35,210 bases of DNA. Source: a virus. Positions 1 to 35,210 of the stretch are shown piece by piece. The notes beneath the pieces are model-generated. The model did no database searches and had not been told where the DNA came from. It saw only the letters and a program-made list of their open reading frames with translations. The stretch is taken from IMG/VR virus record IMGVR_UViG_3300032316_000671, positions 1 to 35,210 of that record, one strand, 5' to 3'. Positions within the stretch are counted from its first letter, which is position 1, and every line of letters begins with the position of its first letter. A program made the position numbers and the translations under genes.

Positions 1-123
1 CTCAGGCACGGCCCCAACCCGCACATCATGCTCGCCTGCATGCCGCCGATGCCGGCCTGCACAGGCTGCGCTCGAGGCTGGCCCCACCCCGTCGATCCCG
101 TCGCCAGGGCTGCCGGAAAGCCC
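1..123 (+). repeat. Terminal direct repeat, copy 1 (identical to 35088-35210)
   Basis: The first 123 bases are the same as the last 123. They lie inside a reading frame that stays in phase across the join (34887 to 35210, then 1 to 174). This is what an assembled circular or circularly permuted phage genome looks like. A packaged terminal redundancy is possible but not needed to explain it. Confidence 0.93.
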
Positions 124-174
124 GCCGAGCACGACCGCCTGCCCACCTCTGACGCGAAAGGCCACGACCTCTGA
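1..174 (+). CDS. 3' end of a small Cys-rich hypothetical protein (gene split by the window ends)
   Basis: This is the C-terminal part of the gene that begins at 34887; reading frame 1 is open from base 1 to the TGA at 172-174. Joined through the 123-base overlap, the product is 124 residues long. The part here holds several Cys residues (LACMPPMPACTGCARGW), so a metal-binding site is possible. The stop overlaps the next start as TGATG, which supports one operon. The function is not recognised. Confidence 0.75.
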   Translation, partial: LRHGPNPHIMLACMPPMPACTGCARGWPHPVDPVARAAGKPAEHDRLPTSDAKGHDL

Positions 175-554
175 TGGCACTTCCCTGGGTCCGTTTAGAC
201 ACCGGATTGCCCGATCATCCGAAGATTCTGGAGCTGATTGACATGAAAAAGCATCGCGCGGCGCTCGCCTACGTCTTCGGATTGGCCTACTGCGGACGCC
301 ATGAGACGGACGGATTCATTCCTCGAGCGGCCCTTCCTTTCCTGCACGCGACGACGAAGGATGCTCACGCCCTGGTGGAGTCACGCCTGTGGCATCACGC
401 CGAAGGCGGCTACCAGGTCAATGGCTGGGAGGAGTATCAGCCCACGTCAGACGCCTCGCGTCATCGTCTCGAGACGCTTCGGCAGGCGGCCCGCAAAGGC
501 GGGTGCGCGAAGAACCACCCCGCCGGATGCCAGTGCTGGAGGGAGACCGCATGA
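174..554 (+). CDS. Conserved phage protein, possible winged-helix/replisome-organizer-like N-domain
   Basis: A 126-residue protein whose first 90 residues (MALPWVRLDTGLPDHPKIL then an Ala-rich helix and GLAY) resemble the N-terminal domain of phage replication-initiation or replisome-organizer proteins. The large C-terminal region of those proteins is missing. The tail has a small Cys/His cluster (GGCAKNHPAGCQCW) that could bind zinc. The ATG overlaps the previous stop (TGATG). It ends the early module, close to two other putative DNA-binding proteins. The family link comes from pattern memory only; a role in replication is inference. Confidence 0.7.
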   Translation: MALPWVRLDTGLPDHPKILELIDMKKHRAALAYVFGLAYCGRHETDGFIPRAALPFLHATTKDAHALVESRLWHHAEGGYQVNGWEEYQPTSDASRHRLETLRQAARKGGCAKNHPAGCQCWRETA

Positions 555-715
555 GTGCCTACAGGCAGTGCCTTATGGCAGTCCCTCTCAGGTATGCCCA
601 CGGACGGACGGACGGACGGACTTACGGACGTAGTAGTTACTACCGGGGGAATATGACTCTTAGTCAACGCGCGCACGAGACGCAGGCCACTTTCGCGATC
701 GCGGAGACCTCATGA
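551..715 (+). CDS. Small hypothetical protein, 54 residues
   Basis: Start and stop both make ATGA overlaps with the neighbouring genes (551-554 and 712-715), which is the main reason to believe it. The middle is coded by a 4-bp tandem repeat and reads as an Arg/Thr/Asp/Gly/Tyr-rich segment of low complexity. No family is recognised. It may instead be a non-coding control region that happens to be open. Confidence 0.42.
   Translation: MSAYRQCLMAVPLRYAHGRTDGRTYGRSSYYRGNMTLSQRAHETQATFAIAETS
600..643. repeat. Tandem ACGG repeat followed by a short inverted repeat
   Basis: Bases 600-631 are eight 4-bp units: five perfect ACGG, then ACTT, ACGG and ACGT. Right behind them, GTAGT (630-634) and ACTAC (639-643) form a 5-bp dyad around AGTT. 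The dyad is AT-richer than its surroundings. This could be a protein-binding or origin-like site, or just slippage inside a small gene. Confidence 0.55.
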
Positions 716-1350
716 GCACCGCTCGGTGCGTCGTCGACCACGGCGACAGGTCACGCAATGCGCTTCCCGGACTGCGTCTGTGCCAGCACTGCAGAGCGCA
801 ATTGGGCAAAGACCTGGAGGCACTTCCTCGCCTCGACCTGGCCCTCGAGCTCGCGCTCATCGCCACCGGAGCCATGAGCCAAGGTGACAAGATCACCCAT
901 CGCAAAGACCCCGGCCTAGTGCTCAATGACGTCGCCGCCACAGCACGCACCGTGATCCGGCACACGCTGGTCGCGAACGTGCGCATGGTCCACGAAGAGC
1001 GGGGCCTACACGACTGGCCTGGGGATAACATCCCTGCGATGGCGGCCTGGCTCAAGGCGCACCTGGACTGGCTTGCAGCCCACGAGATCGCCGGCGACAT
1101 CGCAGGTGAGCATCGAGCCCTGCATCGACAGGCACGAGCGGCTGCCTACCCCAACCGTGTCAGGCGCTGGGAGCTCTGTCCGTGCATCGAGGCCGACTGC
1201 CCCGGCATCCTCACCGTCACGATCCGCAGCGACGACGACCTTCTGCCCTCAGCCATCAGCTGCGACCACGAGGCCGAGCACATCTGGAGCAGTAGCCAGT
1301 GGCTCACCCTGGGGCGGCAACTACTCAAGCAAGGGATCCAGATCGCATGA
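712..1350 (+). CDS. Zinc-ribbon actinophage protein of unknown function
   Basis: A 212-residue protein with two pairs of cysteines: an N-terminal pair (LCQHCRAQL, about residues 24-27) and a later set (WELCPCIEADCPG, about residues 153-164). Together with C and H near residues 183-187 these suggest two zinc-binding sites around a helical core. The layout is common in actinophage early genes, just before a small HTH gene, as seen here (ATGA overlap at 1347). A DNA- or RNA-binding role is inference. Confidence 0.75.
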   Translation: MSTARCVVDHGDRSRNALPGLRLCQHCRAQLGKDLEALPRLDLALELALIATGAMSQGDKITHRKDPGLVLNDVAATARTVIRHTLVANVRMVHEERGLHDWPGDNIPAMAAWLKAHLDWLAAHEIAGDIAGEHRALHRQARAAAYPNRVRRWELCPCIEADCPGILTVTIRSDDDLLPSAISCDHEAEHIWSSSQWLTLGRQLLKQGIQIA

Positions 1351-1496
1351 CACCATGGATGACCGCACCCGAGATCGCGCGACTTCTGCGCATCCCCACT
1401 GCCGAGGTCTACCGACGCGCAAGCGAAGAGCAATGGCGTCGGACCAAAGACGGCAAACGCCCAACGCTCTACAGCACCGAGGATGCTCTTGCTTGA
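1347..1496 (+). CDS. Small helix-turn-helix protein (MerR/excisionase-like)
   Basis: A 49-residue protein, MTPWMTAPEIARLLRIPTAE followed by a second helix and a short basic wing ending in a YSTEDAL-type strand. This is the usual single winged HTH of the excisionase / HTH_17 group. The ATG at 1347 overlaps the previous stop. An in-frame GTG further upstream is less likely because it lies deep inside the previous gene. It is the last gene before a non-coding gap and the late genes, so it could act on that control region (inference). Confidence 0.75.
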   Translation: MTPWMTAPEIARLLRIPTAEVYRRASEEQWRRTKDGKRPTLYSTEDALA

Positions 1497-1521
1497 AACG
1501 GGAGAGTCTGAGGTGTACGCT
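1493..1521 (+). promoter_or_regulatory. Candidate promoter for the late operon
   Basis: TTGAAA (1493-1498), a 17-base spacer and TACGCT (1516-1521) fit the actinobacterial sigma-A pattern, in which the -10 box is TANNNT. It sits in one of the few gaps between genes, at the change from early genes to HNH/terminase, where a late promoter is expected. No expression evidence. Confidence 0.4.
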
Positions 1522-1538
1522 TCTCGCGTCTAGCGAGA
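1522..1538 (+). promoter_or_regulatory. Hairpin in the presumed late leader
   Basis: TCTCGC (1522-1527) and GCGAGA (1533-1538) form a perfect 6-bp stem around a 5-base loop, directly after the candidate -10 box. No T-run follows, so it is not a clear terminator. It may be an operator or leader structure. The rest of the 1497-1604 gap shows nothing else clear. Confidence 0.35.
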
Positions 1539-1604
1539 CTTGCGCCCACATCATCGCGCGTCATCGCACGTAAGCCACACATGCCCACGGGAATGAGATC
1601 AGCC

Positions 1605-1751
1605 ATGACCCGCGATCAGATTCGCACCGCACTCGCCACCGCGGCGGGCAACCCCAGCAGTGGGCCCGTCGCCGACATCCTCGACAGCCAGGCCGACGCC
1701 ATCGTCGCGCTCCTTGAAGGTAAGGCAAAGGCCAAGCCCGCCACATCGTGA
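1605..1751 (+). CDS. Small hypothetical protein upstream of the HNH gene
   Basis: A 48-residue protein (MTRDQIRTALATAAGNPSSG, then a helix with an Ala/Lys-rich end). An in-frame ATG at 1581 would add 8 residues; 1605 is preferred because the mature-looking sequence starts there, but neither start has a strong ribosome site. It overlaps the HNH gene as GTGA at 1748. Small partners of this kind often sit next to phage HNH genes; no function is assigned. Confidence 0.6.
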   Translation: MTRDQIRTALATAAGNPSSGPVADILDSQADAIVALLEGKAKAKPATS

Positions 1752-2044
1752 ACGGCACGGAGACCTGGCCCATGCACGGACGCCTACGCGGACGAGACTG
1801 GACCAGGGCAAGGCAAGCAACGTTCAACCTGCACGGCACGCGGTGCTGGATCTGTGGACACTACGGAGCCGACACCATCGATCACCTCATCGAGTTAGAC
1901 CGCGGCGGGACCAATGCCCTGAGCAACCTCAGGCCAGCCCACGGGCGCAAGCGCCCCGAGTTCGGGTGCATCGGCAACTTCGCCCGGTCCAATCGCAAGG
2001 CACCGGCCCCTGACGCGCCTGTGTCCGGTTCGCGCCGCTGGTAG
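1748..2044 (+). CDS. HNH endonuclease (packaging-associated)
   Basis: A 98-residue HNH nuclease. The pattern CWICG (about residues 33-37), IDHLIELDRGGTN (about 44-56) and SNLRPAH (about 58-64) gives the Cys pair and the catalytic His/Asn of the beta-beta-alpha metal fold. Just after it are the small and large terminase genes, the usual place for HNH proteins that work with the terminase in cos-type packaging. Start GTG at 1748 (overlap with the previous stop); ATG at 1772 is an alternative. Family call is firm; the packaging role rests on position. Confidence 0.9.
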   Translation: MNGTETWPMHGRLRGRDWTRARQATFNLHGTRCWICGHYGADTIDHLIELDRGGTNALSNLRPAHGRKRPEFGCIGNFARSNRKAPAPDAPVSGSRRW

Positions 2045-2153
2045 ACCCATGTCCATCATGTCCGTTTTTGACCGCCAGACGTTTACCCCATTAGCCGTCC
2101 CCAGCAATCCCTCCCCCCCAGGACGGCCTCTCGACTGTGACGAGGAGGCCTCG

Positions 2154-2567
2154 ATGCGTGACTGTGCGCAGTGCGGCACCCCCTTCGCGGCGGTGTCATC
2201 GCGGGCGAGATTCTGCGGAGCTGCATGCAGAAAGCGCGCAAGCCGAGGTAAGTCGCGCGCATTGACCGTCGTCTCGGATGAATCGCCTGTTGTCACAGTG
2301 CACGACTCCGGGCCCCTAGCCTCATCGGTGGAGCACGGCATCTCCCGAATGGCGTGGCTTACCGAGACGGATCGCCCGATGGCCGACCTGGCGATCTTCA
2401 TCGCCGCAAACATCGATGCCGGCGGGCAGGCCGACCGGCTTGGTCCCCTGCTCATGAAAGCCCTGAAGGAACTGGGAGGCACTCCCGCTGATCGGCGATC
2501 CATCGGCGTAGAGCCCGAGGTCAAGGGGAAGCTCGCCGCGCTGAGGGCTGCCCGCACCGGTGCCTGA
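2154..2567 (+). CDS. Putative terminase small subunit with N-terminal zinc finger
   Basis: A 137-residue protein. Residues 4-26 hold a Cys4 finger (CAQCGTPF ... FCGAACRKR) of the kind seen in actinophage small terminases; the rest is helical with an Ala-rich end. It directly precedes the large subunit and overlaps it. The ATG at 2154 has a strong ribosome site (GAGGAGG, 2143-2149). The frame is open further up to 2049, but that stretch uses rare TTA and TTT codons and low-complexity prolines, so I treat 2045-2153 as non-coding. That gap has a weak TTGACC box at 2068 but no good -10 box. Confidence 0.72.
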   Translation: MRDCAQCGTPFAAVSSRARFCGAACRKRASRGKSRALTVVSDESPVVTVHDSGPLASSVEHGISRMAWLTETDRPMADLAIFIAANIDAGGQADRLGPLLMKALKELGGTPADRRSIGVEPEVKGKLAALRAARTGA

Positions 2568-4008
2568 TGTCTTCGGCGTCGAAGAGCCACGCATCTTCAC
2601 CCCGCCACTACAGCCCTTGACTCCAAAGACGACACACGGCTTCGAGGTCATCGCTTTTGCCGAGCAGGTGCTGGGCTTGACCTTGGCGCCGTGGCAGCGA
2701 TGGCTCTACATCCACGCACTCGAGTTGCTCCCGAATGGCGACTACCGCTTCCGGACCCTGCTCATCCTGGTGGCTCGCCAGAATGGCAAGACGACGTGGC
2801 TGCAGATCCTGGCACTGTGGGCGATGTACGTGAATCAGGCGAAGCTCATCCTGGGCACGGCTCAGAATCTGGACGTCTCCGAGGAGTGCTGGGAAGGCGC
2901 CGTGGAGATGGCTCAATCAGTGCCGGAACTATCGGACGAGATCGATGCCGTGGTGCGCGTCAACGGCAAGAAGTCGCTGAGGCTGACCACGGGTGAGCGG
3001 TACAAGGTCGCGGCCGTGTCCCGGCGTGGCGGTCGCGGACTCTCCGGGGACCTGGTCTTCCTCGATGAGCTTCGCGAGCACCAGACCTGGGAGGCCTGGT
3101 CGGCGGTCACGAAGACGACGATGGCGCGATCCCGGGCCCTCGTGGTGGGCCTGTCCAATGCGGGAGACCGCAATAGCGTCGTCCTACTGCACCTGCGCTC
3201 AGTGGCCATGGAGGCCATTGAGTCCCACGACCGGAGCACGAAGACGGGCCTGTTCGAGTGGTCGGCGCCCGATGGCTGCGACCTGGCCGACGTCGACGGC
3301 TGGCGCCAGGCAAACCCCTCCCTGGGGTACACCGATCTCACCGTGGCCGCCATACAGGGCGCACTGGAGACCGATCCCGAGGCGGGCTTTCGGACCGAGG
3401 TCCTGTGCCAGCACGTGGAGCAACTGGCCCCACCGGCGATGCCCGGCGACGAGTGGGCTGAGTGCAAGGATCCGGCCTCGAGCATCCCCGACGGCGCGCA
3501 CCTGGTCTTCGCGGTCGACGTCGCGTGGGACGAGTCCTCCGCGTGTGTCGTCGTCGCGGGCGTCCGGGCCGACGGGTTGCGCCATGTCGAGGTGATGGAG
3601 CGCCGTGACGGCGTGGATTGGATCCGCGAGTACGTGCGCGAGCGGGCCAGGCGATGGGCTCCCCTGGCAGTGACGTTCCAGCGCCGTGGCGCCCCGGTCT
3701 CAAGCCTGACCGGAGACCTAGACGGCACGGGCATCCCGGTTCAGCCGCTGCCCAGCGATCAGCTCGCACCGGCGGCCGTCGCGTTCAAGCAAGCCGTTCT
3801 CACGGGCCAGGTGCGTCACCTGGGACAAGAGCCCCTAGACATGGCCGTAGCCACGGCCGTGGGGCGCACCGTCAATGACACCTGGCTACTGGATCGCAAG
3901 GGATCCACGGGAGACATCTCCCCGCTCATCGCCGCCACCGAGGCGCTATGGGTACTCAATCAACTGATCGGGTCGGGCGAATACGACCCGGCCTCATCGG
4001 TTCACTAG
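2560..4008 (+). CDS. terL: Terminase large subunit
   Basis: A 482-residue packaging motor. The ATPase domain has a Walker A-like ARQNGKTT (72-79), Walker B LVFLDE (165-170) and the coupling motif after it (VVGLSNAG, about 195-202). The C-terminal RNase H-like nuclease domain starts at FAVDVAWDES, with Asp320 as the likely first metal ligand. It cuts and translocates phage DNA into the prohead, docking on the portal encoded two genes later. GTG start overlapping terS by 8 bases. Length is normal for the family. Confidence 0.96.
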   Translation: MPDVFGVEEPRIFTPPLQPLTPKTTHGFEVIAFAEQVLGLTLAPWQRWLYIHALELLPNGDYRFRTLLILVARQNGKTTWLQILALWAMYVNQAKLILGTAQNLDVSEECWEGAVEMAQSVPELSDEIDAVVRVNGKKSLRLTTGERYKVAAVSRRGGRGLSGDLVFLDELREHQTWEAWSAVTKTTMARSRALVVGLSNAGDRNSVVLLHLRSVAMEAIESHDRSTKTGLFEWSAPDGCDLADVDGWRQANPSLGYTDLTVAAIQGALETDPEAGFRTEVLCQHVEQLAPPAMPGDEWAECKDPASSIPDGAHLVFAVDVAWDESSACVVVAGVRADGLRHVEVMERRDGVDWIREYVRERARRWAPLAVTFQRRGAPVSSLTGDLDGTGIPVQPLPSDQLAPAAVAFKQAVLTGQVRHLGQEPLDMAVATAVGRTVNDTWLLDRKGSTGDISPLIAATEALWVLNQLIGSGEYDPASSVH

Positions 4009-4019
4009 GAGGTGATCGC

Positions 4020-4184
4020 ATGGCGACGACGATCGCGGACATCATCGGAGCGGCCCTCCTCGTCATCGGGATCTACCTCGTGCTGGGGATCGGCGCATCG
4101 CTCATCGTCGCGGGCATCGCCGTATTGGCCGCTTCCTTCATGGCCACCCGTAGAGCCGCGACACCGAGGAGGGCTCAACTGTGA
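4020..4184 (+). CDS. Small two-segment membrane protein
   Basis: A 54-residue protein with two hydrophobic stretches (IIGAALLVIGIYLVLGIG and SLIVAGIAVLAASFM) and a basic C-terminus. Its ribosome site, AGGAGGTGATC at 4007-4017, is a perfect match to the 16S rRNA tail, so strong translation is expected. It sits between terminase and portal and overlaps the portal start (GTGA at 4181). Function unknown. Confidence 0.75.
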   Translation: MATTIADIIGAALLVIGIYLVLGIGASLIVAGIAVLAASFMATRRAATPRRAQL

Positions 4185-5338
4185 GCCTGTTCTTCAATCG
4201 CACCGCGACTACTCTCCCGGCGGTGCTCCGGGCGATGGGTATCGAGGACCGGGGATCGCTGACGTCTCCGAAGGTGGATCCCGACAAGGCCCTCCGCAAT
4301 TCCGCCGTCTGGGCTGCTCTGCGACTTCGCGCCGATCTGGTCTCCTCAACTCCGGCCGACATCTATCGGCGCGTCGACGGCGTGCAGGTCGAGGTCCCCA
4401 ATCGGTCGCGACTGTTCGACCCGACCCTGCTCCCAGAGTGGCTCTACTCCACGCAGTTTGACCTTGACCGATTTGGCAATGCCTTCGGCATCATCACCGA
4501 GCGGGATCGGGCCGGATACCCCGCGGTCATCACCCTGGCCTCTGCCCAGAATGCGATCGTCAACACGCGCGACGGAGAGATCACCTCATATCGCATCAGC
4601 GGCAATGAGTACGAGCCCCGCGATGTGTGGCACGAAAAGCAGTACACGATGGCGGGACTCGCGGTCGGGCTCTCGCCCATCGCTTACGCCGCCTGGTCTG
4701 TCGGGACCTACCTGTCCGCGCAGGAGTTCGCCTTCGACTGGTTCTCCTCCGGAGCCGCACCCACCGGCCACCTGCGGAACACGCTCATTCCCACAGTCGG
4801 AGAGGACGCGGCCGAAAGCGTCAAGGCCAAGTTCAAGCGCGCGACCCGTGACCGAGACATCTTCGTCACCGGGCGCGACTGGGAATTCAACATGCAGGCC
4901 GTGCCAGCCAATACGGTCATGTTCCTTGATGAGATGAAGTACGGCGTTGCCGACGTGTGCCGCTTCCTGGGCATTCCTGGAGACCTCATCGATGCCGAGG
5001 TGTCTACGGGCTCAGTGACCTACGCGAATGTCACGCAGCGCAACCTCCAGCTCCTCGTCATGAATCTGGGGCCGGTGTTCAAGCGTCGCGAGGCTGCACT
5101 TACCCGCGCATTGCCCCAGCCGCAATTCGTCAAGTTCAACACTGACGCCATGCTGCGCATGGATCCCGAAGTTCGCATCCGCACGATCCTCTCCCAGGTC
5201 GCCGGCCGCACCCTCGCCCCCAGCGAAGCGCGTGCGCTGGACAACCGCTCGCCCTTCACGGATGAGCAACTGGCTGAGTTCGACCGACTCTTCGGCACCC
5301 CACGAGCCGAGCCCGCAAAGACAGGAGCACCCGCATGA
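4181..5338 (+). CDS. Portal protein (HK97 family)
   Basis: A 385-residue portal protein. The N-terminal NSAVWAALRLRADLVSSTPA helix and the central WYSTQFDLDRFGNAF-like and VTYANVTQRN regions are typical of HK97-type portals. Twelve copies form the ring at one capsid vertex through which DNA passes and to which the tail joins. It follows terL and precedes the protease in the standard order. GTG start, overlapping the membrane protein. Confidence 0.94.
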   Translation: MSLFFNRTATTLPAVLRAMGIEDRGSLTSPKVDPDKALRNSAVWAALRLRADLVSSTPADIYRRVDGVQVEVPNRSRLFDPTLLPEWLYSTQFDLDRFGNAFGIITERDRAGYPAVITLASAQNAIVNTRDGEITSYRISGNEYEPRDVWHEKQYTMAGLAVGLSPIAYAAWSVGTYLSAQEFAFDWFSSGAAPTGHLRNTLIPTVGEDAAESVKAKFKRATRDRDIFVTGRDWEFNMQAVPANTVMFLDEMKYGVADVCRFLGIPGDLIDAEVSTGSVTYANVTQRNLQLLVMNLGPVFKRREAALTRALPQPQFVKFNTDAMLRMDPEVRIRTILSQVAGRTLAPSEARALDNRSPFTDEQLAEFDRLFGTPRAEPAKTGAPA

Positions 5339-6018
5339 TCACTCTCGAGCAGGCAGCGCACGAGCGTGCGCTAGCGGTTCGGGCGCCCGCCGACCGGCCG
5401 ACCCAGCGCCGCGGCGATGAGGCCGGATTCGCAAACGCCACCCGATCGCTTCCCTCGGTCATGCAGATTCGCGCCGCGACGGACGCAGAGACCTACGCCT
5501 TCACGGGCCACGCGTCGGTGTACGAGCGGGGCTACGAGATGTGGGACGCCTTTGGCCCCTACACCGAGATCGTTAGCGCCGGCGCGGCCGCCGAATCGCT
5601 AGCCCGCGAGGACCTTGACGTGCCCCTCGTACTCGATCACGACCCCATGCGCCGGATCGCGTCCACCGTCAACGGCACTCTCTTCCTACGTGAGGATGAG
5701 ATCGGGCTGCTCACTGAGGCGCCCGCGCTTAGCGGACGCGACGCAGACGTCGCCTACATCGTTCCGAAGATGGAAGCCGGGCTCATCTACGAGATGAGCT
5801 TCCGGTTCCGCATCACCTCGGGTCAGTGGTCCCCCGACTACACCGAATACCGAATCAACTCATTCGACATCCACCGTGGCGACGTCGCCATCGTGGGGTA
5901 CGGGGCTAACCCAGCCACCACGTCCACGCTGCGGCAGACCGCCGCCCCCGCGACTCAGCGTCGCCGGCCCCGTGGTGCCGACGTGATCCACGAGTTCGAC
6001 ACCCTCGTCCGCCTCTAG
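5335..6018 (+). CDS. Prohead maturation protease (HK97 / peptidase U35 type)
   Basis: A 227-residue protease. Key parts are FTGHASVYERGY (about residues 48-60), LVLDHD with the catalytic His (about 98-103) and EMSFRF with the catalytic Ser (about 144-149). It is made with the capsid protein and cleaves the N-terminal scaffold of the shell protein during prohead maturation. ATG overlaps the portal stop. The 147-base gap after it (6019-6165) holds a small GC hairpin (GGCCGC/GCGGCC near 6038-6053) and no gene. Confidence 0.92.
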   Translation: MITLEQAAHERALAVRAPADRPTQRRGDEAGFANATRSLPSVMQIRAATDAETYAFTGHASVYERGYEMWDAFGPYTEIVSAGAAAESLAREDLDVPLVLDHDPMRRIASTVNGTLFLREDEIGLLTEAPALSGRDADVAYIVPKMEAGLIYEMSFRFRITSGQWSPDYTEYRINSFDIHRGDVAIVGYGANPATTSTLRQTAAPATQRRRPRGADVIHEFDTLVRL

Positions 6019-6165
6019 CGGACCCCACTTCTCCCGGCCGCATCCGCGGCCGGTTCACAGCGCACTTTCGCTCGATGCCTGGCGCGCCCTCGCCTGCCAC
6101 CTGTCGCCTGAAGACGCCGCTGTCCATCCCCCAGTAACTCACCTTCCGAAAAGGAGAAACCCGCT

Positions 6166-7554
6166 ATGACTCTCAAGGAGATCATTGCCGGGCTGGTTGC
6201 GGACCGCGACGGCAAGCTTGCCGAGCGCAACGCCCATGCCCAGACCCTGACCGACCTTCGGTCGCAGGACGAGGTCGACGAGGTCGCCGTGTCCGAACTG
6301 CGCGGCAAGAAGAACGCCCTCGATGCTGAGATCGACGTACTGAACTCGCGCATTGCTGAGCTCGATACCGAGCAGGCTCGCGACGAGGCCATGGCCCGAC
6401 TCCAGGCGGAGACGGTCCCCGCGGCGCCCCTGCCCTCCTACGATCGCGTCGCCCGCGTCGGGGCTGAGGAGCGCACCTACCATCCCGGCAGCGACCGGGA
6501 CGGCTCGAAGTTCCTCTCTGACATCATCGCCAATGCCCTCTTCGGTGACGTGGACGCGCGCGAGCGCCTCGCCCGCCACCGCCAGGAGGAGCGTGTCGAG
6601 CGCGGCGACGCAGTCACTCGTGGTGCCGTCGGTACCAGCGCTTTCGCTGGCCTCACGGTTCCGCAGTACCTCACGGACCTCGTAGCCCCCAGTGCGAAGG
6701 CCGGCCGTCCGCTCGCGGACGCGGCACGCAAGCACGCTCTCCCGGCCGAGGGCATGACCGTTAACATCTCCCGTGTCACCACGGGGACGGCCGCCGCTCT
6801 CCAGACCTCGCAGAACGCGGCCGTGACGGAGTCGTCCATTGACGACACCCTGCTCACGCTCGATGTCCTGACCAACGAGTCCTGGCAGCGGGTGTCCCGT
6901 CAGGCCGTGGAGCGCTCCACGGGCGCTCTCGACGTGACCGTGGACGACCTGGTCCGCGGCTACCACACGCGCCTTGACGCGACGATGATCACTCAGGCCA
7001 CGACCGGCCTGAGCGCCGCCGCAACCGGCATCACGTACACCGATGCCAGCCCCACGGCGGCTGAGCTCTACCCGAAGATCCTCTCCGGCCTGAGCGCCGT
7101 GGAGGCAGCCCTGCTCGACCAGTCCTCGTCCGGCTCCATTGCGGTGATGCACAGCCGCCGCTGGTACTGGATGCAGTCGCAGGTGTCGTCGTCCTGGCCC
7201 TTCATTGGTCAGCCCGGCATCAACTACGAGAACGGTGGCGTCAATTACGGCGCACTCTACGGCGCCGGCTTCCGTGGGCTCCTGCCCAACGGCACCCCGG
7301 TCATCGTGGATAACAACATCGCCACCAACCTCGGCGATGGCACCAACGAGGACGAGATCTACATCGTCAACGCGAATGAGGTTCACCTCTGGGAGGACCC
7401 GAACGCGCCGATGTTCATCCGTGCGGACCAGGCCGGCGCGACCGACCTGACCATCCCGCTCGTGGTCTACGGCTACTTCGCGTACACGTTCTCGAGGTAC
7501 TCGGGAGCGGCGCAGAAGGTGGCGGGCACGGGCCTCGTCGCCCCGACCTTCTAG
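6166..7554 (+). CDS. Major capsid protein (HK97 fold) with N-terminal scaffold
   Basis: A 462-residue shell protein. Residues 1-85 are a charged coiled coil, the delta/scaffold domain removed by the protease next door; cleavage probably falls between it and the fold that starts around residue 160 (GTSAFAGLTVPQYL). The later part has the P-domain and A-loop features of HK97-type capsids (RRWYWM, PVIVDNN, TFSRYSGA). Strong ribosome site AAAAGGAGAAA at 6151-6161. The only single large gene with its own leader, as expected for the most abundant product. Confidence 0.96.
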   Translation: MTLKEIIAGLVADRDGKLAERNAHAQTLTDLRSQDEVDEVAVSELRGKKNALDAEIDVLNSRIAELDTEQARDEAMARLQAETVPAAPLPSYDRVARVGAEERTYHPGSDRDGSKFLSDIIANALFGDVDARERLARHRQEERVERGDAVTRGAVGTSAFAGLTVPQYLTDLVAPSAKAGRPLADAARKHALPAEGMTVNISRVTTGTAAALQTSQNAAVTESSIDDTLLTLDVLTNESWQRVSRQAVERSTGALDVTVDDLVRGYHTRLDATMITQATTGLSAAATGITYTDASPTAAELYPKILSGLSAVEAALLDQSSSGSIAVMHSRRWYWMQSQVSSSWPFIGQPGINYENGGVNYGALYGAGFRGLLPNGTPVIVDNNIATNLGDGTNEDEIYIVNANEVHLWEDPNAPMFIRADQAGATDLTIPLVVYGYFAYTFSRYSGAAQKVAGTGLVAPTF

Positions 7555-7561
7555 TGAGTCT

Positions 7562-7602
7562 CGTGCCTGGCCATCGCCGTGATCCGGTGGTGGCCAGGCA
7601 CG
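7562..7602 (+). terminator. 12-bp hairpin behind the capsid gene
   Basis: CGTGCCTGGCCA (7562-7573) pairs perfectly with TGGCCAGGCACG (7591-7602) around a 17-base loop. No T-run follows, so it may partly stop transcription, stabilise the capsid mRNA or mark a processing site instead of ending the operon, whose genes continue in the same direction. Confidence 0.55.
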
Positions 7603-7639
7603 GCTCCATCCTCCATGTCTCAATCCCCAGGGGAGTGCC

Positions 7640-7819
7640 GTGAATACCGAAGACCGCATCAAGGCCCTGCTCATTGAGCGCGCGGGCTATGAGCGCCGTG
7701 GGCTCAATGACCGCGTGAAGGCAGTGGATGAGCAGCTCGCAGCCGCGGGTCACCAGACCCCGCGGCCTGCTCGCACTGAGGCTGCTGAGTCGCGGGGCCG
7801 CCGCACTGCCAAGGGCTGA
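7640..7819 (+). CDS. Small charged protein between capsid and connector
   Basis: A 59-residue protein starting at GTG 7640 after AGGGGAG. It has a helical charged N-terminal half (MNTEDRIKALLIERAGYERR) and an Arg/Ala-rich tail. Small genes of this type are common just behind the actinophage capsid gene. Role unknown; a head-decorating or connector-assembly role would be a guess. Confidence 0.68.
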   Translation: MNTEDRIKALLIERAGYERRGLNDRVKAVDEQLAAAGHQTPRPARTEAAESRGRRTAKG

Positions 7820-7824
7820 TCCCC

Positions 7825-8430
7825 ATGCCAGCGACCATCACGAATGGCTACGTGACGCTGGAAACGATCAAGGCAGCCGCACGCATCTCCGACTCCGTGG
7901 ACGACGCGCTCCTCGCGCTGGCTGTGGAGTCGGCATCACGGGAGATCGATCTCGCGTGTCAGCGGCACTTCTACCAGGTCGCTTCCAGTGCCCGTGTCTT
8001 CACCGCCGACTCAGCCGAGATCGTCCGCATAGACGATGCCGTGTCCGTCACGGCAGTCGCCATCGATGAGGACGGCAATGGATCTTTTGCCGCAGTCATC
8101 CCAGCCGAGTACCAGACAGAGCCGCTCAACGGACGTCACCGCGGCATTGCCTGGCCCGTCACCCGCCTACGCGCAATCGACGGCTTTCACTGGCCGCGCA
8201 TCGGCCGGCAGGCCCTCGTCCGCGTGACGGCCACGTGGGGCTGGTCAGCCGTCCCCACGGACATTCAGCAAGCCACCATCGTGCAGTCCCTGCGCATCTT
8301 CAAGCGCCCCGACTCGCCCCTCGGCGTGGCGGGCTACGGGGACATCGGCGCTATCAGACTCTCGGCAGGACTGGATCCCGACGTCCAGCAGCTCCTCGAG
8401 CCGTACATGAAGGCGGAGGGCATGGCCTGA
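7825..8430 (+). CDS. Head-tail connector protein (HK97 gp6-like)
   Basis: A 201-residue protein. The N-terminal helix pair (YVTLETIKAAARISDSVDDA, then LALAVESASREID) and the middle beta region (RVTATWGWSAVPTDIQQATI) match adaptor proteins of the gp6/gp15 family that attach to the portal ring. It is the first structural gene behind the capsid. Next gene overlaps it as TGATG. Confidence 0.82.
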   Translation: MPATITNGYVTLETIKAAARISDSVDDALLALAVESASREIDLACQRHFYQVASSARVFTADSAEIVRIDDAVSVTAVAIDEDGNGSFAAVIPAEYQTEPLNGRHRGIAWPVTRLRAIDGFHWPRIGRQALVRVTATWGWSAVPTDIQQATIVQSLRIFKRPDSPLGVAGYGDIGAIRLSAGLDPDVQQLLEPYMKAEGMA

Positions 8431-8837
8431 TGTCCACCGTCTCCCAGATCCGGGACGAGATCGCTGCACGCTTGGCCACCATTAGCGGGCTTCGCGTATC
8501 CGCCCTGATCCCCGAGCAGATCACCCCACCCATGGCGGTCGTATCGATCGATCGAATCGACTATGACCTTGCCCTCGCGCGAGGCGCCGACGAGTTCACG
8601 TTCATCGTGACCGTCGTCGTCGCCCGCCCCTCCGAGCGCAGTGCCCAGTCCGCCCTGGACGGGTACTGCAACTCCACCGGCGCCACCTCCGTCAAGGCCG
8701 CAATCGAGGCCGACTCATCTTTGGACGGCGCCGCCTTCGACTGCCGCGTCACTGAACTTCGCGGAGTAGCACCGATCACCATCGGCGACCAGGCCTATCT
8801 GGGAGCCGAGTTCACCATCACCGTACTCGCCTCGTAA
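8430..8837 (+). CDS. Probable tail-terminator / tail completion protein
   Basis: A 135-residue protein starting at ATG 8430, overlapping the previous stop. The fold looks like the alpha/beta tail-terminator group: an N-terminal helix (VSQIRDEIAARLATISGLRV), then paired strands such as DEFTFIVTVVVARPSE and a final AEFTITVLAS strand. Its place between connector and major tail protein fits. A head-closure role is the alternative. Confidence 0.65.
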   Translation: MSTVSQIRDEIAARLATISGLRVSALIPEQITPPMAVVSIDRIDYDLALARGADEFTFIVTVVVARPSERSAQSALDGYCNSTGATSVKAAIEADSSLDGAAFDCRVTELRGVAPITIGDQAYLGAEFTITVLAS

Positions 8838-8848
8838 GGAGCGCCGTC

Positions 8849-9274
8849 ATGGCAAAGCACGTCTTCAAGAACGCCAAGGTCAAGATTGACGGCGTCGACC
8901 TCACCAGCAGCATTTCCGCCGTCACCCTCAGCCGCACCGCCGATGAGCTCGACTCCACTGGCCTCGGAGCGGACGCCCGCGAGCGCATCTCCGGCCTCGA
9001 GGACGCATCGCTCACCATCTCCTTCTTCCAGGACTATGGCGCCGGTAGCGTTTACGCCACACTCGCAGCAAACTTCGGCGACGTCGTCAACGTCGTCATT
9101 TCCCCCACTGGCGCAACTACGGCCACGGCAACGGCACCCTTCATCACGGTGCCCGTGCTTGTCTCCCAGGACACCCCCGTGGGTGGGCAGATCGGCGACA
9201 TCGCCACGCTGGATGTCACCTGGCCCGGCGCCGGCGCCATCACCGTGGCCACGACAGGAAGCTGGGCTTCGTGA
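8849..9274 (+). CDS. Major tail (tube) protein
   Basis: A 141-residue, mostly beta protein (FKNAKVKIDGVDLTSSISAV, then ISFFQDYGAGSVYATLAA and AGAITVATTG) typical of short tail-tube proteins of actinophages. Six-fold rings of it form the tail tube around the tape measure. It comes right before the tail-assembly chaperone pair, the expected order. Ribosome site AAGGAG at 8836-8841. Confidence 0.85.
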   Translation: MAKHVFKNAKVKIDGVDLTSSISAVTLSRTADELDSTGLGADARERISGLEDASLTISFFQDYGAGSVYATLAANFGDVVNVVISPTGATTATATAPFITVPVLVSQDTPVGGQIGDIATLDVTWPGAGAITVATTGSWAS

Positions 9275-9555
9275 TCGTCACTGTCGACGTGCACCTGCGC
9301 GACGGCAAGACGCAGCGCGCCTGCGTCTCAGTCGTGTCGCAGGTCGCCTTCGAGGAGGCCTTCAATCAGCCAGCCGTCGCAGCCCTCGCGGCGCGCACGC
9401 CGAAGATTCGGGACATCACATGGATGTGCTGGCACGCACTCTACGGCGACAGTGAGCAGCCCCCCTACAAGGAATGGCTTGCCACCGTCGACCACGTGGA
9501 GTTCATCCAGGCCGGTGATCCGGTCCCTTTGGAGACGAGTCCAGCCACTGGCTAA
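9271..9555 (+). CDS. Tail assembly chaperone, short (G-type) form
   Basis: A 94-residue protein made without frameshifting; GTG start overlaps the tube gene stop. It is acidic to neutral and shares its first 87 residues with the longer fusion (9271-9668). By analogy with lambda gpG/gpGT it coats the tape measure before the tube polymerises. Its position just before the tape-measure region is standard. Confidence 0.85.
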   Translation: MIVTVDVHLRDGKTQRACVSVVSQVAFEEAFNQPAVAALAARTPKIRDITWMCWHALYGDSEQPPYKEWLATVDHVEFIQAGDPVPLETSPATG

Positions 9556-9668
9556 TCGCCTCCCTGGCGTGCGAAACCGGGATCGCACCGGACGTGCTTC
9601 TCAGACAGTCCGACCGAATGCTGTTCACGATGACGAAGTACCTGCAATGGCGGGCTCGGCAACGATGA
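9271..9668 (+). CDS. Tail assembly chaperone, -1 frameshift fusion (GT-type)
   Basis: Slipping back one base at CCCTTTG (9525-9531) joins the G frame to a second frame that has no start of its own in the right place. The second part reads ...GDESSHWLIASLACETGIAP... and ends in WRARQR at the TGA 9666-9668. The full product is about 132 residues. The extension has the helical look of T domains, which recruit tail-tube subunits. The conserved arrangement in siphophages and the exact slippery heptamer support it strongly. Confidence 0.88.
9525..9531 (+). promoter_or_regulatory. Programmed -1 frameshift site CCCTTTG
   Basis: The zero frame is read as C CCT TTG, so it fits X XXY YYZ exactly. After slipping, the codons are CCC TTT and then GGA, giving the 45-codon extension. 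The site lies 8 codons before the stop of the short form. A downstream structure was not established by eye. Confidence 0.87.
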
Positions 9669-9680
9669 GGGGAATCAGCC

Positions 9681-10202
9681 GTGGGATACATCCAACTCAC
9701 GGGAGCCGACCAGACACTACGGGCGCTCAGCAAGATCAAGCCCGAAACGGCCAAGGAAGTCAATCGAGAACTGTACGTCGTCGGTAAGGCGATCGCGACG
9801 CTGGCAAATTCCAAGATCCCCGGCGATCCGCCAATCAGCGGCTGGCGGACCGTGTCACCGCACACATGGAGTACGGGCAAACTGACGCGAGGCGGAGCCG
9901 GCTGGCCCCCATGGGAGCGATTCTCCTTCTCGGGCCGCAAGGGCAAGGGCATGTCCGTCTTCATTCAGATGAGGGGCGCCCTCGCCACCGGCATGATCTT
10001 TGAAACCGCCGGTATCAATGGCACGACTGCCGGTCGCGGCGTGCGCCTGGTCAACTCCATGCCACGCATCGCGCGACCCGCGAAGGGACGGGCCGGTCGC
10101 GGCCTGCGTGCCGCGAACGCTGAGCGGTACCGACAGACCCTCGAAGACATCGAAAAGGCCGTGCGCAAAGCGGAGGCCGCGATCGAAAGGATGCTGCCCT
10201 GA
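9681..10202 (+). CDS. HK97 gp10-like tail/neck protein
   Basis: A 173-residue protein of the HK97-gp10 group: an N-terminal LTGADQTLRALSKIKPETAK region, a central GDPPISGWRTVSPHTW segment with many Gly/Ser/Lys, and a C-terminal charged helix (DIEKAVRKAEAAIERML). The family usually sits at the head-tail joint. Here it lies behind the tail chaperones instead of before the tube gene, an unusual but not unique order. GTG start at 9681. Confidence 0.68.
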   Translation: MGYIQLTGADQTLRALSKIKPETAKEVNRELYVVGKAIATLANSKIPGDPPISGWRTVSPHTWSTGKLTRGGAGWPPWERFSFSGRKGKGMSVFIQMRGALATGMIFETAGINGTTAGRGVRLVNSMPRIARPAKGRAGRGLRAANAERYRQTLEDIEKAVRKAEAAIERMLP

Positions 10203-12121
10203 TGGCCAAGCAAGGCATCCACATCATCGTCGGCGCCAGTTACACGGATAAGGATCTCAAGCGCGCACAGGCCGATCTCAATCGGCTAGGCGTAGCCGCC
10301 AAGCGCGCGCAGACACCTTTCCAGCAATTCTCCGCGGGCCTGCGGAAGTCTCTCATGCCGAGCCTGGCGATGGTCGGCGCGGCCGTCGGGGCCATGGCCA
10401 CGAAGTTCCTCATCGATGGCGTCAAGAGCGCAGCCGCGGAAGAGACCGCCATTGCGCGCCTTGACCAGGCGCTGAAGAACGTCGGCTCCACCATGTCCAC
10501 GGACACCGTGGACGTCTTCATCGATGGCATGGCCCGAGCCACTGGAGTGGCTGACGATCAGCTCCGCCCGGCGATGATCACGCTCGTCAATGCCACGAGA
10601 GACGCAGCCGAGTCTCAGAGACTTCTCCAACTCGCCCTGGACATCTCGGCTGGCTCAGGTCGTGACCTGTCTTCCGTGACGACCGCGCTTGCCAAGGCGG
10701 CCAATGGGCAGACAACTGCCCTGCGGCGATTGGGCGTGCCCCTGTCCGATGCCGCCATCAAGTCCGGCGACCTCGCAATCATCTCCGCCGAACTCTCCGA
10801 CACCTTTGGCGGGCAGGCCTCGCGAGCAGCAAATACCTTTGAAGGACGCATGAAGCGACTAAATGTCGCCTTCGGCGAACTCCAAGAAGCCATCGGCGTC
10901 GGCTTCATTGCCGCGATCGAAGACGGCGACTCCGCCACGGAAAGCCTTGGCGACACCATGCAGGCCCTTGAGCCCTATATGGAGGCAGTTGGCGCCAAGA
11001 TCGGCGAACAGGTCCAGGGCTTCGCCGCACTTGCCGAGATCATCGCGCTTGTCGGGGACAAGACTGCGGAAGCAAACGTCAAGACCGACGGCTTCGTCCA
11101 AGGATTTCTCGACTCCCCCGCCTGGTGGTCCCCCGCGCGCGCACTCATCGAGATCAATAAGTGGATGAAGGAGAACGGCTGGCTCACGGGATCCGCCGCT
11201 GAGCAGCACGAGGACTACCGCGATGCTGTCGTGCGCGCCCACGACGCTACCTCCGGCGCCATCGGCCCCACCACTGAACTGGGGGACGAGGTCACCGAGA
11301 CGGGCGACGCGGCGGACGAGGCAGCCGAGTACTTCCAGAATCTCAATGACGAGCTCAAGATCTTCACCGATTTCACAGACAAGCGTGAAGACGTCCGCGC
11401 GTACCAGGCCTCCCTGGACGACCTACGAAAGTCAGTCAAGGAAAACGGCAAAGCATTCGGCACCGCTACCCCGAAAGCGCGCGAGAATCAGGATGCCCTC
11501 GATGGCATTTACGACGCAGCCGTCAAGGTAGCCGAAGGTCAGCAGACGGCAGCCGAAAAGATCGCCACGATGCAGCAAGCAGCATCCGATGCTGACGCCG
11601 AGCTCAAGAAGGCCGGCGTCCCCGCCGATGTCCGCGCCGCACTTCTCGAACCATTCGACACCCTCATCGCCAAGTTCACCGAAAACAATACCCTCGCCGG
11701 AAACCTCAAGCAGCGCATGGAGGAACTGCCCCCACTAGTGGAGATCGAGGTGCGGACGGCCTACACCTCCACCGGCGTCCCCGGTCCCTACGCCGGCAAG
11801 AAGGTGCCTAAGTCATCTGGCGGGCTCATCACGGGCGCCGGCACCTCGACCAGCGACTCCATCCCAGTCGCCGCATCCAACGGCGAATTCATGGTCAGGG
11901 CCTCGATGGTGGACCGGATCGGCATCGGCGCCTTGACCGCACTCAACTCCGGGCGCATGCCGCAGCAGTGGTACCGCCCCGGACCTAGTAGCGCGACGTC
12001 GGACAAGGCAACCGCCGCAGGGGTCACGTTCGGCGACATCATCGTGCAAGGCGCCCCAGCGGAAGCCGTCGAATCCCTTCCGCGCCGTTTGCGCCATGAG
12101 ATGTACCTGGCAGGCCTGTGA
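10202..12121 (+). CDS. Tail tape measure protein
   Basis: A 639-residue protein. The N-terminus is rich in helices (KDLKRAQADLNRLGVAAKRA), followed by a hydrophobic Ala/Gly stretch (SLAMVGAAVGAMATKFLI, about residues 54-71), the domain with repeated Ala/Asp helices, and a C-terminal membrane-linked region (GGLITGAGTSTSDSIPVAAS). It sets tail length; at about 0.15 nm per residue this suggests a tail near 95 nm (inference). Start ATG 10202 overlaps the previous stop as TGATG. Confidence 0.92.
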   Translation: MAKQGIHIIVGASYTDKDLKRAQADLNRLGVAAKRAQTPFQQFSAGLRKSLMPSLAMVGAAVGAMATKFLIDGVKSAAAEETAIARLDQALKNVGSTMSTDTVDVFIDGMARATGVADDQLRPAMITLVNATRDAAESQRLLQLALDISAGSGRDLSSVTTALAKAANGQTTALRRLGVPLSDAAIKSGDLAIISAELSDTFGGQASRAANTFEGRMKRLNVAFGELQEAIGVGFIAAIEDGDSATESLGDTMQALEPYMEAVGAKIGEQVQGFAALAEIIALVGDKTAEANVKTDGFVQGFLDSPAWWSPARALIEINKWMKENGWLTGSAAEQHEDYRDAVVRAHDATSGAIGPTTELGDEVTETGDAADEAAEYFQNLNDELKIFTDFTDKREDVRAYQASLDDLRKSVKENGKAFGTATPKARENQDALDGIYDAAVKVAEGQQTAAEKIATMQQAASDADAELKKAGVPADVRAALLEPFDTLIAKFTENNTLAGNLKQRMEELPPLVEIEVRTAYTSTGVPGPYAGKKVPKSSGGLITGAGTSTSDSIPVAASNGEFMVRASMVDRIGIGALTALNSGRMPQQWYRPGPSSATSDKATAAGVTFGDIIVQGAPAEAVESLPRRLRHEMYLAGL

Positions 12122-12897
12122 TGGCTGAGGTCTACAAGATCAACGGCGTCAACGTGAGCGACCTGCTGAGCTCTGTCCAGGTCCTCGATGGGTGGACCGC
12201 CGTGCCTCCCATGCGTCAATCGGACACTCCAGTCCCTGGCCGTGTCGGGGATGCCGCGACGAATCCTTGGCCCGGGGCGCGCCCGGCGTCCGTCGGTGGA
12301 CTCATCGCCGGATCCTCCCGGGCAGCGACACTGACCAAACTCCGGCGCTTCATGTCCGTGGCGTACAACGGCGGAAAGCCCATGACGCTCAGTAAGACAC
12401 TGCCCCTGACTGCTACCTCAGACTTCACGGCCACCACCACGGCCCGCTACACCGGAGGCCTGGACTCCTACTCAGAGATTGCGGGCAACGTCTGCCGAGC
12501 AATTGCGGAATTCTCCATACTTGAGGCCTACTGGTACGGCGTTGACCTGATCGATCCCGGCGTCAAGTCAGAGGCGACGTTCAGCATTGACGCGATAGGC
12601 GAGGTGCCCACCCATAAGGTCCTCGTCACCTTCAGTGGCAGCAGCTCCACTCAGCGGCTGACCAACGCCACCACCGGCGACTGGGTCCAGTTTGCTGCAA
12701 CTACGGCAGTCACGCCAGCCGTGCTCGATGTCGCAAACTTCACGGCCCTGCAAGGCGCCACCAACGCCATCCAGCACGTCACCTCTGGCGACACCAACGC
12801 CTCCTACTACTGGATGACAGTTGCTCCCGGCATAAATACCTTCACGCTGACCGGAGGCGGCTCCGTGCGCGTGGCGTATCGGGCGGCCTACCTATGA
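12121..12897 (+). CDS. Distal tail (Dit-like) minor tail protein
   Basis: About 258 residues from ATG 12121 (TGATG with the tape measure; a GTG one codon earlier is less likely). The N-terminal half (VYKINGVNVSDLLSSVQVLD, then GRVGDAATN and a LTKLRRFMSVAYNGGKPMTL region) fits the barrel of Dit-type proteins, and the second half is a beta domain. Dit forms the hub between tube and tail tip. The assignment depends on position and general pattern. Confidence 0.72.
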   Translation: MAEVYKINGVNVSDLLSSVQVLDGWTAVPPMRQSDTPVPGRVGDAATNPWPGARPASVGGLIAGSSRAATLTKLRRFMSVAYNGGKPMTLSKTLPLTATSDFTATTTARYTGGLDSYSEIAGNVCRAIAEFSILEAYWYGVDLIDPGVKSEATFSIDAIGEVPTHKVLVTFSGSSSTQRLTNATTGDWVQFAATTAVTPAVLDVANFTALQGATNAIQHVTSGDTNASYYWMTVAPGINTFTLTGGGSVRVAYRAAYL

Positions 12898-14705
12898 CCA
12901 GCGGCCTGGAGTATCGGGTCTACAACGCCACGGGGACCACCCTCACCGGGTATGTCACACGGGGCTCGGATAAGGAATTCGTCGACAGCCTGAACGAGCC
13001 CGGCTACGGTCAGGTTGTCGTCCCGCTAGGCAGCCCCGACGCCGCACTCCTGGTCCGCGATGCACTGGTCCGCGTCTTCTACAACTCTCAGTGCGTCTTC
13101 GCCTGGTCCGTGGAGTCGCGCGACGACACAATCGTGGACTCCTCCGGGACACGCTTCCTGCGGGCAGCGGGACGCTCGCCGCTGGCCTGGCTGGAGGACG
13201 CGCTCGTCTGGCCCCAGGCCGGGCTCCAGTCGTACAACAGCCCGGACCGACCCTTCAACTACGCATCGAAGGACGGCTACTGGAAGTCCACGGTCACGTG
13301 GTCGGCACCGCTCGCGGCGGACTGGTCCGAGACGACGACGGCCCGCTCCAAGCAGCCCCGCAAATGGGACAACGTAGACCGGCAGGCCAAATGGATCTGG
13401 TCCACGAGCCCCATCGCTTCAGTGCAAGAGGGCACCGTGAACTGGTTCCGTTCCACGTTCACCGTCTCCGAGCCGACCACCATCCGCATCTTCTGCTCCG
13501 CAGACAACGCCGTCGACCTCGCTCTGGATGGAGCGACGGTCATCACGGCGTCGGACTTCGACGCATCTACACCCACGTGGACGCAGTTTGTGCGCTTCAC
13601 TGCCCGGGTCGGCGCCGGCGAGCATGTCCTCGGGGCGCGAGTACGCAACGGGAAGCCGTGGAGAGCGGAGGACCTGTCCGTCTCCAACGACGACAACAAG
13701 GTCAGGGCCAGCGATCACGGACTCACGGCGGGTACACGTGTGGAGGTGCTTCGCCGCTCCAAGCCTAACGGGCTCACCGTCGGCAATGTGTACTTCCTGC
13801 GGGATGTCACCCCGGACGACTTCAAACTCGCAGCGACGTCCGGAGGCTCCGCCGTCAACATCACCGCCGACTCCGAGATTGACCTCGAGGTCAAGCGCGA
13901 CAACCTCGCGGGCCTGCTCGTGTCGGTGCGCCGCATGGAGGACGGAAAGCCCACGACAGTCCTGCGCCGCACGGATACCGCGAATTGGGAAGTGGCGACC
14001 GAGGAGCCCAAGCACCGCCCGGCCCTCATCCTGAAGACTCTCCTGCAGGAAGCCCAGGCCCGCGACGTGTACCGCCTAGATGCGGTGGGCACCGACTTCA
14101 CTAACTCTGCCGACTCTGGGGCCGGGGCGTGGACGACGGAAGTGGACCTATCCATTCCCGTCGGCACGACTCTGCTCGCAGTCATGGATCAGATGGTGGA
14201 TCTGGGAGTGGACTTTCACGTCGACCCCGTGAGCCTGGTCCTGAAGTCCTGGGAGTCCCGGGGTATGGATCGGTCTACATCGGTCCGGCTCATGCCCGGA
14301 CTGAATCTGCTCTCCTACTCGGTCGCCTCCGATCCGCGCGTGAAGACGTCCGCCCTCGTGCGCACCAAAGACGGATGGACTCAGAAACCGAACGTCAATG
14401 CCGAGACCTGGGGGCGGCGGGAACTGTACGTGGAGGTGGGCCGGACCCGCTCCGAGTCCACCGCCCGCATCATCGCGGAGCGCATCCTGCGCAGGACTGG
14501 CAAGCAGTTGCTCGTGGCCTCGAAGTCCGACGCCACGCCCGTGCCGGGCGCCGACCCGTACACCGACTTCGCCGTAGGCGACGTGATCTCGGTGCCGAGC
14601 AGTTCCGGCACGTCATGGACTCGCGCGCGCGTCCTGTCCATCTCCATGAAAGACGAAGACGGGACCGCTACCTACACCCCGGAGCTGGAGGTGCTCGATG
14701 CCTGA
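12894..14705 (+). CDS. Baseplate hub / tail-associated minor tail protein
   Basis: A 603-residue protein of the ReqiPepy6-gp37-like hub group. The N-terminal part (residues 1-130) and the C-terminal part (AVGDVISVPSSSGTSWTRAR region) form the gp27-like hub. An inserted jelly-roll-like, probably sugar-binding domain lies at about residues 160-265 (KWIWSTSP ... GEHVLGARVRNG). After it comes a short Tudor-like beta module at about 275-330 (DHGLTAGTRVEVL, VYFLRDVTPDDFKLA). No protease or muralytic motif was seen. ATG overlaps Dit by 4 bases. Confidence 0.75.
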   Translation: MTSGLEYRVYNATGTTLTGYVTRGSDKEFVDSLNEPGYGQVVVPLGSPDAALLVRDALVRVFYNSQCVFAWSVESRDDTIVDSSGTRFLRAAGRSPLAWLEDALVWPQAGLQSYNSPDRPFNYASKDGYWKSTVTWSAPLAADWSETTTARSKQPRKWDNVDRQAKWIWSTSPIASVQEGTVNWFRSTFTVSEPTTIRIFCSADNAVDLALDGATVITASDFDASTPTWTQFVRFTARVGAGEHVLGARVRNGKPWRAEDLSVSNDDNKVRASDHGLTAGTRVEVLRRSKPNGLTVGNVYFLRDVTPDDFKLAATSGGSAVNITADSEIDLEVKRDNLAGLLVSVRRMEDGKPTTVLRRTDTANWEVATEEPKHRPALILKTLLQEAQARDVYRLDAVGTDFTNSADSGAGAWTTEVDLSIPVGTTLLAVMDQMVDLGVDFHVDPVSLVLKSWESRGMDRSTSVRLMPGLNLLSYSVASDPRVKTSALVRTKDGWTQKPNVNAETWGRRELYVEVGRTRSESTARIIAERILRRTGKQLLVASKSDATPVPGADPYTDFAVGDVISVPSSSGTSWTRARVLSISMKDEDGTATYTPELEVLDA

Positions 14706-16356
14706 CGGCGAACTCCGGCGTCCGCCCCGACTCGAAGGCCAGCAGCTCCTCGCACGCATCCAGGCCAGCACGGCGCTGGGGGCCTTGGGCTCTTCGGTCG
14801 CGTCAGTTGTGCCCCCAGAGCCGACGCCGACGCCCGACGGCACCGGATCGGATCAGGCGCCCCCGTTCTACGCCGACCTGACCACGACGACGCCGACGGG
14901 CCCCAACGTTGCTCAGGTCATCGCCGGCCTCGCCATCACGTGGTCGGCGACAGATACGGCAGGCAACCCGTACCCGGCCGGCGTCTTCGCGGAGATCCAC
15001 ATCTCAAGCACCACCGGCTTCACCCCCGACGCGAGCACACTCAAGGGAACCCTGTCTCGCGCCGGCACGTTCACCGTCACCGGCCTCACCGCCGGCACCG
15101 GCTACTACGTGCGCCTGGTTATCGTCGACGAAGCCGGCCAGCGCGTCACCTCCTCCCAGGTGGGCCCGACCACGGCCGGCTTCGTGACTACTACCGCCAT
15201 CGGCGTCGGCACCATCACCGAAGACTTGGTCTCCTTCGACGCGACCGCGATCGGCGGCATCCAGCAGTACGTCGGCACCGGCACCCCACCGACGACAGGC
15301 GCCACCGGCTCCACCTGGGTGAACACGGGGGATGGGTCCTACAACGTCCTGCAACTGGTCTCCGGTGTGAAGACCTGGGTCAAGCAGCAATGGGCCGGTG
15401 GCGGCATCGCCGCCGACTCCATCAGCACCCTGCAGCTCGCTGCCGGCGCCGTGACTGCCGAGAACATCCTGGCTCAGGCGATCACGACGAAACTGGTGAA
15501 CGGCGAGGTAATCCGCACCTCCACCGATGACACGGGCGCCCGAGTCCGCCTCACCGCCGTCGATGGCATCGAGGTCTACTCCTCCACGGAGCGCGTCTTC
15601 CACGCCAAGCCCGACGGCACGGTCACGGTCAAGGGCGCTATCACCTCAGGGTCGACGATCACCGGGGCGACCTTGACCGGCTCGAAGTTTCAAACCCGGG
15701 GAAGCGGCGCGCGCCTTGAGATCAGCAATGACGCCTCGTTCTCAGATGCTCTGGTCTGGTACAACTCCAGCAACGGCGTCGTGGCTGTCATTCAACAACT
15801 TTTCGACTACCTGTACGTCAATGCCCCACTCATTGGGGGAGCCAGATTCGAAGCGGCCTCCTTTAGCACTTCCGGAAACATGTCAAGCGGGTCGCTTACC
15901 GTGTCGGGCGCCAACGTTGACATGCAAGGCGTCTACGACAACAACACCACCGGCCTTGCTCCTGTCGGTATCACGACAACGGGGCGCCTGCGCCGTAACG
16001 GCACATCTTCACAGACGATCAAGTATGACATCGCGACCCTTTCGGGTGGCCTGTCTGCAAGCGTTGATGAGGCACGGCAGTGCGACGTCGCCACCTCAGA
16101 CCCTGCCGCGATCCTTGACGTCGGCGTCGTGGAGTTTTCAGTCATCGACGAGGGCCTGCCCACCGAGCGTCGCTTGCTCGGCTTCATCGCGGACGACGTA
16201 GCGGACAAGCTGCCCATTGCCGTGCTTCGAGATGCCGAGGGCGCTCCCGCCGGCGTCATCGACCAGGCCATGGTCGCCGCCCTGCTCTCAGTCGTCCAAC
16301 AGCAACAGCAGACCATCGCCGACCTCACCACCCGCATAGAAGCCCTGGAGGCCTGA
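14698..16356 (+). CDS. Tail fibre with FN3-like domain and S74 self-cleaving chaperone domain
   Basis: A 552-residue fibre. After a Pro/Thr linker, residues 60-165 look like a fibronectin type III domain. A beta-helix-like fibre shaft follows (repeated TSGSTITGATLTGSKF-type strands). Residues 430-552 are the intramolecular chaperone (peptidase S74): SSQTIKYDI holds the Ser437/Lys442 dyad with the S-x4-K spacing of endosialidase chaperones. GFIADDV and a C-terminal coiled coil (QQQQQTIADLTTRIEALEA) complete the domain. The trimer folds, then the chaperone cuts itself off just before the Ser. Confidence 0.82.
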   Translation: MPDGELRRPPRLEGQQLLARIQASTALGALGSSVASVVPPEPTPTPDGTGSDQAPPFYADLTTTTPTGPNVAQVIAGLAITWSATDTAGNPYPAGVFAEIHISSTTGFTPDASTLKGTLSRAGTFTVTGLTAGTGYYVRLVIVDEAGQRVTSSQVGPTTAGFVTTTAIGVGTITEDLVSFDATAIGGIQQYVGTGTPPTTGATGSTWVNTGDGSYNVLQLVSGVKTWVKQQWAGGGIAADSISTLQLAAGAVTAENILAQAITTKLVNGEVIRTSTDDTGARVRLTAVDGIEVYSSTERVFHAKPDGTVTVKGAITSGSTITGATLTGSKFQTRGSGARLEISNDASFSDALVWYNSSNGVVAVIQQLFDYLYVNAPLIGGARFEAASFSTSGNMSSGSLTVSGANVDMQGVYDNNTTGLAPVGITTTGRLRRNGTSSQTIKYDIATLSGGLSASVDEARQCDVATSDPAAILDVGVVEFSVIDEGLPTERRLLGFIADDVADKLPIAVLRDAEGAPAGVIDQAMVAALLSVVQQQQQTIADLTTRIEALEA

Positions 16357-18062
16357 TGGCTATCCCCGCCAACCTCGACACGGTGACCGTGTCGGGCACG
16401 TACATCACCGCCGACGGCTCCCTGGCCACCGGCACTGTGTCCTTCACCCCCACCGTGTGGCTGCGCGACGACACCGGCGACGTCGTCGTCCCCCAGTTGC
16501 CCGTCGTCGCCACCCTCGTCAACGGCGAGTTCACGGTCGAGCTCATCGCCACCGACGACACCGACGTCGACCAGAACTGGGCCTACGTCGTCACCGAGAC
16601 GATCAACGGGGCCACCACCTCCAAGACCGTGCTCCTGCCGGCGACCTCTCCGACCGTGGACATGGCCGAACTAGAGCCGGTCATCGACCCCACCCAGTAC
16701 TCCGACATCCGCGGCCCCCGTGGCTACAGCGTCCTGTCCGGGACGACGGCCCCGTCTGCGGGCACAGGTGAGGACGGGGACCACTACTACGACCGGGTCG
16801 CAAAGGTCATGTACGGGCCGAAGGCCGCTGGAGCCTGGGGCTCGGGTACGAGCCTCGCGGGCCCGGCTGGTCCGGCTGGCTCTCCCGGAACCGCGGCCAC
16901 CGTCACCGTCGGCGCGGTCACCACGGGAGCTGCTGGCTCGTCCGCTGCCGTCTCGAACTCCGGAACCTCCACCGCAGCCACGTTGAACTTCACGATTCCG
17001 CGCGGAGACACGGGCGCGACCGGTTCCCCAGGGGCCGCAGCCACCGTAGCGGTGGGCACCGTCACGACGGGCGCGCCAGGATCATCGGCAGCCGTCGTCA
17101 ACTCCGGCACCGCGAACGCCGCTGTCCTCGACTTCACGATCCCCGAGGGGGACACGGGAGCAACTGGTCCCCCTGGCGCCGACGGGGCAGATGGCCTGGG
17201 CTTCGATGGGATCACGTCGGCGTCCTCAGTTGCGATCGGCACGGGCTCCAAGTCGTTCACCGTGAACAAGGTCGGGGCACTGGCCGTCGGCACCCGTGTC
17301 CGGGTCGCCTCGTCCTCGAGCCCAGCGAACTACGTGGAAGGCCCCATAACCGCGATCGCGTCCCTGAACGTGACCGTGAACGTCGACAACGTCGGCGGCT
17401 CCGGCACCATCTCCTCCTGGAACGTCACGGTCGCCGGCGACAAGGGCGCCAAGGGCGACACCGGCGATCTCGGCACGCTGACCGGGACCGCTCCGGTCAC
17501 CTACTCCTCCGGCACGATCGGCCTGTCCGTCGGCGCCGGCCTGACGACCTCGAGCGGCGCCCTGGTCCCCGACTTCGGCACGACCTCCGGCAAGGTCGCT
17601 CAGGGCAATGACTCACGCTTTACGGACGCGCGCACCCCGACGGCACACAAGTCCAGCCACGCAACCGGCGGCTCTGATGCGTTGAGCCCCGCAGATATCG
17701 GGGCGGTCTCCACGTCGGACTCGCGTCTGACGGATTCCCGTACTCCGACCGCCCACAAGGCATCCCATGCGACGGGTGGAACCGACGCCCTCACGCCTGC
17801 CGACATCGGCGCTGTCGCTAATGCCCTAGTCGGCGTCGCCAATGGGGTCGCCTCGCTGGACTCCTCAGGCCAGGTCCCCGCTTCTCAGTTGGGCAATGCC
17901 TCGGGCGCGAAGGCCGGCGGTGTCATCTATGAGAACGGGCAGACGATCGCGGCCAACTACTCGATCACTTCCGGAGCAAATGCTGTCAGCGCCGGACCCA
18001 TCACGATCGGCACCGGAATTTCGGTGACGGTTCCTACCGGCTCCTCGTGGGCCATCGTCTAA
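16356..18062 (+). CDS. Collagen-like tail fibre protein
   Basis: A 568-residue fibre. A beta N-domain (residues 1-110) would hold it to the tail. Two Gly-X-Y stretches (GPAGPAGSPG near 168 and GDTGATGPPGADGADG near 268) are joined by two repeats of an AATVTVGAVTTGAAGSSAAV-type module. A later pair of near-copies (DSRTPTAHKASHATGG and relatives, about 424-485) ends in ADIGAV. The end is a short beta tip. ATG overlaps the S74 fibre stop (TGATG). It may be the shaft on which the following DGR target protein is displayed (inference). Confidence 0.8.
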   Translation: MAIPANLDTVTVSGTYITADGSLATGTVSFTPTVWLRDDTGDVVVPQLPVVATLVNGEFTVELIATDDTDVDQNWAYVVTETINGATTSKTVLLPATSPTVDMAELEPVIDPTQYSDIRGPRGYSVLSGTTAPSAGTGEDGDHYYDRVAKVMYGPKAAGAWGSGTSLAGPAGPAGSPGTAATVTVGAVTTGAAGSSAAVSNSGTSTAATLNFTIPRGDTGATGSPGAAATVAVGTVTTGAPGSSAAVVNSGTANAAVLDFTIPEGDTGATGPPGADGADGLGFDGITSASSVAIGTGSKSFTVNKVGALAVGTRVRVASSSSPANYVEGPITAIASLNVTVNVDNVGGSGTISSWNVTVAGDKGAKGDTGDLGTLTGTAPVTYSSGTIGLSVGAGLTTSSGALVPDFGTTSGKVAQGNDSRFTDARTPTAHKSSHATGGSDALSPADIGAVSTSDSRLTDSRTPTAHKASHATGGTDALTPADIGAVANALVGVANGVASLDSSGQVPASQLGNASGAKAGGVIYENGQTIAANYSITSGANAVSAGPITIGTGISVTVPTGSSWAIV

Positions 18063-18071
18063 GGGAGACAC

Positions 18072-19193
18072 ATGAGCACTCTTCGTGTTGGAGCGATCCG
18101 GCATCCGTCCGCCTCGGTCGACAACATGGTCTTGAACTCCGACGGCACGGTCACCCTTCAAGGGGGTGGGGGAGCGGGTATGCCCCACGCCCTGTTCAAG
18201 ACCGACTTCCTGTCCTGCTGCTTGACGCGCACCGGCAATGGCACCGTGTCCATCAAGGCGGGCACGAAGGTGCTGGTCGGGACTGCGGTGGTGGACTTCG
18301 CCACAGCGACAGCGGTCACGATGCCGTCGCTCACCGCAGGCACGGACTACTTCGTGTACGCGCTGTCGAATGGCACTGCTCAGGCGGTGGCCGCGTCGGG
18401 CACGTGGCCCACGCCGGTGGCGTCTCCGCCGGCAAACTCGCAGCTGATCGGCGGTTTCCACTACGCCCCGGGCGGCAATGCCACAGCACGCGCGGGCGGC
18501 AACACGACGGCCCAGATCAACGAGTTCTCCCTGTGGGACCTGAAGTTCCGCCCGGCCAGCGATGATCCTCGCGGCATGGCCCTGGTGGCGAATGCGTTCT
18601 GGGCTGACATCTACCTGACGAATCGTGATCCGCAGACCAACGGCACCTCGAGGAACAACATCGCGATCGCCGACGGTGAGACCGGTGGCACGACCACCCC
18701 GATTATCCCGACTCTGTTCGGTGGTAACGGCTCCAGCCGCTACTCCACGTTCAACTGGTGGAATGCGACGGAGACCTTGGCGGCGTTCGGTAAGCGACCC
18801 CCGACGTATTCGGAGTTCGCTGCCCTGGCGTTCGGGGCGACGGAGGCTGTCTCGCGCGGTAACGACCCGGTGAACACGGGCCTGGGCACCGCGAACTCTG
18901 GCACGTCCCAGACCGATGACAAGTTCACGTCGAAGTGGGGCATCATCCAGGCGACTGGCTGCCTGTGGGTGTGGGGCGCGGACTTCGGTGGCGGTGCCGC
19001 TGCCGCGTCCTGGGCAGCGAACACGGAGTCGCGTGGTTCGACGTACCAGATGGAAAACGTCGCGATCTTCGGCGGGGCCTGGTTTGAGTCCGCGAACTCC
19101 GGTTCGCGGGCGTCCAACTGGGGCAACTCCCCGCCGGTCTCGGGCAACTACCTCGGGGCCCGCGGCGTCTGTGACCACCTGCGCCTTGTCTAG
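18072..19193 (+). CDS. DGR target: tail receptor-binding protein with C-type-lectin-like domain
   Basis: A 373-residue protein. The N-terminus (MSTLRVGAIRHPSAS ... LNSDGTVTLQGGG) is a tail-attachment motif. Residues 150-373 look like a C-type lectin/FGE-like fold (FNWWNATETLAAFGKRPPTY, GCLWVWGADFGGG, GARGVCD) as used by Mtd and other DGR targets. Residues 330-371 are coded by the variable repeat. Compared with the template, residues 336, 338, 351, 355, 356, 358, 360, 361, 369 and 370 are changed, and 339 and 371 are hit silently. They should form the exposed binding surface. Good ribosome site AAGGGAGA; the only gene between the fibres and the avd/RT block. Confidence 0.92.
   Translation: MSTLRVGAIRHPSASVDNMVLNSDGTVTLQGGGGAGMPHALFKTDFLSCCLTRTGNGTVSIKAGTKVLVGTAVVDFATATAVTMPSLTAGTDYFVYALSNGTAQAVAASGTWPTPVASPPANSQLIGGFHYAPGGNATARAGGNTTAQINEFSLWDLKFRPASDDPRGMALVANAFWADIYLTNRDPQTNGTSRNNIAIADGETGGTTTPIIPTLFGGNGSSRYSTFNWWNATETLAAFGKRPPTYSEFAALAFGATEAVSRGNDPVNTGLGTANSGTSQTDDKFTSKWGIIQATGCLWVWGADFGGGAAAASWAANTESRGSTYQMENVAIFGGAWFESANSGSRASNWGNSPPVSGNYLGARGVCDHLRLV
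19058..19183 (+). repeat. DGR variable repeat (VR)
   Basis: A 126-base block that aligns without gaps to the template at 19754-19879 (offset 696). There are 18 differences, every one at a template adenine (for example 19773/4, 19779/80, 19818/9, 19839/40 and 19875/6 of the template). All 95 non-adenine positions are identical. The 3' part contains a GC-rich, unchanged run of 23 bases (19153-19175), the probable initiation-of-homing segment. The four changed template adenines after it (19872, 19875, 19876, 19878) could be mutagenesis or fixed VR/TR differences. Confidence 0.97.
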
Positions 19194-19210
19194 GCTCGCG
19201 TCAGCGAGCC
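19193..19210 (+). promoter_or_regulatory. Hairpin/cruciform just downstream of VR
   Basis: GGCTCGC (19193-19199) and GCGAGCC (19204-19210) form a perfect 7-bp stem around GTCA. It starts on the last base of the target stop codon. In Bordetella phage BPP-1 a short GC-rich stem with a 4-base loop in the same place helps the retroelement recognise its target. No T-run follows, so a terminator is less likely. Confidence 0.72.
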
Positions 19211-19228
19211 GTCCACAAGGGGGGAGCC

Positions 19229-19381
19229 ATGGCCCGACTCAGTCACTTGGTCACACCCGAGGAAGCCATCGACATCCTGGCCTCCGCGCTGATGTCCCTG
19301 CCCGGAGGCATTGATGCCCTCGAGGCAGCCCTCGCCGCCCACGAAACCTCCCCGAAAGCGGGGGGGGGGGGTGACAGGTGA
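19229..19381 (+). CDS. Small protein upstream of avd, related to the one at 21080
   Basis: A 50-residue protein with a strong ribosome site (GGGGGGAG). Its core (AIDILASALMSLPGG, then DALEAALAAH) matches the core of the protein at 21080-21226 (VDILAAAIQELPGG, then AALEAAADAA). The last codons lie in a run of 12 G (19360-19371), and its stop overlaps the avd start region. Function unknown; small helical proteins of this kind often follow tail-fibre genes. Confidence 0.68.
   Translation: MARLSHLVTPEEAIDILASALMSLPGGIDALEAALAAHETSPKAGGGGDR
19360..19371 (+). repeat. Run of 12 G just before avd
   Basis: An unbroken poly-G stretch followed by two copies of GTGACAG (19371-19384). The avd GTG start at 19378 is inside the second copy. 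The G-run lies where the avd ribosome site should be and inside the end of the upstream small gene. Its length is also the base call most likely to be wrong here. Confidence 0.85.
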
Positions 19382-19746
19382 CAGGTGTCAACGAGCAACT
19401 CCTCATCGTGCAGAAGTACGAGACCTTCCTGCACTACATGTACCCGATCGCGCAAAACCTGCCCCGCAAGCACGGGGTCGCCAAGGAGATGCTCATCCGG
19501 GACATGCTGGCCCAGGTCGACCTGTTCATCGTGGCCGGAAAGACCAGGCAGGTCAGCCGGCTTCAGCAGGCTGACGCCGGGATCGCCATGCTGCGGTTCT
19601 GGCTCCGGTTCCTGTCCGGGCCCGCCTGCGACGTCCTCACCGAGCAGCAGCACCGAACCGGCTCCATCATGCTGGCCGAGGTCGGTAAGATCCTCGGAGC
19701 CTGGATCACGAACCACAAGAGCAAGGCCGATCCAGGCAGGGTGTGA
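19378..19746 (+). CDS. avd: DGR accessory variability determinant (Avd), four-helix bundle
   Basis: A 122-residue, basic, all-helical protein (LLIVQKYETFLHYMYPIAQN, PRKHGVAKEMLIRDML, LQQADAGIAMLRFWLRFL and a last helix ending in ITNHK). This is the Avd pattern. Avd forms a pentamer that binds the reverse transcriptase and the template RNA and is needed for mutagenic cDNA synthesis. GTG start at 19378 is the first possible one, since a stop lies two codons upstream in the same frame. Order target-avd-TR-RT is the classic DGR order. Confidence 0.9.
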   Translation: MTGVNEQLLIVQKYETFLHYMYPIAQNLPRKHGVAKEMLIRDMLAQVDLFIVAGKTRQVSRLQQADAGIAMLRFWLRFLSGPACDVLTEQQHRTGSIMLAEVGKILGAWITNHKSKADPGRV

Positions 19747-19898
19747 ACGGGATCGTCGCGATCTTCGGCGGGAACTGGAATGAATCCGCGAACTCCGGTT
19801 CGCGGGCGTCCAACTGGAACAACTCCCCGACGAACTCGAACAACAACATCGGGGCCCGCGGCGTCTGTGACAACAAGAGGTTTCACGCTCTGCGCTAG
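19743..19898 (+). other. Open frame across TR in the target-protein frame
   Basis: A GTG at 19743 overlaps the avd stop as GTGA, and the frame stays open through TR to TAG at 19896-19898 (51 residues). It reads as a lectin-domain end with Asn in most variable positions and a different C-terminus (KRFHALR). It is probably the remains of the target gene from which TR arose. Translation is possible but not shown. Confidence 0.4.
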
Positions 19899-20036
19899 GT
19901 GACTACGCAGGCCGACCACAGGTGGTCAGCCGATCACGCCCGCTTCGGCGAATACATTGCAGGGGTCGGCCATAGGGGGGAGTAGGGGAAACCTGAAACC
20001 CCCAGGCCGCGCCCCCTCACCCGGCAGAGTTGCCCC
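19747..20036 (+). ncRNA. DGR template RNA region (TR plus spacer to the RT gene)
   Basis: There is no good gene in the 290 bases between avd and the reverse transcriptase. The TR fills 19754-19879. The remaining 157 bases are the spacer that in studied DGRs is part of the same RNA and primes cDNA synthesis. It contains a short dyad (GACCAC/GTGGTC at 19914-19927). The exact RNA ends cannot be seen; in known systems it also overlaps the end of avd and the start of the RT gene. Confidence 0.7.
19754..19879 (+). repeat. DGR template repeat (TR)
   Basis: The unmutated copy of the VR. It holds 31 adenines, 22 of them in 11 AAC/AAT codons when read in the target frame. This is the usual DGR design, since changing A in AAY gives many amino acids and no stop codon. 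18 of the 31 adenines differ in the VR. Homology to the VR starts at 19754 and ends at 19879; the first non-adenine mismatch is at 19880. Confidence 0.97.
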
Positions 20037-21083
20037 ATGGGTCGCAAGTACAAGCACCTGTTCGAACGCATCATCCACCCGGATAACCTCCGCCGCGCCT
20101 ACGCCAACGCTGCCCGCGGCAAAACCAACTCCCACGGGTACCTCATCTTCCGGGAGCACTACGAGGCCCGGCTGGCATCCCTGCACCGGCAGCTCCGCGA
20201 GGGGACCTGGCAGTCCAGCCCCTACCGCGAGTTCACCGTCTACGAACCCAAGCGCCGAAACATCAGCGCCCCACCCTTCAGCGACCGGGTAGTCCACCAT
20301 GCCGTCGTCCAGGTCATCGAACCAATCTTCGACGCCACGTTCCTCCCGACGTCCTTCGCATGCAGGGACGGCAAAGGGACTCACGCCGGCGTGAAGTGGG
20401 TGCAATCCCAACTGCGGTCCCGTGGCTACTCGCAGTACCTGAAAACGGACTTCAGGTCCTTCTTCCCCAGCGTCGACCGCCAGGTGCTGCACGAGCAGTA
20501 CGCCCGCAAGATCAGCTGCCGTCCCACGTTGGACCTGCTGGCCCGCATCATCCCGCCGCAAGGCCAAGGCATCCCCATCGGAGCCCTCACCAGCCAACTG
20601 TCTGCCAACATCTACGCCAACCCTCTAGACCACTACCTCCACCACGAACTCAAGGTCCCCTTCGCCCGCTACATGGACGACATCGTCGTGCTCGGGACCC
20701 GCGACGGGCACCTCAAAGAGGTTAAGGAAGCGGTCTCGGAGTTCGCCGCTAACCGGCTGCATCTGGAGATCTCCCGCTGGAACATCTCCGCCACCACCCA
20801 GGGCATCAACTTCTTGGGCTACCGGATCTGGTCCACCCACAAACTGCTCCGCAAGAGTTCCGTTACCCGCGCCAAGAGGAAGATCCGCGCCTACTCCCAC
20901 GATGGGGACACCGAGGCACTGCGAGCGTTCCTGGCGTCCTGGCGGGGCCACGCTGCCTGGGCAGACACGCACCACCTCCACGCCTGGCTAGAAGAGCGCT
21001 ACATGCTGTCGGACGTGCCCACCCGACCTGCCCGACCCACACGGCAAGACCTGCTAATCGATCTCCTAGGAGGAGAATCATGA
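20037..21083 (+). CDS. DGR reverse transcriptase
   Basis: A 348-residue group-II-intron-like reverse transcriptase. The fingers and palm are clear: YLKTDFRSFFPSVD (motif A, Asp138), IGALTSQ (181-187) and RYMDD (211-215), then GINFLGYRIW (256-265). The IGxxxSQ form in place of QGxxxSP is the mark of DGR enzymes, which misincorporate at template adenines. No maturase or endonuclease domain follows. It works with Avd and the TR RNA; the cDNA then replaces VR. ATG 20037; stop overlaps the next gene (ATGA). Confidence 0.96.
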   Translation: MGRKYKHLFERIIHPDNLRRAYANAARGKTNSHGYLIFREHYEARLASLHRQLREGTWQSSPYREFTVYEPKRRNISAPPFSDRVVHHAVVQVIEPIFDATFLPTSFACRDGKGTHAGVKWVQSQLRSRGYSQYLKTDFRSFFPSVDRQVLHEQYARKISCRPTLDLLARIIPPQGQGIPIGALTSQLSANIYANPLDHYLHHELKVPFARYMDDIVVLGTRDGHLKEVKEAVSEFAANRLHLEISRWNISATTQGINFLGYRIWSTHKLLRKSSVTRAKRKIRAYSHDGDTEALRAFLASWRGHAAWADTHHLHAWLEERYMLSDVPTRPARPTRQDLLIDLLGGES

Positions 21084-21226
21084 AGATCAGTGAGCAGTTC
21101 CCGCAGAACATGAGCGTGGACATCCTCGCCGCCGCCATCCAGGAACTCCCCGGAGGCGCCGCCGCACTCGAGGCAGCCGCTGACGCGGCCGTCGTCGCCG
21201 CCCTCGAGGAGGCCCCGAATGCTTGA
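21080..21226 (+). CDS. Small protein downstream of the RT, related to the one at 19229
   Basis: A 48-residue, acidic, Ala-rich helical protein with a strong ribosome site (AGGAGGAG at 21069-21076). Its core LPGGAAALEAAADAA matches LPGGIDALEAALAAH in the protein at 19229. The DGR avd-TR-RT block lies exactly between these two genes, which hints at a duplication or insertion. It overlaps the next gene (start 21219). Function unknown. Confidence 0.72.
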   Translation: MKISEQFPQNMSVDILAAAIQELPGGAAALEAAADAAVVAALEEAPNA

Positions 21227-21332
21227 GCGCCTCACCCGACTGTTCGCGGCCGGGAAGATCGATGAGGCCGGGCTTCAGCGCGCCGTCAGCCTCGGATGGA
21301 TCAGCCCCGAGCAGGCCGAGGCCATCATCTAG
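21219..21332 (+). CDS. XkdX-like small protein
   Basis: A 37-residue protein, two short helices with AAGKIDEAGLQ and GWISPEQAEAII. This matches the XkdX pattern of small proteins that follow tail-fibre genes (a Gly-Ile-Thr/Ser-x-Glu-type end). Their role is not known. It closes the tail/DGR operon; a terminator follows within 20 bases. Confidence 0.7.
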   Translation: MLERLTRLFAAGKIDEAGLQRAVSLGWISPEQAEAII

Positions 21333-21351
21333 CGCCCTGTCCCCGACCGTC

Positions 21352-21375
21352 AGCCCCGCCTCGGCGGGGCTTTTC
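21352..21375 (+). terminator. Rho-independent terminator after the tail/DGR genes
   Basis: AGCCCCGCC (21352-21360), TC loop and GGCGGGGCT (21363-21371), then TTTTCC. A very stable 9-bp stem with a T-run, in the gap between the XkdX-like gene and the lysis genes. Because lysis genes point the same way, some read-through or a separate promoter is needed; no clear promoter was seen. Confidence 0.85.
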
Positions 21376-21391
21376 CATTTCCGGAGCACCC

Positions 21392-21637
21392 ATGCCCACA
21401 TGGCTTGACGAGGCCCCCGAGCTGCTCACCTGGCTGACCATCGCCTCGATCATCCTCGGTGGCGTCGCCTTCACCATCCGCCAGTACACGCGCTGGCTCC
21501 GCGACGTCATCAGAGACGAGATCTCCAACCACACCCGACTCATTCAGCCGACATCCAACGGCGGCAAGTCGTTGCCCGACATTGCCCGCCGCCTGGACCT
21601 CGTCATGGCCAAGCTCGACATACAAGAGGAGCACTGA
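21392..21637 (+). CDS. Small membrane protein, possible holin partner
   Basis: An 81-residue protein with one hydrophobic segment (LLTWLTIASIILGGVAFTI, about residues 11-29) followed by a charged, helical cytoplasmic tail. It starts behind the terminator and its stop overlaps the holin start (TGATG). Single-span proteins next to holins often act as a second holin or antiholin; this is inference. Confidence 0.7.
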   Translation: MPTWLDEAPELLTWLTIASIILGGVAFTIRQYTRWLRDVIRDEISNHTRLIQPTSNGGKSLPDIARRLDLVMAKLDIQEEH

Positions 21638-21903
21638 TGAACTTCCCCGAATGGTTCGCCACCAGCCCCTTCGCTTCCTGGCTCAGGACATTCCTGGCCA
21701 TCGTGCTGGCCATGTTTATCGCTGACGGCGCTGACATCTTCGCGGTCGAGTTGAGTGACCTGCGCGCGTGGGTCGCGGCGGGCTTCGCGGCCACCCTGCC
21801 GGTCGTGGTGCGCTACTTGAATCCGATGGACGCCGAGTTTGGCCGGGGCTCCATCGTCTTCGAGCCCTTCGACTGGGACGAGGAGGACGAGACCAATGCC
21901 TAA
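21637..21903 (+). CDS. Holin
   Basis: An 88-residue protein with two membrane segments (FLAIVLAMFIADGADIF and LRAWVAAGFAATLPVVVRYL) and an acidic C-terminus (FDWDEEDE). Size and pattern are those of actinophage holins of the r1t type. It makes holes in the membrane to let the endolysin, encoded next and overlapping by 8 bases, reach the wall. Confidence 0.82.
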   Translation: MNFPEWFATSPFASWLRTFLAIVLAMFIADGADIFAVELSDLRAWVAAGFAATLPVVVRYLNPMDAEFGRGSIVFEPFDWDEEDETNA

Positions 21904-22462
21904 CGCCATCTGCGGACTGCCCGTCGTCCCTCCGGGCTCGCCACTGCTGGAGCGCAAGCCCATCCCCGGCTGCCCCAACCGCAGCCTGACGATGCACAAG
22001 GACGTGCTGCCCCTCTTCCTCGCCCTTGCCGCGGATTACCACCGCACGATCGCCCCGCTCGACCAGGGCGCGTGGGACGAGTGGTCCTACGACTACCGGC
22101 CGGCGCGCACGTCGAGCTCGTGGTCGAACCATTGCGGCTACGCCGTCGACCTCAACGCATCCCAGGAAGGCCAGCGCGGCACCGGCTGGACGAAGTGGTG
22201 GCAGACCGCCAAGCGCAACCTCAAGGCGCAGCGGCTGCGCCGCCGCTACAAGGTCGTGAACTGGGGTGCGTGGACCAAGATTGCCGACGATCCGCACACC
22301 TCGGCCATCGAGGGCTGGGATGCGGCGTGGGCTGACGCCATGCACTGGGAGCTCAAGGCCGGCACCACGCTCGCCGACGTCCAGGCGGTCATCGCCAAGC
22401 TCGGCATCCAGCCGAACGGCACTCGCATCAAGCCCACCCGCGCGACGAAGGCGGCGGCATGA
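21896..22462 (+). CDS. Endolysin, M15-type D,D-/L,D-peptidase
   Basis: A 188-residue single-domain wall hydrolase. SNHCGYAVD (77-85) is the zinc site (His79, Asp85) of the VanY/M15 group, and MHWEL (149-153) supplies the later His150. It should cut peptide stems of the peptidoglycan. No separate wall-binding domain is seen beyond a short basic tail (TRIKPTRATKAAA). ATG 21896 overlaps the holin end; no signal peptide, so export depends on the holin. Confidence 0.88.
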   Translation: MPNAICGLPVVPPGSPLLERKPIPGCPNRSLTMHKDVLPLFLALAADYHRTIAPLDQGAWDEWSYDYRPARTSSSWSNHCGYAVDLNASQEGQRGTGWTKWWQTAKRNLKAQRLRRRYKVVNWGAWTKIADDPHTSAIEGWDAAWADAMHWELKAGTTLADVQAVIAKLGIQPNGTRIKPTRATKAAA

Positions 22463-22737
22463 GTCTCAAGGACAGGATCGGACCCCCTCCCGTGAAAGCC
22501 GCTATTGGGTGCGGCGTCAAGCGCGCCGCCGACGAACTGTCCACAGAGGACGCCGCCGACCTGTACGACATGGTCGCGGACTTGAACTGGGGCACCGAGT
22601 CGCTCCGTGCCCGCCTGCTCGGCCAGGGAATCCGCGTGTCCGAGGAGGCGATGCGAAAGCACCGCAAGCACGTATGCACATGCGCGGAAGAGAAGGCGGT
22701 GACCCGTGAGTCTGAAAGACCGCGTCGGAAGCGCTGA
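22459..22737 (+). CDS. Hypothetical protein sharing the N-terminus of the next gene
   Basis: A 92-residue protein, rich in helices, with a basic His/Cys end (KHRKHVCTC). It starts MSLKDRIG, nearly identical to the MSLKDRVG that starts the phosphoesterase at 22706. The two genes overlap by 32 bases. Possibly a DNA- or RNA-binding partner of that enzyme; not recognised. Confidence 0.65.
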   Translation: MSLKDRIGPPPVKAAIGCGVKRAADELSTEDAADLYDMVADLNWGTESLRARLLGQGIRVSEEAMRKHRKHVCTCAEEKAVTRESERPRRKR

Positions 22738-23731
22738 AGACGCCATCGAGATCGACCAACTCAGGTCGGCGCTCGCCCGAGCCCAACAGGAGGTCGTCAA
22801 GGCCAAGGCCCGCACCGACCACCTGGTGGAAGCCACGATCACGGCCGCCCGGGATGCTGTCCTCGCACGCGGACCCATCAAGCCGGTTCCCCGCCCGAAG
22901 GTAGACAAGCGCCGCAAGGATCCTGAGGTCGCCCTCATGGTGATGGGCGACTGGCAGGGCCACAAGGTGACCACTTCCTACAACGGCGAGGTGATGAAGG
23001 CCCGTGTCCTGGCCTACATGGACAAGGTGGAGCGCATCACCGAGATCCAGCGCGCCGACCACCCGGTCACGAAAGGCGTCGTCTCCTTCGGTGGGGACAT
23101 GGTGGAGGGCCTGTTCAACTACCCCACTCAGCCCTTCGAGATCGACGCGACCCTGTTCGAGCAGTACGTGTCCGTGTCGATGCTGCTTGTGGACGTGGTA
23201 CGCCGTGCCCTGGCGCTGTTCGACACCGTCGAGGTCGTCGCCGAATGGGGCAACCACGGGCGCATCGGCTCCAAGCGCGACGCTGTCCCGAGGTCGGACA
23301 ACGTCGACCGGATGGCCTACGAGCTTGCCCGGCAGCTGCTCAAGGACGAGCCGCGGGTGACGTGGCCGGACTGCCCGGAGGACATCCAGCGCCTGGAGAT
23401 CGGCAACTACCGGGCCCTGGTGATCCACGGGGATGAGATCGGCCGGGGCGGCTTCTCCTCCCCGAACACGATCGTGCAGCACGTGAACCGGTGGCGGTCG
23501 GGCGCCTACCCGTGGGCGTTCACCGACTGCTACATCCACCACTACCACCAGCACCAGGAGTGGGCCCTAGCCGACGGCAAGGGATCGGTCTACATGACCG
23601 GCTCCACCGAATCGGACAACCGGTACGCGCGGGAAACGATGGCGGCTTCCGCGATCCCGTCGCAGCGCCTGCACTTCGTCGACCCCGAGGCCGGCCGGGT
23701 CACTGCCCAGTACAAGGTCTGGTTGGACTGA
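22706..23731 (+). CDS. Calcineurin-like metallophosphoesterase
   Basis: A 341-residue enzyme. A coiled coil covers residues 10-55. The metal site is GDWQGH (81-86), GGDMVEG (129-135), GNHGR (182-186), HGDEIG (241-246) and HHYHQH (278-283): all five blocks of the family. Such phage enzymes may act on nucleic acids or nucleotides. GTG start. It lies in a small group of nucleotide-related genes behind the lysis cassette. Substrate unknown. Confidence 0.85.
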   Translation: MSLKDRVGSAEDAIEIDQLRSALARAQQEVVKAKARTDHLVEATITAARDAVLARGPIKPVPRPKVDKRRKDPEVALMVMGDWQGHKVTTSYNGEVMKARVLAYMDKVERITEIQRADHPVTKGVVSFGGDMVEGLFNYPTQPFEIDATLFEQYVSVSMLLVDVVRRALALFDTVEVVAEWGNHGRIGSKRDAVPRSDNVDRMAYELARQLLKDEPRVTWPDCPEDIQRLEIGNYRALVIHGDEIGRGGFSSPNTIVQHVNRWRSGAYPWAFTDCYIHHYHQHQEWALADGKGSVYMTGSTESDNRYARETMAASAIPSQRLHFVDPEAGRVTAQYKVWLD

Positions 23732-24471
23732 TGACGTCGGTCTATGTCGCCGGGCCCATGCGCGGCATCCCTGACTTCAACTTCCCCGCCTTCGACGCGG
23801 CCGCGGCCCGGCTGCGGGACCTGGGCTACGACGTGTGCAACCCGGCCGACCGTGACCGGGAGCAGCACGGCGTCGAAGTGAACGCGTCCCCGACTGGTGA
23901 CCTTGAGGACATCAAGCACACGGGCTTCAGTCTGCGGGACGCGCTGGGCTTCGACGTCGCGTGGATCGCCAAGCACGCCGACGCCCTCGCAGTCCTGCCC
24001 GGCTGGGAGAAGTCCCAGGGCGCCAAGGCTGAGGTGGCGCTCGCGCACGCACTGGGGATTCCGGTGCACCCGATCGAGACGATCACCGGCCCGGACCTGC
24101 CCCACGGCCGCGCCACCGTCGCCCCGACAACCGGGGAAGAGGTGCGCGTCACCTCCACCACCGGCGGAGAGAAGGGCTCCAAGCCGGCCCGCTACGACCT
24201 GCTGCCCGCGGTGCCGCTGGAGATGCTAGCTCGGCTCTACGGCCGGGGTGCCGAGAAGTACGCGGCGCACAACTGGGCACGCGGCTATGACTGGTCCCTG
24301 TCCTTCGCGGCCCTGCAGCGGCACGCCTGGGCTTTCTGGTCCGGTGAAGACACCGACCCGGAGATGGGCCTGCCGCACATGACCGCGGTCGCGTTCCACG
24401 CTTTCGCCCTGGTCCACTTCGCCACCCACGACCGCTACGCCGGATTCGACGACCGCTACCGGGGAGAATGA
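23731..24471 (+). CDS. Fusion of DUF4406 (deoxyribosyltransferase-like) and dATP/dGTP diphosphohydrolase-like domain
   Basis: A 246-residue two-domain protein. Residues 1-115 (VYVAGPMRGIPDFNFPAFDA ... ALAVLPGWEKSQGAKAEVAL) match DUF4406, which has the fold of nucleoside 2-deoxyribosyltransferases. Residues 150-235 (GSKPARYDLLPAVPLEMLAR, EKYAAHNW, SFAALQRHAWAFWSGEDTDP, GLPHMTAVAFHAFAL) match the DUF5664-type dNTP diphosphohydrolase with His and acidic residues. Both halves suggest control of the dNTP pool. Start ATG 23731 (TGATG). Reaction is inferred from family only. Confidence 0.82.
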   Translation: MTSVYVAGPMRGIPDFNFPAFDAAAARLRDLGYDVCNPADRDREQHGVEVNASPTGDLEDIKHTGFSLRDALGFDVAWIAKHADALAVLPGWEKSQGAKAEVALAHALGIPVHPIETITGPDLPHGRATVAPTTGEEVRVTSTTGGEKGSKPARYDLLPAVPLEMLARLYGRGAEKYAAHNWARGYDWSLSFAALQRHAWAFWSGEDTDPEMGLPHMTAVAFHAFALVHFATHDRYAGFDDRYRGE

Positions 24472-24735
24472 ATGGCCAGGTGCCGTGTCCGCATCGTTGC
24501 CGATGCCGTGGAGATCGACCTCGAGCACCCCACCCACGACGGGCCCTGCGATCTGGACGATCGGGCCATGCGCATCCTCACCCAGGCCACCAGCGCCGCC
24601 GTCGAGCAGCTGGACTACGCCGACCAGACCGAGGAAGTCACCCACGTCGTCGCGATGGGCTTCACCGGGGAAGCCATGACCACCCTGCACTCCGATCCTC
24701 GACATGACCCGGATCCATTCGAGGATTCCCCCTAG
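24472..24735 (+). CDS. Hypothetical acidic protein
   Basis: An 87-residue protein (MARCRVRIVADAVEIDLEHP, then a helix and THVVAMGF, acidic end). It closes the rightward transcription unit; the terminator at 24763 follows. Not recognised. An ATG immediately behind the previous stop fixes the start. Confidence 0.65.
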   Translation: MARCRVRIVADAVEIDLEHPTHDGPCDLDDRAMRILTQATSAAVEQLDYADQTEEVTHVVAMGFTGEAMTTLHSDPRHDPDPFEDSP

Positions 24736-24762
24736 CGGCCGCCCCCGCGGCCCGCTACGCCA

Positions 24763-24803
24763 AGCGCCCCCTGCCGTCCCCACAAGGGATGTCAGGGGGC
24801 GCT
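24763..24803. terminator. Terminator between converging genes
   Basis: AGCGCCCCCTG (24763-24773) pairs with CAGGGGGCGCT (24793-24803), an 11-bp perfect stem with a 19-base loop. It lies between the end of the rightward genes and the end of the leftward integrase (stop near 24817), so it could stop both. T-runs are short on both sides. Confidence 0.72.
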
Positions 24804-24816
24804 TTCGCGTTGCGTG

Positions 24817-25632
24817 CTAGGCGACCGCGCTCACCGCCCGCGCGAGCGCGTCGGTATCCACCAGCACGTACCGCTGGGTGGTCTCCACGCTGGCGTGCCC
24901 GAGCAGCTGCTGCACGCTCCGCAGGTCCCCGGTGCCCCGGTAGGCGCTGGTGGCGAAGTAGTGCCGCAACGAATGCGCCGTCCACGGCGACGGCACGACG
25001 GCCTCCACCCGCGAGGCGATGTAATCCGGCGACACGTGCTGCCCCGCGCGCACCGGCGACGGGAACGCCCAGCCCTGGAGGGCCTGCAGCCGGGTCCGCA
25101 GCCGCGGATGCAACGGGACGAGGCGCACCCGGCCACCCTTGCCGTGCACAAGCAGCCCGTCGTCGGTGACGTCATCACCGTGCACCCGGGCGATCTCCGA
25201 ACGGCGCAACCCCGCGAGGGCCGCGAGGTCGATGATGAGCAGCGTCTCGGCATCGGCGGCTGCGCGCGCCTGCTCGAGGGCCGCTGCTGGGATCGGCTTG
25301 GGCTGGCCCTTGGGCACGGTCACCGTGGGCAGCTCCTCGCTGAGGTCGACCGCGGCGTGCCCACGCCGGTGCGCCCAGCGGAAGAAGGACCGCAGCGCCA
25401 CCACGGTGGACTTGCGGGCCTCAGGCGACAGGTGCGCGCGGCTGGCGAGGTAGGCGTGCAGCTGCTCGGGCGTGCAGGTGAGCAGGTCCAGGTGCGCGGC
25501 GGCGATGACCACGTAGGTCTTGCGCGCGGCGACGGTGAACGGGCTACGCCCGGCGGCGCGGTAGGTGTCGAGCCACTGCTCGATCAGGGTCTCCATGTCT
25601 TTCCCCCGGAGGTCGGGGCCGACGGCGCTCAT
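24817..25632 (-). CDS. int: Tyrosine integrase
   Basis: About 271 residues from the ATG at 25632, whose ATGA overlaps the repressor stop; an ATG at 25596 (METLIEQW, with a GGGGGA ribosome site) is possible too. The SAM-like N-domain covers residues 14-95. All catalytic residues are present: Arg143 (GLRRSE), Lys165 (HGKGGR), His220/Arg223 (HSLRHYF), His246 (LLGHAS) and Tyr255 (QRYV). It inserts the phage at a host tRNA gene through the attP at 25676-25717. It lies behind the repressor in the same operon, so integration cuts it off from its promoter. The C-terminus is RAVSAVA. Confidence 0.93.
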   Translation of the reverse strand: MSAVGPDLRGKDMETLIEQWLDTYRAAGRSPFTVAARKTYVVIAAAHLDLLTCTPEQLHAYLASRAHLSPEARKSTVVALRSFFRWAHRRGHAAVDLSEELPTVTVPKGQPKPIPAAALEQARAAADAETLLIIDLAALAGLRRSEIARVHGDDVTDDGLLVHGKGGRVRLVPLHPRLRTRLQALQGWAFPSPVRAGQHVSPDYIASRVEAVVPSPWTAHSLRHYFATSAYRGTGDLRSVQQLLGHASVETTQRYVLVDTDALARAVSAVA

Positions 25633-25991
25633 GCCGCCAACCTGAGACCAGCAGTCTCTCCTGCCCATCGGGCCACTCGTGACCCAGAGGTCGGAGGTTC
25701 AAATCCTCCCCCCGCTACGCGCAGGAAGCCCGGTCCCGGATCATCGGGGCCGGGCTCTCCCGTTCGTAGCCACCCCTCATCGACGCCGGTTTCGTAGGCC
25801 CACGCGCGGAGCACCAGGCCCTTCGGCGCGGTGACGTCGCGCTCGTAGGCGCTGATCGATCCGCGGCTGATCTCCAGCAGGTCGGCAAGGTCACCCTGTT
25901 CCATGCCACAACTCTCGCGGGCTAGGCGAAGGCGCCAGCCCAGGGACATGCTCGGAATCCGTCGGCGTGGGCCGTATGTCTGGGTGCTCAT
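25629..25991 (-). CDS. Immunity repressor with attP inside its 3' end
   Basis: A 120-residue protein. Residues 17-80 are an XRE/Cro-type HTH (MEQGDLADLLEISRGSISAY as the recognition part). A Pro/Gly-rich link (EPGPDDPGPGF) follows. Residues 92-106 are coded by the tRNA-like attP core read backwards. The last 14 residues (ARWAGETAGLRLAA) come from phage DNA beyond the core and end in LAA, like ssrA degradation tags. After integration these codons would be replaced by host sequence. It probably represses the rightward early promoter; a dyad lies 2 bases before its ATG. ATG 25991 has no clear ribosome site, so a leaderless or near-leaderless mRNA is likely. Confidence 0.83.
   Translation of the reverse strand: MSTQTYGPRRRIPSMSLGWRLRLARESCGMEQGDLADLLEISRGSISAYERDVTAPKGLVLRAWAYETGVDEGWLRTGEPGPDDPGPGFLRVAGGGFEPPTSGSRVARWAGETAGLRLAA
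25676..25717 (+). other. attP core: copy of a tRNA 3' half
   Basis: Read on the + strand, this is a tRNA from anticodon loop to discriminator: CTCGTGA (loop, anticodon position CGT, so Thr if standard), CCCAG, AGGTC, GGAGG-TTCAAAT-CCTCC (T arm), CCCCGCT and A. The left half of a tRNA is missing, and the bases to the left do not pair with the CCCAG arm. Phages that integrate in tRNA genes carry just such a part so that the gene is restored. It lies 43 bp from the integrase start and inside the repressor gene. Confidence 0.87.
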
Positions 25992-26081
25992 GTGGGCAAG
26001 TTTGCCCCTGCGGGGAACCTTTTGCAACACACCGCGCGAAGTCATTGACCGGTCAGACTTGCGTGTGCAAGTCTCTGCACC
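25992..26081. promoter_or_regulatory. Divergent control region with operator-like dyads
   Basis: A 90-bp gap between the repressor (left) and the first early gene (right). Dyads: GGGCAA-GT-TTGCCC (25994-26007), CCCC-TGC-GGGG (26005-26015), TGACC-GGTCA (26046-26055) and AGACTTGC-GTGT-GCAAGTCT (26055-26074). The first lies just before the repressor start and the last just before the rightward gene; both hold GCAAGT. TTGACC (26045-26050) may be a rightward -35 box, but no good -10 box follows. Confidence 0.72.
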
Positions 26082-26267
26082 ATGCAGGAATTCGTGACCA
26101 CGGCTGAGGCCGCGCTCATCCTGGGGAAGTCCGTGACCACGGTCAACCGGCTGACTGCCGCCGGTCAGCTGACCCCTAGCCACAAGCTCCCCGGCAAGAC
26201 CGGCGCCTACCTGTTCAACCGCGCCGACATCGAGGCCGCCGCCGGCGACAAGGCCAGCGCCGCCTAA
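26082..26267 (+). CDS. Small HTH protein: Cro- or excisionase-like
   Basis: A 61-residue protein of the HTH_17/MerR-like excisionase group: VTTAEAALILGKSVTTVNRL (helix-turn-helix), then the wing with LPGKTGAYLFNRADIEAAA. It is the first rightward gene, facing the repressor, which is where cro or xis lies. No ribosome site is visible before the ATG at 26082, as for the repressor. Whether it shuts off the repressor, directs excision or both cannot be told. Confidence 0.82.
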   Translation: MQEFVTTAEAALILGKSVTTVNRLTAAGQLTPSHKLPGKTGAYLFNRADIEAAAGDKASAA

Positions 26268-26278
26268 CCCCCTAGACC

Positions 26279-26372
26279 CCCGGCTCCTCCGGATCGCCGG
26301 GTGCCCCGCCACGGGCGACAACTGAATAGGCCCCTCCCATCGGGCGTTGCAGCGCAACCGGTGGGAGGGGCC
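26279..26372 (+). terminator. Two hairpins after the first early gene (attenuator-like)
   Basis: The first is CCCGGC (26279-26284) with GCCGGG (26296-26301). The second is much stronger: GGCCCCTCCCATCGG (26329-26343) with CCGGTGGGAGGGGCC (26358-26372), 15 pairs including one G-U, and an inner 5-bp stem (GTTGC/GCAAC). No T-run follows. It could limit early transcription or be an antitermination point. The 146-base gap holds no gene. Confidence 0.5.
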
Positions 26373-26413
26373 CTCAGATCAGCACCTCACAACTCTGGAT
26401 TGAGAGGCACCAC

Positions 26414-26668
26414 ATGGATTCTCCCACCCTCACCGCCCTGCTGGCCATAGCCCTGGCGTCGTCCGCACTCAGCGCCTACGTCGCCTACTGGATGGGTATC
26501 TCGCGAGCCGAGCGCGCATCGGCTCAGCGCGAGCAAGACCTGCTCGATGCCCTCCAGGACGCCACCGACACCGTCGCCCGCCTGTGCCGCGACCGTCACC
26601 CGGCAGGCAAGGAGCGCTCCGATGATCGCCCGGCCCGTCATCTGTACGTGGTCGGCGGTGAAGCGTGA
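26414..26668 (+). CDS. Small membrane-anchored protein
   Basis: An 84-residue protein with one N-terminal membrane segment (LTALLAIALASSALSAYVAY) and a charged, coiled cytoplasmic part, ending in a basic stretch. It overlaps the exonuclease start (GTGA). Function not recognised; small membrane proteins early in lytic growth can act in exclusion, but this is only a possibility. Confidence 0.68.
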   Translation: MDSPTLTALLAIALASSALSAYVAYWMGISRAERASAQREQDLLDALQDATDTVARLCRDRHPAGKERSDDRPARHLYVVGGEA

Positions 26669-27660
26669 GCGTCACCGTCCTGAGGCCTCAGCGCGTCACC
26701 CCGCGGGCACTTCTCGTGCTGCCCAGTAGCGCTCCCCGCGAGGACTGGCTGGCCACGCGTCGCACGGGCATCACCGCTACGGATCTGCCGAAGATCGTCG
26801 GAGCCTCCAAGTACGCCTCCGCCGTCGACGTCTTCCTGGAGAAGACCGCGAGGACCATCTACGACCCGGACATCTCCGAGGCCGGCGAGTGGGGCGTCCT
26901 GCTCGAGGACACGGTCGCGCGACGCTGGGCAGAGATCAACGACGTCAAGGTCCGCCGCGTCGGCCTCATCGCCAACGACACGGAGTCCTGGATGCTTGCG
27001 TCCCTGGATCGCCTCGTCACCGGCTGCCCGACCGGCCGGTGTGCCCTGGAGGTGAAGACGCGCAACGCCTACGTGGCGAGCGTGTGGGAGGAAGGCGTCC
27101 CCGAGGACGTCGTCGTGCAGGTGCAGTGGCAGCTCGCCGTGTCGGGCCTCGACCACGTGCACATCGCGGCACTCGTGGGCGGTCAGCGCCTCATCGAGCA
27201 CACCGTCACCCCAGACGCGGCCATGGCCGATTGGCTGAACCTCACCGCATGGCAGGTCTGGCAGTGCGTCCAAGAGGGCGTGGTGCCCAACGTAGATCCG
27301 GCACTCATGAGCGTGGACCTGCTGAACCAGGTCTACCCCGACCGCGAGGGGGTCCGTGACCTGACGGGCACCGACGCGGACGTGTGGCTGGACCGCTACC
27401 GCCACGCAGCCGCAGCCGAATCCGACGCCCGCAAGGACAAGGAAGCCGCCAAGGTCCACCTCCTGGCGCTGCTGAAGGACGGCGAGGAAGCCGTCATCGA
27501 TGGGCAGGTCGCCTTCACCTACCGCGCCGGCAAGGACTCCATGACCGTGCCGTCCGCGAACCTCGCGCGCCTACGGGAGGACTTCCCCGACGCCTTCGAG
27601 GCCGTCGCGGTGATCCGCCGCGGCTCGCGCACGTTCTCAGTGAAGGGGATGAAGGCATGA
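26665..27660 (+). CDS. YqaJ-type recombination exonuclease
   Basis: A 331-residue nuclease of the lambda-exonuclease/YqaJ group. GITATDLPKIVGAS (35-48), WGVLLED with an acidic residue (76-82), SLDR (Asp115), ALEVK (Glu129, Lys131) and the VQVQWQ glutamines (151-156) form the PD-(D/E)XK core. The C-terminal third is a coiled region. It should resect duplex DNA ends and work with the annealing protein next door. GTG start at 26665. Confidence 0.9.
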   Translation: MSVTVLRPQRVTPRALLVLPSSAPREDWLATRRTGITATDLPKIVGASKYASAVDVFLEKTARTIYDPDISEAGEWGVLLEDTVARRWAEINDVKVRRVGLIANDTESWMLASLDRLVTGCPTGRCALEVKTRNAYVASVWEEGVPEDVVVQVQWQLAVSGLDHVHIAALVGGQRLIEHTVTPDAAMADWLNLTAWQVWQCVQEGVVPNVDPALMSVDLLNQVYPDREGVRDLTGTDADVWLDRYRHAAAAESDARKDKEAAKVHLLALLKDGEEAVIDGQVAFTYRAGKDSMTVPSANLARLREDFPDAFEAVAVIRRGSRTFSVKGMKA

Positions 27661-28463
27661 GCGAACTCGTGGTCACGACTGGCGGGGCGTCGTCCCTGCA
27701 GTCGAAGATCGTCTATGCGGAGCACCTGGCACAGGCCGGCCTCCTACCTGCCGCGTACCGCAAGCAGCCCGCGAACCTGCTCCTGGTCATGGAGCAGGCC
27801 GAAGCCCTGGGCATCCCGACCATGGCCGCCGTCAACGGCGTGCACGTCATCGACGGCAAGCCCACCATCTCCGCCGCCCTCATGTCTGCTCTCGTCCGTC
27901 GCGCCGGGCACAAGTTGCGCGTGACCGGGGACGACAAGCGGGCCGTCGCGGAGATCATCCGCATCGACGACCCGGACTTCACGTTCCGCTCGGAGTGGAC
28001 GCTCGAACGGGCGAAGACTGCCGGCCTTGCCGGTAAGGGCTCGTGGGCGAAGTACCCGGCCGCGATGCTCAAGGCCCGCGCGATCTCCGAGGTGTGCCGC
28101 GACGCCTGCGAGGAAGCCCTCGCCGGCGTGCACTACACGCCCGAGGAGTTGGGCGCGGAGGTCACCGTCGACCCTGACGGCGACGTCATCGTCGCTCAGC
28201 CCCCCGCTCCCGCTCCCGCACCTGTCGAGGACGACGTCGTGGACGCCGAACTCGTGGAACCCGACCCCCAGGTCGTCGAGGCCTACCTCACCGACATCGC
28301 TACCGCCTCCACCGTGGAGGTGCTGCGGGACCTGTACCGCTCCGCGGCGCACGACGGCGTGCTCGAGCAGGTCGGCGGCGTGATCACCGCGAAGGTCGCG
28401 GCCCTCGCGGATGCCGACATGGCCGACACGGACAACTCCGATGCCGAGGAGGAGACGGCATGA
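27657..28463 (+). CDS. RecT-like single-strand annealing protein
   Basis: A 268-residue protein of the actinophage RecT type: [20 protein letters not shown] (39-58), [20 protein letters not shown] (60-80), [20 protein letters not shown] (about 134-153) and a C-terminal Pro/Asp/Glu-rich tail. It overlaps the exonuclease (ATGA at 27657). Together they make a double-strand-end recombination pair like Red/RecET; SSB follows one gene later. Confidence 0.9.
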
Positions 28464-28729
28464 AGCCCGAGACCCGGCAGGTGCTTTACGTCGCCAGCCG
28501 CTACATGGCCAGCGTCCAAGCGTGCCTCGATGCCCGCAACGCCACACGCGAGGCCGAAGCGTTCGAGGTGGCGAAGGTCGCGTCCGAACTCCTCCGCGGC
28601 GCGTTCGAACTCGAGGACGTCGGCAGCGACGTCAAGCGGCAGCGCCTCGCCACCGCCCTCATCACCGCAGCCGAGAACTACCTGGACGACTCCCCCGAAG
28701 ACCAGCCCGACTACGAGGAGCACCCGTGA
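28460..28729 (+). CDS. Hypothetical helical protein between RecT and SSB
   Basis: An 89-residue helical protein with an acidic end ([14 protein letters not shown]). It overlaps both neighbours (ATGA and GTGA), so it is co-translated with them. Not recognised; a recombination accessory role is suggested only by location. Confidence 0.65.
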
Positions 28730-29187
28730 GCACACCCCACCTGACCGTCGTCGGCAACCTGACCAACGACCCGGAACTGCGCTTCACCGCCTCCGGTCAC
28801 GCCGTCGTCAACTTCACGATCGCCGCCTCGGATCGCGTCTTCGACAAGGAGACCAACGAGTGGAAGGACGGCGACACCGTCTTCATGCGCTGCAGCGTGT
28901 GGCGCCAGTACGCGGAGAACGCCGCGGAGTCCCTGCAGAAGGGGATGCGCGTCATTGCCACCGGGCGTCTGAAGCAGCGGTCCTATGACACCCGTGAGGG
29001 TGAGAAGCGCACCGTCGTGGAGCTCGATGTCGACGACGTCGGCCCGGCGCTCCGCTACGCCACCGCGAAGGTGACGCGCAACTCTCGCGACAACGCATCC
29101 AGCGGCTTGAGTGGCACTGCCGCTCCCGCTGACGACCCGTGGGCCTCGCCTGCGACGCAGGCCTCGATCGACGAGCCACCGTTCTAG
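28726..29187 (+). CDS. ssb: Single-stranded DNA-binding protein
   Basis: A 153-residue SSB. The OB fold runs from [17 protein letters not shown] to about residue 110 ([27 protein letters not shown]). A flexible Ser/Ala/Pro linker leads to the acidic tip DEPPF, the typical docking end for partner enzymes. GTG start, overlapping the previous stop. It protects single strands during replication and recombination. Confidence 0.96.
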
Positions 29188-29196
29188 GGGGGACCG

Positions 29197-29430
29197 ATGC
29201 CGATTCAACTGCCCACACCTGACGAGCTGCGCTGCATGGACCTGATCCGCCAGACAAAGGCCCGCCTCGCTGCCCGGCGCCTGTACCTGGAGTACGACGC
29301 CATCATCAAGCAGTCCACGGACGACGCAGACGTCCCGACACTGGCCCGGCGAATGGAGTACTTCGCGGCCGCCGAGCCGGACGAGGTCACCGCGGCGCGC
29401 CGTGAGGAACTCCTGAGGTCCGTGTCATGA
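29197..29430 (+). CDS. Hypothetical helical protein
   Basis: A 77-residue, fully helical and charged protein (CMDLIRQTKARLAARRLYLE in the middle). Ribosome site AGGGGGGA just before the ATG. No family recognised. It overlaps the next gene as ATGA. Confidence 0.62.
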   Translation: MPIQLPTPDELRCMDLIRQTKARLAARRLYLEYDAIIKQSTDDADVPTLARRMEYFAAAEPDEVTAARREELLRSVS

Positions 29431-29750
29431 CTGCGGCCATGGAGCAGCTCGACATGCTCGACCAGAAGGATGCCGTCCTCGAGCTCATTGCGGGCGATCC
29501 GATCCACGCAGCCGACCGCGAAGCCATCGTCGCTGCGATCCGCGCGTCGGTCCGCACCGACGGCATGGTCAGCGCGAACGACTGGCGGCACCGCATCCCG
29601 ACCTGGGTCTATCCGCGCGTGGTCGGCGCGACCGTGAACGCGCTCATGAAGTCCGGCGTCCTGGTCCCCACCGGCACCTGGGACGTGTCCACGGACGTCA
29701 AGGGACGCAACTCCGGACGGCCCGTCCGGGTCTACCGGTGGCACGCATGA
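29427..29750 (+). CDS. Putative winged-helix protein
   Basis: A 107-residue protein. After an N-terminal helix, residues 35-100 look like a small winged helix (REAIVAAIRASVRTDGMVSA, then VGATVNALMKSGVLVPTG and a strand pair ending RPVRVYRW). Such proteins are common in phage early regions. A DNA-binding role is inference. Both ends overlap neighbours. Confidence 0.62.
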   Translation: MTAAMEQLDMLDQKDAVLELIAGDPIHAADREAIVAAIRASVRTDGMVSANDWRHRIPTWVYPRVVGATVNALMKSGVLVPTGTWDVSTDVKGRNSGRPVRVYRWHA

Positions 29751-29893
29751 GCGCCACGAAGACCAAGCCGAAGGGCTGGACCTGGTCCTGCTCCCTGTGT
29801 CCCCTGTCGGGCATCTCGCACCTCGAGCGCGTCGCCGCTAACGCCCTGCTCCAGCACTACCTCACCGCCCACCAGATCGAGGAGTCCGCATGA
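29747..29893 (+). CDS. Small zinc-finger protein (C2H2-like)
   Basis: A 48-residue protein with WSCSLC (a Cys pair) and HYLTAH (a His pair) 22 residues apart, which would make one zinc finger. ATGA overlaps at both ends. DNA- or RNA-binding is likely but not shown. Confidence 0.68.
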   Translation: MSATKTKPKGWTWSCSLCPLSGISHLERVAANALLQHYLTAHQIEESA

Positions 29894-30069
29894 CTGACAA
29901 CACCCCAGCCCCCACGCCGCACGGGCCCGTGACACCAGCAGGAATCAAGTCCCGCGACGTCCGCAACTGGGCACGGGCGAATGGCTGGCCGACGCTCGGA
30001 AGCAACGGCCGGCTCCCGCAGGCTGCGATCGACGCCTACGTCGCCGGTCACCCCAGGGACGAGACATGA
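29890..30069 (+). CDS. Stand-alone Lsr2-type DNA-binding domain
   Basis: A 59-residue protein. Residues 18-55 (IKSRDVRNWARANGW, then SNGRLPQAAIDAYVAGH) match the C-terminal domain of Lsr2, the xenogeneic silencer of actinobacteria; SNGRLP takes the place of its R-G-R AT-hook-like loop. The N-terminal dimer domain of Lsr2 is missing. It could compete with host Lsr2 at AT-rich sites or form part of phage gene control (inference). Confidence 0.78.
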   Translation: MTDNTPAPTPHGPVTPAGIKSRDVRNWARANGWPTLGSNGRLPQAAIDAYVAGHPRDET

Positions 30070-30509
30070 ACCTCTCCAGCCGGCTCCTTGTGAATCTGCA
30101 TGTCTACGGCCACCCCGCTCCGCAGGGATCGAAGAGGCACGTCGGTGGCGGGCGCATGATCGAGTCCAGCAAGTATGTGGGCCCCTGGCGTGAGGCCATC
30201 GTGAGCGAAGCGCAGCGGGCTGGAGCGCTCGGTCTTCAACTGGACCAGCCCGTGGATGTCCACCTCTGGTTTTACCTGCCGCGCCCTAAGGGACACCTCG
30301 GAGCCGACGGCCTGCCGAAAGCATCCGCGCCGAAGTACCCCACGACGACCCCGGACCTCGACAAGCTGATTCGATCATCTCTCGATGCCCTGACACAGGC
30401 ATCCATCGTTGTCGACGACTCCCGCATCGTCACGATTGCGGCCTTCAAACTCTACGCCGACCGCGACAACCTTCCCGGTGCCCGGATCCAGATCTGGGAA
30501 GCAAGATGA
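30066..30509 (+). CDS. RusA-type Holliday junction resolvase
   Basis: A 147-residue nuclease. PDLDKLIRSSLDALT (96-110) with Asp97, Asp99 and Lys100, and VVDDSRI (115-121) with Asp117/118, are the acidic metal site of RusA. It cuts four-way junctions made during recombination or replication before packaging. It overlaps the Lsr2-like gene (ATGA). Confidence 0.9.
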   Translation: MNLSSRLLVNLHVYGHPAPQGSKRHVGGGRMIESSKYVGPWREAIVSEAQRAGALGLQLDQPVDVHLWFYLPRPKGHLGADGLPKASAPKYPTTTPDLDKLIRSSLDALTQASIVVDDSRIVTIAAFKLYADRDNLPGARIQIWEAR

Positions 30510-31048
30510 CGAGGACCAATGTCGGCGCCTGGATCATCCTCGCCGCGGGACTCATCGCCGGATTCAGCCTGGCCTACTGCGACCCACCCGTCGCCGTCGC
30601 CATGACTCCTGCAACCTCGAGCGCATCCACCGTCAAGGCCGTCAAGGCTAAGCCCTGCAAGGACCCCATCGTCCGAGTCATCCGTGACGCGGGCTGGAAG
30701 GGCAAGGCAGCGCGCGTCGCCTATGCCGTCGCGTGGCGGGAGAGCAACCACCAGCCGGGCGAAGCGACCCCGCCGGACCTCGGCCTATTCCAGATCAACC
30801 TCGTCTGGTCCGGCACGAAGTACTGGCCGGCGAACCCCCTCGATGCACGCTCCAACGCGAAGGCCGCGTACCGGATCTGGAAGGACCACTCCTGGCGGCC
30901 GTGGGCGCTGAACGCCTCCGGCACGGGCGTGGACATGCGCGACTACTCCTGGTCTGCCTGGCAGATCCAGCACTGGGTCTGGCGGCCGTATGTCGCCGGC
31001 CTACACCGTTTCGACAACCTCCCGCGCGCCTGCAGGGAGGGCGCATGA
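30506..31048 (+). CDS. Exported lysozyme/transglycosylase-like protein
   Basis: A 180-residue protein. Residues 8-24 are a signal or membrane anchor; LAYC (22-25) looks like an imperfect lipobox. The catalytic region has AWRESN (76-81, Glu79) and GLFQIN (93-98), the core of SLT/goose-lysozyme-like enzymes. Unlike the endolysin it carries its own export signal and lies among replication genes. It may act in early wall changes, superinfection control or lysis; undecided. Confidence 0.8.
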   Translation: MTRTNVGAWIILAAGLIAGFSLAYCDPPVAVAMTPATSSASTVKAVKAKPCKDPIVRVIRDAGWKGKAARVAYAVAWRESNHQPGEATPPDLGLFQINLVWSGTKYWPANPLDARSNAKAAYRIWKDHSWRPWALNASGTGVDMRDYSWSAWQIQHWVWRPYVAGLHRFDNLPRACREGA

Positions 31049-32364
31049 CATACGCGGAATTCCTAGCTCGGAAGCAAAGCCATTCCACCGACTATGGACG
31101 CCCTATAGACGTGTCCGAAGTCCATCCCTTACTCCACGAGTGGCAGCGCGAGATCGTCCGATGGGCGGTATCGAACGGGCGAGCGGCAATCTGGGCAGAC
31201 ACCGGTCTCGGAAAGACCCTCATGCAGATTGAGTGGGCGCGACTATCGGGCCAGACATCCCTCATCGTCGCCCCCCTTGCAGTGTGCACGCAGACTGTGC
31301 GCGAAGGGCAGCGCGTCAACATCACGGCGCGCTACGTGCGCTCGCCCGATGAGATCACCAGCCCCGGCATCTACGTCACCAACTACGAGATGGTCACACG
31401 ATTCCCCGCCGACCTGTTCGACGCCGTGGTCCTAGACGAGGCCAGCATCCTGAAGCAGTCCGACGGAAAAACTCGATCAGTCCTGATCGCGCACTTCGCC
31501 GACGTGCCCCGGCGGCTCGCGTGCACTGCCACTCCGGCGCCCAATGACATCGAGGAACTGACTAATCAGGCTGAATTCCTGGGCAGGTCGACGCGCGTCA
31601 ACATGCTCGCGGCCTACTTCGTGCACGACTCGGACACCGGCTGGAGGCTCAAGGGCCACGCCCACGGGCCGATGTTCAAGTGGATGACCTCGTGGGCCGT
31701 AGCACTGAGGCGCCCGAGCGATATTGGGTACGACGATGACGGCTACATCCTGCCCGGACTGGAGATCATCCCTCACTTGCTAGACGTCGACCTAGTCCCG
31801 GACGATCAGCTCTTCGCCACTGACCTAGGCGGAGTCGGGGGCAGGGCAAAGGTCCGCAAGCAGACACTAGAAGCCCGCTGCCGAAAGGCGGCAGACCTGG
31901 TTGCGGCTGAGCCAGGCGAGCCTTGGCTCCTATGGTGCGGACTCAATGACGAGGCAGACATGCTCGCCCGACTTATCCCCGACGCCGTCAATGTGCACGG
32001 AGGATGGTCACCTGAGGACAAAGCCGACGCCATGCTTGGCTTCGCCGACGGGCGTATCCGCGTCCTCATCACTAAGCCATCCATTGCCGCATTCGGACTC
32101 AACTGGCAGCACTGTGCCCGCATGGCGTTCGTTGGATTGTCGGATTCCTATGAGGCCTACTACCAGGCGATTCGGCGGTGCTACCGATACGGCCAGGCGC
32201 GCATCGTTCAAGCGCACGTAATCCTTTCCGACCTGGAGTCGCAGATCGCCGTCAACATTTCCCGCAAAGAGCGCGAGTCATCGAACATCACCGAAGGGCT
32301 AGTGCGCGAGATGCGCGCAGCCGGGGAACTCACAAGAGAAAAGGTTAGAGCACATGAGCATTGA
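31045..32364 (+). CDS. Superfamily 2 helicase (SNF2/DEAD-like)
   Basis: A 439-residue helicase starting at ATG 31045 with a good ribosome site (GGGAGG). Walker A ADTGLGKT (51-58), DEAS (131-134), TATP (161-164), and in the second domain GLNW (about 350) and YYQAIRRCYRYGQ (motif VI, about 373-385). It should translocate on DNA using ATP. Helicases of this type often stand next to a phage DNA methyltransferase, as here (11-base overlap). Confidence 0.92.
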   Translation: MTYAEFLARKQSHSTDYGRPIDVSEVHPLLHEWQREIVRWAVSNGRAAIWADTGLGKTLMQIEWARLSGQTSLIVAPLAVCTQTVREGQRVNITARYVRSPDEITSPGIYVTNYEMVTRFPADLFDAVVLDEASILKQSDGKTRSVLIAHFADVPRRLACTATPAPNDIEELTNQAEFLGRSTRVNMLAAYFVHDSDTGWRLKGHAHGPMFKWMTSWAVALRRPSDIGYDDDGYILPGLEIIPHLLDVDLVPDDQLFATDLGGVGGRAKVRKQTLEARCRKAADLVAAEPGEPWLLWCGLNDEADMLARLIPDAVNVHGGWSPEDKADAMLGFADGRIRVLITKPSIAAFGLNWQHCARMAFVGLSDSYEAYYQAIRRCYRYGQARIVQAHVILSDLESQIAVNISRKERESSNITEGLVREMRAAGELTREKVRAHEH

Positions 32365-33295
32365 AGACATCTATGCCACCGATGAGGCCCACGGCGAGAC
32401 GTGGGAACTGTGGATGGGCGATTCCTGCGAGCGCATGGTTGAGATAGCGGACGAGAGCGTGGCACTGTCCGTCTACTCCCCGCCGTTCGCGTCACTGTTC
32501 ACCTACTCCCCCAGCCCGAGGGACCTTGGCAACTCAGCCAGCCGCGGCGAGTTCTTTGAGCACTACGGCTACATCATCCGAGAGAACCTGCGGATCACTA
32601 TGCCAGGGCGGATCTGCGCCGTCCACGTGCAGCAACTTACTACGACCATGGCGACGAATGGCGTCATCGGAATGACCGACTTCCGCGGCGACGTCATCCG
32701 GGCCTATCTCGACGCCGGCTGGATCTTCCACGGGGAGGTCACCGTCGATAAGGATCCCCAGGCCCAGGCGATCCGCACGAAGGCCCAGGCGCTGATGTTC
32801 GTCACCAAGAATCGTGACTCGTCCATGACCCGCCCCGCCTTGGCCGACTACCTCCTGCTCTTCCGCAAGCCGGGCGACAACGCCGTGCCCATCAAGAATG
32901 ACGTGAGCAATGAGGAATGGATCGAATGGGCGAGGCCTGTATGGCTTGACATCCGAGAGACGAATACGCTCAATGCCCGCGTGGCTCGCGACAGCGCCGA
33001 CGAGCGCCACATCTGCCCGCTTCAGCTTGACTTCATTGAGCGGGTAGTCCGACTTTGGAGCAACCCCGGCGAGCTGGTCTTCACGCCGTTCGCCGGCATC
33101 GGGTCTGAGGTGCACACGGCCGTGAGGCTCGGTCGCCGCGGACTAGGCATCGAATTGAAGCCGTCCTACTGGCGCACGGCGGTATCGAACCTGCGCGACC
33201 TCGACCTGGAGATGAGCGTCCCGAGCCTGTTCGATGCCGAGCAGGCAGTGGTCGACGCCGAAGAGGCCCCCAAGGTGGAGCAGGTGGCGTCATGA
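32354..33295 (+). CDS. DNA methyltransferase (N4-cytosine/N6-adenine type)
   Basis: A 313-residue enzyme. The catalytic motif SPPF (42-45) is near the N-terminus and the SAM-binding FTPFAGIGSE is near residue 245, the beta-class order. SPP(F/Y) is more usual for N4-cytosine enzymes, but some N6-adenine ones have it. RRGLGIELKPSYW follows. No matching restriction gene is present, so it probably protects phage DNA or regulates. It overlaps the helicase. Confidence 0.9.
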   Translation: MSIEDIYATDEAHGETWELWMGDSCERMVEIADESVALSVYSPPFASLFTYSPSPRDLGNSASRGEFFEHYGYIIRENLRITMPGRICAVHVQQLTTTMATNGVIGMTDFRGDVIRAYLDAGWIFHGEVTVDKDPQAQAIRTKAQALMFVTKNRDSSMTRPALADYLLLFRKPGDNAVPIKNDVSNEEWIEWARPVWLDIRETNTLNARVARDSADERHICPLQLDFIERVVRLWSNPGELVFTPFAGIGSEVHTAVRLGRRGLGIELKPSYWRTAVSNLRDLDLEMSVPSLFDAEQAVVDAEEAPKVEQVAS

Positions 33296-33666
33296 CGCGC
33301 GACGAGATTGAGGCATTATTCGAGGGCCTGAACCCTGGCGACGAGATCGAGTTGACTTTCTGCCGCCACGTACATGCGGCCAGCCGTACTTGCCTCAGTA
33401 CCAAAGAGCCCGGTGGGGGATTCCGTGACTGGTGGCCCGGAGAGCTCGACAAGTGGGAGGGCGCAATTCGCGTCACCTCACGTGCACTTCTGCCTGAGCC
33501 ACCTAAGGGCAGCGTGGTCCTTGACCGCAGCGGCAACGCCTACCAGCGGGGCCAGTACACGTGGGAGGCCGCAACGACGTACAGGTGCGTCTCCTGGGAG
33601 TCACTCAACACCTTCTACGGCCCCGTGCGCGTCGTCTACACCCCCGGGGAGGAGTCATGCCGGTGA
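33292..33666 (+). CDS. Hypothetical protein
   Basis: A 124-residue protein with two Cys/His groups (FCRHVH near 23-28, Cys34 and Cys97) and several Trp/Tyr. Mostly beta in look. Not recognised. ATGA overlap with the methyltransferase; the next gene starts inside its end. Confidence 0.6.
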   Translation: MTRDEIEALFEGLNPGDEIELTFCRHVHAASRTCLSTKEPGGGFRDWWPGELDKWEGAIRVTSRALLPEPPKGSVVLDRSGNAYQRGQYTWEAATTYRCVSWESLNTFYGPVRVVYTPGEESCR

Positions 33667-33914
33667 CGAGGCCTCATGAATACTCGGGGCTGGACTACTC
33701 CGGCACGGGTGAACCATGGGCTGTGATTACACCCGTCAACATCTGGGGCCTTTGGCGCGTCACTCATGGCGTCGGCGGGCTAACAATGGGCTGCAAGCGC
33801 GCCTGGGGCGAGAATCGAGCCCGCCGTAAGGCTTTCCGCTGGTTTGAGCATGTCAAGGCCGAGAATGAACGCCAGGCACGCGCATACACCCTGACCCCTG
33901 GCGAGGCGTCGTGA
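33657..33914 (+). CDS. Hypothetical basic protein
   Basis: An 85-residue protein starting at ATG 33657 after GGGGAGGAG. It has a beta N-terminal part rich in Trp/Gly (PWAVITPVNIWGLWRVTHG) and a basic helical end (RARRKAFRWFEHVKAENERQ). Upstream in-frame bases lie within the previous gene and are not used. Function unknown. Confidence 0.62.
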   Translation: MPVTRPHEYSGLDYSGTGEPWAVITPVNIWGLWRVTHGVGGLTMGCKRAWGENRARRKAFRWFEHVKAENERQARAYTLTPGEAS

Positions 33915-34267
33915 CCCACTACGCGATCTCAGACGACCTAGAAACGGTCCGCTTTGAGTGTGATGCAACGCCAGACGCTCTGTGCCGGTGGGCATGCGAC
34001 TGCGAGACCTGGTCCGTGAAGCGTGACGCCTTCGGTGTTCCGTGGCATGTGCAGCCAGACAACAGCAAGCGAAGCGGTACGAGATGGCTGCACCAGATGA
34101 AGCCCATCGAGTGCATGATCCTGCCGTGGCTAGATGGCCAACTGTGCGGACCAGTAACGGCCGGCGACCTTGAGGAGTACCGCTACGGGCGGCACGAGAT
34201 CGACCTTGAGTGGCTGTCGCCGGAAGAGGGCTGGGATTGGTACTACGCCCTTGGAGGGCCGTCGTGA
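33911..34267 (+). CDS. Hypothetical Cys/Trp-rich protein
   Basis: A 118-residue protein with the Cys-rich stretch CRWACDCETW (about 25-34) and many Trp and acidic residues (LEWLSPEEGWDWYYALG). GTG start at 33911. Similar short acidic proteins are frequent in actinophage early regions; no function is assigned. Confidence 0.62.
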   Translation: MTHYAISDDLETVRFECDATPDALCRWACDCETWSVKRDAFGVPWHVQPDNSKRSGTRWLHQMKPIECMILPWLDGQLCGPVTAGDLEEYRYGRHEIDLEWLSPEEGWDWYYALGGPS

Positions 34268-34431
34268 GCGCACATCCGGTCATCGAGTGCCCCGAGTGCC
34301 AGGCGCAGATCGATGTGCCCGTCAACCTCACGGTCACCACCGATAAGGACTCCGGGGCTCAGTTCATCGATGCCGATCCCGACCTCACCGACGTATGGGC
34401 CCACGCCTGGACACACGAGGAGAAGCCATGA
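34264..34431 (+). CDS. Small zinc-ribbon-like protein
   Basis: A 55-residue protein with CPEC (about 9-12) and a later His pair (HAWTH), one possible zinc site, and an acidic middle. GTG start overlaps the previous stop. Function unknown. Confidence 0.6.
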   Translation: MSAHPVIECPECQAQIDVPVNLTVTTDKDSGAQFIDADPDLTDVWAHAWTHEEKP

Positions 34432-34529
34432 CCGGCTGGGCTGAAGCCGTCCTCATCGTCCTCGCGATCCTTGCCACCGCATGGATCGTCGGGGCCGTCT
34501 TCGCAGCATCGGAAAGGAAGCACCGATGA
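34428..34529 (+). CDS. Tiny single-span membrane protein (33 residues)
   Basis: MTGWAEAVLIVLAILATAWI followed by VGAVFAASERKHR: one membrane helix with a basic end. Both ends overlap neighbours (ATGA). Too short for a family call. Confidence 0.6.
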   Translation: MTGWAEAVLIVLAILATAWIVGAVFAASERKHR

Positions 34530-34792
34530 ATCCCGACCCGTACAAGCCCGTGAAGTGCCCTGACTGCTCCACGTGGTGGCGCGGCTACGAGCACCGCTGC
34601 GGAGCGCGCGAAGACTCACGATGGGTCATCCACGTCAACCGTCCGCCGGAAGGCGTGCACCAGCCACGCATACAGGTCTATGCAGGCGGTGGAGGTTCCC
34701 TTTCGGTCACCACACCGCCGGGCACGTTCCTGGTCAACGGCAGCGGTGACGAGGAGCCGCCGGATCCTCAGCGGGCAGGAGCGCTCGTATGA
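34526..34792 (+). CDS. Small Cys-rich hypothetical protein
   Basis: An 88-residue protein with CPDC (about 11-14) and HRC (about 23-25), which may bind zinc, followed by a Gly/Pro-rich beta tail. Good ribosome site (GGAAAGGAAG). Overlaps on both sides. Function unknown. Confidence 0.6.
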   Translation: MNPDPYKPVKCPDCSTWWRGYEHRCGAREDSRWVIHVNRPPEGVHQPRIQVYAGGGGSLSVTTPPGTFLVNGSGDEEPPDPQRAGALV

Positions 34793-34890
34793 GCCGCCGC
34801 GCACCCTTGCGGGTGCGGATCGCCATCGTCGTGCTCGATGTCGTCACCTGGCCCCTGTGGTGGCTCCTGGACCGAGGAGTGAAGCGATGA
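34789..34890 (+). CDS. Tiny membrane-associated protein (33 residues)
   Basis: A basic N-terminus (MSRRAPLRVR) and one hydrophobic segment (IAIVVLDVVTWPLWWLL). ATGA overlaps at both ends (34789 and 34887). Function unknown. Confidence 0.58.
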   Translation: MSRRAPLRVRIAIVVLDVVTWPLWWLLDRGVKR

Positions 34891-35210
34891 CCCATGACCC
34901 CATGTGCCAAGTCGAAACGCCGATCTGGATCGACGTTTACGGCGACGGGACCTGGTCGTGCTCCCAATGCGTATTCATCGCGAGCGTCAGGGCCGACCAG
35001 GACAGGCGCGGACAGGAGTACTCCCGTGGCTGGCGCGAAGGCTACGGCGAAGGACGCCAGGACGCCGCCATGGACGTGAAAGACGAGCTCAGGCACGGCC
35101 CCAACCCGCACATCATGCTCGCCTGCATGCCGCCGATGCCGGCCTGCACAGGCTGCGCTCGAGGCTGGCCCCACCCCGTCGATCCCGTCGCCAGGGCTGC
35201 CGGAAAGCCC
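34887..35210 (+). CDS. 5' part of the Cys-rich protein that continues at base 1
   Basis: Starts at ATG 34887 (ATGA with the previous gene) and stays open to the window end. It has WSCSQC (a Cys pair, about 23-28) and a charged helix (RGQEYSRGWREGYGEGRQDA). At 35088 the sequence repeats base 1 in the same frame, so the whole gene has 124 codons plus stop. Probably a zinc-binding early protein. Confidence 0.75.
   Translation, partial: MTHDPMCQVETPIWIDVYGDGTWSCSQCVFIASVRADQDRRGQEYSRGWREGYGEGRQDAAMDVKDELRHGPNPHIMLACMPPMPACTGCARGWPHPVDPVARAAGKP
35088..35210 (+). repeat. Terminal direct repeat, copy 2 (identical to 1-123)
   Basis: Repeats the first 123 bases exactly; see the entry at 1-123. The codon at 35088 (CTC) is in frame with the gene starting at 34887. 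Confidence 0.93.

Follow-up and report, generated by a model that had tools for sequence, protein, structure and literature searches.

A complete BPP-1-type diversity-generating retroelement, apparently in recent use, in a temperate actinobacterial siphophage

The question raised by this locus is whether two closely similar repeats beside a reverse transcriptase (RT) gene belong to a complete diversity-generating retroelement (DGR) that still varies the tip of a phage tail. The window, i.e. the whole stretch of DNA analysed, is the linear virus record IMGVR_UViG_3300032316_000671 of 35,210 bases, which may be a fragment. An earlier note had proposed a complete BPP-1-type cassette in this DNA, and the features on which it relied are all present, namely the IGALTSQ and YMDD motifs and the open reading frames 18072-19193, 19378-19746 and 20037-21083. 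That proposal stands, as the target, Avd, RT, TR/VR, IMH, hairpin and spacer RNA were each identified. Parts absent from the earlier list are the hairpin (19193-19210), the Phage_DGR RNA (19887-20010) and two small ORFs (19229-19381 and 21080-21226). Very probably, the locus is a complete DGR of the BPP-1 type that has been used recently and belongs to a temperate siphophage with an actinobacterial host.

VR (19058-19183) and TR (19754-19879) align without gaps over 126 bases with 18 differences, all of which fall on the 31 TR adenines, as had been described. A search of the whole record (35,210 bases) gave no second VR or TR, leaving one of each. The placement of the 18 differences on TR adenines is correct, but four of them (19176, 19179, 19180 and 19182) lie inside the IMH and thus outside the mutagenised stretch; these are coincidental TR adenines, because they face a fixed IMH that is not rewritten. 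The VR proper spans 19058..19175 (plus strand), where 14/26 template adenines are changed and none of the 92 non-adenines (P = 1.9e-11, with differences placed at random as the null). The part of TR copied into it is 19754..19871 (plus strand). A similar correction applies to the 11 AAC/AAT codons reported for TR, ten of which are mutable, while the last AAC (19176) lies outside the mutagenised sequence. When adenine changes are counted from a single VR/TR pair, TR adenines that face the IMH therefore inflate the total. No TR codon that contains A can become a stop codon by adenine change, and the adenine change at 19088 is synonymous (GAA to GAG).

The gene that carries VR (18072..19193, plus strand) encodes an Mtd-like tail-tip protein of 373 aa, identified through Pfam, PHROG and the Mtd structures, with a C-terminal C-type-lectin variable domain and an N-terminal stretch of about 35 aa that is unlike Mtd. 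The protein matches Pfam mtd_2nd (E 1.3e-20), falls in phrog_11262 (tail, E 1e-110) and has the Mtd crystal structures 1yu0-1yu4 as its best solved relatives (E down to 1e-101). It is thus a C-type-lectin target of the Mtd family, and apart from the first ~35 residues it is 53% identical to BPP-1 Mtd. No origin was found for the N-terminus, which gave only weak matches (E of at least 0.3) to cyanophage tail fibres. Mutable codons of BPP-1 are also mutable in the window at the aligned residues in 11/12 cases, and the window has four more, including one at the border of the IMH. Tail-tip diversification by the cassette is supported, because the target is homologous to Mtd and the variable codons coincide, and we infer that the target binds a host receptor. 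It is improbable that an active DGR instead varies a surface-exposed virion protein with no part in receptor binding. Host binding is also conceivable for the three long tail genes (12894-18062) that lie upstream, and the first ~35 residues depart from Mtd, but the homologous Mtd is annotated as the receptor-binding protein of BPP-1, its mutable codons are shared, and in the position of this gene, the 3' end of the tail operon, the sister contig L118 has an alternative tail-tip-like protein. A match named 'Escherichia phage T7' (L164, LR745708.1) is a laboratory T7 whose tail fibre carries the annotation of a BPP-1 Mtd fusion, and is not a natural relative.

The site at which a new VR would be installed is marked by the IMH (19155..19188, plus strand), which consists of a G+C-rich core and, after it, the fixed tail TGTGACCACCTGCGCCTTG. 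Across ~95 related loci the end of VR is nearly constant, being TGTGACCACCTGnnnCTTG or a close form, and the TRs of these loci continue after TGTGA with unrelated sequence that is without the VR tail. BPP-1 has GACCACCTG at the end of VR and not in TR, and the same GACCACCTG occurs in the window IMH. Among pairs of loci with (nearly) identical TRs and different VRs, the IMH tail is invariant in nearly all, the exceptions being L026/L050 (5/23 positions) and L010-L012 (1-3 positions). Since the VR tail is constant across relatives and does not vary in same-TR pairs, it is the IMH and is not rewritten; it lies at the 3' end of VR and differs from the IMH* of TR.

Behind VR lies a target-site hairpin or cruciform (19193..19210, plus strand) with a 7-bp stem (GGCTCGC/GCGAGCC) and the loop GTCA. 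As in BPP-1, the hairpin begins on the final base of the stop codon, and its offset from TGTGA is the same. Folded as DNA it reaches a z of -4.3, and 0/200 shuffled sequences were equally stable. The G+C-rich stem is at the bottom of the 7-10 bp range, and the 4-nt loop departs at position 2 from GRNA, the consensus for hairpin loops, in which the loop sequence matters for homing (Guo et al., PMC3240598). In BPP-1, exchange of the loop GAAA for CTTT drops homing to near background (PMC3240598). With a loop off the consensus and this loop-swap result, the homing efficiency in the window phage is uncertain. Perfect stems of at least 6 bp are found behind VR in 49/95 relatives, compared to 94/1900 shuffled sequences. 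In six loci (L010, L011, L012, L014, L024 and L026) VR is followed by GCGAGCG-NN-AGCGAGCG, a near direct repeat with no perfect inverted repeat; a hairpin with tandem G-A mismatches is conceivable at these sites and could form there.

The earlier note had suggested a search for further VR variants, and in the relatives such variants are found: where loci have the same TR, nearly all differences between their VRs fall on TR adenines. With pairs of identical VRs set aside, each pair with (nearly) identical TRs has 10-27 differences at adenines and 0-3 elsewhere. Examples are L070/L074 (27/36 adenines vs 1/82 other bases), L028/L033 (18/27 vs 1/90) and, from the RT clade of the window itself, L008/L009 (13/28 adenines, 2/90 other bases and 0/24 IMH-tail positions). 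In the window, the absence of differences at the 92 non-adenines together with the synonymous change at 19088 indicates that the last homing event was probably recent. The window DGR thus appears to have been active recently, as judged from its open frames, the adenine-only VR/TR differences up to the IMH tail and the VR-divergent relatives. A genuine DGR that has since become a silent fossil with old adenine edits, its homing perhaps blocked by the atypical loop, is very improbable. The loop GTCA is off the GRNA consensus, and in BPP-1 homing is almost lost when the loop is altered (PMC3240598), but all three ORFs are open, 0/92 non-adenines differ, one adenine edit is synonymous (GAA to GAG), and L008 and L009, which are without a perfect 6-bp stem behind VR, have nevertheless diverged in VR on identical TRs. 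Several bacterial genomes among the relatives (L092, L094, L100 and L107) carry at least two VRs per TR, i.e. more than one target site.

The remaining parts of the cassette also agree with a DGR. The accessory gene avd (19378..19746, plus strand) encodes what had been described as an Avd-like helical protein, and this protein is Avd, as it matches bAvd PF22296 (E 5.9e-30), phrog_3206 (Avd) and the structures 4dwl and 8ub7_B, and is 55% identical to BPP-1 Avd. Between TR and the RT gene lies the spacer RNA (Phage_DGR, Rfam RF03022; 19887..20010, plus strand), a full-length match of 88 bits with a cut-off of 50, which includes the conserved block GGTGGTCAGCCG common to the window and BPP-1. Two other Rfam-type leads in the region were below the cut-off and were dismissed as chance. 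The RT (20037..21083, plus strand) matches RVT_1 (E 1.6e-19) and phrog_1423 (E 1e-115), and its best phage match is BPP-1 Brt (50.6% identity). It is of the DGR class by phrog_1423, by the bRT structure 8ub7 (E 2.8e-105) and by the tree, in which it adjoins the BPP-1 group. Its score is 355 bits with the bRT structure 8ub7 and 88 bits with the best group II intron RT. In the RT tree the window and L003-L012 form one clade (support 100/99) apart from the BPP-1/proteobacterial group, and when the aligned clade was used for a further RT scan, no RT relatives closer than these ten came up. One related locus (L013) has a second RT-related stretch (15248-16087, minus strand, 31% identity) about 6 kb from its DGR RT. 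That VR and TR arose by plain duplication and A-rich divergence, with an RT that belongs to a retron or group II intron, has a negligible chance of being correct given the adenine-only differences (P = 1.9e-11), the 50.6% identity to Brt, the 355 vs 88 bits, and the presence of Avd and the Phage_DGR RNA.

For the preferred reading, a BPP-1-type DGR in recent use, the steps can be taken over from the established BPP-1 system (PMC12875486, PMC3240598) and would apply to the window phage as follows. A transcript of avd, TR and spacer would be bound through the spacer by RT and Avd, and the RT would copy TR while misreading adenines. Guided to the IMH and the hairpin that follows, the cDNA would then take the place of VR in the 18072-19193 gene. 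In a single event, about ten freely variable residues and a few more limited ones could change on the lectin-like surface of the tail tip with no stop codon created, and some of the progeny could then bind altered host receptors.

The genome around the cassette bears out the phage type that had been assigned to it. A tape measure, Dit, a Gp37-like protein and a major tail protein mark a siphophage. The actinobacterial host follows from the terminase kin, which are mostly actinobacteriophages: the best matches of the large subunit are Arthrobacter phages, and among 1659 terminase records those of Mycobacterium, Gordonia, Microbacterium and Arthrobacter phages are most frequent. At the DNA level, matches are to Microbacterium and Arthrobacter phages. 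Scans of plus-strand ORFs had found no lysogeny genes, but a phage devoid of them was rejected when a six-frame search located a lysogeny module on the minus strand. This module consists of a tyrosine integrase (24817-25668, domain 24859-25263) and an HTH repressor (25629-26357, domain 25767-25931), and the phage is accordingly temperate. Both genes run opposite to the other genes. The sister contig L118 shares with the window a block of genes that runs from the tape measure up to the 16356 gene (30-49% identity), as well as the 21637 gene. In the slot of the cassette, L118 has a Gly-rich, tail-tip-like protein and other genes, and no DGR. Because L118 carries other genes in the same slot, the DGR may be regarded as an exchangeable tail-tip module in the 3'-terminal position of an actinophage tail operon.

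Two small ORFs flank avd and the RT gene. The first (19229..19381, plus strand) encodes an acidic, helical protein of 50 aa and its stop overlaps the avd start (GTGA); the second (21080..21226, plus strand) encodes a paralogue of 48 aa and its start overlaps the RT stop (ATGA). Because of this start-stop coupling, the small ORFs are probably made together with avd and RT. The AF2 model of small ORF 1, which is too small for an informative fold search, has helices at residues 4-7, 10-23 and 27-40 (mean pLDDT 79, pTM 0.50). A family profile finds the small ORF in each of the ten closest RT relatives, L003-L012, and in no further DGR locus among those examined. The seed of this profile was without L004, L005, L007 and L011; of these, L007 is a repeat of L006, and L011 closely resembles L010. 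The ten contigs represent about five or six independent lineages. The gene lies before avd in L003-L007 and L010-L012, after RT in L008 and L009, and at both positions in the window. It has no match in PHROG and no tblastn match in the phage collection. Viral-contig scans with a 3-row alignment and single proteins gave the small ORF only in contigs already known as DGR carriers, and those with the two window copies gave no match. A third DGR protein of this actinobacterial-phage lineage, made from the shared transcript and acting on the RT-Avd-RNA complex, is a tentative and rather unlikely reading; as a guess, it might tune that complex or adapt it to the host. An equally good explanation of the small ORF would be a small gene of the tail, or a passenger, that rides along with the module by chance. 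Small ORF 1 also contains a run of 12 G (19360-19371) that ends 7 bases before the avd start, and slippage there would shift the small ORF 1 stop relative to the avd start. The run, which had suggested a phase switch, is absent from the relatives looked at.

Taken together, a full BPP-1-type cassette including its target occurs in a phage with terminase kin in Arthrobacter, Microbacterium and Mycobacterium phages, which shows how far this module, with tail tip and mutator as a unit, has moved between phage lineages. The clade of the window and L003-L012 is where an additional DGR protein should be sought. An RT search of a phage collection of 50,697 records gave 144 records with a match, and among those listed (the 40 best and a spread of 60) there were none from phages of Arthrobacter, Microbacterium, Mycobacterium or Gordonia.

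DGRs fall in six clades, three of which are mainly found in phages (Roux et al., PMC8144416), and among known systems the window is closest to BPP-1 (mtd-avd-TR-brt). Gene order and strand agree, identities are 53% (target), 55% (Avd) and 50% (RT), and both have the IMH tail GACCACCTG, the hairpin offset, the spacer RNA family and 11/12 mutable codons. The two differ in the host, which is Bordetella for BPP-1 and an actinobacterium for the window phage, in the N-terminal ~35 aa of the target, in the small ORFs that the window has beside avd and RT, in the hairpin loop (GTCA vs GAAA) and in the VR-TR offset (696 vs 556 bases). L003-L012, which are uncultured virus contigs (IMG/VR), share the RT clade and all carry the small ORF, while their RTs are 52-59% identical to that of the window. 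A terminase search of the relatives' records gave no match, which carries no information because these records are mostly short fragments. The tape measure of L012 is nearest to those of Microbacterium phages, and that of L007 is like that of Pontimonas phage phiPsal1, among others. A DGR in a phage of this host phylum is already known from Eggerthella lenta, whose prophage DGRs have avd, TR/VR and an mtd-like gene and show VR change in culture (PMC8778435). Those prophages belong to gut Coriobacteriia and are likened to the window by their description. By every testable feature except the hairpin loop, the window holds a BPP-1-type DGR, and what is new here is the kind of phage that carries it and the small ORF confined to its clade.
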